A stretch of 64,000 bases of DNA from Corynebacterium kroppenstedtii (GTDB lineage Bacteria; Actinomycetota; Actinomycetes; Mycobacteriales; Mycobacteriaceae). A program made the position numbers and the translations under genes. The notes beneath the pieces are model-generated. The model was given only the letters and a program-made list of their open reading frames with translations, ran no database searches and was not told the DNA's origin. Position 1 is the stretch's first letter. The number at the start of each line of letters is the position of its first letter. Location of the stretch: assembly GCF_016894245.1 (NCBI RefSeq), contig NZ_CP069792.1, positions 434,001 through 498,000 of the forward strand, in the 5' to 3' direction. Positions 1-64,000 of this stretch are shown here, in pieces.

Positions 1-308
1 ACGGCATACAACACAACTATTGTTACGACGTTGTATATCAATGCATACAGTGCACCGAGCCCGCAGAGATACCAGCTTAGCCGTATGCAGGTTGACGATA
101 TCGTGCGGAGATAGTCAACATCATGGCGCGCGATGTCATAGGCAGTACACCCCGCTAAGCACACTCCGATAAGGGCGAGTGTTTCAGAATGTACTTCATT
201 AACGTCTGGCCAATAGCCGATAATGTAGCCCACCCGCCACGTTGCGAATAAAAGAAATGCAACGAAGGGCGCTGGGACAAAATAACGAAGATGTCGTCGC
301 CACCCCAT
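1..308 (-). CDS. Predicted membrane protein (ABC permease partner), 3' end outside window
   Basis: The frame is open from an ATG at 308 to the window edge and gives about 102 residues beginning MGWRRHLRYFVPAPFVAFLL. The ATG overlaps the stop codon of the upstream ATPase gene (TAATG), so the two are translationally coupled. Three hydrophobic stretches are visible (around residues 10-24, 45-60 and 80-102), as expected of a multi-pass membrane protein. The position directly behind an ABC ATPase suggests it is the membrane subunit of that exporter. I recognise no family in the part seen, and the rest lies beyond base 1. Confidence 0.7.
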   Translation of the reverse strand, partial: MGWRRHLRYFVPAPFVAFLLFATWRVGYIIGYWPDVNEVHSETLALIGVCLAGCTAYDIARHDVDYLRTISSTCIRLSWYLCGLGALYALIYNVVTIVVLYA

Positions 309-1024
309 TAGATAACTCCCGCAGTCAATTGACCGAAAGCTGCATCAATACTTCCATATTTCCTTTCGAGCTCTTCCGAGCGCACATCAGCGACAATGTG
401 TCCGGAATCAAGGAAAAGAACGCGATCAGTAGGCTCAATATCAGAGGAAATATGCGTCGTCATAATGACTGAAGTTTTCTCACTGAGGCGACGAATAATG
501 CTCAAGAGCGAGGCTCGGTGGTTCGGGTCTAATCCCGAAGTCGGTTCATCCAAAATAAGGACGTCGGGACGGTGAGCTATCCCGACAGCAACCATCGCCC
601 GACGTTGCATCCCACCGGACAACGAAGAAAAACGGTCGCCTTCGTTATCGGACAAATGGACAAGCGCAATGGCCTCGGACGCTGCGCTCCGGGCCTCGCT
701 CCTGGAATAACCATGAAGCCACGCTGCTGTCTGGACTAAGTCCCGCACAGTTTGAGATGTATCAACCGCATTACGTTGAGGCACCCAACCTAAGCGCGAA
801 ACGATGGTAGGGCGGTTTTTTCGCTCCGCTGTTTTGCCGTCATACCTGATCACGCCGGACTGGGGTTTAAGCTCTGTCGCGAGAAGCTTCATTAAGGTAC
901 TTTTCCCCGCGCCATTGGAACCGAGCACGATATTAATTCCACCGGAAAAAGAGCACGAAATTCCATCCAACACGGACTTAGCCTTTTTATACGAAAAACT
1001 CAACCCGCTTACTTCGATGCGCAT
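308..1024 (-). CDS. ABC transporter ATP-binding protein
   Basis: A 238-residue stand-alone ABC ATPase that would energise a membrane partner by ATP hydrolysis. Walker A GSNGAGKST is at residues 35-43, a Q-loop (VPQR) near 81-84, the signature LSGGMQ at 135-140 and Walker B VLILDE at 155-160, followed by the D-loop and a switch His (TTHIS). Length is normal for simple exporters of the CcmA/multidrug/bacteriocin type. The next gene overlaps its stop codon by one base and encodes a membrane protein, so this is a two-part transporter. The ATG at 1024 has no clear Shine-Dalgarno and lies six bases after the stop of a small upstream ORF, so translation may depend on that ORF. The substrate cannot be read from the sequence. 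Confidence 0.9.
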   Translation of the reverse strand: MRIEVSGLSFSYKKAKSVLDGISCSFSGGINIVLGSNGAGKSTLMKLLATELKPQSGVIRYDGKTAERKNRPTIVSRLGWVPQRNAVDTSQTVRDLVQTAAWLHGYSRSEARSAASEAIALVHLSDNEGDRFSSLSGGMQRRAMVAVGIAHRPDVLILDEPTSGLDPNHRASLLSIIRRLSEKTSVIMTTHISSDIEPTDRVLFLDSGHIVADVRSEELERKYGSIDAAFGQLTAGVI

Positions 1025-1030
1025 AGTATC

Positions 1031-1270
1031 TTAGTGTACGGATGCCGCTCCACCGAAAAAGTGACCCCGTGAAGCTGTACACCCCACGTTCGGCCCTAGG
1101 TGTTCACCATAGAAAGCCTTGAGTACCCACCGCGAAAAGAGCATTAATGACCTTAGCCCAGGAAAAACGATGACGTAGACCCCGCTATCAAAACTTGATG
1201 ATTTCAACTTCCACTCGGACCAAAACACACTAGCACGCTCGATTTGGCCGATTATTTTTGAGTTTTCCAC
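1031..1270 (-). CDS. Possible small ORF leading the ABC operon
   Basis: A 79-codon frame with a GTG start ends six bases before the ABC ATPase start. The product has a polar N-terminus, a central hydrophobic/aromatic stretch (VYVIVFPGLRSLMLFSRW) and a C-terminus with one Cys and a glycine-rich tail (NVGCTASRGHFFGG). The position suits a small peptide made with a dedicated exporter, or simply a leader. No strong ribosome binding site is visible and I recognise no family, so it may be a chance ORF in the 387-base stretch ahead of the ABC gene. Confidence 0.3.
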   Translation of the reverse strand: MENSKIIGQIERASVFWSEWKLKSSSFDSGVYVIVFPGLRSLMLFSRWVLKAFYGEHLGPNVGCTASRGHFFGGAASVH

Positions 1271-1306
1271 CCCAATTATGGGGTATCAATGGGTCGCGAT
1301 CGCTTG

Positions 1307-1315
1307 CCCCCCCCC
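1307..1315. repeat. Nine-base poly-C tract
   Basis: A run of nine C residues sits between the divergent small ORF (1270, minus) and the small membrane gene (1412, plus). Such tracts are prone to slippage. It lies outside any convincing reading frame, so any effect would be on promoter spacing. Confidence 0.6.
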
Positions 1316-1411
1316 TAGAAACACACATGCAACGCTGATACCTTCACTACCAAAGATTGCAATACTAGCCGACGAAAAGATGTAAAAGAAGAATTTCTAT
1401 ATCCGATACGG

Positions 1412-1775
1412 GTGACAGAGATGAACGCACAATCCAGCAAATTACCAACCATCGAACTTACTTCGATTGGCGTTGGTATTCTCCTTTTTCTCATTGGCGC
1501 AATAACGGGCGCATGGATAATTGGCGTGGCTGGTTTTCGGCATAACCATTATCGCAGTTACCGGACTGATTCTATTTCTTCCCGTCAAATTAATTGACAT
1601 GAAACATCAATATTTTGTGTGGATTGCAAGCGCCGCTTTAATTATTTTCGGAATTTGGTATGGAATTACCCAGCAAGGTGAGACCGAAATCTTCTCACCA
1701 TCTCTACTCGCCTATGTCGGTGGAGGGGCTTTACTAACGTCACTCGCTACCTACTTCCGGAAACGCTCACATTAG
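1412..1775 (+). pseudogene. Small membrane protein gene split by a one-base frameshift
   Basis: Two overlapping frames together make one credible small membrane protein. The first (from 1412, or the internal ATG at 1421) runs through a hydrophobic helix to about 1540; the second, in another frame, is open to the stop at 1773-1775 and continues with three more hydrophobic helices (for example IIAVTGLILFLPVKLI). Deleting one T from the TTTT run at 1534-1537 would join them as ...GVAGFGITIIAV... in one frame of about 120 residues with four helices. This is either a true frameshift, a phase-variable tract, or a base-calling error. The function is not recognisable. Confidence 0.55.
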
Positions 1776-1823
1776 ATCGCTCCCCGGACGCCCGCTTCAG
1801 ATCGCTTGCCGGATGCCTGCTTC
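1774..1823. repeat. Tandem duplication of a 25-bp unit
   Basis: Two adjacent 25-bp units (1774-1798 and 1799-1823), both beginning AGATCGCT and ending GCTTC, differ at four positions. They start at the stop codon of the small membrane gene and fill half of the gap to the convergent nitrilase gene. Confidence 0.75.
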
Positions 1824-1872
1824 GACCCAACCGTTGGCGCTCATCTCCTGCCTAGATTGATCGGCGTCGGCA

Positions 1873-2703
1873 TTAATCCTCGCCAAGGACCGGGATGCTT
1901 TGTCTCACGGAGTCCAGCCGATCAGTATCAACAATCGCAGTGACATATCCGCAGGTGTAGCCCAGTTCCGCAACCCTCGTCCCGTCTGGTCCAACCACAA
2001 CGCTATGGCCAATCCCGGTCGGGCCGTCGGACTGGCCAACCTTGTCATACCCGCCCGGGCGCGCCTGCCCAGCAGCCGCGATCCACGTCGTCGAATCCAA
2101 TGCTCGTGCGGCTGTCAATGTCCGCCACTGGTCACGCTTGCCCGGCCCATCCGACCACGACGTCGGCACGACAATAACCTGCGCACCGCCGCGCGCCAGG
2201 TTCTTAAACTGCTGCGGGAAACGAATGTCGTAACACGTCGACAGTCCGACAGTCGTACCCGCGCACTGGAAATATTCCAGCTCATTACCTGGGCGAACCG
2301 TCTCAGACTCGCGGTAGCCGAACGCGTCGTAACAATGGATCTTGCGGTACGCCGCATTGACGCGATCACCGTCGGCACCATCACGGCCAACCGCCAACGC
2401 AACGTTATCCACCCGATGGCGCGTGCCCTTCTCCGTCTCGACAGAATCGGCCGGCGCGAACATGCCCACCACAGCAACAATGCCGGCCGCCTCGGCAGTC
2501 TCGCGGACAGTCGTCGCAAAACGGCCATCCAATGGCTCCGCGATCGTGTCCAACCGGCCCTGCCCGAACGGGTACATCGAAGCCTCCGGGAACACGATGA
2601 GGTCAGAGTTCTCCGACGACGCGCGCATGATCAACTCACACACAGCATCCGTATTCCTAACAACATCGGGGACGGAACAAATCTGGGCCAGTGAAATGCG
2701 CAT
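1873..2703 (-). CDS. Carbon-nitrogen hydrolase (nitrilase superfamily, Nit-like)
   Basis: A 276-residue protein of the nitrilase/amidase superfamily, which hydrolyses non-peptide C-N bonds through a Glu-Lys-Cys triad. All three residues are present: E40 in VFPEASMYP, K121 in YRKIHCYD and C157 in LSTCYDIRFP. Length and the C-terminal ending are typical of Nit1/Nit2-like cytosolic enzymes, which include omega-amidases and deaminated-glutathione amidases; the substrate cannot be fixed. It is divergent from the TauE/SafE gene, and the short intergenic region carries twin direct repeats. A long plus-strand ORF over the same bases is a shadow. Confidence 0.9.
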   Translation of the reverse strand: MRISLAQICSVPDVVRNTDAVCELIMRASSENSDLIVFPEASMYPFGQGRLDTIAEPLDGRFATTVRETAEAAGIVAVVGMFAPADSVETEKGTRHRVDNVALAVGRDGADGDRVNAAYRKIHCYDAFGYRESETVRPGNELEYFQCAGTTVGLSTCYDIRFPQQFKNLARGGAQVIVVPTSWSDGPGKRDQWRTLTAARALDSTTWIAAAGQARPGGYDKVGQSDGPTGIGHSVVVGPDGTRVAELGYTCGYVTAIVDTDRLDSVRQSIPVLGED

Positions 2704-2713
2704 ACGCCACAGA

Positions 2714-2749
2714 CTATCAGTGAGAACCAGTAGCTATCAGTGAGAACCA
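2714..2749. promoter_or_regulatory. Twin 16-bp direct repeats in a divergent promoter region
   Basis: The 16-mer CTATCAGTGAGAACCA occurs exactly twice, at 2714-2729 and 2734-2749. The starts are 20 bp apart, about two helical turns. The pair fills half of the 71-bp region between the nitrilase-family gene and the TauE/SafE gene, a place where a regulator acting on both genes would bind. No regulator gene is adjacent. Confidence 0.5.
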
Positions 2750-2774
2750 CTAAGAGAAGCGATACGATTTTCGC

Positions 2775-3545
2775 ATGTCCCCCACCGTGATCGCTCTCAT
2801 GCTGACCGCCTCTCTTTTTGCCGGGTGGGTCGACGCCGTCGTCGGTGGTGGAGGGCTCATCCTCCTCCCACTCATCATGATCCTGAACCCCAGCTTTACG
2901 TATGCTCAGGCGCTCGGAGTCAACAAAATCGCTGCTATCTGCGGTACCAGCAGCTCCGCGATCATTATGGCCCGGCGCGTTCCCGCTGCACGGACTGCTT
3001 TCCGCTACGCGCCCCTAGCGTTCATTGGGGCGGCGCTCGGGGCGGTTATTGCGTCGTCCGTTGATAAGGACATTATGCGGCCGATCGTTATCGTGCTCCT
3101 TATTGCCGTCGGCGCGTTTGTCCTACTCCGGCCATCGTTTGGGAAGGTCACAGTCCGACGGGCCGTCACGCGTGGACGTTGGGTTGCGGCATTGGTGCTG
3201 ATCACGGGACTCGGGCTTTATGACGGTGCGTTCGGCCCCGGTACCGGTTTGTTCTTAATCCTTATGATCACATCGCTGCTGGGTGAGGACTTTGTGAACA
3301 GTGCCGCGTGGGCCAAAATCCTCAATACCTTCACGAACTTAGGTGCACTGGTTGTTTTTGCAATCAATGGGGATATTTGGTGGCTACTGGGCTTCGGGCT
3401 GGCCGCCACCAACATTGTGGGGGCGCAGATCGGGGCACGAATGGTCCTTAGTAAAGGTGCGGGATTCGTCCGCATTGTCTTGCTTGTCGTGGTTGTGCTG
3501 ATGGCCGGGAAATTGGCGCTGGACCAATGTGGTGTCACGGCATAA
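2775..3545 (+). CDS. TauE/SafE family anion exporter (UPF0721)
   Basis: A 256-residue polytopic membrane protein with about eight hydrophobic helices. The N-terminal helix with a glycine-rich stretch (AGWVDAVVGGGGLILLP) and the second repeat beginning near LYDGAFGPGTGLFL are the paired half-motifs of TauE/SafE proteins, which move sulfite, sulfonates or similar organic anions. The start is the ATG at 2775. It is divergent from the nitrilase-family hydrolase, so the two may serve one compound, but nothing here shows which. Confidence 0.88.
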   Translation: MSPTVIALMLTASLFAGWVDAVVGGGGLILLPLIMILNPSFTYAQALGVNKIAAICGTSSSAIIMARRVPAARTAFRYAPLAFIGAALGAVIASSVDKDIMRPIVIVLLIAVGAFVLLRPSFGKVTVRRAVTRGRWVAALVLITGLGLYDGAFGPGTGLFLILMITSLLGEDFVNSAAWAKILNTFTNLGALVVFAINGDIWWLLGFGLAATNIVGAQIGARMVLSKGAGFVRIVLLVVVVLMAGKLALDQCGVTA

Positions 3546-3725
3546 AGGCTTGCTGTCACGGCGTAGAGATCCCCCGTGGCAGCTTAACTGCTTGGGGTGA
3601 CACGTTAGTGCCCATTTTGCTGGCTGGCACGCAGTTGTCCACAAGCGCACAGTTATCCACAGCGAACGCGATTCACCGCTATCAACGACGCACATGACGC
3701 GCATGTAGTTGGCACGATGTGGCGC

Positions 3726-4064
3726 ATGACTCTCACTGTTACTCCCTCCGCGCTGCGCGCCCTGACGCACGAGCACCACGACCATGCAGAACACGCTGAG
3801 CACGTCGGCGCTGTATGTGACGCCGCGCATGAACAAGCGCCCAGCTTCCACTCATCCCGAACCCATGCCGCTTTGCTATCCATGGCCGACGCCGCCTATG
3901 CCCAGGCTCATGGACTGAGCACCCGACACATACGGTTCGCAGAATCCGTCGATTCATTACGACGTCGTGTCTGCGCCACGGACGATGCTTCGTCATCGCG
4001 ATTGAGTGCACTGTCCCCGGTGCACACGAGTGACGATGCCATGCGCTCGGACAATCTCGGCTAA
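3726..4064 (+). CDS. Small EspC/WXG100-like protein paired with a DUF1023 hydrolase
   Basis: About 112 residues from the ATG at 3726 (an upstream in-frame ATG lies at 3717). The N-terminus MTLTVTPSALRALTHEHHDH resembles EspC-type (DUF2580) and other small helical type VII secretion targets: a short beta-like start, then two amphipathic helices rich in Ala, His and Glu with a break around residue 50. It ends a few bases before the DUF1023 hydrolase start. In actinobacteria DUF1023 enzymes are often encoded next to such small helical proteins. I see no ESX machinery gene in this window. The family call rests on pattern and context. Confidence 0.6.
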   Translation: MTLTVTPSALRALTHEHHDHAEHAEHVGAVCDAAHEQAPSFHSSRTHAALLSMADAAYAQAHGLSTRHIRFAESVDSLRRRVCATDDASSSRLSALSPVHTSDDAMRSDNLG

Positions 4065-4075
4065 AGGTGCAGCTC

Positions 4076-5608
4076 ATGGCGATCAATACAATACCGACAG
4101 TCAATAAAACCTCGGCAACTCAAACGTCGGTAATGCGGGATCCGCTCACCCATGTCCCTCGGTGGAGACCCGACGAGCTCAATGCCGTAGCAGCCACCAT
4201 GGCTGGACTCATCGACCCCATGACAATCCGCATATCAGACAGCGCTATTCCCGCCAGTATCATCGGCGGAATCAACGGCGAGACAGCCAATGCAACACTG
4301 GCATCGATTAATGCGGACACGCGCGCCGTCGTCGCCCACATCACACAGTCCGTCGGCTTATTGCGCGCACATTCGTCGGCCCTCCGCGGACCCCTCTGCC
4401 ATGCGCAATCACTTGAGCACACCATCAAGCAGCTTCAAGCTCAACGCGACGCCACCGCCGACCCGTTCATTAGCGCCGGCATACGCATCATCGAGACGGC
4501 ATACAAAGCCGAGCTCGCCATGCTGCTCATGTTCCTAGACACTATCGACGGTGCACTCGCTCACCTTCTTGTCGACGTGTGGAATAGCCCCGCGCTCGAG
4601 CCACTCGGCCAGATCCTCGCCGCAACCGGAATCACCGATGCTTTCCTCCCCACCATCATGCCCGACCCGGACCCCCAACGCGACAACTCACAACCCTGGC
4701 TCGACGGACACACCATCGAAGACACCGACCGTACCCTCCGAGAGCGCCTCGACACCTGGCTTTCTACCACTCACAACGACAAAGAAAAGCAGTACTTGGA
4801 GGGAATAATAAAGACACTCGCTGATAACGACGACGCCTACCTCGTCCACCTCGATCACGACGGCGTGGCCATCGCACTCGGCGATCCCACCACGAGTCCA
4901 GCCGTCGCCACCCTCGTTGGCGGAGTCGGATCCAGTGAACCCGGACGCATTCACGGGCACACGGACTGGGCTCGTGAGATCAGGCAAGCCAGCGACAACA
5001 AAGCCAGCATCATCGCATGGTCTGCCTATCCTGCACCCAATTCTCTACCCGCTGCAGCCAGCACCGATAGCGCCGACCATGGTGCAAAAACACTGCGCTC
5101 ATTCCAACAATCGCTTCGCGCCCGCAACCCCACGGCACAACTCACCGTCACCGGTCACAGTTACGGCAGCGTCGTCGTCGGGCACGCGGCCCGATCCTCA
5201 AGCACAACGCCTCCACTCGAGGCCGACACGGTCGTCATCGTCGGATCCCCCGGAACAGGCGCACATCACGCGCACGAATTAGCGCCACATGCGCTCGACG
5301 GGCACGCTGAGATCGTCGTCGGTAGGAATGATGCCGACCCCATCATGTTCACCACAGGACCAGACGACGGTGCGCACGGCCCCGACCCGTCCTACGCACA
5401 CTGGGGCGCCGATGCCTGGCTCACCCCCAACGGCCTGGCTGCTACTCCCCCCAATGACCAAAAAATCCGCGACCTGGGAGGCCTCATTATTCCAGGGCTC
5501 ACATTCGATGAGCTACTGAAAAACCACCGGTACAGGGACTACTCAGCAGCTCTTGCACAGGTCATCACCGACGGGGTGTCTGCCGATACCCACACACCTC
5601 AGGGGTGA
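4076..5608 (+). CDS. DUF1023 alpha/beta hydrolase with helical N-terminal domain
   Basis: About 510 residues. The first ~220 are largely helical, like the WXG/EspC-type N-terminal halves seen with DUF1023 proteins. The C-terminal half is an alpha/beta hydrolase: the opening strand region AIALGDPTTS...VGGVGSSEPG, the nucleophile elbow GHSYGS near 5154-5171, an acid region around GRNDADPI, and a late His in NHRYRDYS. The ATG at 4076 is preferred over the GTG at 4067 because AAAGG lies eight bases before it. The gene begins just behind the EspC-like ORF, so the pair is probably co-translated. The substrate is unknown; family members are suspected lipases or peptidases. Confidence 0.82.
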   Translation: MAINTIPTVNKTSATQTSVMRDPLTHVPRWRPDELNAVAATMAGLIDPMTIRISDSAIPASIIGGINGETANATLASINADTRAVVAHITQSVGLLRAHSSALRGPLCHAQSLEHTIKQLQAQRDATADPFISAGIRIIETAYKAELAMLLMFLDTIDGALAHLLVDVWNSPALEPLGQILAATGITDAFLPTIMPDPDPQRDNSQPWLDGHTIEDTDRTLRERLDTWLSTTHNDKEKQYLEGIIKTLADNDDAYLVHLDHDGVAIALGDPTTSPAVATLVGGVGSSEPGRIHGHTDWAREIRQASDNKASIIAWSAYPAPNSLPAAASTDSADHGAKTLRSFQQSLRARNPTAQLTVTGHSYGSVVVGHAARSSSTTPPLEADTVVIVGSPGTGAHHAHELAPHALDGHAEIVVGRNDADPIMFTTGPDDGAHGPDPSYAHWGADAWLTPNGLAATPPNDQKIRDLGGLIIPGLTFDELLKNHRYRDYSAALAQVITDGVSADTHTPQG

Positions 5609-5741
5609 ACATTGCAGGGGCTACACCAGAGCAATAGTGTGGGACTTACATGCACTGACCAGCACAATTGTGTTTTCACCGCGGTGCTGCGCCCGTTGCA
5701 TGCACAAAACCACACGCAACCACACCCCACCAGGAACAAAC

Positions 5742-8700
5742 ATGAGCAGCAAACACAACAAAAAGGGCAAGAAAAGCAAAAAAGACAAGAAGTTGGACGC
5801 CACCGAACAACACTCCAGCACGCTTGGCAGTGACGCAGCCACGAACACAGCTGCCAGCACAGCCGCCGACACCAGCGAGGAAATCTCTGCTACCACCACA
5901 ACCGCCAGCAACGTCGACAACCCCGATTTCCTGAAGCCTCCTCCCAACTCCCACGACCTTGACGACATCACCGACCGCGCGATCGCCCGCGCACACGAAT
6001 GGCTCGAGGCAACTAACGGGGAACAGACACGCAAGGAATCATCGTCCACTGAACAACTCGCAGCCCTTGTTCACGATCCACAGGGCATCGACTTCACCAT
6101 GGGCTTCGTCGACCGCGTCGCACGCCCAGAAGACAATGCCGTCGCCGCGAAGGAATTTGCCTCCCTGGGTAGCCCATTCGGACGAAAAGAACCCCTCCCC
6201 GACTTCCTCGGTCCACTTAATACAGCACTCGTCTCCCTCGGAGCGCTAGCCGGACAAATCCTTCCCGACATTGTCATGCCTATCGCCCGTGGATACCTGC
6301 GGAAAATGGTGGGGCACCTGGTGCTCGACGCCAATGGTAAGGCACTCGACAAACTACTCGATGACGCACATGCCAACGGGTTCCGGCTCAACATCAACCT
6401 CCTCGGCGAGGCTGTTCTCGGCGAACGCGAAGCAACACGTCGGCTAGACCGAACCATCGAACTTCTCCGCAACCCCAAAGTGGACTATGTGTCCATCAAG
6501 GCCTCCTCGGTGTGCTCCCAGCTCAATCCGTGGGATATCGAAGGAAACACGCGTCGGCTCAAGGAACGCCTCCGTCCTCTTTATCGGGAAGCGGTCAAAC
6601 GCACACCGCACCCCTTCATCAATATGGATATGGAGGAATACAAAGACCTCGACCTCACCATCAAGCTCTTCAAAGAGCTCATGAGTGAAGACGAGTTCAT
6701 GGACCTCGAAGCCGGAATTGTTCTCCAGGCCTACCTCCCCGACACCTTGGATGCCCTGCACGAACTCATCGACTTCGCCCATGAGCGCGTCAACAAGGGC
6801 GGTGCCCCCATCAAGGTACGCATTGTTAAGGGCGCGAACCTGTCCATGGAGCGCGTGGACTCCGAAATCCACGACTGGAAGCAAACCCCTTACCTGACAA
6901 AAGCCGAAGTAGACGCCAACTACCTGCGGCTCCTCGATGTCGCGTTACAACCCGAACACGCCACCGCCATCCGGATTGGTGCGGCCTCTCACAATCTCTA
7001 CACGGTGGCCACCGCGCACGAACTCTCTGTGCAGAGAGGCGTCGAAGATCAGCTCGACATCGAAATGCTCCAAGGTATGGCACCCGCCCAAGCCCGAGCC
7101 GTGCGCCAGATCACGGGAACGGTCATTCTCTATACCCCTGTCGTCCACGCGGAAGACTTCGACGTCGCCGTGTCCTACCTGGTCCGACGGCTCGAAGAAA
7201 ACGGCGCGCACCAAAACTTCCTCTACGCCCTCTTCGCGCCCGACGTCGCCGGCGATGACGATATGACCCCCATGCAGGAGCAAGAAAAACGCTACCTCAA
7301 CGCCGTCAACGACCGCTGGACCACCTTCGCGGGGCCAAGGCGCCAGCAGGACCGTCAGCAAGAACAATCCGCAGCCGACGTATCCAAGCGAGTCGAGTCC
7401 GTCCCAGGCCACTTCGTCAACGAGCCGGACACCGACCCGTCACTGCCTACCAACCGGGAATGGGCTGCGCACTGGCTCGCCCACGACCCGGGCCCCGTCA
7501 CCAGCCCTGTGATCACGGAGAAATCGGATATCGACGCCATCGTTGCTCGCGCACGAGCACGCTCCTCTGCGTGGGGCACGACCAGCGGACACGACCGCGC
7601 CGACGTGCTCGACGCCGCAGCTAACGCGCTGGCCGCGCACCGAGGAGAACTGCTCGCCGCCATGACCCACGAGGCGAACAAGACCGTGGCGGAATCCGAC
7701 CCCGAGATCTCCGAAGCCATCGACTTCGCCCGCTACTACGCGGAATCCGCACGCGCACTAGATAGCGTCAAAGGATCACGGTTCACCCCGTACTCCGTGG
7801 TTCTCATCACCCCGCCGTGGAACTTCCCACTGGCAATCCCCATGGGTGGTGTGTTCGCCGCCCTCGCTGCCGGCGCGGCTGTCGTCATCAAACCTGCACC
7901 ACAAGTCGTCCGCATCGCCGAAGTCGCGGTAGGGATACTTCGTGAAGCAGGCATCGACGAAGAACTCCTCCAACTTGTCAACGTTGCCGAGAATGAAGCC
8001 GGCCAACACCTGGTATCGCACCCAGCAGTGGACTCCATCATCCTCACCGGTGCCTCCGACACAGCGCGACTCTTCCGCAGCTGGAAACCACAGATGGTGA
8101 TCAATGCGGAGACGTCAGGCAAGAACGCTATCATCGTCACGCCATCTGCTGATCCTGACCTCGCCGTGTCCGATGTTTACCGGTCTGCCTTCGGCCACGC
8201 GGGGCAAAAGTGCTCCGCATCGTCGCTCGTCATCGTGGTGGGCAGCGTCGGCAAGTCGAAGCGTTTCATGAACCAGCTGATCGACGCCGTCGAGACCCTC
8301 AAAGTGGGTCCGGGAACCGATATTTCCACCACCATGAATGGAATAATCGAACCTCCATCCGACAAACTCATGCGCGGGTTGACTCAACTCGACAGCGGTG
8401 AGAAATGGCTCGTCAAGCCCCGCAAGCTGAACAAAGAAGGGACGCTCTGGTCCCCAGGGCTGCGCGATAATGTCAAACCCGGATCGTGGTACCACACCCA
8501 CGAATGCTTTGGACCAGTCCTCGGCATCATGCACGCCACAACCCTGGAAGAAGCCACCGAATGGCAAAACTCCACGGGCTACGGCCTCACCGGTGGACTA
8601 CACGCCCTCGACCCAGACGAGATTGACTGGTGGATCGACCACGTCGAAGTCGGCAATGCCTACGTCAACAGGGGTATCACTGGGGCCATCGTCCAGCGAC

Positions 8701-9413
8701 AATCTTTCGGCGGGTGGAAAGCCTCCGCGCTCGGATCGGGTGCCAAGGCCGGCGGCCCGAACTACGTCGCACAACAAGGAACCTGGTCCGAAGGGGACGT
8801 GGACGAGCTACCCCGCGCAGGGCTTCAACGTCATGTCGCCCAGCGACTTCGCCGAATCAAAGGCCAGCTGGACAACACGCTCACACCAGCCGACCTATAC
8901 TGGCTGCGTCGCGCGGCCGAATCCGACGCCTACGCGTGGAGCACCGAATTCGGCGTTGAACACGACAACACTGCGCTCATCGCGGAGTCCAATATCTTCC
9001 GCTACCGGCCATTATTGGCACCACTGCGCATCCGAGTCGGATCCCCCAGCTCCTCGCCGACCCTCATTCGTGACCTCGTCCGCCTGACACTGGCGTCCGA
9101 AATCTCCGGCACGCCGATGGACGTTTCCGCCACCGCGGAGACTGCCATCGAGCTCGGGGCCATGGGGTTCAGCATCCGTCGTGTTGAAGACGCCACCTAC
9201 GCGGCCGAAGTGGAAAACGCGGAGTCGGTTCGTGTTCGCACCCTCGGCGACGTCGACCCGGCGTTGTACAAAGCGGCGGCACACTCGGGATCCATCATTA
9301 TCGACCATCCGGTTCTTGCCGATGGCCGTCGTGAAATCCTGCCATTCCTGCTGGAACAAGCGGTATCCATCACGAACCACCGGTTCGGCTACATCAAGGG
9401 CCTCACCAACTGA
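5742..9413 (+). CDS. putA: Bifunctional proline dehydrogenase / glutamate-semialdehyde dehydrogenase (PutA)
   Basis: About 1223 residues. The FAD-dependent proline dehydrogenase domain (roughly 110-530) shows YVSIKAS, PIKVRIVKGAN and the late NFLYALF segment; it oxidises proline to P5C. The NAD-dependent aldehyde dehydrogenase domain (roughly 620-1060) shows the PPWNFPLAIP oxyanion region, ETSGKN and the catalytic Cys in GHAGQKCSASS; it makes glutamate. A further C-terminal domain follows. No ribbon-helix-helix repressor domain is present, so this PutA should not repress its own gene. The ATG at 5742 is chosen because AGGA lies seven bases before it; upstream codons overlap the hydrolase gene. 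The first 20 residues are strikingly lysine-rich (KKGKKSKKDKK), followed by a Ser/Thr/Ala-rich linker. Confidence 0.95.
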   Translation: MSSKHNKKGKKSKKDKKLDATEQHSSTLGSDAATNTAASTAADTSEEISATTTTASNVDNPDFLKPPPNSHDLDDITDRAIARAHEWLEATNGEQTRKESSSTEQLAALVHDPQGIDFTMGFVDRVARPEDNAVAAKEFASLGSPFGRKEPLPDFLGPLNTALVSLGALAGQILPDIVMPIARGYLRKMVGHLVLDANGKALDKLLDDAHANGFRLNINLLGEAVLGEREATRRLDRTIELLRNPKVDYVSIKASSVCSQLNPWDIEGNTRRLKERLRPLYREAVKRTPHPFINMDMEEYKDLDLTIKLFKELMSEDEFMDLEAGIVLQAYLPDTLDALHELIDFAHERVNKGGAPIKVRIVKGANLSMERVDSEIHDWKQTPYLTKAEVDANYLRLLDVALQPEHATAIRIGAASHNLYTVATAHELSVQRGVEDQLDIEMLQGMAPAQARAVRQITGTVILYTPVVHAEDFDVAVSYLVRRLEENGAHQNFLYALFAPDVAGDDDMTPMQEQEKRYLNAVNDRWTTFAGPRRQQDRQQEQSAADVSKRVESVPGHFVNEPDTDPSLPTNREWAAHWLAHDPGPVTSPVITEKSDIDAIVARARARSSAWGTTSGHDRADVLDAAANALAAHRGELLAAMTHEANKTVAESDPEISEAIDFARYYAESARALDSVKGSRFTPYSVVLITPPWNFPLAIPMGGVFAALAAGAAVVIKPAPQVVRIAEVAVGILREAGIDEELLQLVNVAENEAGQHLVSHPAVDSIILTGASDTARLFRSWKPQMVINAETSGKNAIIVTPSADPDLAVSDVYRSAFGHAGQKCSASSLVIVVGSVGKSKRFMNQLIDAVETLKVGPGTDISTTMNGIIEPPSDKLMRGLTQLDSGEKWLVKPRKLNKEGTLWSPGLRDNVKPGSWYHTHECFGPVLGIMHATTLEEATEWQNSTGYGLTGGLHALDPDEIDWWIDHVEVGNAYVNRGITGAIVQRQSFGGWKASALGSGAKAGGPNYVAQQGTWSEGDVDELPRAGLQRHVAQRLRRIKGQLDNTLTPADLYWLRRAAESDAYAWSTEFGVEHDNTALIAESNIFRYRPLLAPLRIRVGSPSSSPTLIRDLVRLTLASEISGTPMDVSATAETAIELGAMGFSIRRVEDATYAAEVENAESVRVRTLGDVDPALYKAAAHSGSIIIDHPVLADGRREILPFLLEQAVSITNHRFGYIKGLTN

Positions 9414-9487
9414 GATCACTAATTGGCATAGTTACCGCTAAACTCATCGACACGACCAGCTCACCTTCAACGTTGAGATAGGAAGCT

Positions 9488-12400
9488 ATGCCAGTACGTC
9501 ACTTCTCCAAGGTCCTCGTCGCCAACCGCGGCGAGATCGCCATCCGCGCGTTCCGCGCTGCCCACGAACTTGAGTCCAGCACAGTCGCGGTCTACCCCTG
9601 GGAGGATCGACACTCCTCCCACCGCATCAAGGCTGATGAAGCCTACGAAATCGGAGAAGAAGGCCACCCGGTCAAGGCCTACCTCGACGTCGACGAAATC
9701 ATCTCCGTTGCCAAAGACTCGGGAGCCGAAGCCATCTACCCCGGCTACGGATTCCTCTCCGAGAACCCCGAGCTCGCGCGCGCTTGTGAACGCGAGGGGA
9801 TCGCCTTCGTCGGCCCCACCGCCGACGTCCTCGACATGACGGGCAACAAGGCCACCGCTATCCACAATGCGAAAGAAGCTGGGCTGCCCACCCTAGGCGA
9901 CACCCCCGCCACCGACGACCTCGACGAGCTAGAACGCCTGGCTGACGAATCGGATATGCCCTACCCACTCTTCGTCAAGGCCGTTGCCGGGGGTGGCGGG
10001 CGTGGTATGCGCCTCATCCCCTCGCGCGACAAACTCCGCGAGCTATGCGAGACAGCATCCAATGAGGCCAAAACCGCCTTCGGCGACCCCACCGTTTTTC
10101 TTGAACAAGCAGTAGTCAATCCGAAGCACATCGAGGTGCAGATCCTCGCCGACGGGCAAGGCAACGTCGTCCACCTCTTCGAACGCGACTGTTCCGTGCA
10201 GCGTCGCCACCAAAAAGTAGTGGAACTCGCGCCCGCACCTAGCCTGACGCCCGAACAGCGCGAGGCCATCTGCACCGACGCGGTGAACTTCGCGCGGCAC
10301 ATCAACTACCGCGGCGCGGGAACCGTCGAATTCCTTGTTGATGAAGACGGCAACCACGTGTTCATCGAAATGAACCCTCGCGTGCAGGTCGAACACACGG
10401 TCACCGAGGAAATCACGGATATCGACATTGTCCGGGCGCAGCTGCAGATCGCGGCGGGCGCGTCGCTGCCCGAGATTGGACTCACTCAAGACACTATTTC
10501 CTTCCACGGTGCCGCGATGCAATGCCGCATCACCACGGAGGATCCGGCCAATGACTTTCGCCCCGACACCGGGTACATCACGGCCTACAGGTCGCCGGGC
10601 GGTTCCGGTATTCGCCTCGACGGGGGTACCGCAACGGGCGCCGAGGTCACCGGACACTTCGATTCGCTCCTGGTCAAGCTCACCTGCCGCGGGCGAGACT
10701 TCGACTCCGCTGTCCATCGTGCCCGGCGCGCGCTTGATGAATTCCGCATCCGGGGCGTCGCGACGAACATTCGATTCCTCCGCGGTGTCCTGGATAACCC
10801 CGATTTCCGTGCCGGCAACTTCACCACATCGTTTATCGCGGATCACCCCGATCTGCTCACCACCAAGCCGTACGCCAACCGTGCCGACAAGATCATGCGG
10901 TACTTGGGCAATGTGACGGTGAACAAGCCGAACGGTGAGCGCGCTACCACTCTCAACCCGGCAGATAAATTGCCGACGATTGACACATCAGCCCCGCTGC
11001 CCGAGGGATCGCGCGACCGCCTCTTGAAGCTCAGGCCCGAAAAATTCGCGCAAGAGCTACGCCAACGCCGCGGTGTTGCGGTGACCGATACGACGTTCCG
11101 CGATGCGCACCAATCGTTGCTGGCCACGCGCGTTCGTACCAACGACCTCGTTGCCGCCGCGGGCCATGTTGCGCGCACGACACCCCAGCTGTTGTCCGTC
11201 GAAGCGTGGGGCGGCGCCACCTATGACGTCGCCATGCGGTTCCTCAAGGAGGACCCGTGGGCGCGTTTGGACCGCCTGCGCCAAGCAATGCCGAACGTGT
11301 GTATCCAGATGCTGCTCCGCGGGCGCAACACCGTCGGATATACCCCCTACCCCGAGACCGTCACGAAGGCGTTCGTGAAGGAAGCTGCCGCCTCTGGCGT
11401 CGACATTTTCCGAATTTTCGACGCCCTGAACGACGTCAGCCAGATGAAGGCCGCCATCGATGCTGTCCGGGAAACCGGGACCGCCGTGGCGGAAGTGGCG
11501 ATGAGTTACGCCGGCAACGTCGCCGACCCCAATGAAAAGCTCTACACGCTGGATTATTACATGAATCTGGCGCACACCATCGTAGATGCGGGCGCGCACA
11601 TTCTGGCGATCAAGGACATGGCCGGACTGCTCCGCCCCGAGGCGGCGCGCATACTTGTCACCGAGCTGCGTAAGGAATTCGACCTGCCCATTCACATTCA
11701 CACGCATGATACTGCCGGTGGATCGCTGGCCACGTACATGGCTGCGTGGGAGGCAGGCGCGGATGCTATCGATGGTGCCTCGGCTCCTATGGCGGGGACG
11801 ACCTCGCAGCCGTCGCTGTCGGCCATCGTCGCAGCCACGGCGAACACGAAGTACGACACCGGCCTGGACCTGGCGGCCGTGAGCGCCTTAGAACCGTACT
11901 GGGAGGGCGTGCGCTCGGTGTACGCGCCGTTCGACAAGGGGCTCGCTGCCCCAACAGGCCGGGTATACAACCACGAAATCCCTGGTGGCCAGCTGACGAA
12001 CCTTCGCGCGCAGGCGACGGCGCTGGGGCTGGAGCACAACTTCGAGCAAATCGAAGACGCCTATGCCGCGGCCGATGAGATGCTTGGGCACCTGGTGAAG
12101 GTGACGCCCTCGTCCAAGGTGGTCGGCGACCTGGCGTTACAGCTGGTCGGGGCGGGTATTGATCCGGCGGACTTCGCTGCGAATCCGAATGACTATGACA
12201 TCCCGGATTCGGTCATCGGGTTCCTCAACGGTGAGCTGGGGACTCCACCCGGTGGATGGCCCGAACCATTCCGTACCCAGGCGCTCAAGGGTCGGGAGAA
12301 AACACCGGAGATCACGCCAGTATCGTCCGAGGATGAGGACCACTTGAATGGGTCGTCAGAGGATCGTCGGAACACGCTGAATCGCCTGCTCTTCCCCGGT

Positions 12401-12889
12401 CCCGCGGCTGATTTTGATACGCACCGCAACGAATATGGTGAGGTCAGCCGACTGTCCACGAACCAGTTCTTCTTCGGCCTATACCCCAACGAAGAGCAAA
12501 AGATTCAGCTGACTAAAGGTATTGATCTTATTGTGCAGCTGCAGTCCATTTCGGAGCCCGACGCGCGCGGTGTGCGAACCGTCATGTGCTTCCTCAATGG
12601 CGAACTACGGCCCGTCTTTGTCCGCGACGAATCCGTCGAAGCCGACGTCAACCCTGCGGAAAAAGCCGACCGCTCCAATCCCGGCCACGTGGCCGCACCC
12701 TACGCGGGCAATGTCACCGTGACCGTGGACGAAGGCGACACTGTTCACGCCGGTGACAAGATCGCGGTGATCGAGGCGATGAAAATGGAGGCCAGCATTA
12801 CGGCCCCCGTTGATGGAACCATCGAGCGCATTATTTCCGATGGGACCTTCCACGTTGATGGTGGCGACCTGGTGGTGGTTATCGCGTAG
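9488..12889 (+). CDS. pyc: Pyruvate carboxylase
   Basis: A 1133-residue single-chain biotin enzyme that makes oxaloacetate from pyruvate and bicarbonate. The ATP-grasp biotin carboxylase domain carries AGGGGRGMRLI and EMNPRVQVEHTVTE. The carboxyltransferase TIM barrel opens with TDTTFRDAHQSLLATRVRT (around residue 540) and has the metal-binding HIHTHDTAG. The biotin attachment site EAMKMEAS is near the C-terminus. Length matches other corynebacterial Pyc. The start ATG at 9488 has GATAGGA upstream. With pck at 48.7 kb it sets the PEP-pyruvate-oxaloacetate node. The gene is convergent with the globin-reductase gene three bases away, and no terminator hairpin fits between them. Confidence 0.97.
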   Translation: MPVRHFSKVLVANRGEIAIRAFRAAHELESSTVAVYPWEDRHSSHRIKADEAYEIGEEGHPVKAYLDVDEIISVAKDSGAEAIYPGYGFLSENPELARACEREGIAFVGPTADVLDMTGNKATAIHNAKEAGLPTLGDTPATDDLDELERLADESDMPYPLFVKAVAGGGGRGMRLIPSRDKLRELCETASNEAKTAFGDPTVFLEQAVVNPKHIEVQILADGQGNVVHLFERDCSVQRRHQKVVELAPAPSLTPEQREAICTDAVNFARHINYRGAGTVEFLVDEDGNHVFIEMNPRVQVEHTVTEEITDIDIVRAQLQIAAGASLPEIGLTQDTISFHGAAMQCRITTEDPANDFRPDTGYITAYRSPGGSGIRLDGGTATGAEVTGHFDSLLVKLTCRGRDFDSAVHRARRALDEFRIRGVATNIRFLRGVLDNPDFRAGNFTTSFIADHPDLLTTKPYANRADKIMRYLGNVTVNKPNGERATTLNPADKLPTIDTSAPLPEGSRDRLLKLRPEKFAQELRQRRGVAVTDTTFRDAHQSLLATRVRTNDLVAAAGHVARTTPQLLSVEAWGGATYDVAMRFLKEDPWARLDRLRQAMPNVCIQMLLRGRNTVGYTPYPETVTKAFVKEAAASGVDIFRIFDALNDVSQMKAAIDAVRETGTAVAEVAMSYAGNVADPNEKLYTLDYYMNLAHTIVDAGAHILAIKDMAGLLRPEAARILVTELRKEFDLPIHIHTHDTAGGSLATYMAAWEAGADAIDGASAPMAGTTSQPSLSAIVAATANTKYDTGLDLAAVSALEPYWEGVRSVYAPFDKGLAAPTGRVYNHEIPGGQLTNLRAQATALGLEHNFEQIEDAYAAADEMLGHLVKVTPSSKVVGDLALQLVGAGIDPADFAANPNDYDIPDSVIGFLNGELGTPPGGWPEPFRTQALKGREKTPEITPVSSEDEDHLNGSSEDRRNTLNRLLFPGPAADFDTHRNEYGEVSRLSTNQFFFGLYPNEEQKIQLTKGIDLIVQLQSISEPDARGVRTVMCFLNGELRPVFVRDESVEADVNPAEKADRSNPGHVAAPYAGNVTVTVDEGDTVHAGDKIAVIEAMKMEASITAPVDGTIERIISDGTFHVDGGDLVVVIA

Positions 12890-12892
12890 CGC

Positions 12893-14173
12893 CTACGAGG
12901 TCATCGTGATCAGCGCCGGATTCATGCCCGACGCCATGAGCCTCCTTTTAACATCCCCCACCATCGTCTTCGGCCCCGCCAGCATCGTTTCGTGGCCTTG
13001 CCAGGGGCCGCACGCCATAACGTCGTCGGCAAGTGCAATCCCCTCCCGCACAGTGAAGTCGCGCGGCGCGACAGCGTAGGCGGACGTGCGGGCAAACTGG
13101 TTTTCCTCCGAATGCACCGTCGACGGGTGCACGGTCAGCCAGTCCATAGCCGTATCGAAAGACCAGAGTGTCCGGAGCTCGTAAAGATCACTGGGGTACT
13201 CGGCACCGAAGAACAGGTGGGTCGGCGGGGGCGATGGTTTCGACGCTAGGTCGAGGATGATTGCGCGGATCGCCGCCAAATGAGCACCGTGGGCCACCAT
13301 CAATGCTGGGCGTGAACCGTCGAGGAGATCAACTGTCATGGATCCCCGTGCAGCACCGATTTCCCACACGTCACCCGGGCGAGTCATGCGAGCAAGGTCA
13401 AAAACAAGTGCGGCACTGCCGGTTAGCGCCTGCCGCCGCGGTGCTTCGGGCCGAGATACCTCGAGATGAAACTCGATTAGACCGTCATCGCTGTGCGGGA
13501 TAGCGGGTGCCAGCCATTTCCGCTTACCCGACGATTGTGGGGCCAGAACCGGCACTGATTGCCCGGCGCGGTACGGGATGGGTGAGTCAGCGGCGAGCCG
13601 AACGACTGTGATGGCATCAGACCGGTGATCGACGTCTAGGACGGTGGCGCCCCAGCGCACGGGAACTTCGCTGTATTCGGCGGCACCTTCTTCCATAAGG
13701 CCGATGATTTGGCCGGTTGCCATGGCGAAGAGCTCAAATTCTTCCGAGGTGACCTGTGGCGCGATCATCTCGCGGCCGGCGTCGATAATGGCATCCCCCA
13801 TCGCGACATAGTCGGGGGCCTCGACGCCGAAACTTCGGTGATCTTCTGCGAGGTGCCGGAGAAAACGTCTCGTGCGTCGGTCCAGCCCATTGCCGGTTGC
13901 CTGCTTGGCGTACACGTGCACCAGCGCCCGCCGAAAACTGGTCTTAAGCTGCGACAAGTCCGCGGGAAGTCGGCGGATAAAAGAGGGGCGACGGGCGAAA
14001 AGGTGAGTAAATACGGCATCTACGAAGCTCGATCCGTGGGTTTGCAGGAAAGTGACGACGGGAACCAGGGAAGCTTCGTGGACTCCGGCGTCGCTTTGCG
14101 TCACACCGTCGTGAGCGCCGTCGTCACCCCGCGACGCAGAGTCATGGCTGTGCGGCCCCCTACCTTCTATCAC
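12893..14173 (-). CDS. Globin / FAD-NAD(P) reductase fusion (flavohemoglobin-like)
   Basis: About 426 residues. Residues ~35-150 form a globin domain whose segment LAEDHRSFGVEAPDYVAMGD aligns with the proximal-His region of bacterial flavohemoglobins. Then comes a ferredoxin-reductase-type FAD domain (YRAGQSVPVLAP) and an NAD-binding part ending in DDVMACGPWQGHETML. The usual RxYS flavin motif is degenerate (RKWLAPA), as in the divergent type II group typified by M. tuberculosis Rv0385. The GTG at 14173 is preferred: AAAGGA stands five bases before it, and the gene then overlaps the hspR 3' end by 14 bases. It would be co-expressed with dnaJ-hspR in heat or oxidative stress. Ligand and substrate are unknown. 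Confidence 0.8.
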   Translation of the reverse strand: MIEGRGPHSHDSASRGDDGAHDGVTQSDAGVHEASLVPVVTFLQTHGSSFVDAVFTHLFARRPSFIRRLPADLSQLKTSFRRALVHVYAKQATGNGLDRRTRRFLRHLAEDHRSFGVEAPDYVAMGDAIIDAGREMIAPQVTSEEFELFAMATGQIIGLMEEGAAEYSEVPVRWGATVLDVDHRSDAITVVRLAADSPIPYRAGQSVPVLAPQSSGKRKWLAPAIPHSDDGLIEFHLEVSRPEAPRRQALTGSAALVFDLARMTRPGDVWEIGAARGSMTVDLLDGSRPALMVAHGAHLAAIRAIILDLASKPSPPPTHLFFGAEYPSDLYELRTLWSFDTAMDWLTVHPSTVHSEENQFARTSAYAVAPRDFTVREGIALADDVMACGPWQGHETMLAGPKTMVGDVKRRLMASGMNPALITMTS

Positions 14174-14717
14174 GCCTATCCTTTCTACGCCGAGCCCCCG
14201 GTTCCCACATGACAACAGCGGTAGACCGAGGAACATGCACAATTTCACCACGTGACCTGCCGTGTTGAGCTTCCATACGAGCCAATCGCTCCCGAAGTTG
14301 ATGGTTCTCCGCCTGGAGCTCATCCACTTGGGACTTCAAGTCAATGATCGCCCGTATTCCCGCGAGATTAACACCATCTTCATGAGAAAGCTTCTGTATT
14401 TCGCGAAGCATCTCAATATCGTCCGGCGAGTATCGCCGCCCACCTCCCCGCGTCCGTTCAGGCGTCACCAGCCCCATGCGGTCATAAGTGCGGAGAGTCT
14501 GGGCGTGGAGTCCGGTCAGTTCTGCCGCCACCGAGATGACATAAACTTCTTCCCGACGTACCTCACCCAGTGGCTGTCTACTTCCCCTGGTATGGGTTTG
14601 CCGAGACGTATCGCCGGTGGCGTGGCTTTCGCCAGTTGTGCCAGCGCGTGGTCCACCCGTCTCACCAGCGCGGGCAGAGTCCCTTGTGCTGTGTCGTCGT
14701 TCGGAGTTCGAAGCCAT
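14160..14717 (-). CDS. hspR: Heat-shock repressor HspR (MerR family)
   Basis: A 185-residue MerR-type regulator that, with DnaK as co-repressor, binds HAIR operators. The winged helix is clear at about residues 60-110 (VYVISVAAELTGLHAQTLRTY, then GGGRRYSPDD), followed by a coiled coil (QVDELQAENHQLRERLARME). The ~55-residue N-terminal Ser/Thr/Gly/Arg-rich extension is absent from the ~126-residue mycobacterial HspR. The ATG at 14717 is supported by a strong GGAGGGG just upstream, four bases behind the dnaJ stop. HAIR-like sites precede both dnaJ and dnaK, so autoregulation is likely. Confidence 0.95.
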   Translation of the reverse strand: MASNSERRHSTRDSARAGETGGPRAGTTGESHATGDTSRQTHTRGSRQPLGEVRREEVYVISVAAELTGLHAQTLRTYDRMGLVTPERTRGGGRRYSPDDIEMLREIQKLSHEDGVNLAGIRAIIDLKSQVDELQAENHQLRERLARMEAQHGRSRGEIVHVPRSTAVVMWEPGARRRKDRRDRR

Positions 14718-14720
14718 GAC

Positions 14721-15971
14721 TTACCCCTCCTTCCCTGGCCAGTTGGCGCGCGGATCAAAGCCCAGGCGCTTTTCCTCAGCTACGTAACTACGAAGCGCGG
14801 AGGCAGCACCTTCGTCCAATTTCGGCGGGACCGCCACTTTAACCGTCACCAAAAGATCACCATTCTTCTGATTACGCTTCGGCACACCGCGGCCACGAAC
14901 ACGCAGCGTACGACCGTCGTTAGTACCCGCGGGAATCTTGACGCGAACCTTATTGTCCAGCGTCGGCACAGTAACGACTCCACCTAAAGCCAGCTCAGAA
15001 AAACTAACCGGGACGGTGACACGCAGGTCGTCACCCTTGCGAGTGAAGAGCTTGTCCGGCCGCACATGGACCGTGACGAACAAATCGCCCGCCGGACGGC
15101 CGCGCATTCCAGCCTCACCCTGACCAGCCAAGCGAACCTTCTGACCGTCGACAACCCCGGACGGAACACGCACAGTAATCGTTCGAGTGCGATTGGTCAC
15201 ACCGCTACCCTTGCAGGCCGGGCAGGGGTCGTCGATCTTCGAGCCCGTGCCACCACAATCGGAACACGGCCGCGACAACCCGAACGCGCCCCGGTTGTCG
15301 GACACGACACCTTTGCCATTACACGCCGAGCATGTGTGTGGCGACGTCCCGGGTTTGGCACCCGAACCGTGGCACTCCTGGCACGACGAGGGGTTCGTCA
15401 AGCGAATCGGCACCGTGGCGCCTTTGGTAGCCTCGCGAAAATCCAACGTAATTTCCGTTTCGACGTCGGCACCACGCAAATTCCGCTGACCACGGCTGGC
15501 GGCAGCAGACGCGCTACTCCGACTGCCGCTGAACAGGTCGCCGAGAATATCGCCGATGCCTCCGCCGGACTCGCCGCCGAACAGATCGGAGGCAGAGAAA
15601 CCACTGCCCGTATCGTAATTGCTAAACGTGGTGCGGAAACCGCCCGGCGACCCATACTGACCACCAAATCCACCCGAGTTAAAGCCACCGTTATTGAAAC
15701 CGCCGCCCCCGAAGCCACCGAGACCACCGGAAGCCAGCATATCTTTCAATTCGTCGTATTCCTTACGTTTTTTCGCATCGCCGACGACGGAATACGCCTC
15801 GCTGGCTTGCTTAAACCGTTCCTCCGCGGCTGAATCGCCGGGGTGGCTATCCGGGTGGTTATCCCTAGCGATCTTGCGGTACGCCTTTTTAATCTCATCC
15901 TCGCTAGCGCTGCGAGAAACTCCTAAGTCCTTGTAATAGTCCTTGTCTGCCCACTCTCGTTGAGCCGTCAT
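14721..15971 (-). CDS. dnaJ: Chaperone DnaJ
   Basis: A 416-residue type I J-protein. Order of parts: N-terminal J-domain with the HPD motif ([11 protein letters not shown]) that stimulates DnaK ATPase; a long Gly/Phe-rich linker; a zinc domain of four CxxCxGxG repeats ([32 protein letters not shown]); and the C-terminal substrate-binding barrel. hspR starts a few bases after its stop. Unlike the usual corynebacterial dnaK-grpE-dnaJ-hspR order, an unrelated PTS gene and repeats separate it from grpE, but it has its own SigH-type promoter and HAIR site upstream. Confidence 0.97.
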
Positions 15972-16187
15972 ATTTGCCTTCTTCCACTATTTATCGCTTT
16001 GTTGCTTGCTACCGTTGTTGTCTTGTGTTGGCTGGTGATGTGGGGAGCCCTGGTCAGCCGTTTCCCGTTACTCAGCCCGCGGCATACCACTGTCCGTAGT
16101 TTCACAAGCGCGATAACCGTCAGCCCATGCCAAAACCTCATTGTGAACTGCCGCCACCACACATGTGGGCCCTCACCATGCCTCAAG

Positions 16188-16208
16188 GTTGAGTCTAGTA
16201 GACTTAAC
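16188..16208 (-). promoter_or_regulatory. HAIR operator upstream of dnaJ
   Basis: GTTGAGT-N7-ACTTAAC matches the HspR operator consensus CTTGAGT-N7-ACTCAAG in arm length and spacing, with three mismatches. It lies between the SigH-type promoter at 16220-16248 and dnaJ, where a repressor would block the promoter. Confidence 0.65.
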
Positions 16209-16219
16209 TTTACATTGGG

Positions 16220-16248
16220 AATAACGGTTTAAACAGGGAAAATATTCC
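16220..16248 (-). promoter_or_regulatory. SigH-type promoter for dnaJ-hspR
   Basis: On the minus strand GGAATAT (16248-16242), a 16-base spacer and GTTATT (16225-16220) match the corynebacterial SigH pattern GGAAT-N16-19-GTT. The dnaK promoter has the same elements and the same spacer, and a HAIR operator follows in both cases. Confidence 0.6.
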
Positions 16249-16250
16249 AG

Positions 16251-16303
16251 GACCGCGCTACGTTGTCCAGGCTCGGACTACGTTTTTTAGGTCGCGCTAC
16301 GTT
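16251..16303. repeat. Three imperfect tandem ~20-bp units with core CTACGTT
   Basis: The cores GCGCTACGTT (16255-16264), GGACTACGTT (16275-16284) and GCGCTACGTT (16294-16303) recur every 19-20 bp, separated by related CAGG/AGGT linkers. The array lies immediately upstream of the dnaJ SigH-type promoter. Spacing close to two helical turns would suit cooperative protein binding, but no binder is known to me. Confidence 0.6.
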
Positions 16304-16433
16304 TTCCGGGTCGAACCTTGACCCGCCCATTTCACAATTCAGTCCTGGATAATGCGAGGTCGAGACGCACAAAGACGGCGAGCCACGAGCCCGAAAGTCG
16401 TCAAATATCGCCCTGCCCTAATCGGAGCGCGAG

Positions 16434-16551
16434 AACTGCGGGGGGATATTAGGCCATTTCAAAACTGCGGGGGGATATGGTCAAAAAAGGCGAAAAATCG
16501 GGCATATCCCCCCGCAGTTCTCGGATGCGCTCTTTATATACCCCCGCAGTT
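16434..16551. repeat. Four-copy interleaved inverted repeat, core AACTGCGGGGGGATAT
   Basis: The core occurs twice in direct orientation (16434-16449, 16463-16478) and twice inverted (16504-16519 and, with one G fewer, 16536-16551). Flanks show that copy 1 pairs with copy 3 (shared GAGAACTGC) and copy 2 with copy 4 (shared GGCCA and AAAACTGC). The order is therefore A-B-A'-B', which cannot form one nested hairpin and could form a pseudoknot-like fold. It occupies the gap between dnaJ and the PTS IIC gene. No gene is seen in 15972-16710. Confidence 0.75.
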
Positions 16552-16710
16552 TTGGCCATGGGTGGCACGGGCAACCTGGGCCCGGAAATCCCCCGCCCAG
16601 AAACCATCATCCGGCACAAAATCCACATAACGCCCAGCCCAGGATCCACACCACCGGGCGCCAACCCACGGTCAACTCAATCTCAGATCACTACCCCTCC
16701 CCGAAGAGAC

Positions 16711-17850
16711 TTAATCGAATTTCAGGGCATACATGTCTTGGTTCGTCACGCCTAGTTTCTTATCAAAGAGCTTGACCGCAAGATACCCCGATACACACGG
16801 CACCACCGCGTAAACAAGCACAACGACCAGGATATTCCGCACACTCCATCCCCAGCCTTCTGCGTTCAGTGCCGCAAGCGGACCAACCAGCCCGGAAATC
16901 CCGAAACCGGCCGAAATGGGCGTACCTTGCACCCGGAAAATGCCCGCGACGACGCCGCTGATCGCGCACGCAACGACAACCGGCAACAGCGCAACGGGCC
17001 GTCGCAGCATATTGGCAACCTGAACTTTCGCGGATCCCACCACGTGCACAAGCGATCCCCCTGGTCCATTCACTTTCCACCCAGCCCACATCATGGTGAA
17101 AGCGACGGCGCAACATCCAACGTTCGCAACTCCCGAGGCGATACCGGATAGGAAGATGGCGGTGGCGATTCCGACCGTCGAAATTGGCGACGCCATCATC
17201 AGGCCGAAAACAATGCCCAAGATAAGCCCCATCACGATGGGCTGCAGATCCGTCGCTCCTACGACGAGGCTACCTAACCACTTTGTGAAGACCAGCACCG
17301 CAGGGTACGTCACGAATTTACCGATGCCGCCAGCGATAACAATGACCGTCGGCGGAAGGACCAAAATGGTGTAGCTCTTAAGCCTGTCACCTATAAGGAG
17401 GATTATAAGGACGGCAAACGCCGCGGTTAGACCAGTATTAATAACTAGCCCAGTGCCCTTTAGTTGAATGATTCCGTCAGAACCGATCCCCCGAACGACG
17501 CCTGACCCCATGACAGCTGAGATCGCAACAGTGGCGGTCTGGATGTGCGTCATTTTGAACTGCATCGCTACTAGTAGGCCGATGGCTATCGGCAACATGC
17601 TAGAGGCGACGGACACCATCCCAATGATTCCTTGGCCCTGCGGAAAAACGGGAAGCAGAGCCTTGAATAGCTCCCCTAACAGCGCTTGGGGAACCAATGC
17701 CACAACCACGGCGACCGAAATACCGTTGAGGACATTCATGGTAAATTCGCCGATGGTCATTCGGGGCGAATACCGTTCCCCTGTCTGTGTGTTATTAATA
17801 GGTGATTCATCAAGCTGAACGCGTTGCTCAGAGGCTGTTGCTTCTTTCAT
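16711..17850 (-). CDS. Orphan PTS IIC / PfoR-like membrane protein
   Basis: About 379 residues from the ATG at 17850, which has GGAAG seven bases upstream; codons further upstream are unlikely to be used. Ten or so hydrophobic helices with long glycine-rich loops match the PTS_EIIC_2/PfoR group (segments NGISVAVVVALVPQALLG, GLMMASPISTVGIA and GFGISGLVGPLAALNAEGW). Such proteins resemble sugar permeases of the phosphotransferase system, but no EIIA, EIIB or kinase gene is near, so substrate and energy coupling are open. It sits between the two halves of the heat-shock chaperone set, which are contiguous in other corynebacteria, so it was probably inserted or rearranged. Confidence 0.82.
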   Translation of the reverse strand: MKEATASEQRVQLDESPINNTQTGERYSPRMTIGEFTMNVLNGISVAVVVALVPQALLGELFKALLPVFPQGQGIIGMVSVASSMLPIAIGLLVAMQFKMTHIQTATVAISAVMGSGVVRGIGSDGIIQLKGTGLVINTGLTAAFAVLIILLIGDRLKSYTILVLPPTVIVIAGGIGKFVTYPAVLVFTKWLGSLVVGATDLQPIVMGLILGIVFGLMMASPISTVGIATAIFLSGIASGVANVGCCAVAFTMMWAGWKVNGPGGSLVHVVGSAKVQVANMLRRPVALLPVVVACAISGVVAGIFRVQGTPISAGFGISGLVGPLAALNAEGWGWSVRNILVVVLVYAVVPCVSGYLAVKLFDKKLGVTNQDMYALKFD

Positions 17851-18142
17851 AGAGCTTCCATCATTGCGAACTGATAATTGGCGGGGAACTAAAGGCTCAC
17901 TGCGCACGGTTAATTCTGGAAGGTGACCATACCAAAACCGGACGATAGCTTCACCCGTTATGTACGACGACTACGCCATGTACACATGACGGCCATCTCG
18001 AGATAGGCCTCACACCATAAGAATTATGCTCGGCGCAGACACCTATGTGTGCAACCGTCGACATGGGCAGCTGCGCACATAGTATGCCCGGGACTCTATT
18101 TAATTCGCCAGTGAAGGATATTTTGTTTCAGTAAGCTACTAA

Positions 18143-18212
18143 CGCACCCAGCGCCAACAACGCACCCAGCGCCAACAACGCACCCAGCGCATCCAGCGCA
18201 TCCAGCGCCACC
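18143..18212. repeat. Tandem repeats between the PTS gene and grpE
   Basis: Two perfect copies of the 18-mer CGCACCCAGCGCCAACAA (18143-18160, 18161-18178) are followed by a partial third copy and short GCGCATCCA repeats to about 18212. No convincing gene lies in 17851-18372; a Cys/Gly-rich minus frame here is only the translation of the repeats. Confidence 0.75.
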
Positions 18213-18265
18213 GATTCCCCTGCATCCGTCACACCATGACAATGACGTCGACCGCTGCACGAAAA

Positions 18266-18294
18266 AGCCCGGGTGGTTGTTAACCACCCGGGCT
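18266..18294 (-). terminator. Rho-independent terminator of dnaK-grpE
   Basis: A perfect 13-bp stem (AGCCCGGGTGGTT paired with AACCACCCGGGCT) with a three-base loop. On the minus strand it is followed by a T run (complement of 18262-18266). It lies about 80 bases behind the grpE stop and closes that operon, separating it from the PTS and dnaJ genes. Confidence 0.9.
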
Positions 18295-18372
18295 ATATAT
18301 AAGCGTTACTTACGACGCCCCTGGTAGAAACCCATGGCCCATGGCCCTTACCCGTAGCAAGGGCCAGCCAGC

Positions 18373-19137
18373 TTACTCAGGGTCGCCGATGACTACCATT
18401 GCGGTTCGTAATACCCGGTCGCCCATTCGATACCCAGCGCGTAGAACCGTCGCCACGGTTTTGTCGTCGCCGGATGACATATCTTGCACAGCCTCGTGAA
18501 AGTTGGGATCGAAAACATCACCCTCTTGGCCAAACTTTTCAACACCCAAATCCGCAATCAGCTTGGTGAATTTGTCCGAAAAGACCTTCAACGGCCCTTC
18601 TTCTTTCAAATCGCCGTGCTTTTCTGCAAGGTCAAAGTCATCCGCCATGGGCAGAAGGTCACTCGCAACTTGCGCTTTGGCCAGCTCGAATGTCGCCGCC
18701 CGATCCCGCTCGGCCCGACGCCGGTAGTTTGTATACTCGGCTGAGACCCGCTTCAGATCGGCAGTCATTTCTTCGAGTTGCTTCTCGACGGAGGACGCAC
18801 CACCGGCAGCGCCAGCAGCCTCCTCACCAGCGGGAGCAGTCCCATCATCAACGGGCTCTTGCCCCTCGTCCTGGAGGTCGCGGGCAGCATCGTCTTCGGC
18901 GGATTCGACCGCTATGTCGGGGTCGTCTTGAAGACCGTCTACTTCGGCATCGATGTCGTCAAGTTCTTCGGCAACGTTTTCACCGTCGACGGCCCCTTCG
19001 GGGACATCTCCGTCGGGCGTTTCCTGCGCGAGGCGGGCTTCATCAACTGCAGCTTCGGCCTCGTTGGGGGATGCACCTTCTGGGTCTGTGTTGGCCGGCG
19101 CACCCGGGTCATCGGGCATGTCGTTGCCTAGACTCAC
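18373..19137 (-). CDS. grpE: Nucleotide exchange factor GrpE
   Basis: A 254-residue co-chaperone that releases ADP from DnaK. The first ~110 residues are disordered and very acidic (Asp, Glu, Ala, Pro); then come the long dimerising helix ([29 protein letters not shown]) and the C-terminal beta domain ending in [20 protein letters not shown]. The GTG start at 19137 overlaps the dnaK stop as GTGA, showing translational coupling. It is longer than typical GrpE (~200) because of the acidic tail. Confidence 0.95.
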
Positions 19138-21005
19138 TTGTCATCATCCTTCTTGTCTTCGTCGACTACCTCGGCGTCAACAACGTTGGGGTCGGAGTTG
19201 TCAGATCCTGCCTCGGCACCCGCAGCACCTGCAGCACCACCAGCAGCTCCGGCGTTGGCGGCCTCAGACTCGTAGAGGGACTTGCCCATCTCCTGAGACT
19301 CCGCGGACAGCTTCTCAACAGCGGACTTGATGGCCTCGATATCGTCACCCTTCAGGGCCTCGTCAACACCCTTGGCGGCTTCCTCGACCTTGTCCTGGAT
19401 GTCCTGGGAGACCTTCTCCTTGTTATCGTCGACAAACTTGCGGGTCTGGTAAACCATGGACTCCGCAGAGTTGCGAACTTCCTGCTCCTCGCGGCGCTTC
19501 TTATCCTCTTCCGCGTGAGCCTCGGCGTCCTTCACCATGCGATCAATTTCGTCCTGGGACAGGCCTGAACCATCCTGGATCTTAATGGTGTTTTCCTTAC
19601 CCGTGCCCTTATCCTTCGCGGTGACGTGGACAATGCCGTTGGCGTCAATGTCGAAAGTAACCTCGATCTGCGGGATTCCACGCGGAGCCGGCGCAATTCC
19701 GCCCAGCTCGAAGGAACCGAGCAATTTGTTGGCCGACGCCATCTCGCGCTCACCCTGGAAGACCTGGATCTGGACGGACGGCTGATTATCCTCCGCCGTG
19801 GTGAAGGTCTCAGAGCGCTTCGTCGGGATGGTCGTGTTGCGTTCGATGAGCTTGGTCATCACGCCACCCTTGGTTTCAATACCGAGGGATAGTGGGGTGA
19901 CGTCCAGAAGCAAAACGTCCTTGACCTCACCACGAAGCACCCCGGCCTGCAGGGCAGCACCGACGGCGACAACCTCGTCCGGGTTAACGCCCTTGTTCGG
20001 CTCTTTACCACCCGTCAGCTCCTTGACCAGGTCGGTCACGGCCGGCATACGGGTCGAACCGCCGACGAGAACCACGTGGTCGATGTCGGATACCGAGATA
20101 TCAGCGTCGGAAAGAACCTGCTGGAACGGCTTACGAGTACGGTCCAGAAGATCCTGGGTGATGCGCTGGAATTCTGTGCGGGACAGCGTCTCGTCAAGGA
20201 AGAGCGGGTTCTTGTCCTCGTCAACCGTGATGTACGGCAGGTTGATGCTGGTCTGCTGCGAGGAGGAAAGCTCAATCTTGGCTTTCTCAGCAGCCTCACG
20301 CAGACGCTGCATGGCCATCTTGTCCTTGGTCAGGTCAATGCCGTGTGAGGACTTGAACTTGTCGGTTAACCAGTCAACGATGCGCTGATCCCAGTCATCG
20401 CCACCGAGTTTGTTGTCACCATTGGTCGCGCGGACTTCTACAACACCCTCGCCGATCTCCAGAAGCGAGACGTCGAAGGTACCGCCACCAAGGTCGTATA
20501 CCAGAATGGTCTGGTCGTCTTCGCCTTTTTCAAGGCCGTATGCCAGCGCCGCAGCCGTCGGTTCGTTCACAATACGGAGCACATTAAGGCCCGCGATCTG
20601 GCCAGCGTCCTTAGTTGCCTGGCGCTGAGCGTCGGAGAAGTAAGCCGGGACGGTAATTACGGCGTCGGTAACGTCCTCGCCGAGGTAGCTCTCAGCGTCC
20701 CTCTTCAGTTTCTGAAGAATACGGGCGGAAATCTCCTGCGCCGTGTACTTCTTGTCATCGATGCCGACATTCCAGGAGTCGTCGCCGATGTGGCGCTTGA
20801 CCGAGCGAATAGTGCGGTCAACGTTGGTCACTGCCTGGTTCTTAGCCGACTGCCCAACGAGCACCTCGCCGTTCTTCGAAAAAGCTACCACCGACGGCGT
20901 CGTCCGCGAGCCTTCAGAGTTAGCGATAACGGTGGGGTCTCCACCTTCCAAAACGGATACCACTGAGTTTGTAGTACCCAAGTCAATTCCGACTGCACGT
21001 CCCAT
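19134..21005 (-). CDS. dnaK: Chaperone DnaK (Hsp70)
   Basis: A 623-residue Hsp70. The ATPase domain opens with [18 protein letters not shown] and has the phosphate and adenosine motifs ([29 protein letters not shown]). After the linker ([15 protein letters not shown]) come the substrate-binding domain and a helical lid ending in a Gly/Ala-rich tail with DDDK. The ATG at 21005 has AAAGGAA upstream. It refolds proteins with DnaJ and GrpE and serves as HspR co-repressor in actinobacteria. A SigH-type promoter and two HAIR sites lie upstream. Confidence 0.98.
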
Positions 21006-21112
21006 TATCTGCGTTTCCTTTCGTTACATTTGTTGTGCCCGGGGAATCATGTGGAGCTCACTCATCGGTTCTGCCCGTGATCTCGCCCGGAGCATGTACG
21101 TATTTGTGTGAG

Positions 21113-21133
21113 GCTGAGTGAATCAGACTCAAC
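21113..21133 (-). promoter_or_regulatory. Second, weaker HAIR-like site upstream of dnaK
   Basis: GCTGAGT-N7-ACTCAAC keeps the HAIR arms and seven-base spacing with three mismatches from CTTGAGT-N7-ACTCAAG. It lies 66 bp closer to dnaK than the better site at 21179-21199. Confidence 0.5.
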
Positions 21134-21178
21134 GACCTGTCACAGTCTGACCCAGAGGAGTCACGCTTGTCAAGCTAA

Positions 21179-21199
21179 CTTGAGTCTTACTCACTCAAC
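21179..21199 (-). promoter_or_regulatory. HAIR operator upstream of dnaK
   Basis: CTTGAGT-N7-ACTCAAC differs from the consensus HspR operator at one base only. It lies just downstream of the SigH-type promoter at 21214-21242, at a repressing position. The 422-base region 21006-21427 holds only this control region as far as I can see. Confidence 0.85.
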
Positions 21200-21213
21200 C
21201 TTGCGACATTAGA

Positions 21214-21242
21214 TGTAACGACGCAGTTCTAAAAGTTATTCC
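21214..21242 (-). promoter_or_regulatory. SigH-type promoter for dnaK-grpE
   Basis: On the minus strand GGAATAA (21242-21236), 16 bases and GTTACA (21219-21214) match the corynebacterial SigH consensus GGAAT(A/T)A...GTT. Combined with HAIR sites it suggests activation by SigH and repression by HspR. Confidence 0.65.
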
Positions 21243-21427
21243 ACTCGACTCAACTTTTATTATCGACGCTGGTCACGGAAATTTTTGCCGCCCATATATC
21301 TCCTCCCGTCTGTCCGCCGGACGTCCCCTACGCCGGTTGACCCAATGAAAATCTTGTGACGCACACCCAGCGAGCTATCACAGGCGTGTGCATCACGGGC
21401 GTATGCGCAGTATTCGTGCACGCAGTA

Positions 21428-21853
21428 TTAACGTGTGTGCTCGTCAAGCCATGCTTTTAAAACTACGGCATGATTAAACACACGATCTTTCGCTGCAAAG
21501 ACCAAGATGATGCTTTCTCCGGATGCTGCACGCTCGCACAACTCCCCCACCTGAGCAGCCTCCACATCAGTGTCGGCCTCCGAACTGTCACCGTCGTTCC
21601 CCGTTGCGACCTCATCCTTATAGGTAGTCAGGCGCTCATCCAGCTCGGAACGATACCTATCCGCGAATTGGGAAAAGCGCGATGGATCGTGCCCCCAGTC
21701 TTTTCTGAGCTCTGGCGAAGGCGCAAGGCCCTTCAACCATTCATCAATCGGTGCCGTGGCTTTCTTCACTCCGCGAGGCCATAGCCGATCCACGAGGATC
21801 CGCGTCCCCTCACCCTCCGGTGGCTGGTCGTGAATCTTCTGCGTCGTAATCAT
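21428..21853 (-). CDS. DUF488 family protein (YeaO-like)
   Basis: About 141 residues from the ATG at 21853, preceded by a strong GGAGG. The family pattern is clear: VDRLWPRGVKK near residue 20, WLKGLAPSPELRKDWGHDPSRFSQF in the middle and IILVFAAKDRVFNHAVVLKAWL at the end. DUF488/YeaO proteins are small cytosolic proteins whose biochemical role is not established. A Gly/Ser/Asp/Glu-rich insertion (ATGNDGDSSEADTDVEAAQ) is longer than I would expect. It stands alone downstream of the 4-TM membrane gene. Confidence 0.85.
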   Translation of the reverse strand: MITTQKIHDQPPEGEGTRILVDRLWPRGVKKATAPIDEWLKGLAPSPELRKDWGHDPSRFSQFADRYRSELDERLTTYKDEVATGNDGDSSEADTDVEAAQVGELCERAASGESIILVFAAKDRVFNHAVVLKAWLDEHTR

Positions 21854-21885
21854 GGCTCTACCTCCTGCGCTCCGAGACCGCACGC

Positions 21886-22470
21886 TTACGTGTTCTTACC
21901 CCATGCATAGGCGCACCATGCCGCCCAGCCACTGACGAACAACTCGACCGGAATGGTCAGAACGGCGCTTCCGATATTGGGAAACGACGACGTCACGTCA
22001 GCAATCGCGTCAATTAGCATTAAAGCAGCAACACCCCACAACCCCGCAGCAGCGTGAGGCCGACGCGTCAGCACCCACCAGGCACTTGTCCACAGAGCCG
22101 CTATTTCTGCACAATCCAACGCGATCCAGCCCAGCACACCCGGAAAAGGCATCGTAAACAACAGAATAACCATCCACGGGATGAGGGCTGCGCCCATGAC
22201 ACAAAGGACCCCCGCCAATACACAATCGGCACGACGGCCGGCGCCTAAATGTTTATAACAATTCTTCTCATGTGAAAAGCAACGATGATCTGTATTGAAT
22301 GCGAATTTACTCACCAGCCATTTTTTGATTGTGGGCCTATCACCTCGATGACGAAGCCCCGACGCGTGACGGTAACGCAAGGAACACTGTTTGGCCGCAG
22401 ATGACACATAGTCGAAAAGATGACGAGCGCCTGCGTTCCTGAGCATTCGCGCCTTAGACATAGCATTCAC
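21886..22470 (-). CDS. Small 4-TM membrane protein of unknown function
   Basis: The C-terminal ~115 residues are a clear four-helix membrane protein (segments CVLAGVLCVMGAALIPWMVIL, GWIALDCAEIAALWTSAWW, AGLWGVAALMLIDAIADV and VLTIPVELFVSGWAAWCAY). The N-terminal ~75 residues are basic and irregular and may not be translated. A GTG near 22315 is a possible alternative start, but no good ribosome binding site decides it. I recognise no family. The gene lies 33 bases before DUF488 and could be transcribed with it. Confidence 0.55.
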   Translation of the reverse strand: MNAMSKARMLRNAGARHLFDYVSSAAKQCSLRYRHASGLRHRGDRPTIKKWLVSKFAFNTDHRCFSHEKNCYKHLGAGRRADCVLAGVLCVMGAALIPWMVILLFTMPFPGVLGWIALDCAEIAALWTSAWWVLTRRPHAAAGLWGVAALMLIDAIADVTSSFPNIGSAVLTIPVELFVSGWAAWCAYAWGKNT

Positions 22471-22628
22471 CAGACATGGTAGTAACTGGCCCCATCACCA
22501 AAATTGGTTAGAAAAAAATTCACTATGCTCCACTTCGAAATAATACGCAATGCTGGGTCATCCCAATGGCCAGTCACAGTGCGTACTGGATTCCGTTGCC
22601 TAGTAAAAACCTCGAGGGCAAACACTAC

Positions 22629-22663
22629 GAGCCCGGAGCCAGATCGAATCTAGCTCCGGGCTC
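22629..22663. terminator. Stable hairpin behind the GlsB/YeaQ-like gene
   Basis: GAGCCCGGAGC (22629-22639) pairs perfectly with GCTCCGGGCTC (22653-22663); the inner AGAT/ATCT bases can extend the stem. Neither side has a strong T run, so termination is plausible but not proven. It lies about 100 bases behind the stop of the minus-strand gene at 22764 and is the only feature I see in 22471-22763. Confidence 0.55.
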
Positions 22664-22763
22664 ATTCTGCATATACTCAGGCGCTTACTAAAGGCCTTAC
22701 TCTAGGGCACTCTGAGGCTCTTACACCGCGCGGTGTAGAGGCCACGCCCTACATTTTCATTCT

Positions 22764-23057
22764 CTACTTCTTTTTGGTCACTAGCCCCACAATCCACAAG
22801 AGGATTACTGCACCCAGCAGACAGGTAAGGAAGCTGAAGAACTTTCCTCCACCTTCGACATCAAAGCCCACTGCACCGAGTAGCCAACCTCCGAGGAAAC
22901 CACCGACGATGCCAACGATGATATTGAGCGGGAGGCCCATTTTGGCGTCAGTGCCCATGATCTTCGATGCAATCCATCCGGCGAGGCCACCGATAATGAT
23001 CCACCCAATAATGCCTAGCGGTGGAGCGGATGCCGCAGCCAAAATAACTTCGTTCAT
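22764..23057 (-). CDS. GlsB/YeaQ/YmgE family stress membrane protein
   Basis: A 97-residue, three-helix, glycine-rich membrane protein. The motifs IIGGLAGWIASKIMG, LNIIVGIVGGFLGGWLLG and FLTCLLGAVILLWIVGLV are those of the transglycosylase-associated (Asp23/Gls24-linked) family. Members are induced in envelope or general stress; no enzyme activity is shown for them. It ends in a basic KKK tail. It is divergent from the large disordered membrane protein at 23445, and the 387-base space between them holds both promoters and no convincing gene. Confidence 0.88.
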   Translation of the reverse strand: MNEVILAAASAPPLGIIGWIIIGGLAGWIASKIMGTDAKMGLPLNIIVGIVGGFLGGWLLGAVGFDVEGGGKFFSFLTCLLGAVILLWIVGLVTKKK

Positions 23058-23444
23058 CAGTCAAACCTTTCTCATATTTTTACAACGGACCACCGACGGG
23101 AAAACTGAGTTACTTTTCCACCACAGTCATGCCCGAGGAATACCGGATGGCTAGTACATGAGGTAGTACACAACCATGTACGAGCCTCGTCACAGTAAAG
23201 TTTACTAGGAAATCTTATGTGTCGGTAGAAAGCCCACGAGGCAATCGCGACAAAGAAACTCACTGCCGTCCGACAAGCGATGCCATTTCCCGGCACGACC
23301 AGCGAGGCCAATGGGAACGACGTCATACCCGTCCATTCACGCCCCGCATACAAAAACACTAAGCTAGTTATCGCATTATTGCTGTGGGGTCGTACCCCCG
23401 CATGTATATTATTCCGTATCACTTTTACAGCCTGAGGATGACGA

Positions 23445-24935
23445 ATGAGCACAACCCCCTCCGACCCGACTTCACAGTCTGAATCGGAAGGCTATTCCCC
23501 CCAATCCAATGACCAGTTTTCCACAGAAAACCGGCCCAACTCGGGCAGCTCATTCGAACAGCGTCGCGCGGAAGAACAACGCCAGGGGCAAGAGCAGCGT
23601 TTAGAGGGGGAGCAGCGTCAGGACACAACAGAGTCCACCTCTTCACACAGTGCCCCTATAGATGCTGAGTTTGCCGACATTCCTACTGCTCGCGATGTTC
23701 TGCCCGAAAACGACTCCCTCAGTGAAGACCGCGCATTTGACGAGCCGCAAACACACGACACCCAATCAAATAATCCGGACACAAAAAGTGGATTTTCGAC
23801 GAATGGGGCTGCGGGGTTCCCCGTCATCACTCCAGAAATGATGCGTGAGGCTAACGGCACCACCACGTCATCGGCCGATGGTCCCGAAAAATCTGACACG
23901 CCCGTGCAAGCGAACGACTCTGCGCCAGTGGATTCCGGACACCCGGATTCTCAGCAACGCCCGAATGACACAGTCAACAATCCGACGGCGGACACTCCGG
24001 CAAACGGTACACCGTCGACGGTGACGTCCGACGCCTATGACACATCGCAGAGCACAACGATGCACGGGTCACGCCCCGTTCAGCACGCCTCCCAGGCCCA
24101 ATCCAATAACACTGTAAACGGTAAAAACACCGGTCAAGGAGCAGCCGGCACGGAAGAGACCAACCAAGGCCACCAGGTTCCCTCAGCACCCAACACGTCG
24201 GAAACCGCAGCGGGCGACACAACACCCCGTGCTGCAGCTCAAGGATCGGCAGCTGCCTCTGGCCGATCCGCAGGTTCACGAACCGCCTCCGGTGGGAGCA
24301 AGGAAACAGCCGCTGACCGAGCAACCACCGACCAAGGAACGACCGACCAAGGAACGACCGACCACGGACCGACCGATCAGGCTAACGATCAGTCAGACAC
24401 CGACCAAGAGCCCGCAGGGGGTTCGCGGAAAGAACGGTTCAAGAACTGGATTGCTACAACACCCGCAAAAGCACTGGTGTTCGTCGTCGCTGTCTTAGTT
24501 CTTGCAGCACTATTCGGCGCTATTTGGATGGCCAATAACGATAATTTCACCGTTGGTTCGTCGGAAAAAACATCAACAGGTCCATCGGAAGATAACCAGG
24601 CTGATCAAGCTCAACAGAACTTCCCAACTCCCGGGGGAAAGACCATCAAAGGATCGATCGGGCAAAATATCGATCTTGACGCACGCCAAGTTCAAATATG
24701 TGGCAGTAGCACGGGAGAATACACGCGCTCTGCGATCCCGGTGGGATGGGATTGCTCCGTGGCGGACACGGCACGCCAGGTCTATAACGACACTCCGAAG
24801 GACAATCGAGGAAGCATCACCATCGATAGCCCCATCTCTGATTCGACATTCAAACTGGAATGCCAGGAATTTAAACCCGGGCTAGTGCGCTGCGAGAATA
24901 AAGACGATGATATCCACATCTACATCGGCAATTAG
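23445..24935 (+). CDS. Single-pass membrane protein with long disordered N-terminus
   Basis: A 496-residue protein with no family I recognise. The first ~330 residues are low-complexity (Ser, Thr, Asp, Gln, Gly, Asn) and include the start MSTTPSDPTSQSESEGYSPQ and three tandem TDQGT-type units near residues 294-308. One hydrophobic helix follows (ALVFVVAVLVLAALFGAIW, about 342-362). The ~130-residue C-terminal part contains four cysteines (two in CGSS...WDCS, two in LECQ...RCEN) and is probably outside the cell with two disulfides. The ATG at 23445 has TGAGGA upstream. The long disordered segment would then be cytoplasmic, an arrangement found in some envelope scaffold and signalling proteins. 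No partner gene is evident. Confidence 0.75.
   Translation: MSTTPSDPTSQSESEGYSPQSNDQFSTENRPNSGSSFEQRRAEEQRQGQEQRLEGEQRQDTTESTSSHSAPIDAEFADIPTARDVLPENDSLSEDRAFDEPQTHDTQSNNPDTKSGFSTNGAAGFPVITPEMMREANGTTTSSADGPEKSDTPVQANDSAPVDSGHPDSQQRPNDTVNNPTADTPANGTPSTVTSDAYDTSQSTTMHGSRPVQHASQAQSNNTVNGKNTGQGAAGTEETNQGHQVPSAPNTSETAAGDTTPRAAAQGSAAASGRSAGSRTASGGSKETAADRATTDQGTTDQGTTDHGPTDQANDQSDTDQEPAGGSRKERFKNWIATTPAKALVFVVAVLVLAALFGAIWMANNDNFTVGSSEKTSTGPSEDNQADQAQQNFPTPGGKTIKGSIGQNIDLDARQVQICGSSTGEYTRSAIPVGWDCSVADTARQVYNDTPKDNRGSITIDSPISDSTFKLECQEFKPGLVRCENKDDDIHIYIGN
24324..24368 (+). repeat. 15-bp tandem repeat inside the disordered membrane protein gene
   Basis: Three in-frame 15-bp units (24324-24338, 24339-24353, 24354-24368; consensus ACGACCGACCAAGGA) encode Thr-Thr-Asp-Gln/His-Gly. 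A diverged fourth unit follows. Copy number could vary between strains without breaking the frame. Confidence 0.75.
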
Positions 24936-24997
24936 CCAATGTCGGTTCTTAAAAACAAATTCGCACTTTTCACTGTGCCGCGTGGCATAGTGGTCGG

Positions 24998-26302
24998 GTG
25001 AGTTCTTCCGATACAAACCCAACACCAGCACCCCACAACGCCGACACCAGCACCACACCGCCCCAGGTCACTGGGCGTCCACGGCTCAAGCACCTGGATC
25101 AGTCGAGCAAACTGCGCAACGTCCTCTACGAAATCCGCGGACCGGTCAATGCCGAAGCAGAACGTATGATTGCCGATGGTCACAGAATTCTGCAGCTCAA
25201 CACCGGTAATCCGGCGGTTTTCGGCTTCGAGGCACCCGATGTCATCATGCGTGACATGATCGCGGCCCTGCCCACGGCCCAGGGGTACAGCACTGCCAAA
25301 GGCATCATCCCAGCTCGCCGTGCCATTGCTACGCGATACGAATTAGTTCCCGGATTCCCCAGCGCCGACATTGACGATATTTACCTAGGCAATGGAGTCT
25401 CTGAACTCATCACCATGACTACTCAGGCTCTTCTCGACGATGGTGATGAAGTACTCATTCCTGCACCCGATTATCCCCTCTGGACGGCGGCAACTTCACT
25501 AGCCGGCGGTAAGCCCGTGCATTATTTATGCCGCGAGGACGATAATTGGAACCCCGACATCGAAGACATCAAAGCTAAGGTCACTCCGAAAACTAAGGCA
25601 ATCGTCGTTATCAACCCGAATAACCCCACCGGGGCTGTCTATAGCCGGGAAACACTGCAGAAAATTGTCGATATTGCCCGCGAGAATTCACTTCTCATTC
25701 TTGCCGATGAAATCTATGACCGGATTCTTTATGACGATGCCGAACACATCAGCATTGCTTCCCTAGCTCCCGATCTGTTGTGCATCACATTCAACGGATT
25801 ATCCAAGGCGTATCGCGTAGCTGGGTATCGGTCGGGCTGGATGGTTCTCACCGGGCCCAAGGAACACGCCCAGGGTTTCATCGAGGGATTGGATTTGCTC
25901 GCGTCCACACGCTTGTGCCCCAACGTGCCTGCTCAACACGCAATTCAAGTTGCTCTCGGCGGAAAGCAATCCATTTATGACCTCACGCTCCCCGGCGGCC
26001 GCCTATTAGAACAACGGAATGTGGCGTACGAAAAGCTCAATGAGATACCGGGCGTTTCCGTCGTTAAACCCATGGGTGCTTTGTATGCCTTCCCCAAATT
26101 GGATCGGAATGTTTACGACATTCATGATGACGAGCAATTCATGTTTGATCTGTTACGCGCAGAAAAGATTCATCTTGTCCAAGGCACCGGATTCAACTGG
26201 CCTGAGCCTGACCACTTCCGCGTCGTTACTCTCCCCTGGGCCCGAGATTTGGCCGATGCCATCGAGCGTCTCGGAAATTTCCTTTCCAGCTACCACCAGT
26301 AA
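24998..26302 (+). CDS. alaT: Alanine aminotransferase (AlaT-type PLP enzyme)
   Basis: A 434-residue class I/II aminotransferase. The body shows LQLNTGNPAVFGFEAPD, GYSTAKGIIPARRAI, INPNNPTGAVYS, the DEIYDRILYD segment with the PLP-contacting Asp/Tyr, the Schiff-base Lys in FNGLSKAYRVAGYR, and RSGWM. Length and motifs agree with corynebacterial AlaT, which makes alanine from pyruvate and glutamate (valine can also serve as donor). The GTG start at 24998 has no real ribosome binding site and CATAGT lies a few bases upstream, so a leaderless mRNA is possible. An N-terminal ~25-residue Thr/Pro/Asn stretch precedes the fold. A YibE/F gene follows, then ugd and dcd on the other strand. Confidence 0.92.
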   Translation: MSSSDTNPTPAPHNADTSTTPPQVTGRPRLKHLDQSSKLRNVLYEIRGPVNAEAERMIADGHRILQLNTGNPAVFGFEAPDVIMRDMIAALPTAQGYSTAKGIIPARRAIATRYELVPGFPSADIDDIYLGNGVSELITMTTQALLDDGDEVLIPAPDYPLWTAATSLAGGKPVHYLCREDDNWNPDIEDIKAKVTPKTKAIVVINPNNPTGAVYSRETLQKIVDIARENSLLILADEIYDRILYDDAEHISIASLAPDLLCITFNGLSKAYRVAGYRSGWMVLTGPKEHAQGFIEGLDLLASTRLCPNVPAQHAIQVALGGKQSIYDLTLPGGRLLEQRNVAYEKLNEIPGVSVVKPMGALYAFPKLDRNVYDIHDDEQFMFDLLRAEKIHLVQGTGFNWPEPDHFRVVTLPWARDLADAIERLGNFLSSYHQ

Positions 26303-26582
26303 CCAACAGGACCGGCTCCCGCCGAAACGGACGGAGAACACATCGCCCGCGGTACCTAGATCTCGTGAACTCCTCATCATGACGGCTCTGTCCGTGGGCA
26401 CTCATCGACTGCGACCTACCTAAGCACGCTATTCTGAAAACACGTTACTGCTACTGGAACATACTGTCGGTTACGCGTCGTCATTCAGATTTATCCGGCC
26501 TACACACCCATTTCCGTGGCCTACACATCTGTGATCCGAACTGCACTTTTACCGACAGATCCGTCCACTATGAGGAGTCCTT

Positions 26583-28061
26583 GTGGGTAAACACTCAGCG
26601 TCCGGCGACGAACCATACCAGCCTCGTGGCCCCCACACGGCCCACTCTTCACCCCAGCGGCAAACACCCCTTCCGACGGACACCCGCAGGTCACAGGTCA
26701 GCAACTCGCGCCGCGAAACTCAGCCACAGATATCAGCGACGCGAGTATCTGCATCCCAAGAAACCTCGCAACCAGCAACAACCCCAAACCCGAACAGCCC
26801 ACAAACCACCAAGCGCTTTCGGCTAGGCATCACAAACTGGACACTGGGGCAACGCATCCTCGCCGGGTTTTTGCTCATCGGTTTCATTCTCAGCGCTGTG
26901 TCCACTTTTGCTCTATGGCCATCGGATACACCGGCCCGCGTCGATAAATCCTTCCAAGAAACATCATCCCTACCCCAAAACATTGCCGACGGAACCGTCG
27001 CCGTCACAACTGAGGCAGCATGTGGATCCCCCAGCGTTGGCCGGACATTCGACGACACACCCCGCGAGCCCACCACATCCACGGGCACCTGCACCCGCGC
27101 GATAGTCGACATCACGAGCGGCACTGACAAGGGGAAACGTACGCTCATAGAGACGTCCCACAAGCCGGGCGACCCCGACTTACGTGAAGGCGACAAAATC
27201 CGCATGACCCGCCATGCCGCTGACGATGGCAGCATGGGGTACGCGTTCAACGATTACCAACGCAAAGTACCGGTCATCGCGTGGCTCATCATCACAGCTA
27301 TCGCCATGGTGGCGATCGGCTCATGGCGAGGCGCGCGATCGCTCGTTGGACTCGTCATCACGATGGTGATTATCGGCGCATTTATGCTCCCCGCACTCCT
27401 GCGCGGCGGCGATCCGCTCTTACTCGCCGTCACGTCATGTGCCCTCATCATGTTCGTCGTGATTTACCTCGTCCACGGGATTAGTTGGAAGTCCAGCTCC
27501 GCGCTCGCCGGGACAATAATCGCTTTAGGCCTTGCCGCGGTCATGGCTGGGTGGGGTATCGACGGAACCCGGCTCCGCGGGCTCGGCGAAGAGGACAACC
27601 TCCTGGTTCAGCTTTATCTTCCCGACGTCACCGTCCATGGGTTGATGCTGGCGGGATTCATCGTTGGGGCGATCGGTGCGCTCAACGACGCCACCGTGGC
27701 GCAGGCGTCCACCGTCAACGAGCTGGCCATCATCGACCGCAAGGCGTCACCGTGGCGGCTCTTCGCGGGCGGTATGCAGGTGGGGCGGGACCACATTGCA
27801 TCCATGTTGTACACGCTGATTCTCAGTTACGCAGGCGCAGCCCTTCCGATGTTATTGCTGATCACAGCGTCGGAGCGGCCGCTGGGACAAGTGTTGACCT
27901 CGGACCTCATCGCGACTGAAATCGTCAGGTCAGCCGTTGGTGCTATTGCACTCGCGCTCGCTGTACCGATTACGACAATCATCGCCGCGGTCACCGTCAA
28001 GCCTGATGCCAACGCCAGCAACACAGGAGGACATGGACACGTTCACGTCCACCACCACTAA
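26583..28061 (+). CDS. YibE/F family membrane protein
   Basis: A 492-residue multi-pass protein. The first ~80 residues are polar and disordered; the first helix is LGQRILAGFLLIGFILSAVSTFAL. An extracytoplasmic domain with two Cys follows, then about seven helices with the family's LVGLVITMVIIGAFMLPALL, DATVAQASTVNEL and GRDHIASMLYTLILSYAGAALP segments. YibE/F proteins are predicted transporters of unknown substrate. The C-terminus is His-rich (GGHGHVHVHHH), which could bind metal. The GTG at 26583 has GAGGAG upstream. The gene's last codons and stop are duplicated in tandem. Confidence 0.88.
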   Translation: MGKHSASGDEPYQPRGPHTAHSSPQRQTPLPTDTRRSQVSNSRRETQPQISATRVSASQETSQPATTPNPNSPQTTKRFRLGITNWTLGQRILAGFLLIGFILSAVSTFALWPSDTPARVDKSFQETSSLPQNIADGTVAVTTEAACGSPSVGRTFDDTPREPTTSTGTCTRAIVDITSGTDKGKRTLIETSHKPGDPDLREGDKIRMTRHAADDGSMGYAFNDYQRKVPVIAWLIITAIAMVAIGSWRGARSLVGLVITMVIIGAFMLPALLRGGDPLLLAVTSCALIMFVVIYLVHGISWKSSSALAGTIIALGLAAVMAGWGIDGTRLRGLGEEDNLLVQLYLPDVTVHGLMLAGFIVGAIGALNDATVAQASTVNELAIIDRKASPWRLFAGGMQVGRDHIASMLYTLILSYAGAALPMLLLITASERPLGQVLTSDLIATEIVRSAVGAIALALAVPITTIIAAVTVKPDANASNTGGHGHVHVHHH

Positions 28062-28083
28062 AGCACGTCCACCATCACTAAAG
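28044..28083 (+). repeat. 20-bp tandem duplication spanning the yibE-like stop codon
   Basis: CACGTCCACCACCACTAAAG (28044-28063) is followed at once by a copy differing in one base (28064-28083). Each copy encodes HVHHH and a TAA, so the second is an untranslated echo of the gene's end. Confidence 0.85.
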
Positions 28084-28179
28084 ATCGCATCGACTCGTGG
28101 GAGACAGCATTCCCCCATGCCCGCTACTGGACACGGCCGCTGGTAACACCGTCCTGCTTCGCCGTAGATACCGATAACG

Positions 28180-29541
28180 CTACAAACTGCGCCCCAACGC
28201 CCGCACAGACCACCCCGCCTGCGTCCACGCGTCAACATCTAGGCAATTCCGGCCATCGATAATAATTGGCGACGCGACGCACGCCCGCGCCTCCGACGGG
28301 TCCAACTGCTTAAACTGCGTCCACTCCGTCGCCACGACCACCACGTCGGCATCACGCAGTGCATCCCACACCGTGTCCGCATACATGAGCGTCGGGAAAA
28401 CCTTCGACGCATTCTTCATTGCCTGAGGGTCGTACACACTAACCTGGGCCCCCGCGAGGCTCAATGCCCCCGCAACCGCCAACGCCGGTGAGTCGCGGAC
28501 GTCGTCCGATTCCGGCTTGAATGCCGCACCCAGTACCGTGACCCGTGCGTTGTGCAAGGAACCGCCGCAGGCATCCTTCACCATGCTGACCAATTTTTCC
28601 CGACGCCGAAGATTGATCGCGTCCACCTCACGCAAAAAGGTCAACGCCTGGTCCGCACCCAATTCCCCCGCACGAGCCATAAACGCCCGGATGTCTTTCG
28701 GCAGGCAACCGCCCCCGAATCCGAGCCCCGCGTTGAGGAACTTCCTCCCGATGCGCTCATCCGCGCCGATTGCGTCGGCAAGCACCGTGATGTCCGCCCC
28801 CGACGCCTCGCACACCTCGGACACCGCGTTGATGAAGCTAATTTTTGTCGCCAGAAACGCATTCGCCGACACTTTCACCAGCTCAGACGTCGCATAGTCG
28901 GTGACCAACATCGGGGTTCCCTCTGCCAAGGGTTGTCCATAGATCTCCCTGGCGACGTTTTCTACCTCGGAAGCCGAGTTATCCACACCAAGGACAATGC
29001 GATCCGGATGAATCGTGTCCTGCACAGCGTGGCCTTCGCGGAGGAACTCCGGATTCCACGCAATATCCACCGACGTCTCCTCAGCGGAAGTGAAGGACCT
29101 ATCCGCATCCTGCGACGCAACCAGATGATCAGTCAACTGCTGAAGCGCACGCGCTGTCCCCACAGGAACCGTCGATTTCCCGAAAATAATATGCCGCCCC
29201 CGCAACAACGGCACCAAATCTGTCACAGCAGAACGAACAAAGGTCATGTCAGCTGCATACGAATTCTTCTGCTGCGGAGTGCCAACACCTAAAAAATGGA
29301 CATGCGCAAAATCCGCCGCTTCCTGGTATGACGTCGTGAAGTGGAGCCGCCCCGAGGAAATATGCTTCCGAATAAGACCGTCTAAGCCAGGCTCAAAAAA
29401 CGGCGTCTCTCCGCGCGAAAGGAGCTCGATTTTATGCGGATCAACGTCCACCCCGATGACCTCATGCCCTAATTCCGCCATGCACGCCGCATGCGTTGAC
29501 CCCAGGTATCCCGTTCCAATCACAGACATCCGCATGCCCAT
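28180..29541 (-). CDS. ugd: UDP-glucose 6-dehydrogenase (UDP-glucose/GDP-mannose dehydrogenase family)
   Basis: About 453 residues. The N-terminal NAD fold begins MSVIGTGYLGSTHAACMAELGH; the central domain has WNPEFLREGHAVQDTIHPDR and the catalytic Cys in GFGGGCLPKDIRAF; the C-terminal UDP-binding domain has VLGAAFKPESDDVRDSPAL. It oxidises UDP-glucose to UDP-glucuronate, a precursor for envelope sugars. Three in-frame ATGs (29541, 29535, 29529) precede the Rossmann motif and none has a clear ribosome binding site; 29541 is my choice and upstream ATG 29571 is possible. It is followed on the same strand by nothing closely linked and preceded by dcd, as in C. glutamicum. Confidence 0.92.
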   Translation of the reverse strand: MGMRMSVIGTGYLGSTHAACMAELGHEVIGVDVDPHKIELLSRGETPFFEPGLDGLIRKHISSGRLHFTTSYQEAADFAHVHFLGVGTPQQKNSYAADMTFVRSAVTDLVPLLRGRHIIFGKSTVPVGTARALQQLTDHLVASQDADRSFTSAEETSVDIAWNPEFLREGHAVQDTIHPDRIVLGVDNSASEVENVAREIYGQPLAEGTPMLVTDYATSELVKVSANAFLATKISFINAVSEVCEASGADITVLADAIGADERIGRKFLNAGLGFGGGCLPKDIRAFMARAGELGADQALTFLREVDAINLRRREKLVSMVKDACGGSLHNARVTVLGAAFKPESDDVRDSPALAVAGALSLAGAQVSVYDPQAMKNASKVFPTLMYADTVWDALRDADVVVVATEWTQFKQLDPSEARACVASPIIIDGRNCLDVDAWTQAGWSVRALGRSL

Positions 29542-29605
29542 GAATTTACGCGGAAGCCACCGCTGAAGCATGTTCGGACATCGCTCACTGCGAGAATGCG
29601 GGCGA

Positions 29606-30169
29606 TCAGCGGAAGTTCATATATGCTCTCGACGCCGTCGGCCCGCGTTGACCCTGATACTTCGAGCCCAATGACCCCGACCCATACGGTGTTTCCGCAG
29701 GGCTGGACATCATGAACAACGCCAGCTGGCCTACTTTCATCTCGGGGTACAGAGCGATCGGCAAATTAGAAGCATTCGATAACTCGAACGTGATGTAGCC
29801 GTTAAACCCAGGATCGATAAACCCTGCCGTGGAGTGCGTCAATAGCCCCAACCGGCCCAAGGACGACTTCCCCTCGAGGCGACCAGCCAAATCCGCTGGC
29901 AGGGTGAACTCTTCCAATGTTGACCCCAACACAAACTCCCCGGGGTGGAGAATGAACGCGTCGCCCTCCTTCACCTCCACTAACGACGTGAGATCTTCCT
30001 GCTCTTCTTTGGGATCGATATGCGTATAGCGCGCATTATTGAAGACGCGAAAGTAGCGGTCCAGGCGAACATCAATACTGCTGGGTTGGACCATCGTCGG
30101 ATCGAAGGGAGAAATACCTAGGTGTCCAGAATCGATTGCAGAACGAATGTCACGGTCGGAGAGAATCAC
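29606..30169 (-). CDS. dcd: dCTP deaminase
   Basis: About 187 residues, matching the usual 188-190. It converts dCTP to dUTP, or in the bifunctional actinobacterial type directly to dUMP. Family motifs: [43 protein letters not shown] with the catalytic region GYITFELSN, and the C-terminal [21 protein letters not shown] nucleotide-closing segment. The GTG at 30169 is chosen because it gives the standard N-terminus; upstream codons add an unsupported extension. A TAAACT hexamer ends about seven bases before the GTG and there is no ribosome binding site, so a leaderless transcript is likely. Confidence 0.95.
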
Positions 30170-30366
30170 AGGCCATAGTTTACCCCCGGCCTGCCGGAAC
30201 CCCACAAGCATATGGCTCCATCCGCTCCACTACCACCAGCACGTTGACCGGGAGTTTTGTTGGCTCAAAAGTGGCAATGCTACGGTAAAGGGGGAACATG
30301 CGTTGCAGTGTTCGCTGATCACGTTTGGGTCATGCGTATCACGAATTTTTCACAGCAGTTCTTCAT

Positions 30367-30440
30367 GCCGATGTAGTTCAATGGTAGAACTCTTGCTTCC
30401 CAAGCAAGCGGCGCGGGTTCGATTCCCGTCATCGGCTCCA
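30367..30440 (+). tRNA. tRNA-Gly (CCC)
   Basis: A complete cloverleaf: acceptor GCCGATG pairs with CATCGGC; the D-arm contains GTTCAATGGTAGAAC; the anticodon stem CTTGC/GCAAG encloses TTCCCAA with anticodon CCC at 30399-30401; the T-arm is GCGGGTTCGATTCCCGT. The CCA end is encoded (74 bases in all). It reads GGG glycine codons. A terminator follows within five bases. Confidence 0.97.
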
Positions 30441-30444
30441 CATA

Positions 30445-30490
30445 AACAAGCCCCTGGTCACACGGTTGTGGCCAAGGGCTTGTTGTTTTT
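30445..30490 (+). terminator. Rho-independent terminator behind tRNA-Gly
   Basis: AACAAGCCC and GGGCTTGTT form the base of a hairpin whose upper part (TGGTCACA/TGTGGCCA) also pairs with a small bulge; GTTTTT follows on the plus strand. It ends the tRNA transcript just before the convergent MFS gene. Confidence 0.88.
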
Positions 30491-30506
30491 ATTCCTTCAG
30501 ATCCAG

Positions 30507-31934
30507 TTACTCCACCATGTCCATGTTGTGTCGCTCAGGTAGAGCCACAGCACCAGCAACCGCGATGAAGAATGACGCGCCAAATATGGTGAAGACCAAT
30601 GGTGTTGACCCCCACTCCAAAAAGATCGGAACGATCAAGGGCGCCACCACACCTGCTACTCGACCGACGGCTGCAGCCGCGCCGGTGCCCGTGCCCCGCA
30701 TCGCCGTCGGATAGATCTCCGGGCCGATCGCGTACAAGGCACCCCACGCGCCCAAGTTAAAGAAGCTCAGCAACAGGCCTGTGATGATGATTCCCGTCGC
30801 CCCGGACTGAAGACCAAACAGGATCGCCGACACCGCAGAACCACACAGGAAAACCGACAACGTTAGGCGTCGGCCCCATTTTTCAATCAACCATGCCGCT
30901 GCTGCGTAACCGGGCAGCTGCGCCAGGGTCATCATCAACGTGAACTCGAAGGACTTCACCAGCGAGTGCCCCTGCAGATACAGCAAGGTCGGCATCCACG
31001 TAAACGCTCCGTAATAGGCCAGGTTGACGAAGAACCACACTACCCACAGGGCAGTCGTGCGGCCTCGCATGTGGGCACTGAATATCGAGGAGTCTCCACC
31101 AGCTTTCTCACCTAGGCGGTTCTTCTCCACGGTGACCCCGTCCACCGTGCCCTTCGTGGTATCTCCCTTGGCGACGGACGTCGGCGTCAACGCCACTGCT
31201 TCATCGAAAGGAACCGTCGAATCACGTGACGATCCTTTCTCGAAGAGGCGAACGCTGCGCTCGGCCTCCGCAAGGCGACCCCGGCTCTCCAAGAAGCGCA
31301 CAGACTCGGGTAGTCCGTGACGAACAACTAGGGCGTAGACGGCGGGGACGATTCCCACCAGCAGTGCCCACCGCCAGCCGGGCCAGCCGCCCCATTCCTT
31401 CGGCACCAGGAAGTAACCGAGCAGCGCGGACATGATCCAGCCGACCGCCCAGAACGATTCCAACGCCACAACGATGCGCCCGCGGTTCTTCCGCGGGGCA
31501 AACTCAGAGACCAGCGTCGACGCGACCGGTAATTCCGCACCAAGGCCCACGCCGACGATGAAGCGCAGGATCAGCAGCATGACTAAGCCGACGGAAAACG
31601 CCGCGGCACCCGTCGCGATGCCGTAAGTCAGCAGGGTGAGGGCGAAAACATTGCGGCGCCCCCACTTGTCAGCGAGCAAACCGCCGACGGAGGCGCCAAT
31701 CATCATGCCCACGAAACCAATGGATCCCAGCCACGAGGCTTGCGTGTTCGACAGGGACCACTCGGCCACCAGCGCGGCCATCACATAGCTGATCAATCCG
31801 ACGTCCATGGCGTCCAGAGCCCACCCGACACCTGAACCAACGAGAAGTTTGCGATGTTCGCGACCGAAAGGCAATGAATCGAGCCGGTCAGAACGCGTAG
31901 GGAGCTGGGAATGGACGGTCTGTGATGCGCGCAT
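30507..31934 (-). CDS. MFS transporter, NiaP / metabolite:H+ symporter-like
   Basis: About 475 residues with 12 predicted helices. The first helix GVGWALDAMDVGLISYVMAAL and the loop LADKWGRRNVFALTLL are typical of the MHS/NiaP branch, which carries nicotinate, aromatic acids and similar organic acids. A long polar central loop (about 45 residues, SSRDSTVPFDEAV...GEKAGGD) lies between helices 6 and 7. The ATG at 31934 is chosen because CGGAAG lies seven bases upstream; the longer frame from 31967 adds a non-conserved leader. The substrate is inference only. Confidence 0.85.
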   Translation of the reverse strand: MRASQTVHSQLPTRSDRLDSLPFGREHRKLLVGSGVGWALDAMDVGLISYVMAALVAEWSLSNTQASWLGSIGFVGMMIGASVGGLLADKWGRRNVFALTLLTYGIATGAAAFSVGLVMLLILRFIVGVGLGAELPVASTLVSEFAPRKNRGRIVVALESFWAVGWIMSALLGYFLVPKEWGGWPGWRWALLVGIVPAVYALVVRHGLPESVRFLESRGRLAEAERSVRLFEKGSSRDSTVPFDEAVALTPTSVAKGDTTKGTVDGVTVEKNRLGEKAGGDSSIFSAHMRGRTTALWVVWFFVNLAYYGAFTWMPTLLYLQGHSLVKSFEFTLMMTLAQLPGYAAAAWLIEKWGRRLTLSVFLCGSAVSAILFGLQSGATGIIITGLLLSFFNLGAWGALYAIGPEIYPTAMRGTGTGAAAAVGRVAGVVAPLIVPIFLEWGSTPLVFTIFGASFFIAVAGAVALPERHNMDMVE

Positions 31935-32031
31935 ATTTATCTTCCGTGAGAGCTTTACGCAGGACAATAGTGCCCATCACACCAATTGAAAAGAGAACCC
32001 ACCCGAAAGTGTTCAGCTTATCTATTACTTA

Positions 32032-33282
32032 TTATTTATTAATCGATTCACGACGACGGGACATCCACCACGTCTGAACAAGCGGCACCGCGGCAGCCAA
32101 CGTCCATCCAAGAATAATGTCGAAAACATAGTGCTCAGCGAAGAAAACCAACGCAAATCCCATTGTTAGCGCGTAAATCAACGCAATACTTCCCCACTTC
32201 CACCGACGACGGCTGAACAGAAAAGTAGCGAAATACATCGTTATTCCGGCATGCAAGGACGGAATCGCCGAGACCAAATTCGACGACGCTTGTGCTTTAG
32301 CGAGCGGGCCTTCGCCCACGGGGACAGGCTCCACAGGACCCAAGGTCGGACCATCAGTGCGTTCCTCACGGCGGGCACCGTCCTGAAAATCTTTGACGCC
32401 ATCAGCCAGACCAAAGGGGGCAATCTGGCTCCACGCATGGGCAGTAAGGCGTTCAACCCAGGGTTCGGGCGAGTCATTCTTATTGTTCACCGGGCCCAAG
32501 ATAGAACCCTCACCAGCATGTTCAGCGGAGAACATACACGGCGTATGGGAAGGCTGGTCGGCTACGTCGGCAGGTGTGCACCGCGCTGCCGCCCACGGAG
32601 GAGCCGCGGGAACAAAAACATAAATTCCCAAACCAATAAATGAAACGGCGAGCAAACCAACAATGTATCGACGGAATTCCGCGCGCGACCGTAACCATTC
32701 AATAAACGCCACCGTGTAGGGCATGAAGAAATATGAGGAATACACGGCCATGAGAATGAATTCCCACCAGGGTGCATGCGCGTAGCGCCAATGTTCTTGA
32801 AGCCACACATTCGGCAGTGTTCCGCCGAAAAGCCAGCGATCAACGTCGGGCGCCAAGTGCCATTGGACCGGAATCCCCATCCAACCGACGACGGTTTTAA
32901 TTCCCCGATATGCGAGCAAAAAGAGAATGAACGGGCCCCAGTCCACCAGTATGTAGGCCAGGCGACTGTGCCCTAACGAATAAATTGCGAAACCGACAAA
33001 AAGCAGTGGAACCAGCAGCGATACCACTTCCGACCAGCCGGCGAGTACACCGATCGCACAGACTGCCACTGCCCATAGGGTCATCCCCACACGGCGCGTC
33101 GTGACTAATTGATCCTGCGAAAGAGATCGTAGCCCCGGAAGCCGATAGCGATACGTACCTCTGTTAGCGAACCGACGGCGACAATGCTTAGTCCACCGCT
33201 CCTTCACCGATCGATCTCGACTAGCTCGATCCTTGAGACTCTGATCATTTTTGTGATCCGGATAGATGTCAGTCGCTGTCAC
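32032..33282 (-). CDS. PAP2-superfamily membrane phosphatase / transferase
   Basis: About 416 residues with a polar N-terminal segment and roughly seven helices. Two PAP2 signature segments are present: SAIPSLHAGITMYF and, ~45 residues later, FFAEHYVFDIILGW, which hold the two catalytic histidines of the AUR1/inositol-phosphoceramide-synthase-like group. In actinobacteria relatives act on polyprenyl or phosphoinositide lipids of the envelope. The GTG at 33282 is preceded by GGGAGG and overlaps the PrsW stop as GTGA, so the two membrane proteins are co-translated. The lipid substrate is not identifiable. Confidence 0.85.
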   Translation of the reverse strand: MTATDIYPDHKNDQSLKDRASRDRSVKERWTKHCRRRFANRGTYRYRLPGLRSLSQDQLVTTRRVGMTLWAVAVCAIGVLAGWSEVVSLLVPLLFVGFAIYSLGHSRLAYILVDWGPFILFLLAYRGIKTVVGWMGIPVQWHLAPDVDRWLFGGTLPNVWLQEHWRYAHAPWWEFILMAVYSSYFFMPYTVAFIEWLRSRAEFRRYIVGLLAVSFIGLGIYVFVPAAPPWAAARCTPADVADQPSHTPCMFSAEHAGEGSILGPVNNKNDSPEPWVERLTAHAWSQIAPFGLADGVKDFQDGARREERTDGPTLGPVEPVPVGEGPLAKAQASSNLVSAIPSLHAGITMYFATFLFSRRRWKWGSIALIYALTMGFALVFFAEHYVFDIILGWTLAAAVPLVQTWWMSRRRESINK

Positions 33283-34172
33283 GCAACCTCCCACGAAGAC
33301 GTCGATTTGCGACGAGAGGTCGACCGCGACCACACGATCAGAGATAGTAATCCGAGCACGCTGATGAATACGACGCCGATGTGCAGGATCCACAAGGATG
33401 TTCCGTCCCACACAGCGTGCAGCATGACCGCGGTTACCCAGGCCCAGGCAAACACCCGTCGGCCATTGCTCGGTGCAGGCGTATCAGCGCACCGCCACAA
33501 CGCCCACACCGTGAAGCCCGTCCACGCCACGTGGCCCGCCGGGGACAAGAGCCCACGCAGCAAGAGGGTCGCACTCACGGCGTCCACATTCCCATGCGTA
33601 GCAATAAGCGCATTAAGGCCGTACCCCATCGTTTCCAGCACGGCGAACCCGGCACCGGAGGCGACGCCCAGCACAACACCCATTCCCGCAGTCCGGCGCC
33701 GACCCCACAGGTAAATCACTCCGGGGACAATGAGCTTGGCCGTTTCCTCGATGACGGCCACAGCCAACATGCCTAACCAAGGCATGCGGTGTAAGACGTC
33801 GAACTCTAGCGAACCTGCAGTGGTTGTCCCGACGATTCCGCCGAAAACAGCGGTGAGCGCAACCAGCCCCTCGTGGCCGTGAACGCGCTGGTCGGCAGCG
33901 TAGGCAACAAAAAGCACAGCAAGCGGAACCGTAACTGCGCCGATGAGGAGCAGCGTCGGAAAAAGATTGAGGTTATCCGTCCGAACCATGACGCGCATCA
34001 CGACGGAATAGGCGATAACGCCGACGACGAGGGTCACCAGCCCCCACCCAACTCCTCGACGGCGCGACGAACCCGAGGGGCTACCTACAGCGTCCGAGTA
34101 TGGGTCTCCCGAATATGGATCGGGGGATGCCGGTCCCTGTGACGACAAATCACGGGGCGAAGGAAAGCTCAC
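33279..34172 (-). CDS. PrsW family intramembrane metalloprotease
   Basis: A 297-residue membrane protein. The family's metal-binding set is visible: EETAK after the central helix (MLAVAVIEETAKLIVPGVIYLWG), His-containing helices (SPAGHVAWTGFTVWAL) and a late AVMLHAVWDG. PrsW enzymes cut membrane-bound regulators such as anti-sigma factors. An N-terminal Ser/Pro/Asp-rich stretch of ~30 residues precedes helix 1. It overlaps the PAP2 gene by four bases and lies ten bases behind the VanW gene, so the three may form one transcript. No anti-sigma factor gene is adjacent. Confidence 0.88.
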   Translation of the reverse strand: MSFPSPRDLSSQGPASPDPYSGDPYSDAVGSPSGSSRRRGVGWGLVTLVVGVIAYSVVMRVMVRTDNLNLFPTLLLIGAVTVPLAVLFVAYAADQRVHGHEGLVALTAVFGGIVGTTTAGSLEFDVLHRMPWLGMLAVAVIEETAKLIVPGVIYLWGRRRTAGMGVVLGVASGAGFAVLETMGYGLNALIATHGNVDAVSATLLLRGLLSPAGHVAWTGFTVWALWRCADTPAPSNGRRVFAWAWVTAVMLHAVWDGTSLWILHIGVVFISVLGLLSLIVWSRSTSRRKSTSSWEVA

Positions 34173-34182
34173 GAGTACCTCT

Positions 34183-35910
34183 CTAAGAACAGGTTATTTT
34201 TGGCGACGGATCATATTTGGTTGTCGTTGTATCACGGGAAATTTCCTGCCCGGTGGATAATGACGTCACAACGCGCGTATCCGTCACGGTGAATCCTTGA
34301 GACCCCGATGAGGGATGACAATCAGGACCTGACAATTGCTGTGAGGATGGGCTTGTGAAGTTTGTTTTCTCCCCCTGAATAGAATCCACTTTCACCTGTG
34401 GAATGCCCTTAATCTGCACAGTAATATCATCATCACCGGTGAATGCTTTAATCATGACCGGCGTATCAAAAGGATTTTTAAATTTTAAATCAATAGAGCC
34501 TTCGTACACGGTGGCTTCCCGGCCCGCAGGGTATCGAGAAATGTAATAACTATGAGGCGTATGTGCCACATCGGTCATTCCCGCGAAATAGGTGGCGTTA
34601 TAGAGCGTCGTAGCAAACTGGCTGATTCCCCCGCCAACGCCTTCATCCGAATGGCCGTTTTTAATGATGCCGGCTTTCACGAATCCCTGCGCTTCCCCAC
34701 GAGGGGCCGTGAATCCATTCAGGCTAAAAGTTTGACCTGGAGAAACGATGGCACCATTCACCATTTCCGCCACGCGGCGAATGTTGACCCCGGAATCCGC
34801 CGCATATCCCCCCGTCGTGAATTCCCCCATCGTCTCACGAAAATCCGCCTTTTCAGCGATCTCCGTTGTAAACGTCGCTTTATCATCCGTGTAGGCGACG
34901 TCATAATCACGGACAGTGGTATTCGTTAATTTCCCTTCCAAATCATCGAGGGTTTTTGACCAGTTAATGCTCACCCCATCTTGGCTAGGCGATGTGACCG
35001 TGACCGAACCGTCGTCGCCAATAAGGACATCTGCATCCTTCTTTGTTCGCTCGGTGGAACTTAATTGCGAGGAAAGAATCGACTTCGCGGCGCTGTCGTC
35101 GTAGTCGGCTGTGAAATGGTCACCATCGGCCCGGAAGGTGATGATTTGCCCCATATCTTCTGGGGTAATAATTCCGCTCACATCATCGCGGCCCTTAAAA
35201 ATTAACGGGCCGGAGACCACTTTATTGAGAACGTCCCGCTCGGCCTGCTTAACTGCTTTTTCGCCGATCTCAGGCTTAACTTCTTCAGCCGGAATCTCCA
35301 CAACGCGTGTGGTGTTCAACCAATGTTTTGAAACATTCTCAGCCAGTTCATCATGGTTAATCTTTTGACCAGTGACCGGATCTTTAACGTCGGCTTTACC
35401 GTCGGAACCTATAGCGAGTTCGGCATTAACAGGCTCCCGGGTGAGCTCTTTATCAACACGCTGGAGTGCATTGTCTAAGGAACCCTCATCGACATCGTTA
35501 ACAATGCCGACTTCGCGGGTTTTCCAAAATGACTCAATCCTGGTCCACGGATTCTTCGGTTGATGGCCGGCATTCTCGATTGTTTGATCCCAATCCACCC
35601 GTAGACCGGACATCGTCGGATCAAGTGACGAGGTCATATCGCCAGCGTTAATAGAGACAGGCTCGCGAACCTTATCTCCTAGTTCATTGCGGAGCATGGT
35701 ATCCGCACTCGATTTACTCATTCCACCAATGCTGACGCCACCTACCTTGACGCCACGGGGCACTTGCCCCTGACTCATTACCAGATCAGTGGCATACGCA
35801 ATTCCTGCCATCAGCAACAGGAAAAGCAGGAAACCCAGTGACCACCAGGCAGCACGGTGATGTTTTCGTCCGGGGCCAGCGGACGTACGCGCGTGTTTAC
35901 TACTAGACAC
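34183..35910 (-). CDS. VanW family protein with peptidoglycan-binding-like domains
   Basis: A 575-residue envelope protein: a basic N-terminus, one hydrophobic helix (WSLGFLLFLLLMAGIAYATDL, about 25-45), then repeated alpha/beta domains of the PG_binding_4 type (about 60-370), then the VanW domain (about 375-520) with FSLNGFTAPRGEAQGF, GVGGGISQFATTLYNATYFAG and YISRYPAGREATVYEG. Many actinobacteria have one such membrane-anchored VanW protein; its role in the wall is unproven and the name does not imply vancomycin resistance. The start is GTG 35910 in the divergent region with the universal stress gene. Confidence 0.9.
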   Translation of the reverse strand: MSSSKHARTSAGPGRKHHRAAWWSLGFLLFLLLMAGIAYATDLVMSQGQVPRGVKVGGVSIGGMSKSSADTMLRNELGDKVREPVSINAGDMTSSLDPTMSGLRVDWDQTIENAGHQPKNPWTRIESFWKTREVGIVNDVDEGSLDNALQRVDKELTREPVNAELAIGSDGKADVKDPVTGQKINHDELAENVSKHWLNTTRVVEIPAEEVKPEIGEKAVKQAERDVLNKVVSGPLIFKGRDDVSGIITPEDMGQIITFRADGDHFTADYDDSAAKSILSSQLSSTERTKKDADVLIGDDGSVTVTSPSQDGVSINWSKTLDDLEGKLTNTTVRDYDVAYTDDKATFTTEIAEKADFRETMGEFTTGGYAADSGVNIRRVAEMVNGAIVSPGQTFSLNGFTAPRGEAQGFVKAGIIKNGHSDEGVGGGISQFATTLYNATYFAGMTDVAHTPHSYYISRYPAGREATVYEGSIDLKFKNPFDTPVMIKAFTGDDDITVQIKGIPQVKVDSIQGEKTNFTSPSSQQLSGPDCHPSSGSQGFTVTDTRVVTSLSTGQEISRDTTTTKYDPSPKITCS

Positions 35911-35990
35911 AGCGATTAGCTTATATGCACTAACCCCGTACCTAAACTAAGAGACCTACACTGGGACCGTACCTACCGAGAGGATTTCCT

Positions 35991-36533
35991 ATGCCTGACA
36001 CGACTTCAGCTCACCCAGAACCGACGAATCCAGGCCCTGACGCCAACAATGGGGACCACAAAGACACCATGCTCATCGCCTACGACGGCTCCGTCGAAGC
36101 GAAGAGGGCACTAGAATACGCGGGCCGCTTCCTCAGCACGCCCCGCGCGTATATTTTGACGGCGTGGGAACCGCTCCAGCACCAAGCTAACCGGGGCGTC
36201 GGTGCCTCCATGGCTGGCGCCATTTACCAACCTGCCGACAACCCCGAGGACGGCGACCCCGCACACGCCGAGGCCCTCCAAACGTGCAAAGAAGGGGTAG
36301 AGATCGCCCGCGAGAACGGCTTTGAGGCAGAACCGTTCTTGGTGGAGTCCGCTACCACCATCTGGAGCGCCATCGTCGACGCCGCCGAAGAACTGCGCGC
36401 TGACGTCATCGTGTCCGGAACACGGGGCCTCACCGGGTTCAAGTCGCTCTTCCAGGCCAGCGTGTCTGATAACGTTTTGCGCCACTCCGGCAAGCCAGTG
36501 CTTATCGTTCCTCCGCTTCCCGACAACAAATAG
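35991..36533 (+). CDS. Universal stress protein (UspA family)
   Basis: A 180-residue single-domain UspA protein with a ~25-residue Pro/Asn/Asp-rich N-terminal tail. The fold begins DTMLIAYDGSVEAKRALEYA and ends with SGTRGLTGFKSLFQASVSDNVL...KPVLIV. The nucleotide-binding pattern G-2X-G-9X-G-(S/T) is present except that its third Gly is Ala here (GTRG...QAS), so ATP binding may be weakened. The ATG at 35991 has GAGAGGA upstream. It is divergent from the VanW gene and is followed by the DUF3068 gene on the same strand. Confidence 0.92.
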   Translation: MPDTTSAHPEPTNPGPDANNGDHKDTMLIAYDGSVEAKRALEYAGRFLSTPRAYILTAWEPLQHQANRGVGASMAGAIYQPADNPEDGDPAHAEALQTCKEGVEIARENGFEAEPFLVESATTIWSAIVDAAEELRADVIVSGTRGLTGFKSLFQASVSDNVLRHSGKPVLIVPPLPDNK

Positions 36534-36669
36534 TTGCGATCTGAGGCCCGTCGGTAGTGTTAATGCCCGCCAACGCCCGCCCGGTGCCTCGGCGACTGGA
36601 CCACGAAGTAGACGCAGATCGTATCCCCCACCTAGGGTTAGAACATCACACCGTCGATGAGGAGAGTCC

Positions 36670-37983
36670 GTGAATGCGAACGCGGGTGGCCGCAGCGTCT
36701 TGTCCAGACTTCCCGGTAGCGCATTCGGCGCGCGGCACCGCCGAGCTATCACCCGCAGCTCTCTGTGTGCCGGCGCCATTTTGTTAGTCATTGCCATCGC
36801 CGCGCCGACGTTCATCGTCCCCTCGCTCAAAGAATTGCCGGCGAATATCGACTACGACGTCTCCACTGCGCCAACCCGGGGGATTCTCATCGACTCGGCT
36901 GCCTTCAAGGCCGGTCATCCGTCCGCGTCTCATTCCTCGGACCCGGCCTGTGTCGGGCGATCCATGCCGACGCGCTGCTATATCGAAACAGAGGTGCCGC
37001 TGCGGACGAGTGAAAAAGTAACGACGGCGGCGTCGTCGAAAAAGACGACAAAACTTCGCGCAGTATCGACGCTCTACGCTGGAGACCTGGACACTCAGGA
37101 AAGGAAGAATGGCTCGGACACGAAGCGTCAGACGAACGCGGATAATGAGATCGGATCGATCCACGACGAAGTCGTACTGAACCGACACACAGCATTCCCT
37201 TCGAAAAAGCCTGAATCCTCCGTATCGGTGGATCTATCTGCTCTGGGGCTGGGTGACGGTGTGAAGGTATCCACCAACGATTTTGTCCGCGATGGCTACC
37301 AATTTCGATTTCCCTTCGGGTCCGAGCGACGGTCGTATCGGTTCTTTGATGCTGCCACCGGTACCGCCACACCTATCGACTTTGTCAACGCGATTCAACA
37401 ACGCGGGAACGGTATTTATTCGAAGGGAATTGATGTTTATCAATTCAGCCAGGACCTGGGGCCCGTCAACCTTTACGACGCGCAACGACGGCTTATGGAC
37501 AATGCGGGCAATGCGTCGGAGGAGCAGCGGCAGGAATTAGATCAGCTTCGGCGGAATATTCCTGCGTCCTCGTGGGGATTAAGTTCTGGTGCCCCCATCC
37601 AAATGGATCCGTACTATGTGGCTTCCCGAACTATAAACGTTGAGCCAGCTACCGGAATAATAACTAATAGTTCGGCCACGTTATGGGTTTTTTATGCCCA
37701 AAATTACAATGAGGCAAAAACGATTAAGGAAAACCAGGATAAGGAATTAGCGCACCCTTCCCGAACTATGCTTCACTTCGACGCCTCATGGGATGACCGC
37801 ACGAAAGAAGCCCGGTTACACGATATTCAGAATGTGATTAAGCCACTGAATATCTGGAGTAAGGCAGTTCCCTGGATAACAGGAGTGAGCGGGATGATCT
37901 TAATCCTGGCTGGGCTGTACTTGTACTTCGACGCACGGCAAGCTATCCGTCGGCCTCCAGGGAAATCCCCCGAATCCCTTTAA
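36670..37983 (+). CDS. DUF3068 (PorA-family) membrane protein
   Basis: A 437-residue protein with one helix near the N-terminus (SSLCAGAILLVIAIAAPTFIV, about 32-52), a ~340-residue extracytoplasmic region and a second helix at the end (VPWITGVSGMILILAGLYLYF). This is the DUF3068 arrangement seen across mycolic-acid actinobacteria, with PTRGILIDSAAF after helix 1, KGIDVYQFSQDLGPV in the middle and YVASRTINVEPATGII later. The database name 'porin PorA family' is traditional; the role is not proven. The start is GTG 36670 with GGAGAG just upstream. Confidence 0.85.
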   Translation: MNANAGGRSVLSRLPGSAFGARHRRAITRSSLCAGAILLVIAIAAPTFIVPSLKELPANIDYDVSTAPTRGILIDSAAFKAGHPSASHSSDPACVGRSMPTRCYIETEVPLRTSEKVTTAASSKKTTKLRAVSTLYAGDLDTQERKNGSDTKRQTNADNEIGSIHDEVVLNRHTAFPSKKPESSVSVDLSALGLGDGVKVSTNDFVRDGYQFRFPFGSERRSYRFFDAATGTATPIDFVNAIQQRGNGIYSKGIDVYQFSQDLGPVNLYDAQRRLMDNAGNASEEQRQELDQLRRNIPASSWGLSSGAPIQMDPYYVASRTINVEPATGIITNSSATLWVFYAQNYNEAKTIKENQDKELAHPSRTMLHFDASWDDRTKEARLHDIQNVIKPLNIWSKAVPWITGVSGMILILAGLYLYFDARQAIRRPPGKSPESL

Positions 37984-38062
37984 TCACTCTCATTAGGTGA
38001 GAACGTTAACGCGATGGGCACAATAACCGCTTGGTTGCGTTAGCTACGTGATCGCTCCGCTA

Positions 38063-38078
38063 TTTGATCAAAATCACA
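38063..38078 (+). promoter_or_regulatory. GlxR (CRP-type) site before the dicarboxylate carrier gene
   Basis: TTTGA-N6-TCACA differs at one position from the corynebacterial GlxR consensus TGTGA-N6-TCACA. It lies 120-135 bases upstream of the Dcu-type gene, a place where cAMP-GlxR control of carbon uptake is common. Confidence 0.45.
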
Positions 38079-38197
38079 GTAATTAGAAATATCACACCGA
38101 CTTAAGTGATTCAGAATGGCGTCGGGCCCGTCACTAGCCCTAGTCTGTTCTCGGCTCATCATCACAAAAATTAAAATTGCGCTGAACGGAGTGACTG

Positions 38198-39508
38198 ATG
38201 ATTTGGTTTCATCTCCTTATCGTTCTTGCCTTCATTATTCTGGGGGCTCGTTTCGGGGGAATTGGCATTGGATTCGCGGGTGCAGCAGGTGTCCTAGTAC
38301 TCGCCATCACTGGGGTCTCAACATCGACAGACGATATTCCGTGGGCTGTTATCGGAATCATCATGGCTGTTATTTGCACCGTGGCCGCACTGCAAGTGGC
38401 CGGGTCCATGGATTACTTGGTTCATCTGACGGAACGACTATTGCGTAAGCACCCGCAACAAATCGTCTACTTATCTCCCCTGGTCACGTTCGTCATGTCA
38501 CTCCTGTGCGGAACTGGCCACACCGCATATTCCGTCATCCCGATCATTGTCGACGTCGCTAAAGAACGCGGGATTCGCCCGTCCCGTCCTCTATCCATCG
38601 CCGTCGTGGCGTCACAAATTGGTGTGGCAGCCTCACCAATTTCTGCTGCTATGGCCGCGTTGGTCGTCGCTTTGGATCCCTTCCATGTTGGATACTTGCA
38701 GTGCTTAGCGATTGTTATCCCGACGACATTCATCGGGTGCGCAGCTGGAGCATTTGTTGCCGCTCGACAAGGTAAAGAACTGGCTGATGACCCCGTCTAC
38801 CAGGAGCGGAAGAAACAAGGCCTTGTGAAACCGTCGGCAGCCGGTATTGAAAACTACACTCCAGCTCGGAGTGCAGTCCCTAGTTTGTTCGTCTTCCTAC
38901 TTGCTCTTATTTTGGTTGTCGCCTACGCGACGGTCACTTCAAAAGAGCTAGGCATTGTCCATAACCCGCCCCTGAGCGCGACACTGGCGATCATGGCCGT
39001 CATGCTGACCGCGGCAGCAGTCATCTGCGGTTTAGCAAAGAAACCCTTCGGCGAGATCACCACTCAGGAAACTTTCCGTTCCGGCATGACCGCAGCTATC
39101 TGCATCATGGGCCTCGCGTGGTTAGGAAATATGTTCGTTAGCCATTACGCCGACACCATTTCGCACAGCCTCTCTGGAGCCCTACATTCACAACCGTGGC
39201 TCTCTGCCGTGTTCTTTTATTTCGCCGCTCCCCTGATGTTCTCCCATGCTGCGACAACATCCGCCTTCATGCCGTTGTTCGTAAAACTCGGTCTCCCCGC
39301 AACAGCATTGGTGGCCAGCTACCCTGCGGTGTCTAACTACTATTTGCTCCCTAACTACCCGACGACGGTTGCAGCGATGGAAATGGACGACACCGGTTCC
39401 ACCCGCGTGGGCAAAACACCGCTCTCCCACCCCTTCGTCCTTCCCGGCACGGTATCCATTACAGTGTGCGTTCTTCTGGGATTCCTTGTGGCGCCGATCC
39501 TGCTGTAA
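38198..39508 (+). CDS. Anaerobic C4-dicarboxylate transporter (DcuA/DcuB family)
   Basis: A 436-residue carrier with 10-12 helices. Dcu-type landmarks: FIILGARFGGIGIGFAGAAGV at the start, MDYLVHLTERLLRKHPQQI, CGTGHTAYSVIPIIVDVAKE, RPSRPLSIAVVASQIGVAASPIS and the C-terminal YPAVSNYYLLPNYPT. Family members exchange fumarate, malate or aspartate for succinate, mainly under oxygen limitation. The start is ATG 38198 with GGAGTG upstream. The gene stands alone between the DUF3068 and FAD-oxidoreductase genes. With Pyc and PEP carboxykinase it would fit succinate export, but that is inference. Confidence 0.9.
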   Translation: MIWFHLLIVLAFIILGARFGGIGIGFAGAAGVLVLAITGVSTSTDDIPWAVIGIIMAVICTVAALQVAGSMDYLVHLTERLLRKHPQQIVYLSPLVTFVMSLLCGTGHTAYSVIPIIVDVAKERGIRPSRPLSIAVVASQIGVAASPISAAMAALVVALDPFHVGYLQCLAIVIPTTFIGCAAGAFVAARQGKELADDPVYQERKKQGLVKPSAAGIENYTPARSAVPSLFVFLLALILVVAYATVTSKELGIVHNPPLSATLAIMAVMLTAAAVICGLAKKPFGEITTQETFRSGMTAAICIMGLAWLGNMFVSHYADTISHSLSGALHSQPWLSAVFFYFAAPLMFSHAATTSAFMPLFVKLGLPATALVASYPAVSNYYLLPNYPTTVAAMEMDDTGSTRVGKTPLSHPFVLPGTVSITVCVLLGFLVAPILL

Positions 39509-39563
39509 ACGCGCCTGCCACTCCCACCTGCCACTCCCCTGCGCTTAGCTACACTGAGGAGGC

Positions 39564-40730
39564 ATGAAAGACCACTACCGGGCAGTCGTTATTGGTGCAG
39601 GACAAGCTGGTCTTGCCGGCGCTCATGAACTCGTCCACCGTGGTCTCACACCCGGGGACGACTTCCTCATTCTTGATTCCAATGACGGCCCCGGCGGTGC
39701 CTGGCGAAACCGGTGGGACTCGCTCACGTTCGATGCCGCCCACGGGATTGCCGACCTCCCCGGCTTACCGCTCGGCGACCCTGACCCGGACATTCCCGCG
39801 TCGCGCGTCGTCGCCCAGTACTACGGCGAGTATGAGCGGAAATTCGAACTTGCCGTGGAGCGCCCAGCCAAAGTCATCGGCGTCTGCAACAGCGAAGAAA
39901 ACACTGACGTGCTCACCGTGGTGTGGGTGAAAGGCGGGACGTGCTCTTCTGTGACCTGCAACGTCGTCTTAAATGCGACGGGAACGTGGACGCACCCGTA
40001 CATTCCCTATATTCCCGGCATTGCGGACTTTCAGGGCAAACAGCTCCACACAGTGAATTTCACTACTGCCGACGACTTCGCGGGCAAGAAAACGCTGGTC
40101 GTTGGGGGTGGCTTGAGTGCCGTGCAGTTTCTTCTTCAACTTGCCCCTGTGACAGAAACGATGTGGGCAACTCGTCGGCCACCTAATTTCACCGACCGCA
40201 CATTCGATACGCGGTGGGGCCGCGATGTTGAACAAGCTGTTCGCGAACGCACCTATGCCGGCGACGAACCCGCCAGCGTGGTACGAACCACCGGCATTCC
40301 GCTATGGGATACCTACCTCAACGGTGTCCGCGAGGGCGTCCTGGTGAGCCGCGGAATGTTCACCCGCATTACTAGTGACGGCGTTGACTTTGAGCCACCG
40401 ACATCGGCGTCGGCGGATGGTCTTGGGCCCAGCTCATCCGATCACCTCGCTGTTCCCGAAAGCTGGCAACCGTACGACGCCCACCACCACGAAACCGTCG
40501 ACGTCATTTTTTGGAACACGGGGTTCCGCCATGCGCTCGAGCACCTCGCACCGCTGAAATTACGCATGCCCGGCGGCGGCATAAAAATGCGCGATGAAGT
40601 GCGCGTTGAACGAGATCCACGCATTTTCCTCCTCGGCTATGGATCGACCGCCTCGACCGTGGGTGCTACGCGCGCGGGCCATCGAGGGGGACGCGCAGCC
40701 ATGAAATACCTGAACCATCATTCATCGTAG
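39564..40730 (+). CDS. FAD/NAD(P)-dependent oxidoreductase (flavin monooxygenase-like, CzcO type)
   Basis: A 388-residue flavoprotein. The FAD fold starts AVVIGAGQAGLAGAHELVHRG, followed by GPGGAWRNRWDSLTFD; the NADP fold is KKTLVVGGGLSAVQFLLQL; the end has VIFWNTGFRHALEHLAPLKL and FLLGYGSTASTVGATRAGHRG. This combination is seen in single-component flavin monooxygenases and CzcO-like proteins. The start ATG at 39564 has GAGGAGG upstream. No partner gene marks the substrate. Confidence 0.88.
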   Translation: MKDHYRAVVIGAGQAGLAGAHELVHRGLTPGDDFLILDSNDGPGGAWRNRWDSLTFDAAHGIADLPGLPLGDPDPDIPASRVVAQYYGEYERKFELAVERPAKVIGVCNSEENTDVLTVVWVKGGTCSSVTCNVVLNATGTWTHPYIPYIPGIADFQGKQLHTVNFTTADDFAGKKTLVVGGGLSAVQFLLQLAPVTETMWATRRPPNFTDRTFDTRWGRDVEQAVRERTYAGDEPASVVRTTGIPLWDTYLNGVREGVLVSRGMFTRITSDGVDFEPPTSASADGLGPSSSDHLAVPESWQPYDAHHHETVDVIFWNTGFRHALEHLAPLKLRMPGGGIKMRDEVRVERDPRIFLLGYGSTASTVGATRAGHRGGRAAMKYLNHHSS

Positions 40731-40903
40731 ACGTGGCTGAGCTGGGGAGATAGCGAGCTAGATAGGAGGCCGTAGCTTCAAGCGTCGCCGTCGGGCACCC
40801 CCATGAAAAATTTATTCCTGTTCTCCCGACACATTTCCACCCCACTCACATATAGTGACTCATAACACATTTAAACGGGTATGTGAGTGCGCTCGCACAC
40901 CAC

Positions 40904-40950
40904 CTGCACGAACGCGCACGAATGCGTACAGACTGCACGAACGCGTACGC
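40904..40950 (+). promoter_or_regulatory. Direct repeats upstream of fadA
   Basis: CTGCACGAACGCGCACGA (40904-40921) recurs as CTGCACGAACGCGTACGC (40933-40950), starts 29 bases apart, with further ACGAATGCGTACA and GCACTTGTACGA look-alikes around them. They fill the last 80 bases before the fadA ribosome binding site, so they may be operators for a fatty-acid regulator. Confidence 0.4.
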
Positions 40951-40985
40951 ACTTGTACGACAATGATCAACCAGGGAGAAACCAC

Positions 40986-42218
40986 ATGGCACCTGCCGCC
41001 GAGACCCAACCCCAAGCATTCATTTACGAGGCGCTTCGAACACCCCGTGGCAAAGGGAAAAGCACGGGCTCGCTGCACATTGCGAAACCGATCACACTCC
41101 TCACCACGCTTATTAAAGAAATTCGCCGGCGCAACCCCGATATCGACGAACAACGCATCTCCGACGTCATCACCGGCTGCGTGACACCCGTCGGGGACCA
41201 GGGAATGGATATCGCGCGGACAGCGGCGCTCATGGCGGACCTCCCCTACTCCGCCACCGGCGTTCAGGTGAACCGCTATTGTGCGTCGGGCCTCAGCGCG
41301 GTCAACTTGGCCGCCGCTAAAGTTCGCTCCGGGTGGGATGACCTCGTTCTGGCCGGAGGGGTGGAATCCATGTCTCGGGTTCCCATGGGATCCGACGGCG
41401 GAGCCCTGGCGATGGACCCCGAAACTGCCTTCCACACGGACTTTGTTCCCCAGGGAATTTCCGCCGACCTTATTGCCACATTGGATAATGTCACACGAGA
41501 GGACGCCGACACCTACGCGGCACGGTCTCACCAACGCGCTGCTCACGCGTGGGCTGAGGGCCGTTTTGCCAACTCCGTCGTCCCGGTCACAGACCAGAAT
41601 GGCCTCCAGCTTCTCGATAAGGACGAAACCATACGCCCTGACGCGACCGTCGAATCGCTATCCGGGCTCAAGCCGTCGTTCGCCAAAGTGGGGAGGATCG
41701 GTGGTTTCGACGCGGCCGCACTGACCCGGTACCCGCAGGTTCAGCACATCAATCACATTCATCATGCAGGCAATTCCTCAGGCATTGTCGACGGCGCCGC
41801 CATGACGCTCATTGGCACTGAACAAGCTGGTACCGACATGGGGCTTACTCCCCGTGCTCGCGTCGTGGCCACCGCCACCACCGGCGTCGAACCAACAATC
41901 ATGCTGACCGCCCCCGCACCTGCTGCACGTGCTGCACTCCATAAAGCGGGGCTCACCGCCGACGATATCGATGTGTGGGAAATTAACGAAGCCTTTGCAG
42001 CCGTCGTCCTCCGCGCACAGCGCGAGCTCCAAATTCCCGACGAAAAACTCAACATCAATGGTGGAGCCATCGCCATGGGCCATCCGCTCGGCGCGACCGG
42101 CGCCATGCTGATCGGACACGCCGTCGACGAACTCCACCGCTCTGGCGGCCGCTACGCGCTGATCACACTCTGCGTCGCTGGTGGTATGGGGGTCGCCACC
42201 ATCATCGAACGCATCTAG
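40986..42218 (+). CDS. fadA: Acetyl-CoA acyltransferase / thiolase (FadA)
   Basis: About 410 residues. Thiolase residues: nucleophilic C99 in [40 protein letters not shown] with its His, and the second Cys in [14 protein letters not shown]. It cleaves 3-ketoacyl-CoA in the last step of beta-oxidation. The ATG at 40986 is chosen because GGGAG stands seven bases before it; the longer upstream frame runs through the repeat region. fadB follows 87 bases later on the same strand, giving a two-gene beta-oxidation operon. That fits a lipophilic corynebacterium living on host fatty acids. Confidence 0.95.
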
Positions 42219-42305
42219 TCGATGGTGAAAAGCAACATCTAACCAATGTTTACCCAGGCCAACGCCGACACGAATGACCACACTCACCAGCCCAAGGAGC
42301 CTACG

Positions 42306-44576
42306 ATGACCAACACAACGATCCACTGGGACACTGACGATTCCGGAATTGTCACCCTGACCATGGATGATCCCGCCTCACCCGTTAACACGATGAACGA
42401 CGCATTCCGCGCGAGCCTCCACGACACGGTGGAGAAACTCACCGCGGCCGTCGACGACAAGGCAGTCACGGGCGTCATCATCACGTCTGCGAAGAAAACG
42501 TTCTTTGCCGGTGGCGACATTACCTCCATGATTAACACGGGCCCCGACGACGCCCAAGCCACCTACGACATGCTAACCAGCATGAAAAAAGACCTCCGGG
42601 CGCTGGAAACGCTCGGTGTTCCCGTTGTCGCCGCCATTAACGGTGCTGCCCTCGGCGGCGGGTTAGAAATCGCATTGAGCTGCCACTACCGCATCGCCGC
42701 CGATGCTCATGGTTCCACTATTGGCCTTCCCGAAGTGACTCTGGGTCTTCTGCCAGGTGGTGGCGGTGTGACACGCACTGTCCGCATGCTGGGGATTCAA
42801 GAAGCACTCATGTCAGTGCTCACCACGGGCAAGCGCATGCGTCCTGAGCAGGCTAAAGCACTCGGCCTCATCGACGATGTCGTCGCCTGTGACACGCTCA
42901 TCGACGCCGCACGCGATTGGCTGTCCAGCAACCCTGAACCTTCGCAGCCATGGGACCGTGAGGGCTACCGCATTCCTGGCGGAACCCCCACATCGCCCAA
43001 GCTAGCGAGCATTCTTCCTTCATTTCCCGCGACGGTGACCAAGCAAATCAAGGGCGCTCCCATGCCCGCGCCGAAAGCGATCCTTTCCGCAGCGGTTGAG
43101 GGCGCACAGGTGGACTTCGACCACGCCCTCGACATAGAAACCCGTTACTTTGTTGAGCTGGTCACCGGACCTACAGCGACCAACATGATGCAGGCGTTTT
43201 TCTTTGATCTGCAGCACTGCAATGGCGGGGGTTCGCGTCCCAAGAATGTCGAAAAGAAAAGGTTCAAAAAGCTGGGCATGGTCGGCGCCGGAATGATGGG
43301 CGCAGGCATTGCCTACGTTGCCGCAAAGGCGGGGCTAGAGGTCGCGTTGAAAGATGTCGAACTGGCCAACGCCGAACGCGGAAAGGCGTACTCGGAGGGG
43401 CTGGAGAAGAAAGCACTGGACCGGGGACGTACCACCACCGAAAAATCGCAAGCACTCCTGGACCGCATCACACCGACAGCCGACTACGCCGACCTTGCCG
43501 ATTGCGACATCGTCATCGAAGCGGTCTTTGAAAACACTGAGCTCAAACACAAAGTGTGGGCCGAAATTGAGGAGGCCGTCCCCGACGACTGCCTCCTCGG
43601 ATCCAACACCTCGACACTGCCGATCACGGGCCTCGCCGAGGGCGTCACTCGCCCCCAGAACTTCATCGGCATCCACTTCTTCTCTCCCGTGGACAAAATG
43701 CCGCTCATCGAGGTCATCAAGGGTGAGAAAACCGATGACGAGACTCTCGCCGGGGCGCTCGACTTTGCGCAACAAATCCGCAAGACGCCCATCGTCGTCA
43801 ACGATTCTCGCGGGTTCTACACATCGCGCGTCATCGGGTTCATGCTGGATGAATCCCTACGCATGCTCGCCGAGGGCATCGACCCTGCCGTCATCGAAGC
43901 AGCAGGCCGCCAAGCCGGCTACCCGGCACCGCCCTTGCAGCTGACCGACGAACTCAATCTCAAGCTCGTGCGCAAAATCAACACCGAAAACGCCAAGGCC
44001 GCCCATGCAGCCGGTGTTCAAGTTGACGACGGAGGCGTCGCCACCATCGTCGATGCGATGCTCGACGACTATGACCGGCCAGGCAAACTCGAAGGCCGAG
44101 GGTTCTACACCTACACCGACGGGAAGCGCACTGGTCTATGGGATGGCCTGTGGACGGAACTAGGCGCCGGACGTGTGTCCATCGGTGACTACGAAACAAA
44201 GGTTTCCGACAGGGACCACGTTGGACGACGCGACGATGCCCCTAACCAGCCCTCCGAGGGTGCCCCCACCTTCGCTGACCTGCGAGAACGAATCCTTTTC
44301 GCCGAAGCTCTGGAAACACAGAAATGCGTCGACGAGGGGGTACTGATGGACGATGCCGACGCCAACATCGGCTCCATTATGGGGATCGGATTCCCTGCGT
44401 GGACTGGGGGAACGCGCCAGTACATCAAGAACTACGCCCGGCCTGAGGATGCTGACCTCCCCGCCGACGCAGGGGACGATTACCCCACCCGAGGTATCCC
44501 CGGATTCGTCGCACGTGCTCGTGAACTCGCAGCGAAATACGGTAAACGCTTCGAGCCTATGGAGTCATTGACGTAG
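42306..44576 (+). CDS. fadB: 3-hydroxyacyl-CoA dehydrogenase / enoyl-CoA hydratase (FadB)
   Basis: About 756 residues, the multifunctional alpha subunit of fatty acid oxidation. The N-terminal crotonase domain has GAALGGGLEIALSCHYRIA and IGLPEVTLGLLPGGGG; the NAD-binding dehydrogenase domain begins KLGMVGAGMMGAGIAYVAAK, with EAVFENTELKHKVW and FIGIHFFSPVDKMPLIEVI; two C-terminal helical domains follow. The ATG at 42306 has AAGGAG six bases before it; the frame upstream to 42246 is unlikely to be used. It works with FadA, 87 bases upstream. Its last 20 bases overlap tail-to-tail with the end of the FUSC gene on the other strand. Confidence 0.95.
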   Translation: MTNTTIHWDTDDSGIVTLTMDDPASPVNTMNDAFRASLHDTVEKLTAAVDDKAVTGVIITSAKKTFFAGGDITSMINTGPDDAQATYDMLTSMKKDLRALETLGVPVVAAINGAALGGGLEIALSCHYRIAADAHGSTIGLPEVTLGLLPGGGGVTRTVRMLGIQEALMSVLTTGKRMRPEQAKALGLIDDVVACDTLIDAARDWLSSNPEPSQPWDREGYRIPGGTPTSPKLASILPSFPATVTKQIKGAPMPAPKAILSAAVEGAQVDFDHALDIETRYFVELVTGPTATNMMQAFFFDLQHCNGGGSRPKNVEKKRFKKLGMVGAGMMGAGIAYVAAKAGLEVALKDVELANAERGKAYSEGLEKKALDRGRTTTEKSQALLDRITPTADYADLADCDIVIEAVFENTELKHKVWAEIEEAVPDDCLLGSNTSTLPITGLAEGVTRPQNFIGIHFFSPVDKMPLIEVIKGEKTDDETLAGALDFAQQIRKTPIVVNDSRGFYTSRVIGFMLDESLRMLAEGIDPAVIEAAGRQAGYPAPPLQLTDELNLKLVRKINTENAKAAHAAGVQVDDGGVATIVDAMLDDYDRPGKLEGRGFYTYTDGKRTGLWDGLWTELGAGRVSIGDYETKVSDRDHVGRRDDAPNQPSEGAPTFADLRERILFAEALETQKCVDEGVLMDDADANIGSIMGIGFPAWTGGTRQYIKNYARPEDADLPADAGDDYPTRGIPGFVARARELAAKYGKRFEPMESLT

Positions 44577-46341
44577 GCCTGGCCGCGACCAGCACGCGCT
44601 TCATGAGGTCGCTGGCGTTGTTCGTGTCGAGCGGAATCCCATCAATCGTGGGCAAGCGTCGGATCATTTCGTTCAGTGCCCGGCGCGCCCGCCGCGCATC
44701 AATCACCTCGTCGGGGTTTTCGACCCAACAGCCGCACAACACGACATACGAGAACTCGTTAATCAGCGCCGAGAGGTCCTCCCACTCGGCCAGGTCCTTG
44801 GGCAAGTCACGAGCATATAGTTCCTCCATCCGACGAGATGCGCTGAGCTCGAGCAACACTTGGCGACGCGCCACTATGCCCGGACGCGTCAGGTCCGTCC
44901 GCTCCGCCACATAATCCAACAGGAAACCGTCGGCAAGAAGAACACGACGAGCCTGCCTCCGCACGATCGACGTCGGCGCCCGAGAGGACCCTGTAACCCA
45001 CAACACAAAGAGAGCCACGATGGCGCCGATAATTGTTTCCCCTGCGCGCTGGGAGACAATCTCGGTTGCGGTCAAGTTGTTGGTGGGTGCGGTGTTAAGA
45101 ATCAGGAGGATCATTGCGGTGATCCACACCGACCCCAACGCGTAGTTGCGCCCAATGGTGAACAGGGTGGTCGAATACAGAAGGGCACAGATCAAAAGCA
45201 GAGGTACCGTCGGTGGATCGATGACATGGATTACGCCGAATAAGGCGATACCTACCAACGTGCCGACGACGCGATCGAAACCGCGGTGCGTTGTGCTAAT
45301 CCGGTCTTTGCCCAAGCTCAGCACCATGGCTGAGGTCATCACCGCCCAATACGGGTGGCCAAAACCCAAACCGTAGGTCAGCGCCCCTGTCAGGAAGATC
45401 GACATGCCCATGCGCAGTCCAATTTGCACTGCCGCCGAGCGAAAACTCAGCGACCATTTCACACGACGAAGAGCCGACGGCGGGCCCAAATGCGGCGATA
45501 CGCGCGACAATTTCGGCGGGTGGTCCGCATTCACGCGATACTTCATCCTGCGGAGTGTATGCCACCGACGCCACACAACAGCTTCTACGAACTGCGTGTG
45601 GATATCCCGGGTCTTTTTCTCAGCGTACCGGCCGAATGTCGACAGTGGCTTGAGTTGGCGCCCCCAACCATATCCCAAGCGCACATCCTCCAAGGCTGTA
45701 AAAACTGCTGCATGCGCCGTCACACGACGTCGGGCGGCTTCTGTGTGCGTCAGATTTTCCTCACGCATCGCCGCCACGGCGTCCTCCGCCGCGGTGATGT
45801 CGTCGCGCATCGCTTTGTTGCGGTCCACCAACTGCAAACCCATTGAAATACACAGCGCCATGACGTACCCGCACGCACCTGCTGTCACCAGAGTTACCCC
45901 GTCGACACCCCTGGTGGGTAGGTATGTTGCCACGGCACAGGCAATGACGTACTGCATGGCGCCCGGGGGGAAGGTAATCAAGCTGTGGTAAACGATGCTG
46001 CCGAAGCAGCCCATCAGTGCCATCACCACAACCATGACCAAGATGTTGCCGGAGATCACAACACCCAATGCCTGCGACGCGACAAAGCACACGCCGAAAA
46101 CGATAAGAATGCGGAGCCGGCGTAGCGGGGGCATATCACGGGCCGACATTGCGATGAATACGCCCGTCAGGCCCGGCATGGCCAGCACTGGCGAGAAAAC
46201 AATGGCCAATGTGAAAAGAGTAATGAGGCCCGTAATCATCCCGTGGATCGTGTACCGACCCGTCCCCGGAGATTCCGGCAGAGAGAAAAAGTTACGAACT
46301 TCCCGCCCGGAAAGCTCTATAAACCTGTTCCACCATTTCAC
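44557..46341 (-). CDS. FUSC family membrane protein
   Basis: A 594-residue protein of two membrane halves, each with several short helices, separated by a basic cytoplasmic region (about 170-300). The second half carries FGHPYWAVMTSAMVLSLGKDRISTTHRGFDRVVGTLVGIALFG, the core of the fusaric-acid-resistance (FUSC) family of presumed efflux proteins. The GTG start at 46341 comes three bases after the stop of the GH32 gene, so it is the last gene of an acetolactate decarboxylase - GH32 - FUSC operon. The cargo is unknown. Its 3' end overlaps that of fadB by 20 bases. Confidence 0.82.
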   Translation of the reverse strand: MKWWNRFIELSGREVRNFFSLPESPGTGRYTIHGMITGLITLFTLAIVFSPVLAMPGLTGVFIAMSARDMPPLRRLRILIVFGVCFVASQALGVVISGNILVMVVVMALMGCFGSIVYHSLITFPPGAMQYVIACAVATYLPTRGVDGVTLVTAGACGYVMALCISMGLQLVDRNKAMRDDITAAEDAVAAMREENLTHTEAARRRVTAHAAVFTALEDVRLGYGWGRQLKPLSTFGRYAEKKTRDIHTQFVEAVVWRRWHTLRRMKYRVNADHPPKLSRVSPHLGPPSALRRVKWSLSFRSAAVQIGLRMGMSIFLTGALTYGLGFGHPYWAVMTSAMVLSLGKDRISTTHRGFDRVVGTLVGIALFGVIHVIDPPTVPLLLICALLYSTTLFTIGRNYALGSVWITAMILLILNTAPTNNLTATEIVSQRAGETIIGAIVALFVLWVTGSSRAPTSIVRRQARRVLLADGFLLDYVAERTDLTRPGIVARRQVLLELSASRRMEELYARDLPKDLAEWEDLSALINEFSYVVLCGCWVENPDEVIDARRARRALNEMIRRLPTIDGIPLDTNNASDLMKRVLVAARPTSMTP

Positions 46342-46344
46342 CAG

Positions 46345-47913
46345 CTATGACCACGTCTCCTCGGCCCAATGATCCCCACGATTCAAAAATAGCCGCGAGG
46401 TCAAGGTGTACCCCGCAACGCCAGCTTCCATTATCGATCCGTCCACGCTCAACAACAATTCCGCCTTACCAATATGGTTGCGATAATTGTCAATCGCCTC
46501 AGACAGAATCATGACACCGCGAACATCGGGTCCGTCGTGGTACGACTGCTCCGTCCGATCGATGCGAACCAGCAGGTCACCGGCTTTGTTGCGCATCATG
46601 TCCACATCAATATGGACTCCGTCCGCCGACACTAACCCCAGGTGGGAGCGATGACGTGGCTCCGGGATATCCCGACGCACCCCCACCATCGTGCCGTACA
46701 CATTCGTTTCGGGGATGATCGCGGAATCAATCACACCCGACGCCACATCTGCGGCCGCCGACGACGTCGTCACGAATTCTTGAACGAGTCGCCCGCCACA
46801 CAGGCGAACACGTCGCGGCATCGTCAGACAATGAACCCACCCATCGTCCGCCGTCGGCTGGTCATCCGCATCCGGCAAACCGGCCCAGGCGATCATGATC
46901 GCATCATTGACGGCTGCATCATCACCCGTCACTGGCGCGAACCGGGCGGCATAAAACTCGTGGCCCAGATCCAGTTCACTGCACCCGCGTTCAATGTGGA
47001 ATGTTGTCCCTTCAAGCCGGCCAACCCAATACACACACTGTGCTGAACTGGCAAAATGATGCGCGTGCGGTGAGACACCCCGCATGCTGACCACGAGAAC
47101 ATCCTTATCCTCCCCCGTTGAGCAATCACGCATACGGAGCAGATTGGGATACTCCCATGTTGACGCCTCCGGGACGATATCAAAGGTGTCGCCCTCCTCG
47201 GCATCCGTTGTGTCGAGGGTCAAGGGACCGTCCGCCGTCCATGTCCGCAGATTATCCGAGCGGTACAAGGTTAACGACGGCTCCTGCACCGAACCCAAAA
47301 CCATCCGCCAGCCCCCGTATGGCGAATCGGGGTCTCGGAACACGAACGGGCCACAGGCTCCCTCTGGGGAGGAAGCGCTATCTAACAAGGGGTTATGACT
47401 ACTTGGGCGACACCACCCGCCATGCCGGCCACTGGTGTCAAACAAGGCGGCCAGGTTCACCGACGCGTTGCACCAATCTGCTGAAAAATGACCGGATGCT
47501 GAGTCTTCGGCCGGCGTCGAGTTGTGAACGCGACGCCCCTCCCCCTGAGGAGCAACAATGCCCGTATACACCAGACGCACGGTGCCGTCGTCGTCACGAA
47601 CAGCGCTGCCTGACAAACACCCATCCCGGTCATAGTCGTGGTTAGGAACCAGCACGTCCGGGTGGAAGCGCCATTCGGATCTCAGCCGCGGGGTGTGCCC
47701 ATCTGGGCCCGGGGTCACCACAACGCTGGCATGCCCCCAGCGAAGGCGTGAATTCTGTACCGGGAAGCGCTGGTCATGGGCAAAAAAGACATGAAGACGC
47801 CCGTCATCTGTCACCACACCGTTGGGTGCCATAAGCCTGCCACCCGCCGGCGTCACATGAAATCGCGGACGCCACGCCTCTATCACGTTCGCTCCTCGAC
47901 GGGCCGTAGACAC
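46345..47913 (-). CDS. GH32-family (beta-fructosidase-like) protein lacking the nucleophile Asp
   Basis: A 522-residue protein with the five-blade propeller and beta-sandwich order of glycoside hydrolase family 32 (invertase, levanase). Family blocks present: DGCLSGSAVRDDDGTVRLVYTG, FVFRDPDSPYGGWRMVLG (RDP motif), WEYPNLL (the position of the acid/base Glu in WECPD), LDLGHEFYAARF and GWVHCLTMPR. The first block, normally WMNDPNG with the nucleophilic Asp, reads RLMAPNG: the Asp is Ala. Classical hydrolysis is therefore doubtful. The GTG start overlaps the acetolactate decarboxylase stop by one base (TAGTG) and the FUSC gene follows three bases after the stop. No signal peptide is seen. Confidence 0.82.
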   Translation of the reverse strand: MSTARRGANVIEAWRPRFHVTPAGGRLMAPNGVVTDDGRLHVFFAHDQRFPVQNSRLRWGHASVVVTPGPDGHTPRLRSEWRFHPDVLVPNHDYDRDGCLSGSAVRDDDGTVRLVYTGIVAPQGEGRRVHNSTPAEDSASGHFSADWCNASVNLAALFDTSGRHGGWCRPSSHNPLLDSASSPEGACGPFVFRDPDSPYGGWRMVLGSVQEPSLTLYRSDNLRTWTADGPLTLDTTDAEEGDTFDIVPEASTWEYPNLLRMRDCSTGEDKDVLVVSMRGVSPHAHHFASSAQCVYWVGRLEGTTFHIERGCSELDLGHEFYAARFAPVTGDDAAVNDAIMIAWAGLPDADDQPTADDGWVHCLTMPRRVRLCGGRLVQEFVTTSSAAADVASGVIDSAIIPETNVYGTMVGVRRDIPEPRHRSHLGLVSADGVHIDVDMMRNKAGDLLVRIDRTEQSYHDGPDVRGVMILSEAIDNYRNHIGKAELLLSVDGSIMEAGVAGYTLTSRLFLNRGDHWAEETWS

Positions 47914-48647
47914 TAGTCTTTCACCTCGGTTGTGTGGAGTTTCTCGTCTAAATCCTCCGGGGCGAGGTTCGCACGGGAGAAATCTTGCGTCAAGGGGAGC
48001 TTAAGCTCGAGGTCCGTCCCGGGGCATAGTTCAATGACGCCCTTTTCAAGCTCGAAGTCCAAGACGTGGCCACCGCTGGTGCGATCGTCGTCAATAAAGT
48101 GCACGTGACACCCGGGAACCGAAATCCCTTTTTCGTAAATGGGGGTGCGGAAGCCAGCGATGACGCCCGATACGTCATTAAATACCTGGGCGGCATCCTC
48201 CTCAGTGACCTTGTGCATGGGCCGATAGGGGCGCTCTTGGCGAACCACGGTGCGAGTTCGCACCTCAGTGAATTTTCCGCGGATACGCAGGGCATACATG
48301 TAGTTTTCTGACGGGGTCATGCTGTCGATAAATGACGACAGGTCCGCCCGGCTGATGTGTGATGGCGCTTCGCGGACAATGCGGGGCACGAAGTTCGTTG
48401 CCACCGCGTAGGGTGTCCGCTGTTCGAGCTCTGCGGGGCGGGCTGTTCCGTCGTGTTTCAGCTGGTAACAGACACCGTCAATAATGACCATCTCACCATC
48501 GAGGGCATCGAAGGTCCCCAACCCGAAGTTGCCTTTCCCAAGCAACTCGCCGATGGTCATTTCTCCGTCGTAAATACCATCCAACAAAGCAGTCATTAGA
48601 GAGTTCTGGAAGATGGTGTGTCGCACTACTGGATGATCATGACTCAT
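47913..48647 (-). CDS. Alpha-acetolactate decarboxylase
   Basis: About 244 residues. The enzyme turns acetolactate into acetoin, diverting pyruvate to a neutral product. Seen motifs: GKGNFGLGTFDALDGEMVI near residue 38, the YMYALRIRGKF strand, and the zinc-binding segment VPGCHVHFIDDDRTSGGHVLDFEL with three histidines. The ATG at 48647 is favoured; there is no ribosome binding site but TAATAT lies about ten bases upstream, so the transcript may be leaderless. It is the first gene of the operon with GH32 and FUSC, joined by one-base and three-base junctions. A strong hairpin separates it from pck. Confidence 0.92.
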   Translation of the reverse strand: MSHDHPVVRHTIFQNSLMTALLDGIYDGEMTIGELLGKGNFGLGTFDALDGEMVIIDGVCYQLKHDGTARPAELEQRTPYAVATNFVPRIVREAPSHISRADLSSFIDSMTPSENYMYALRIRGKFTEVRTRTVVRQERPYRPMHKVTEEDAAQVFNDVSGVIAGFRTPIYEKGISVPGCHVHFIDDDRTSGGHVLDFELEKGVIELCPGTDLELKLPLTQDFSRANLAPEDLDEKLHTTEVKD

Positions 48648-48669
48648 GGCCAGCAATATTACACGCATA

Positions 48670-48697
48670 GGGCGCACATCAGAGAAGATGTGCGCCC
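48670..48697. terminator. Hairpin between pck and the acetolactate decarboxylase operon
   Basis: GGGCGCACATC and GATGTGCGCCC form a perfect 11-bp stem with a six-base loop, 30 bases behind the pck stop. There is no T run on the minus-strand side, so it may be an imperfect terminator, an mRNA stabiliser or an operator. Confidence 0.6.
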
Positions 48698-48727
48698 TTG
48701 GCTTGCTTCCTTCAGAAGAGAAAGGTT

Positions 48728-50593
48728 TTACTTCTTCTTCATGTCATCCAGGGCTTTCTTGCCATCCTTATTGGCTGTCTTAATCCTGGTCTTGAGGAAG
48801 TCGAACTCGTCCCAAATTTCTTGGGGGACCTTCGGACCCAAGCTCTTCAACCAACCTTCGGTATCGGAGAGATCCATCTGCCATTTATCCGCAGGTGCGG
48901 TCAGCGCAGCTTTGACATCCTTGGGGTCTGTGTCTAGGCCATCGATATCGATGTCCTTCGAGTAGGCGGTGTATCCGACCACCGTCCTCTTTGCATCGAC
49001 GCGCCCCTCGATCCGATCCACGATCCACTTAAGGACACGGCTGTTTTCGCCGAAGCCCGGCCAGAGGAAACGACCGTCGTCGCCGCGGCGGAACCAGTTA
49101 ACCAAGAAGACCTTAGGCAGCTTGTCTCCACCCTTCTTTCCGATGTCCAGCCAGTGCTGGAGGTAGTCGCCCACGTTGTAGCCGATGAACGGAAGCATGG
49201 CCATGGGGTCGTAACGAAGGGTACCGACCTTGGCTTCGGCAGCTGCGGCGGTTTGGCCGGAGGCTAGCGTTGCACCGATGAAGGTTGCGTGCTGCCAGTC
49301 GATAGCCTCTGTCACCAGCGGCACGGTATCGGGGCGACGTCCACCGAAGAGAATCGCGTCGACCGGCACGCCTTTCGGATCATTAAACTCTGGCGCAGCT
49401 ACAGGGCATTGTTCGATCGGAACGCAGTACCGAGAATTCGGGTGCGAGGACAAGCAATCCTCGTCTGGTGTCCAATCCTTGCCTTTCCAGTCAATGAGGT
49501 GATCAGGCTCATTCTCCAGGCCTTCCCACCACACATCGCCATCGTCGGTCAACGCGACGTTGGTGAAGATGTTGTTTCCTCGCTCCATGGTCTTCATGGC
49601 GTTAGGGTTGGACTTGTAGTTGGTTCCCGGGGCGACCCCGAAGAAACCATTTTCTGGGTTGACCGCATATAGCCGACCATCGTCACCAAAGTGGAGCCAA
49701 GCGATGTCGTCGCCGATGACCTCGGCTTTCCAGCCGGGGATAGTCGGTTGAATCATCGCTAGGTTAGTCTTACCACACTGAGAGGGGAATGCCGCACAAA
49801 TGTGGTATGGCTTGCCCTCCGGGGAGATGAGTTTCAGGATCAGCATGTGCTCTGCCATCCAGCCTTCATCCTTGGCCATGACAGAAGCAATACGGAGGGC
49901 GTAGCACTTCTTTGCCAAGATGGCGTTACCGCCATAGCCAGAACCGTATGACCAGATCACACGGTCCTCAGGGAACTGTGTGATGTACTTCGTCTCATTG
50001 CACGGCCACTTGACGTCTTCTTCGCCTGGCTCCAGCGGGTGACCAACGGAGTGAAGCCCCTTAACAAACGGGCCATCACCGATCTTGTCGAGGGCTTCCT
50101 TACCCATGCGGGTCATAATGCGCATCGACATCACAACATAGCCGGAGTCGGTGAGCTCGATCCCTAGCTTGGGGTCGGGATCGGTGATCGGGCCCATGCA
50201 GAATGGAACCACGTACATGGTCCGCCCCTTCATGGAACCCTTGAAGTGCTCGCTCATTTCGGCACGCATCTCGTCCGGGTCGCGCCAGTTGTTCGTCGGG
50301 CCGGCGCCATCTTCAGTCTTCGAGCAGATAAAGGTCCGAGACTCGACTCGAGCAACATCTGCAGGGTCAGACGATGCTAAGTATGAATTGGGTCGCTTTT
50401 CCTCATTAAGCTTGACCAGCGTCCCCTTCTTGACGAGATCCTCCGCGATAGCTTCCCATTCTTCGTCAGAGCCGTCGCAGAAAACGACCTTATCGGGCTG
50501 GCACAGTTCAGCACACTCCGAGATCCATTCGAGCATGTCTTGGTTCGTTGTAGGGGCATTACCTTCGAATCCCGGGATCGTAGGTACTGACAT
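48728..50593 (-). CDS. pck: Phosphoenolpyruvate carboxykinase (GTP)
   Basis: A 621-residue GTP-dependent PEPCK that makes PEP from oxaloacetate, the first step of gluconeogenesis. Motifs: substrate arginine region [39 protein letters not shown], the P-loop [13 protein letters not shown] with the reactive Cys, and [21 protein letters not shown]. The ATG at 50593 has a near-perfect GAGGAGG six bases upstream. The position beside the trmB group is the same as in C. glutamicum. Together with pyc it balances the anaplerotic node, important for growth on fatty acids. Confidence 0.97.
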
Positions 50594-50821
50594 AGGATTA
50601 CCTCCTCAGATCGATGTAGTGGGCCGGTCGCTTACACGGTTCTCAATCCCGCTCCCGGCTTCCATTACCACTCTAACCGTAAGGAGGGGACGAAAGACGC
50701 TCTTTACCCCAATCCGTGTAGCGATGAATGTCACATTTCGGGGGTATTTTGCGCCCGTTCAATCAACCCGCGCCCCTTAGTTTGTTTTCCTCGGTTTCTC
50801 CATCATTTTTTATTTCCCGTT

Positions 50822-51484
50822 TTAGCTTTTATCCCAGTTACCACGCTCAACACATTCCCATCGCCCCCGAGTCCACGTGTCTAAACATTGCTTTGAACTC
50901 GCATATCGCTTATTCAGCGTCGTTGAACCCCGCATTTTCACACGCTCGTCATCGGGAGACGTTTCATCCCCACCAGCTTTACTGTGATTCCTCTCACCGT
51001 CATTAAAGCTTTGCGCTCGCACCCCACCCAATGAATGTACTTGATATGAAATTTCATTATTGATGTCATGAAACTTCCTATGCTGGGTTTTTTCATGCGA
51101 AATCCCCTCCACAGCGACATCCCCATGGCCACTGCGCTCATCGACATTCATTGCCCACGAGGCATATCCCCCGTCGAACCGCACGGTGGTTACCCGGTCA
51201 ACCATGCCGTCACCATCAGAGTCGGTATACACCGTCAAGCCATCGTCGTCGGAGAGTGTCACTGAATCACTAGTTCCGTCACCGTCAGCATCAAGCCGGG
51301 CATCACCGAGGTCGTAAAAGCTTCCCTCGAGTGACAACGTCAGCCCCGATACCCCCGGCGGCCCCGTCTCACAGTCCGTCAAACCACAGAGCGCCGAAAC
51401 CGCCGGAGGCCCCACCGCCGAGTGGCCACCCCACCAGTCCCCCAACACCTCATCGCCGTCAAATAAGAAAAATGCATCCGACAT
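50822..51484 (-). CDS. Protein with Asp-rich calcium-type repeats (DUF6802-like)
   Basis: A 220-residue protein whose first half holds two Asp-rich loops like EF-hand or thrombospondin-3 calcium sites: DLGDARLDADGDGTSDSVTL and TVYTDSDGDGMVDRVTTVRF. The WAMN strand follows. I associate this pattern with the actinobacterial DUF6802 group, which has no assigned role. The second half (from ~125) is polar, low in hydrophobics and unlike anything I know. No signal peptide is visible, so it may be cytosolic or exported by another route. It lies 32 bases behind the 474-residue membrane protein as third gene of an operon. The start ATG has GAGAGG upstream. Confidence 0.7.
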   Translation of the reverse strand: MSDAFFLFDGDEVLGDWWGGHSAVGPPAVSALCGLTDCETGPPGVSGLTLSLEGSFYDLGDARLDADGDGTSDSVTLSDDDGLTVYTDSDGDGMVDRVTTVRFDGGYASWAMNVDERSGHGDVAVEGISHEKTQHRKFHDINNEISYQVHSLGGVRAQSFNDGERNHSKAGGDETSPDDERVKMRGSTTLNKRYASSKQCLDTWTRGRWECVERGNWDKS

Positions 51485-51516
51485 TGTCGTTGCCTCTCGC
51501 TACGTATCGGATTACT

Positions 51517-52941
51517 TCACTTGCCACCCGGCCGTGCAATACCAGACCGCGATACGCCGGGACGCGATGAGGCCATCTCCATATGAGCAAGAGCCTCCTG
51601 CAAGGCCACTGTCCGCAAGCCCCCCGACCGCAGCCGCTTCACTCGTTTTTCCTCCGCATGGCTGGTAACCCGACGCGCATGATCAACCCACTGATCGCGC
51701 GCTAATGACAACGCATCCGCGCCACCCACCCGTCGAAAATTATTCTGAAGCTGCTGGTGACGCATATAACTGACCACAATCGCGCAAAACAAGCCAAAAG
51801 CTATTCCCAGGCTGATTGAGACACCGAACGCGGTCCCCACCAGGGGCATCACCACCATTCGAGCCACGCCTAGGCCCAGGCTGATCCCAACAGAAATGAT
51901 CAAGATCCGCTCCGTCACGCTTGCTTCCGGAGGATCAAAGGGCACATCTATATACGGCACCGGCTCAGTACCGGCGGGCCGATCGTCATTCAACTGGTCC
52001 GTGGCGGCATCGATAATCTCGGGCAATTCTTTCGGGTCAAGGCACGAACGCCACGCCGACGATGCTGACCGATACGCATCCTGGACAGCACGATCCATCA
52101 TTGCGCGACAATGTTGATTCGTCACGGCCATACTGTCCCGACGTTGCTTTTCCTCAGTATGCAACCAATTTCTCAAGGTGCTCGAAGGAAGCAGCACATG
52201 CGACGAAACGTCATACGTGAGTTTCTTCTCAGGTACACGGACAACGCCAATATCAGAAAGGACAGCCGTCGTGGCCGAGCTCGGCGTCGATACCCCAGAT
52301 GACGGAACCGTCAACGTGTAATACTCTTCCACATCATCGACGGCCGGGCCGCGGTCAGAACTATCCGCCCCTGAATCCACCTCACTGTTTCCTGAGCTGA
52401 TTCCTGAATCAGCTGCCGTCGACGATGCCACAAGTTCTTGCGCACATCGGTGGCATACCGTCATCAATTCATAATCGGAATAACAAATAGGGATGCCGTC
52501 CCAGTTACGAGGCAACTGCTTGCCATCACCGGGGAAAAACAGGGCACCAGCCGAGTTCTCAGACAGCGGCCCCTCAGCCGCCGAGAGAATCACAACATGA
52601 TCCACTGCGCGACGCACAGCCTCAAGAATCCGCCGATCCTTATCGGGAATAATCGCATGCGTTGCGGGCGGTACCACTGCCACAACGACATCAGGTTGCA
52701 CTTCAGGCCCCGCAGCGATAGCTACGTCCCATGTCACGTTCTTGGGGTCACCAGGGAAACCACCCCGTACGGCAGCTTCCACAACACCAGCTACCCGAGG
52801 AAGCGCCGCCACATCCGGCCCAATAATACTGACGACGAAATGTCGCTCTCCCCCTTCGTGTCCTCTATCACTCGGTCCGCCGACGTCAGATTCGGGAACG
52901 GCCGCCCACGAAGATTGCTGAGGAACCACAGGGGCGCTCAC
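51517..52941 (-). CDS. Two-helix membrane protein of unknown function
   Basis: A 474-residue protein I do not recognise. Residues ~30-165 look like a Rossmann-type alpha/beta domain resembling a GTPase or receiver without a P-loop (HFVVSIIGPDVAALPRVAGV, PDVVVAVVPPATHAIIPD, DHVVILSAAEGPL). A Ser/Asp-rich linker (about 175-240) follows, then a mainly helical segment, then two adjacent membrane helices (about 344-391, RILIISVGISLGLG... and ...SLGIAFGLFCAIVVSYM) and a basic helical tail. The GTG start overlaps the stop of the 72-residue gene as GTGA. Its place beside pck and trmB suggests a conserved but uncharacterised envelope or division role, which is inference. Confidence 0.7.
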   Translation of the reverse strand: MSAPVVPQQSSWAAVPESDVGGPSDRGHEGGERHFVVSIIGPDVAALPRVAGVVEAAVRGGFPGDPKNVTWDVAIAAGPEVQPDVVVAVVPPATHAIIPDKDRRILEAVRRAVDHVVILSAAEGPLSENSAGALFFPGDGKQLPRNWDGIPICYSDYELMTVCHRCAQELVASSTAADSGISSGNSEVDSGADSSDRGPAVDDVEEYYTLTVPSSGVSTPSSATTAVLSDIGVVRVPEKKLTYDVSSHVLLPSSTLRNWLHTEEKQRRDSMAVTNQHCRAMMDRAVQDAYRSASSAWRSCLDPKELPEIIDAATDQLNDDRPAGTEPVPYIDVPFDPPEASVTERILIISVGISLGLGVARMVVMPLVGTAFGVSISLGIAFGLFCAIVVSYMRHQQLQNNFRRVGGADALSLARDQWVDHARRVTSHAEEKRVKRLRSGGLRTVALQEALAHMEMASSRPGVSRSGIARPGGK

Positions 52942-53156
52942 GCAACATCACCCACTTGAACGTCGATAACCTCTTGTATTCGATCACGCATCGCGGGATC
53001 CACCGCAGCACTCTGTTCCAATGCGGTCGAGACCTCTACTGGGGTGCCAACATGTGTTACGGCATGATCAAAAAAACGTCGAGCCTCACTGTTGCTATGC
53101 GGATACGACATTTGAATAAAACGAATTAGCGACGAGACCGGCATCCCCGGCTGCAT
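52938..53156 (-). CDS. Small soluble protein, first gene of the unknown operon
   Basis: A 72-residue, mostly helical protein (MQPGMPVSSLIRFIQMSYPH...RIQEVIDVQVGDVA) with no family I recognise. The ATG at 53156 has a strong AGGGGGA upstream, and its stop overlaps the start of the 474-residue membrane protein by four bases, so it is real and co-translated. Size and helix content would suit a binding partner for the larger protein. Upstream lie 242 bases shared with the divergent trmB promoter. Confidence 0.7.
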   Translation of the reverse strand: MQPGMPVSSLIRFIQMSYPHSNSEARRFFDHAVTHVGTPVEVSTALEQSAAVDPAMRDRIQEVIDVQVGDVA

Positions 53157-53398
53157 AACGTCCCCCTAATTAATGAGCCACGCCCATCCCCCGACGCAGC
53201 ATGATACTCAATTGTATGCGCCAATATTATGGCCAGTATTCACACCGCGATCAACCCTAAAGAGAAGAATTCCCCACATAATCCCCACGCAACCCTTCCA
53301 TCATTCAGGACAGCTACCCATAAAAAGTAGTCATGATGCTCACAACACGATCAGCGAAAGATTGATTAAAGGTAGGCCTCCCTGGCAAAATAACCCCG

Positions 53399-54151
53399 GT
53401 GTCCACGAATCTTGAAGGCCCAATTGGCGAGCTCCCCCACGGTCGGCCCCCGCAAACCGTCGTCAACGACGGTCGAGATTACCCCCGACTAGGAACCGTG
53501 AGCTTCCGACGAGGAACACTGACACCTCGTCAACAAGAACTGTGGGACGAGAAATGGCCAACATACGGTCGCGTCCTCGATGACACTGTTATTGATACCG
53601 ACGGCTGGTTCGGTCGATCCGCCCCCACCATCCTCGAGATCGGATCAGGAACCGGCACGTCCACAATAGCTATGGCATCCCGCGAACCCGACCTCAACGT
53701 CATCGCGGTTGACCTCTATAAACCTGGACTCGCGAAACTGCTCGGCGCCTTCACCCGGGAAAACCTCACCAATATCAGAATGGTTCGTGGCGATGGCGTC
53801 GAAGTTCTCCACCGCATGATTGCACCAGAGTCGCTATTAGGGGTGCGAATCTTTTTCCCCGACCCCTGGCCCAAAGCACGCCATCACAAACGTCGCATCA
53901 TACAGTCAGGAACGCTGCATTTAATCGCATCCCGGCTCAAACCCGGTGGGGTACTCCACGTCGCAACTGATCACACTGGCTATGCCGAGTGGATCGACGA
54001 CCTCGTCACCGTGGAACCGCTCCTTGAGTACAAGGGCTGGCCATGGAATGAGTCCCCCATCCTGACCGACCGTCAACTTACCACCAAATTTGAAAACCGC
54101 GGGCTTAGCATGGACCACACAATCAGGGAATACTTGTGGAGGCGGAAGTGA
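53399..54151 (+). CDS. trmB: tRNA (guanine-46-N7)-methyltransferase
   Basis: A 250-residue SAM-dependent enzyme. The SAM-binding loop [16 protein letters not shown] is near residue 77, the second strand is [11 protein letters not shown], and the family signature [16 protein letters not shown] follows. It makes m7G46 in the tRNA variable loop. The GTG start at 53399 has no ribosome binding site and an AT-rich AAAATAAC just upstream, consistent with a leaderless transcript. Its stop overlaps the NYN gene start (GTGA). In mycobacteria and C. glutamicum the trmB-NYN pair is followed by the MmpL3-type exporter; here it is not. Confidence 0.95.
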
Positions 54152-54840
54152 CTCACCACGCAAACACCACATCCCGAGGCCATTCATATTCAGCAGCACC
54201 CGACGAAACTCCTTCGGCACTGCTCATTTGGGATGCACCCAATATCGATATGGGCTTGGGATCAATTCTCGGTGGACGACCAAGCTCTGCCTACCGCCCA
54301 CGCTTCGATTCGCTCGGACAATGGCTGATCCACGAAACAGACCAGCTCAGCGCTTCCCTCGACGAACAGATCGAACCAGAAGCCACGGTCTTCACCAACA
54401 TCATGCCCGGGTCCGCAGACTCAATCCGCCCGTGGATCGACGCCCTCCGCAATCTCGGTTTCGCGGTTTTTGCTAAACCCAAGCTTTTCGACGACACCGA
54501 TGTCGATCCGGACATGCTGGCGCACATCAACCGCAGGTACGACGAGGGTGTGCTGCGCTCGGTGTATGTTGCCAGCGCTGATGGCAGAAACTTTCAACCA
54601 CGGCTAGAAGAACTGGCTGCCGAGGGTATCGACGTTGCCGTGCTGGGTTTTTACGAACACGCCACCTGGGCGGTGATGAGCGAGGCCATACGATTCGTCG
54701 ACCTCGAAGACATCCCGGATATCTTTACCACGCCACTCCCGCGAGTAAATCTCGACCGCCTTCCCGACGAGGGCGCGTGGCTACAGCCGTACCGCTCCCT
54801 TCGTTCTGTGAAGTCATCTCATCATGACGGCCAGTCGTGA
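54148..54840 (+). CDS. NYN-domain protein
   Basis: About 230 residues. The NYN (PIN-like nuclease) fold opens with [19 protein letters not shown], including the first conserved Asp and Asn, and later has [30 protein letters not shown] with the Asp of the active site. Family members are RNases, but this subgroup is untested. The GTG at 54148 is preferred over 54136 because GGAGG lies five bases before it and it gives a GTGA overlap with trmB. It corresponds in position to M. tuberculosis Rv0207c beside mmpL3. Confidence 0.8.
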
Positions 54841-54853
54841 GGGAGCTGATGCA

Positions 54854-56047
54854 ATGACTGTAGAAGCGGAAACACCTGGACGAAAAACCGAGGTCACTGC
54901 GCGCGCAAAGGACGCAGTGCTGGCCGACGCACAGTCAGCCACGGGTACCACTGTCGCCCCGAAGGAACAAGTGTCGCGCCGATCTCACACCTCAGGAAGC
55001 GTCAAAGTTCGGCCCCTCCCCTGGTGGCGACGAGCCATCACTCTAATGAGGCACCCTCTGGTTCGATTAGTGTTCTTCCTTGCTGTGGTAGCCGCCCTCA
55101 CGATGGTCGTCCGAGGCAGTATTGATTTCGTTTCAGAGGGTCTGGGCTACATCGGATCGGCAAACACCACGTGGATCATCGTCGGAGTCGCTTTTATCGG
55201 CCTTTCAATCCTGGCCATGGGCGAGCTCATGTACGTCCTCCTACGCAGCGCTGGGGTCCCCTGCAAACGATCCAGTGTCTACGCCCTCACTCTGACGTCG
55301 AACTCTGTGTCTGCCACTTTCCCTGGTGGTCCAGCAATTTCACTAGCGATGATTTTCCGTGAGCAGCACAAATGGGGAGCTTCTTCAGTGATTGCTAGCT
55401 GGTATATGGTGATCTCCGGTGTCATCGCGTCAGGTGTGCTAGCTCTTTTCGGCCTCACCGCATTCTATTTCTTGGGTGCCAAGGTGAACCCGTGGACACT
55501 CGTCATCTCTCTTACCGCTGTGGTTGTCGTATTACTAGTTGTGAAATGGTTAGCAGCACATCTCTCTAGCGTCGAGCGCGTTGTCGTCACCATCCTTCGC
55601 AAGGTCAACCACTATCGGAACAAACCTCTCAACACTGGAATCGACAAAGCACGCGAAAGCATTAAGACCCTCAGCAGTGTTGACCTGCCGTTACCGAAGC
55701 TTGCATTGGCGGCCATGTGGTCAGGCGTGAACTGGGGCGCAGATTGCCTCTGCCTCCTCGTTTGCCTATGGGCGGTGGGGGCACACCCCAACGTGGCATC
55801 GGTTGTCCTCGCGTTCGTCACTGCCAAAATCGTGGGAACTGCGCAGGTCACGCCGGGCGGGTTGGGACCCGTCGAGGCAACGATAGTCGGCACTCTCGTC
55901 GCCACCGGTATGACGTCGGCAACCGCGCTTGCTGCCACCATTATTTTCAGAATGATTTCGTTCATTCTCCTCGCCGCTGTGGGCTGGATCATTTTCCTCA
56001 TTCAATATGCGGGACCCAAACGCGCGATGATGTTGGGGCGGTCCTGA
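54854..56047 (+). CDS. LPG-synthase-TM (UPF0104) flippase-like membrane protein
   Basis: About 397 residues: a polar ~70-residue N-terminus, then about eight helices with the lysylphosphatidylglycerol synthetase membrane-domain pattern (SNSVSATFPGGPAISLAMIFRE, GVNWGADCLCLLVCLWAVGA, KIVGTAQVTPGGLGPVEATIVG). There is no aminoacyl-transferase domain, so it is not MprF itself; relatives are presumed lipid flippases. The ATG at 54854 has GGGAGC upstream; the frame from 54824 is weaker. It lies 13 bases behind the NYN gene, where related genomes carry mmpL3/cmpL1 first. Confidence 0.85.
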   Translation: MTVEAETPGRKTEVTARAKDAVLADAQSATGTTVAPKEQVSRRSHTSGSVKVRPLPWWRRAITLMRHPLVRLVFFLAVVAALTMVVRGSIDFVSEGLGYIGSANTTWIIVGVAFIGLSILAMGELMYVLLRSAGVPCKRSSVYALTLTSNSVSATFPGGPAISLAMIFREQHKWGASSVIASWYMVISGVIASGVLALFGLTAFYFLGAKVNPWTLVISLTAVVVVLLVVKWLAAHLSSVERVVVTILRKVNHYRNKPLNTGIDKARESIKTLSSVDLPLPKLALAAMWSGVNWGADCLCLLVCLWAVGAHPNVASVVLAFVTAKIVGTAQVTPGGLGPVEATIVGTLVATGMTSATALAATIIFRMISFILLAAVGWIIFLIQYAGPKRAMMLGRS

Positions 56048-56154
56048 GGAACCGCACGTGAACCTCATACAGTACGGACACACTAAAAACGCACTGACGA
56101 TACTGACAATAGAGGCGCTAGATAATGGCGCAATACTAAGGATTGGAGTTCATC

Positions 56155-56646
56155 ATGTCACAGTCCGCTTCTCCGGGATCCGAGACTGACCCAAACCGTG
56201 CACCAGGCACGCAAGTGAGCTACGTGCAAGCAGCGGTGATGGACATCATCGCAGTTCTGCTCTTCGCCCTACTTGCGCGTATCGCCCACAATTCACCGGA
56301 ATTGCCATTCAGTTGGGGCGGTGTCCTCGCTACTGCTTGGCCATTCTTGCTCGGCGCGGCCGCCGGGTTCGGTGTCATGGCCATCCTCCGCCGCCCCGCC
56401 GGCACTGTAATCCCGTTCGGTATTGCTGTGTGGATTCCCGCCGTCATTGTGGGCCTCACGATTTGGGGTTTCCACCACAGCAAAGTCCCGCACTGGTCAT
56501 TCATCATCGTGGCGACGGTAACGTCGGCGATCTTCATCCTCGGATGGCGGGGCCTGACCCGCCTCTCTGCGTCACGCGCGCACAAGAGGCGTGAGCGTCG
56601 ACAAGCTCTTATCGACGCCGAAGAAAAGCACAAAGCCGACAAGTGA
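56155..56646 (+). CDS. DUF3054 membrane protein
   Basis: About 163 residues with four helices (AAVMDIIAVLLFALLARIAH, WPFLLGAAAGFGVMAILRRP, WIPAVIVGLTIWGFHHSK, FIIVATVTSAIFILGWRG) and a basic Arg/Lys/Glu-rich tail. This matches DUF3054, a small actinobacterial membrane family of unknown role. The ATG at 56155 has GGAG eight bases upstream. The gene lies 107 bases behind the flippase-like gene on the same strand. Confidence 0.82.
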   Translation: MSQSASPGSETDPNRAPGTQVSYVQAAVMDIIAVLLFALLARIAHNSPELPFSWGGVLATAWPFLLGAAAGFGVMAILRRPAGTVIPFGIAVWIPAVIVGLTIWGFHHSKVPHWSFIIVATVTSAIFILGWRGLTRLSASRAHKRRERRQALIDAEEKHKADK

Positions 56647-56706
56647 CGAGTAAATAAATGACCCCGCTATGCATGGCGAGAAATAGCGGAGTGCTTCAAT
56701 AGTTGT

Positions 56707-58209
56707 ATGTCACATACCGACCCGGCCCAAGGATCCACCGGATCCACCCTTGCTGGACGCGGAGAAACCACCTCCAAAACATTCTTCGGCCACCCGTGGG
56801 GGTTGGCGAACCTCTTCGGAGTGGAGATGTGGGAGCGCTTCAGCTTCTACGGGCTCCAAGGCCTTGTTCTCTTCTACCTGTATCACAGCACCGACGACGG
56901 CGGGCTGGGCATGTCCGAAAGCCTGGCAACGTCAATCGTCGGTGCCTATGGTGGTGCGGTTTTCCTCGCCTCGATCGGTGGTGCGTGGATTTCTGACCGT
57001 GTCCTCGGGGCAGAAAAGACACTGTTTTATTCGGCGGTGCTTATCATGTTGGGGCACATGTCGCTTGCTCTTCTGCCCGGCTTCACTGGACTGATCATTG
57101 GTCTTGTCCTGGTTGCGGTGGGGTCAGGAGCCCTGAAAACGGCGAATTCCGCGATGGTCGGAACTTTATACGAAGAGGGCGACCCCAAACGCGATGGCGG
57201 TTTTTCGTTGTTCTACATGGGCGTGAACATCGGTGCCTTGATTGGCCCTCTGGTGACAGGCGCCCTATGGAAGCAGATGGGTTTCCACTGGGGCTTCGGA
57301 GCAGCTGCGGTTGGTATGGCTTTGGGCCTTATTCAGTACATCCTGATGAGGAAGACCACGTTGCAGAATGCTGGCGCCAAAGCTCCGAATCCTTTGCGGC
57401 CTGATGAACGCGTCAAGTCGTGGGGTGGGGTCATCGCGTTGACGGTCATCATTGTTGGGCTTGCTCTACTCTTTCCCACTTCTCAATTGTCGACGTATGT
57501 TGCGGTCATTGCGATTGTCGCCGCAGTTTATTTCTGGCAGGAAATGTACCGTTCTTCATTGGTGAATCGGACGGAACGCCATCGTTTGTTGGGGTTTATT
57601 CCGATGTTCCTGGCCGCTTGCGTGTTTTGGTCGATCTATCAGCAGCAGTTCACGATGGTGGCAATGTATGCGGATAAGAAGCTGGACTTGAGTTGGGGTT
57701 TCATGGATACGCCGGCCTCATGGGTTCAGTCGATTAACCCGATCTTCATTATTCTTTTAGCACCGCTCTTCACGATTCTGTGGGATCGTCTGGGTACACG
57801 TCAGCCGTCTACTCCGGTGAAGTTTGGCGTGTCGGCCATTATGTTGGGGCTTGGTTTGGTTCCTTTCCTTTTCTTTGTGAGCTACGCTGACCATTCAACG
57901 CCCTACTACATGATTGTTGTGGTGTTGTTCCTTTTCACTGTGTCAGAGCTGTTGCTGTCTCCAGTTGGACTGTCTATGTCAACTAAGCTTGCTCCGCGTG
58001 CGTATCCGGCACGAATGGTTGCGATGTGGAATCTAACCTCCGCTGTGGGTACGGCTTTAGCAGGTACGCTGGCCGGTTTTTACAATCCGGAGTCCGCACA
58101 TGATTCCACAATCTATTTCATAACAATGATCTGCGTGTGTGTGATGATCGGAGCCATCATTCTGGCGGTATCGAAGCCGATTGTGAAGCTTTTCGATGGT
58201 GTGAAATAG
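56707..58209 (+). CDS. POT family peptide:H+ symporter
   Basis: A 500-residue transporter with 12-14 helices. The proton-coupling motif ExxERFxYY appears as EMWERFSFYG in helix 1 (after FFGHPWGLANLFGV). The PTR2 family signature region AYGGAVFLASIGGAWISDR and the later FTVSELLLSPVGLSMSTKLAPRAYPARMVAMW are also clear. It imports di- and tripeptides with protons. The ATG at 56707 is used. It is convergent with the secreted repeat-protein gene, and the 116 bases between them hold no strong terminator. In C. glutamicum the accD3-pks13-fadD32 genes lie in this general interval. Confidence 0.93.
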   Translation: MSHTDPAQGSTGSTLAGRGETTSKTFFGHPWGLANLFGVEMWERFSFYGLQGLVLFYLYHSTDDGGLGMSESLATSIVGAYGGAVFLASIGGAWISDRVLGAEKTLFYSAVLIMLGHMSLALLPGFTGLIIGLVLVAVGSGALKTANSAMVGTLYEEGDPKRDGGFSLFYMGVNIGALIGPLVTGALWKQMGFHWGFGAAAVGMALGLIQYILMRKTTLQNAGAKAPNPLRPDERVKSWGGVIALTVIIVGLALLFPTSQLSTYVAVIAIVAAVYFWQEMYRSSLVNRTERHRLLGFIPMFLAACVFWSIYQQQFTMVAMYADKKLDLSWGFMDTPASWVQSINPIFIILLAPLFTILWDRLGTRQPSTPVKFGVSAIMLGLGLVPFLFFVSYADHSTPYYMIVVVLFLFTVSELLLSPVGLSMSTKLAPRAYPARMVAMWNLTSAVGTALAGTLAGFYNPESAHDSTIYFITMICVCVMIGAIILAVSKPIVKLFDGVK

Positions 58210-58325
58210 GCGCATAGCCACCGAGGCAGTTTCCCCCACGTGCTGTCGTGGTAGTCCACTACCCAACGGTGGCGGCCAAGGACTCTCATTCTCTTTGAGC
58301 TGGATCCTCTTTATGCTGGCAGTTC

Positions 58326-59777
58326 TCACACGGAAAGGTTGAGATTCACACCGAGGGAGGCCTGCGCGTTGATGCTGACCCCTAGCTGGCCCTGTGGTGC
58401 TGACGCACACGGTTTCTTTTCCGGCGCTGGCTGCTGGCATGGGTCATTCTTCACCTGCTGCTGAACAGGACAGTTCCCCTGCACATTATGGGCATTACCG
58501 CTGTTAATCGCTTCCGACACGTTGCCGGCAATCGACAAACCAGCGTTAATCAGGTTTGACGCATTAGCGTTAATCGCTGCTGCCGCATTGGCCTTTACCG
58601 TTGCTGCGGCGGCGGCAATGTGCTGATTCACTGTTTCCTGAGCGGCCCGAATATCTTTCTCGGTGAGGAGATTCCTCTGGGCAATGGGCGTGCCCTTCTC
58701 TACCGTTCGCGACACGGTCTGGATGGGCGTGCCTTTTTCAATCGGGGTGCCCTTCTGGATGGGCGTACCCTTCTGAATCGGGGTCCCCTTCTCTACCGGG
58801 GCAGACACCTGAGAGTTACGGTTCTGCTCAATGATGCGCTTCTGCATGCTTGTACGCTGCTGCTCAACGGCTTGTTCGGCAGTGGTGGACGAGATACTGC
58901 CCTTGACGCCCCACACAATTCCTGACTTACCGATGCCACTAATTGCGATAGCGGACTCGTTAGTCGTCGTTCCATCCGCCTTCCATGCGTGGCGGGCCGA
59001 TGCAGCGAGGCGCTGGGCATCCCTCTGCTGGAGTGCCCCGCGGTCCGGTGGGCATGAGCAATCCGCGCTTTTAGCCAGCGAAGCTCCCGGCGTGGCGATA
59101 TGGCTCGCAATCCGGTTCTTATAGTCCATAGCGAGTTTCGCTACCGCAGTCACGCCGATCGCGCTTTCATTAGAGGTAGCTTTCGACTTAGCCTCGGCCT
59201 TGGACACTCCTCCAGAGCACGGGCCGAGCCCGGTGCGTGGCGCATGATCGCCACGACTACCGCGAGCACTATCTCCCGCGACAAGGTCTTTCCCACCGAC
59301 CTCTTTCTGCGATAACTGCCGGTTAACCTGGACAGTTTGAGCGTCGTTACGTGTCTGCTGATCAATCTGCACGGCAGCACGCTGAGGTGCAGTAGCTTTA
59401 GGGAGGGTTGCGGTGGATTGCGGCGTCATGCGCGGGATCTGCTTTTGCTGTACGCGGATTCCCTGAGCGATAGACTGTTGTGTGCCTCCGCGTTCAGACG
59501 CTGTGATGACCGTGTTCGTTTGTTTCGGTATTGTCTGCGCGGGTTTTGCCACCTGCTGATTCATTGTTTGCTGTGGCTTAACGGATACTGATTGCGGTTC
59601 GACAAATCCTCCGGCGAATGCAGCCGGAGCTGCTGCAGTGATGCCTACACACGCAATGCCCAAGCTCATTGCTGGAACAGCGAAGGAAGCACGGTCCCCT
59701 ATGCGCGTTTCACTGTCCCTGTGCTTTCCGCGGTATCCCCTGTGAGTTATCCGCGAAGAGATTTCGTTATCCCCCAT
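58326..59777 (-). CDS. Secreted KGTPI-repeat protein of unknown function
   Basis: About 483 residues from the ATG at 59777 (GGGGAA upstream). A long basic N-region and hydrophobic core (MSLGIACVGITAAAPAAFAGG) form a Sec signal peptide cut near AFA. The mature part is Gln/Ala/Thr/Lys-rich with a Cys-containing middle (DCSCPPDRG), two related SNESAIGV/TNESAIAI segments about 80 residues apart, five KGTPI copies between about 325 and 365, an Ala/Asn-rich helix and a Cys-rich end with alternating hydrophobics (GVSINAQASLGVNLNLSV). I know no family. It looks like a surface or matrix protein. Confidence 0.72.
   Translation of the reverse strand: MGDNEISSRITHRGYRGKHRDSETRIGDRASFAVPAMSLGIACVGITAAAPAAFAGGFVEPQSVSVKPQQTMNQQVAKPAQTIPKQTNTVITASERGGTQQSIAQGIRVQQKQIPRMTPQSTATLPKATAPQRAAVQIDQQTRNDAQTVQVNRQLSQKEVGGKDLVAGDSARGSRGDHAPRTGLGPCSGGVSKAEAKSKATSNESAIGVTAVAKLAMDYKNRIASHIATPGASLAKSADCSCPPDRGALQQRDAQRLAASARHAWKADGTTTNESAIAISGIGKSGIVWGVKGSISSTTAEQAVEQQRTSMQKRIIEQNRNSQVSAPVEKGTPIQKGTPIQKGTPIEKGTPIQTVSRTVEKGTPIAQRNLLTEKDIRAAQETVNQHIAAAAATVKANAAAAINANASNLINAGLSIAGNVSEAINSGNAHNVQGNCPVQQQVKNDPCQQPAPEKKPCASAPQGQLGVSINAQASLGVNLNLSV
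58686..58800 (-). repeat. KGTPI-coding repeats in the secreted protein gene
   Basis: Five codings of (E/Q)KGTPI, four of them back to back and the fifth after a TVSRTV spacer. Codon choice differs between copies, so the repeat is old or selected at protein level, not a fresh slippage product. Confidence 0.8.
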
Positions 59778-60053
59778 TGTATGTAATTCCCCTTTATTTC
59801 CTGGTGGCACGGGTTAGATCCCCCAGTCCACAGCGTGGAGTGCTTGAGGCTCTGAGCTACACCATGCCCACCGTCATATGCTTATGAGCCTTGAGGTGAC
59901 AATGCATCCTCATTGTGCCCAGTGATGACCTGCGATCCCCTCACAGGCATGTCTGGAATGACTCAGGACTTTAATGCCCTCTCCATAAAATACATGGTGG
60001 TTGTGCCAAAGAAAAGAACGATCGTCATCTTCTTTCGTTTTACAGGGAGATTG

Positions 60054-60284
60054 ATGGGTGATAGTGAACACAGCTCTAAGGAAACTGACAGGTTCACTGG
60101 ATGGAACAACCAGAGAATGTCCGTAGATTCATTGCTGTCAGTGGCTGACGGAGACTACAACAGGATTCTCAGTTTTCTACCGACACAAAGTGCCACAGGT
60201 ACGCAGTGTCACAGCACCTGTACACCGTTAACCACTGAAAAAGGACTCAGGCTTTATGCCGACGCTACTAGGAAAGAAGGGTGA
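60054..60284 (+). CDS. Possible small gene with Thr/Ser/Cys-rich C-terminus
   Basis: A 76-codon frame from the ATG at 60054, four bases behind a good GGGAGA ribosome binding site, to a TGA at 60282-60284. It is followed 37 bases later by a textbook plus-strand terminator. The product starts MGDSEHSSKETDRFTGWNNQ and has a central acidic part (VADGDYNRILSFLP), then a Thr/Ser/Cys segment (TQSATGTQCHSTCTPLTT). The genes on both sides are on the minus strand, so the terminator needs some plus-strand transcript. It resembles a small peptide precursor, but no modification enzyme is in the window. A non-coding RNA is the alternative. The rest of 59778-60388 shows no gene. Confidence 0.4.
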   Translation: MGDSEHSSKETDRFTGWNNQRMSVDSLLSVADGDYNRILSFLPTQSATGTQCHSTCTPLTTEKGLRLYADATRKEG

Positions 60285-60320
60285 TCTATAGGACTCTGAG
60301 GGAGCAATGGGACAGAGAAG

Positions 60321-60354
60321 CCCGCACCTGCTGGGGAGCAAGGTGCGGGTTTTT
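60321..60354 (+). terminator. Rho-independent terminator on the plus strand
   Basis: CCCGCACCT (60321-60329) pairs with AGGTGCGGG (60341-60349) around an 11-base loop, followed by TTTTT. The minus side lacks a T run, so it acts on plus-strand transcription even though no established plus-strand gene ends here. Confidence 0.85.
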
Positions 60355-60388
60355 CATGTCAGCGAATCCGCGACCTATGCGGCGTGAG

Positions 60389-61336
60389 CTATGTGTGGTT
60401 ATTGATGAGTCCTTGAGCCCACTGAACCATCCACGCGATAGACGTCGTGCCCTCAATAACGTTCGGATTGGTGCCATATTGAATATGCAGCGAATTACCC
60501 GTGAATAGCGCGTCCACGTTCTCTGGCTCAACCTTCAAGCTAGTTGGCATATCGCACACGGCGTCACCCGGCGCGCAAATTTCATTGACGCGATCGTTCA
60601 GATCTCCCATTCCCCCAGACCGCGGACCACGGGGAGTAAAACCAGGTACCACATTGCCCAGCGCCGCTGCGAATGGTTGCAAGGCAATTTCGGATCCAAC
60701 GCCTTTTGGTTGAGCCCCGACCGTTTGTCCTTCACCGGTCACCCGACGCGGATCAGCAAGTGCTGTGACTCCCGCGACTGCGTCGCTCGGCACGACACCA
60801 CGGTTATTTCCTATGTCACTCGCAACATCACCAGCTACGGCCGCTCCCTGAGAGAAACCCATGATGGCGAACTTCGTCGCAGGGCAATGACCATGAGTTG
60901 CGGACAATTCTGCGTTGACGATGCGGACTCCTTCATTGGCCGAGTCCGCATAGTTCATTTGGTCTAGCGTTGCCAGAGTTTTCATCTGAGCAGGATAATT
61001 CGCCGTCCAAACCTTCACTGACGATGAATCATTATTCTGCGTCAAAGGTCCCGTAACGCCTTGAAGCAAGGCATTGGGAAATTGCGTCGGATGCAGGGGA
61101 TCATCATTCGTCGAGGATTCCCCTGTCCCAGGCACAGCGATAACTTCGACGGACGGGCAATCTGCAGGTTGTTCCGGATTACCGGATCCTTCACCATTGT
61201 TCGAGGGGGCTCCCGGGCCTTGACCGCGAGACCCCATCCACTGCGCTATTCCGACAGCAATTGCACCCAGAAGAATGAGAACACCAACGATGACCAGTAG
61301 TTTGCGAAATACTGATCGAGACCCTTTCTGCGCCAT
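60389..61336 (-). CDS. Cutinase-like lipase/esterase (Rv3802c type)
   Basis: A 315-residue membrane-anchored serine esterase. An N-terminal helix (LLVIVGVLILLGAIAVGIAQW, about 13-33) anchors it, followed by a Gly/Pro/Asn-rich spacer. The catalytic triad is S162 in IMGFSQGAA, D258 in CAPGDAVCD and H284 in SLHIQYGTN, with the cutinase disulfide partners. In mycobacteria Rv3802c is an essential envelope lipase encoded beside pks13-fadD32 and the mycolyltransferases. Here pks13 and fadD32 are absent but the cutinase, the lipoprotein and the esterase remain in order. Confidence 0.9.
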   Translation of the reverse strand: MAQKGSRSVFRKLLVIVGVLILLGAIAVGIAQWMGSRGQGPGAPSNNGEGSGNPEQPADCPSVEVIAVPGTGESSTNDDPLHPTQFPNALLQGVTGPLTQNNDSSSVKVWTANYPAQMKTLATLDQMNYADSANEGVRIVNAELSATHGHCPATKFAIMGFSQGAAVAGDVASDIGNNRGVVPSDAVAGVTALADPRRVTGEGQTVGAQPKGVGSEIALQPFAAALGNVVPGFTPRGPRSGGMGDLNDRVNEICAPGDAVCDMPTSLKVEPENVDALFTGNSLHIQYGTNPNVIEGTTSIAWMVQWAQGLINNHT

Positions 61337-61360
61337 AGCAACAGGTTACATGGCTGGCAT

Positions 61361-62023
61361 CTAGCCACTACACAAGTCGCTGTCGGCAGACTCGGTGATG
61401 GAGCGTTCCACCTGGTCCAAGGGTTGGTTCGTAAGCTTCTGCTCAATCAGCTGTCCTGCCATCGCTCTGACCGAGAAACTGTCCTGCCCCTCGGCCTTCG
61501 CCTGGCAATATTCCATAGCGGATGCGATCACTTGGTCGGCTGCGGCGCCATCAACGTTGATCTTGTCTTTTTGCATCGTCGCCAGGAACTTTTTTTCTTG
61601 GTCCGTGCGCTGGCCACGATTCGGTGCTGGAACGTGTGAAACTTCAACCGGAGTTTCATCATCCTTGGCATCAGGGTTATCTCCTATGCCATCGTTGGAA
61701 TCCGCCGATTTTGAAGAACTTGCCGACGACGAACTCGCAGATGACCGTGCCGAACTACTCGATGCACTGGATGACCGGGCTTTAGTGGTGGTGGCGGAAT
61801 CAGAATCATCTTGGGTGGCTGTGGAGCCATCACCACATGCTGCAAGGACGCCCGCCCCCAGCACAGATGCTAAAACTAGCGCAGTACCCCGCCTAAATGA
61901 CGAAGGACGGTTCCAGGCCCGACGATTCCAACGACGCGGGGAAACCAATGGCTGGTCCGCCTCGTAACCATCAGCGTCATCAGCTGCATTCGAGCTCATT
62001 GTGAATCCACCGCGTGAAGTCAT
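61361..62023 (-). CDS. DUF732-like lipoprotein
   Basis: A 220-residue lipoprotein. A long basic N-region is followed by the core LVLASVLGAGVLAACG, with the lipobox Cys at residue 63. Then comes a Ser/Ala-rich linker with runs of serine, and a small helical domain (KKFLATMQKDKINVDGAAADQVIASAMEYC ... DSDLC) with two Cys, resembling DUF732 secreted proteins. The ATG at 62023 has GGGAAGGA eight bases upstream. Its position between the cutinase and the mycolyltransferase-like gene matches the C. glutamicum order. Function unknown. Confidence 0.8.
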   Translation of the reverse strand: MTSRGGFTMSSNAADDADGYEADQPLVSPRRWNRRAWNRPSSFRRGTALVLASVLGAGVLAACGDGSTATQDDSDSATTTKARSSSASSSSARSSASSSSASSSKSADSNDGIGDNPDAKDDETPVEVSHVPAPNRGQRTDQEKKFLATMQKDKINVDGAAADQVIASAMEYCQAKAEGQDSFSVRAMAGQLIEQKLTNQPLDQVERSITESADSDLCSG

Positions 62024-62144
62024 GCGTGTGTCCTTCCCATCGTTCCCATCGACGCTGTTATCTCGTCGCCGTTTCTCGTCGCTGTCATCGCGCCATCCTA
62101 GTGACGGATGGCCTTAGCATTCACGATCATCATTTGCCGCGAAG

Positions 62145-64000
62145 TTACGGTTCCTGAACCTTACCGTTCGTTTCTTTAATAGTGCCGTGCTGGAAATCAA
62201 TGGTCAGACCTCCAGCCGGGATATTTGCCATATCTGAGGTCGGGAATCCGTACTTCCCACCTTGGGCACCATTTTTGTCCCACGTGTCGAAAATCCCGCC
62301 CTTCATGATGACATGAGCGCCGGTATCTGGGGACCAGTAAATATAGCCCTTGTCGAATTCGGTGAACGCTCCGCCGTCAACTGGTACTTCGTCTGTCTTT
62401 GCGAAGCCAAGTTTGTCTACTCCGCCAAAGTCTTTGAACTTCTTGGCAATCTCACCCTGCACATAATGCGCTACTCCGTCTTTGGTCCGCGTCACGAAGC
62501 CGTTTTGGAACTCTTGGAGCGCACCTCCGGCCACTGATTTCTCATCGGCCGTCGGGTAACCCAGTTTTCCGGTTTCATAGCCTGTTGTTCCCCACGCGTC
62601 GAACATTTCCGGCTTCAACGCGTGCGGCCCGGTCTCAGCATTCCAATAGATGGATCCGTGCTCGAACGTCACGAAACGGCCTTTGCCGTCCGGAGAGGTA
62701 ATCTCTTCACTCGTCGGATATCCCAAGAATGACTTGGGTCCTCCCACCTCGGCATAATGAGCACCGATACGGCCCCAAAGGTTATGCGCTCCTGTCGACG
62801 GGCTCCAGAACGTACGCCCATTCCGGAAGTCCTGGATTTTCCCTCCATTGGCGCCGTCGTACTCGTCGGAGGTGCATCCACCAAGCTTGTCTTGATCTTT
62901 CAACGCGGCATTAGCAATTTCGCCCATGGGGACACAGTTGGCACCACGATCGTTCTGTGACAATCCGAGAGCATCTGCCATATACGGCCACGACTTACCG
63001 AGCTCGAATTGCCAATAGGGCCAGGTGTGGGTTCCAGAATTCCGAAACGCAGTCGTGACATTGATACCTGCACGCTTGGCGTGGCTGACGAATGTTTCCG
63101 AGGTCATCCGAGCTAGTGCTTCTTGCCCGAACGTTAATCCTTTCTTCGGAAGCCCTGGTAAAACCTGGCTTTCGTCATCATAGGATCCTGCTGCTCCAGA
63201 TCCTGCTGACACATAGACACCGGTGTTCTTCAACTTACTCACGTTAAGCTTCGGGTCGTGCTCTTTCCAACCTTCTGAACCATACGGTCCCCACATGTTT
63301 TCGGCGTTGAAGGGTGACACTGTCTTCATGACAATACCGATGCCCTCACTCATCCCAGGGGAACTCGTGTCCAGGTAACCTGAGTATGAGCCGACGAAGT
63401 TAAACATGTCTGGGTGACGTTCAGCAAGGTTCATAGCACCCGTCGCACCAGCAGACATACCGAAGACGGCGGTCTTATTATTAGCCCTCCAACCTTCCTT
63501 AAGAATCGGGGGAAGTTCCTGAGTGAGGAATGATTCCCACTTGTAGAACTGGCCACTATCTGCATTCAGCCAATCGGTATAAAAGGAAGCGAGCCCCCCC
63601 ACTGGCAATACAACGTTGACATTGCGGTCCGCGAATTGCTGAACAATGTTGGTGGCGGCCGTCCACCCGTTCTCAATTTGGTTAGGGACGATACCGTCAA
63701 GCCCCAGAACTGTGGGGAATGTTTTGTCCGGCTGCGAGTACCAATCTCGGGCGAGGAGGATCTCAACTTTAACGGGATTACCGGGCATCGCCTTGGAGTT
63801 GATATACAGCGCCACACGTCGATCAGTCAACCAATCGACGTGGTCAATGGACACCCCATCGGGAAGGTTGTCGAGCTGTTGCTGCTCCGTACGGATCGGG
63901 AGGGGCTCAGAAGGAAGAGTCAAGGGGAACGCATTCTTGGCGGCTTCTCTTTGAACCGAATCAGGAACATCGGCATGCTCTGCTGGAGCGGCTCCATCGC
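62145..64000 (-). CDS. Mycolyltransferase-like secreted esterase with LGFP repeats, 5' end outside window
   Basis: The frame is open to the window edge, so the signal peptide lies beyond 64000. About 618 residues are visible. The first ~375 form an esterase-D/antigen-85-type alpha/beta hydrolase: nucleophile in AVFGMSAGATGAMNLAERH, then a His in SGTHTWPYWQFEL. The usual elbow of mycolyltransferases is GxSMxG, here GMSAGA. The C-terminal ~220 residues are four clear LGFP repeats (FLGYPTSEE, KLGYPTADE, KLGFAKTDE, KYGFPTSD) and one degenerate unit (KLGGCTSDE), known to tether such proteins to the wall. It resembles C. glutamicum Cop1/PS1. In a mycolate-free cell the acyl substrate must differ or the enzyme is a relic. 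Confidence 0.9.
   Translation of the reverse strand, partial: DGAAPAEHADVPDSVQREAAKNAFPLTLPSEPLPIRTEQQQLDNLPDGVSIDHVDWLTDRRVALYINSKAMPGNPVKVEILLARDWYSQPDKTFPTVLGLDGIVPNQIENGWTAATNIVQQFADRNVNVVLPVGGLASFYTDWLNADSGQFYKWESFLTQELPPILKEGWRANNKTAVFGMSAGATGAMNLAERHPDMFNFVGSYSGYLDTSSPGMSEGIGIVMKTVSPFNAENMWGPYGSEGWKEHDPKLNVSKLKNTGVYVSAGSGAAGSYDDESQVLPGLPKKGLTFGQEALARMTSETFVSHAKRAGINVTTAFRNSGTHTWPYWQFELGKSWPYMADALGLSQNDRGANCVPMGEIANAALKDQDKLGGCTSDEYDGANGGKIQDFRNGRTFWSPSTGAHNLWGRIGAHYAEVGGPKSFLGYPTSEEITSPDGKGRFVTFEHGSIYWNAETGPHALKPEMFDAWGTTGYETGKLGYPTADEKSVAGGALQEFQNGFVTRTKDGVAHYVQGEIAKKFKDFGGVDKLGFAKTDEVPVDGGAFTEFDKGYIYWSPDTGAHVIMKGGIFDTWDKNGAQGGKYGFPTSDMANIPAGGLTIDFQHGTIKETNGKVQEP

Follow-up and report, generated by a model that had tools for sequence, protein, structure and literature searches.

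The window, a stretch of 64,000 nucleotides, originates from a finished genome of the Corynebacterium kroppenstedtii complex (2.48 Mb, single contig, 99.99% complete). The organism is a skin-type bacterium. The assignment to this group, which the original prediction had named, was confirmed by the cutinase of the locus, which is 95% identical to those of C. pseudokroppenstedtii and C. parakroppenstedtii, and by the gene order, which is the same there. Matches to family models also confirmed the predicted succession of genes between positions 53399 and 64000, from trmB to the LGFP esterase, and this order shows both flanks kept around the missing mycolate genes. Upstream of this region lies pck (48728-50593), which was recognised by eye only. 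The left flank of the first excision is formed by trmB (53399..54151, + strand; TIGR00091, 132.6 bits, above the cut-off), followed by a gene encoding an NYN domain (54136..54840, +; PF01936), which, according to the gene order of the relatives, precedes cmpL1 in mycolate-competent corynebacteria. A flippase-like membrane protein (54824..56047, +; TIGR00374) and a DUF3054 membrane protein (56143..56646, +; PF11255) were both retained, and a POT oligopeptide transporter (56707..58209, +; TIGR00924) completes this group.

On the minus strand, a secreted protein with KGTPI repeats (58326..59810) occupies the accD4-pks13-fadD32 gap. No NCBIfam match was found for it, and DUF963, a repeat model, gave a single short match (24 bits) that was just above the cut-off. 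The next gene encodes a retained Culp6-type cutinase (60389..61336, −; PF01083), for which the nearest NCBIfam model is the carboxylesterase Culp6 (NF050160; 238 bits, below the cut-off of 570). It is followed by a small lipoprotein (61361..62023, −) with 26-37% identity to the lipoproteins in the corresponding slot of mycolate-competent relatives; the name 'DUF732-like', originally given to it, found no Pfam support at E 1e-3. The last gene (62145..64000, −; PF00756 and PF08310) continues beyond the end of the window, as far as the position corresponding to 64181. It encodes a PS1-type, antigen-85-type esterase with four LGFP stretches, which matches 6sx4 Protein PS1 with 666.6 bits. The retained mycolyltransferases are PF00756 hydrolases and related in sequence to antigen 85.

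A single clean excision of the mycolate block had been proposed for this locus. The gene order rules out the removal of one block, since two separate gaps were found instead, between which the genes for the flippase, DUF3054 and POT proteins remain. In gap 1, between the NYN and the flippase gene, cmpL1 (mmpL3) is missing, and the two frames now overlap by 17 bases (54824..54840). At this point cmpL1 was identified in all 10 mycolate-competent locus maps reaching it. In gap 2, between the POT and the cutinase gene, accD4-pks13-fadD32 is missing, and a tblastn search with three Mycobacterium proteins revealed no trace of accD4, pks13 or fadD32 at the junction (59811..60388). Within the locus, Pks13, FadD32, AccD4 and CmpL1 gave zero matches (tblastn, E ≤ 1e-4), in agreement with the predicted absence of mycolate condensation and export genes. 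An insertion of POT in place of the mycolate genes was also considered and rejected: four mycolate-competent genomes (G080, G175, G164, G039) carry POT in the equivalent slot, which makes it an older neighbour. All four genomes of clade K, which includes the present genome, have the repeat protein at the junction, and it was absent from every other mapped locus.

The original prediction called for a search of the whole genome, in which pks13, fadD32 and cmpL1 all proved to be missing; for accD4, absence was established at the locus (tblastn). Among 221 genomes of the genus, the Pks13 model reached a best E value of 1.3e-150 or better in 207 and no better than 5.8e-18 in 14. The best FadD32 score in this genome was 44 bits, compared to 837-1093 bits in each of the 24 Pks13-bearing relatives selected. 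With pks13 and fadD32 absent genome-wide, the genome belongs to the gene-loss type of mycolate-negative Corynebacterium. For the MmpL3 model, the best stretch scored 174 bits (whole protein 247), compared to 388-753 bits per stretch in the 24 chosen Pks13-bearing relatives, and no MMPL protein scoring like CmpL1 of the relatives was found between the NYN and the flippase gene. A relocation of CmpL1 elsewhere in the genome was rejected, since the two remaining MMPL proteins above the cut-off match best to transporters of the relatives that are neither CmpL1 nor CmpL4-like. By size and order, we take these transporters of the relatives for CmpL2 and CmpL3. A third MMPL frame of 664 aa scored 19.7 bits, below the cut-off. 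A CmpL4-like transporter was not found in this genome; it is present in three clade A genomes and in G195. The lineage of this genome is presumably unable to make or export mycolic acids. In addition, the acyltransferase domain PF00698 had 0 matches genome-wide, with a positive control search in C. glutamicum, and the genome therefore has no FAS-I.

The arabinosyltransferase AftB is thought to make the sugar to which mycolates are attached, and between mytA and ubiA its gene, aftB, is absent. A loss of aftB as part of the same event was rejected because the genomes of clade K have an intact copy at another location (765 aa here). The lack of a match to a 14-row profile in 11 of 16 mycolate-competent genomes also counts against it. 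The dN/dS of aftB in clade K was 0.201, compared to 0.055-0.195 in four mycolate-competent sets.

The loss of mycolate genes in C. kroppenstedtii and other species is already known. The loss of fadD32-pks13-accD4, the same operon at the same position as in this genome, was described for C. kroppenstedtii, C. amycolatum, C. lactis and C. otitidis (Baek 2018, PMC5936774; 2021 survey, PMC8733736; Tauch 2008 as cited there). A loss of cmrA was likewise reported for C. kroppenstedtii, and the synteny legend of the same study includes PS1, POT and UPF0210 (PMC5936774). C. kroppenstedtii and C. otitidis were counted among the species without fas (PMC8733736). The main texts of these two papers, figures and supplements aside, contain no wording on MmpL/CmpL, mycolyltransferases or antigen 85 and no statement of independent losses (PMC5936774; PMC8733736); in the parts of the literature covered, the repeated losses and the fate of the enzymes left behind were not found in print.

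For the phylogenetic analysis, a tree of 41 rows was calculated from GlfT2, UbiA, Pap2 and TrmB; the incomplete genomes G078 and G119 were kept outside clade assignment and locus mapping. Losses of mycolate genes arose at least three times, in the clades K, A and O. Clade A groups with mycolate-competent, POT-bearing genomes (100/100), and K and O are placed elsewhere. A single clade of K and A was rejected (p-AU 1.7e-7), as was one of K, A and O (p-AU 1.4e-36). Beside the gap, both K and A retain mycolyltransferases and the cutinase (Culp6) in intact form, and in 4 of 4 K genomes the frames of mytA, PS1 and culp6 are intact.

The retained mycolyltransferases and Culp6 of clade K are under strong purifying selection, near the level of GlfT2 and UbiA. 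The dN/dS values were 0.033 for mytA, 0.044 for PS1 and 0.058 for culp6, with 0.032 for glfT2 and 0.030 for ubiA as controls; the lipoprotein and the repeat protein showed 0.111 and 0.123, respectively. In clade A, mytA (0.090) and culp6 (0.083) were above glfT2 (0.037). The pair G164/G175 was not used as a control, as its dN/dS ranged from 0.14 to 0.40 for all genes compared and its ubiA and culp6 frames are overlong. Purifying selection shows that there is a function, not which function it is.

All 12 K enzymes and all 20 A enzymes keep the catalytic residues Ser, Glu and His. In the single locus copy of clade O, these positions read Gly, Glu and Arg (Ser to Gly, His to Arg). A different pattern was observed for the motif LDGLRA, in which Asp and Arg (Asp40/Arg43) are presumably trehalose contacts in antigen 85; a published source for these contacts was not found in the literature search. 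The Asp..Arg pair is intact in all 57 locus mycolyltransferases from 28 mycolate-competent genomes and in none of the 12 K enzymes, 8 of which are encoded at the locus. In K, the Arg of PS1 is replaced by Val and mytA has lost the Asp as well as the Arg, the replaced residues being identical within the clade. In clade A, the Arg is absent from both orthologues (14/14). Two truncated PS1 duplicates (G123 L093 and G195 L097) were left out of the residue counts. Thus, the pair or the Arg alone was replaced in parallel in orthologous enzymes of K and A, a parallel that rests on few events, as there are only three independent losses.

In a quick tree without the motif columns, covering two of the four K genomes and three of the seven A genomes (rows of G001, G034, G069, G102, G013 and G123 left out), the locus enzymes of K and A fall among the orthologues with D..R. 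Of 22 enzymes selected from other positions in mycolate-competent genomes, none carries D..R, a MytC (Cmt1) orthologue among them. A missing D..R does not in itself identify an enzyme as mycolate-free: MytC is without the pair and still takes mycolate from a trehalose monomycolate donor, so that the change may affect only the acceptor. Some mycolate-competent enzymes deviate from the conserved columns to a similar extent as those of K. MytC was described as inefficient with trehalose monomycolate as acceptor, and MytA accepts palmitoyl-trehalose (PMC11927696). A third copy in clade A, found six times (G154 and G102 among the carriers), keeps D..R, so that trehalose chemistry may not be wholly gone in A.

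Intact catalytic residues together with changes in those that probably hold the sugar suggest that the enzymes were put to another use. The reading we favor, with a probability of roughly 55%, is that of a mycolate-free lineage, one of several independent losses, in which the retained enzymes stayed under selection and moved off trehalose onto ordinary acyl esters. The ancestral locus has two distinct gaps, from which the condensation genes (pks13 and fadD32, and accD4 at the locus) and cmpL1 are missing. The secreted enzymes left behind would no longer move mycolate between trehalose molecules, and their Ser-Glu-His chemistry would now be applied to ordinary acyl esters. They may transfer plain fatty acyl groups to a cell-wall sugar or protein, or they may hydrolyze extracellular lipids for a bacterium without fatty acid synthase. 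The CmpL4-like transporter still present in clades A and O was counted against this explanation. A more specific form remains tentative: at least two lineages may have converted the mycolyltransferase-Culp6 set in parallel into a different envelope acylation system, using plain fatty acids and no trehalose carrier, with the change of the LDGLRA Arg as its mark.

The conserved catalytic residues would also fit a scavenging role, in which the retained mycolyltransferases and cutinase obtain fatty acids by hydrolyzing the trehalose mycolates of neighbouring mycolate-making corynebacteria, or host lipids. The genome has no FAS-I, and a related Demodex isolate was reported to have no FAS-I and to depend on fatty acids from its host (PMC13244258). 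However, with the putative trehalose contacts lost, trehalose mycolate is a less likely substrate, which leaves host lipids, and the same genes are kept by clade A, the absence of FAS-I having been established for the present K genome; this explanation appears unlikely. Somewhat less probable still is a purely structural role, in which the proteins were kept for wall binding through the LGFP repeats or for adhesion and not for catalysis. Antigen 85 binds fibronectin, and PS1 keeps its LGFP repeats and its length. Such a role would not account for the conservation of Ser, Glu and His in K and A, the clade O enzyme showing the outcome without that constraint, nor for the dN/dS of mytA, a short gene without an LGFP match in Pfam, which is the lowest of the retained K enzymes.

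The same clade O enzyme, having lost Ser and His, resembles such a decaying copy and could indicate that the genes are on their way out, with the motif changes as neutral drift after the loss of the substrate. For K this was already improbable, and it is the least credible of the explanations overall: the dN/dS values are about as low as those of GlfT2 and UbiA, the three frames are intact throughout the clade and the replaced residues do not vary within it.

The loss of mycolates alone is ordinary. With the retained enzymes, it becomes possible to test what role antigen-85-type enzymes have in mycolate-free cells and which residues link this family to trehalose. As natural knock-outs, the parallel losses indicate where trehalose is likely held in a family of drug targets, and they suggest that the use of trehalose by a mycolyltransferase could be predicted from its sequence. 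If the proposed conversion into another acylation system is true, mycolate-free corynebacteria did more than simply lose the mycomembrane.

Compared to C. glutamicum MytA (PS1) and mycobacterial antigen 85, the retained enzymes share the sequence family, the Ser/Glu/His residues, the LGFP repeats in PS1 and the gene position. They differ in the LDGLRA Arg, which is lost in K and A (in K mytA together with the Asp), and in their setting, a K genome without Pks13. The protein mycoloyltransferase MytC (Cmt1) of C. glutamicum resembles the K and A enzymes in that its orthologue is also without D..R, whereas this orthologue falls on a separate branch (98% SH-aLRT), away from the locus enzymes of K and A. 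In contrast to systems with CmpL1/MmpL3 and CmpL4, neither of these transporters was found in this genome, which keeps two other MMPL proteins.

The Pks13 model was searched against 221 Corynebacterium genomes evenly drawn from a larger group, this genome among them. The best E-value was at most 1.3e-150 in 207 genomes; the remaining 14 gave 5.8e-18 or worse, and the family cut-off of the model was passed by 201 genomes. The 14 without a strong match are this genome (G000), G001, G013, G034, G056, G069, G077, G099, G102, G123, G154 and G195, together with two assemblies that are incomplete, G078 (77%) and G119 (53%). Genomes bearing Pks13 are called mycolate-competent here, a label based on genes and not on lipids. 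In a panel of the 14 genomes and 24 of the other 207, hand-chosen for spread, FadD32 scored 837–1093 bits in each of the 24 mycolate-competent genomes and no more than 178 bits in any of the 14 others, and the best stretch for the MmpL3 (CmpL1) model 388–753 bits compared to at most 224. The original prediction that Pks13, FadD32 and CmpL1 are missing was thus borne out genome-wide. For AccD4, no match was obtained at the locus, to which that search was confined. No PF00698 acyltransferase domain was found in this genome by a domain search whose control was positive in C. glutamicum, and the genome is therefore without Pks13 and without FAS-I. That such gene loss would leave a mycolate-free cell is the already known part of the finding.

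The window spans bases 434001–498000 of a single-contig genome of 2,483,614 bases (99.99% complete). Its cutinase is 95% identical to the counterparts in C. pseudokroppenstedtii MC-17X and C. parakroppenstedtii MC-26, and since the surrounding gene order matches too, the genome belongs in the C. kroppenstedtii complex. The gene order predicted for 53399–64000 was correct apart from minor changes of gene names. For comparison, four mycolate-competent genomes with an oligopeptide transporter gene (POT) near pks13 were selected (G080, G175, G164 and G039). Their order is trmB, NYN, cmpL1, flippase, DUF3054 and POT, followed on the opposite strand by accD4, pks13, fadD32, the cutinase gene culp6, the mycolyltransferase genes PS1 and mytA, ubiA, pap2 and glfT2; trmB of G039 lies outside the stretch fetched and mytA occurs twice in G080. 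Clade K (this genome and three near relatives) has this order without cmpL1 and without accD4-pks13-fadD32, and its second gap is occupied by a KGTPI-repeat protein. Both gaps are the same in clade A (G001, G034, G056, G069, G099, G102 and G154), where the second gap holds different genes, by eye those for ACT, UPF0210 and TM2-type proteins. UPF0210 is also found in a figure legend in the accessible part of PMC5936774. There were two excisions at the locus and the genes between them stayed, so that the predicted clean excision stands for the lost genes and both kept flanks, but not as one block.

The secreted KGTPI tandem-repeat protein (window 58326–59810) was present at the locus in all four K genomes and was not seen at the other mapped loci. 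The three other copies are 90–91% identical to that of this genome, with a dN/dS of 0.123. The POT gene of G077, a K genome, consists of two overlapping frames (L040:11606–13104), a pseudogene or a sequencing error, and is intact in the other three. In clade K, aftB is missing from its usual mytA-ubiA interval and has been relocated, in this genome to C1:673643–675868 (within stretch L059:1634–3928). AftB is presumed to make the sugar to which mycolate is attached; given this role, it is odd that a 14-row AftB profile matched nothing in 11 of the 16 mycolate-competent genomes it was run against.

The locus of clade O (G195) retains trmB, a cmpL1 remnant, flippase, DUF3054, one PS1-type protein, ubiA, pap2 and glfT2. 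NYN and mytA were not found there, nor was culp6 genome-wide at E 1e-3. The remnant (L049:11078–12724), at the ancestral site, comprises 549 residues, and an alignment of 284 residues gave about 30% identity with a full-length relative. When GlfT2, UbiA, Pap2 and TrmB were used to build a tree (41 rows, TrmB in 17; IQ-TREE with the simpler model LG+G4), clade A and the four POT-bearing genomes, which are mycolate-competent, came out together (100/100), with A adjoining G164 and G175 (97/98). Clade K is separate, at an unresolved fork near the genus root, and clade O sits among other mycolate-competent genomes. A single clade of K and A was rejected (p-AU 1.7e-7), and one of K, A and O more strongly (p-AU 1.4e-36). 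The plain reading is three independent losses. From the accessible part of Baek 2018, clades A and O are probably the amycolatum/lactis and otitidis groups, respectively.

This genome retains two MMPL proteins above the Pfam cut-off; another frame is slightly below it (19.7 bits). The two match transporters of relatives at 56–58% and 48–51% identity, which by size and chromosomal order against the table in PMC4287177 are probably CmpL2 and CmpL3. That paper, in the part available, lists CmpL1 and CmpL4 as indispensable for building the cell envelope. Neither CmpL1 nor a CmpL4-like protein was found in this genome, the K genome compared for this; a protein that is probably CmpL4-like is present in three clade A genomes and G195.

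Using a simple counting method, dN/dS in clade K (four species) was 0.033 for mytA, 0.044 for PS1 and 0.058 for culp6, compared to 0.032 for glfT2 and 0.030 for ubiA. For five of the seven clade A genomes the values were 0.090, 0.067 and 0.083, compared to 0.037 and 0.059. Four mycolate-competent sets ranged between 0.043 and 0.101 (mytA) and 0.099 and 0.192 (PS1), and three of them between 0.051 and 0.165 (culp6); a fifth, G164/G175, with high dN/dS for all genes, was set aside, and several glfT2 frames in the comparison sets are cut by stretch ends. Every enzyme compared from clades K (12) and A (20) has the catalytic Ser, Glu and His, as do all 57 locus enzymes in a set of 28 mycolate-competent genomes (the panel's 24 and the four POT-bearing ones, author-chosen from the 207). 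The sole locus enzyme of clade O has Gly, Glu and Arg at these positions.

Of the columns in which at least 93% of the 28 genomes share one residue, 11 of 65 (mytA) and 18 of 154 (PS1) are changed in clade K, and 7 and 10, respectively, in the majority of A rows. Left-out mycolate-competent rows depart comparably, at 0–10 and 0–19 columns, and the counts alone are therefore not extraordinary. One site stands out, the LDGLRA motif, whose Asp and Arg (D..R) align to residues 41–44 of chain 1sfr_A, which we take to be those usually numbered Asp40 and Arg43; the motif presumably has a role in trehalose use. D..R was found in all 57 locus enzymes. In clade K, PS1 has D..V, mytA G..A and a third enzyme, encoded elsewhere in the genome, G..G (each 4/4). 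Clade A has D..A in PS1 (7/7) and D..W (5/7) or D..Y (2/7) in mytA, and the clade O locus enzyme has D..A. A third clade A mycolyltransferase, beyond glfT2, retains D..R in the six genomes where it was found (L142–L144, L094, L095, L098), so one old-type enzyme may still act there; none was seen in the G001 stretches.

In a quick tree of 97 rows with the six motif columns removed (K: G000 and G077; A: G056, G099 and G154), the K and A locus enzymes fall among D..R orthologues. The tree was flagged for long branches, one of which carries the third K enzyme. A separate branch (98% SH-aLRT) is formed by 22 enzymes, none with D..R, that were selected from a listing and are encoded away from the locus in mycolate-competent genomes (20 stretches).

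Judged from the sequences, the enzymes beside the gap were kept and altered at the site that would distinguish trehalose-using members. This was not found in print: a literature search on mycolate-free corynebacteria, mycolyltransferases and the site, with most subscription journals outside its coverage, gave no report of kept-and-changed enzymes. A word search of the available parts of PMC8733736 and PMC5936774 returned no mention of mycolyltransferases; the PS1 gene appears in the synteny legend of the latter. We favor that the retained enzymes would be serine acyltransferases or esterases acting on plain acyl esters, without the trehalose carrier. A channel-forming protein isolated from mycolate-free C. 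amycolatum, described in the part of PMC3658426 available, may hint at a residual outer layer.

One of the 22 enzymes without D..R is a MytC (Cmt1) orthologue (714 bits). According to the accessible part of PMC11927696, trehalose monomycolate is used as an acceptor by MytA, which also transfers palmitoyl, and poorly by MytC, which fits the absence of D..R from this orthologue. MytC still accepts trehalose monomycolate as mycolate donor, and the motif may thus concern the acceptor side only.
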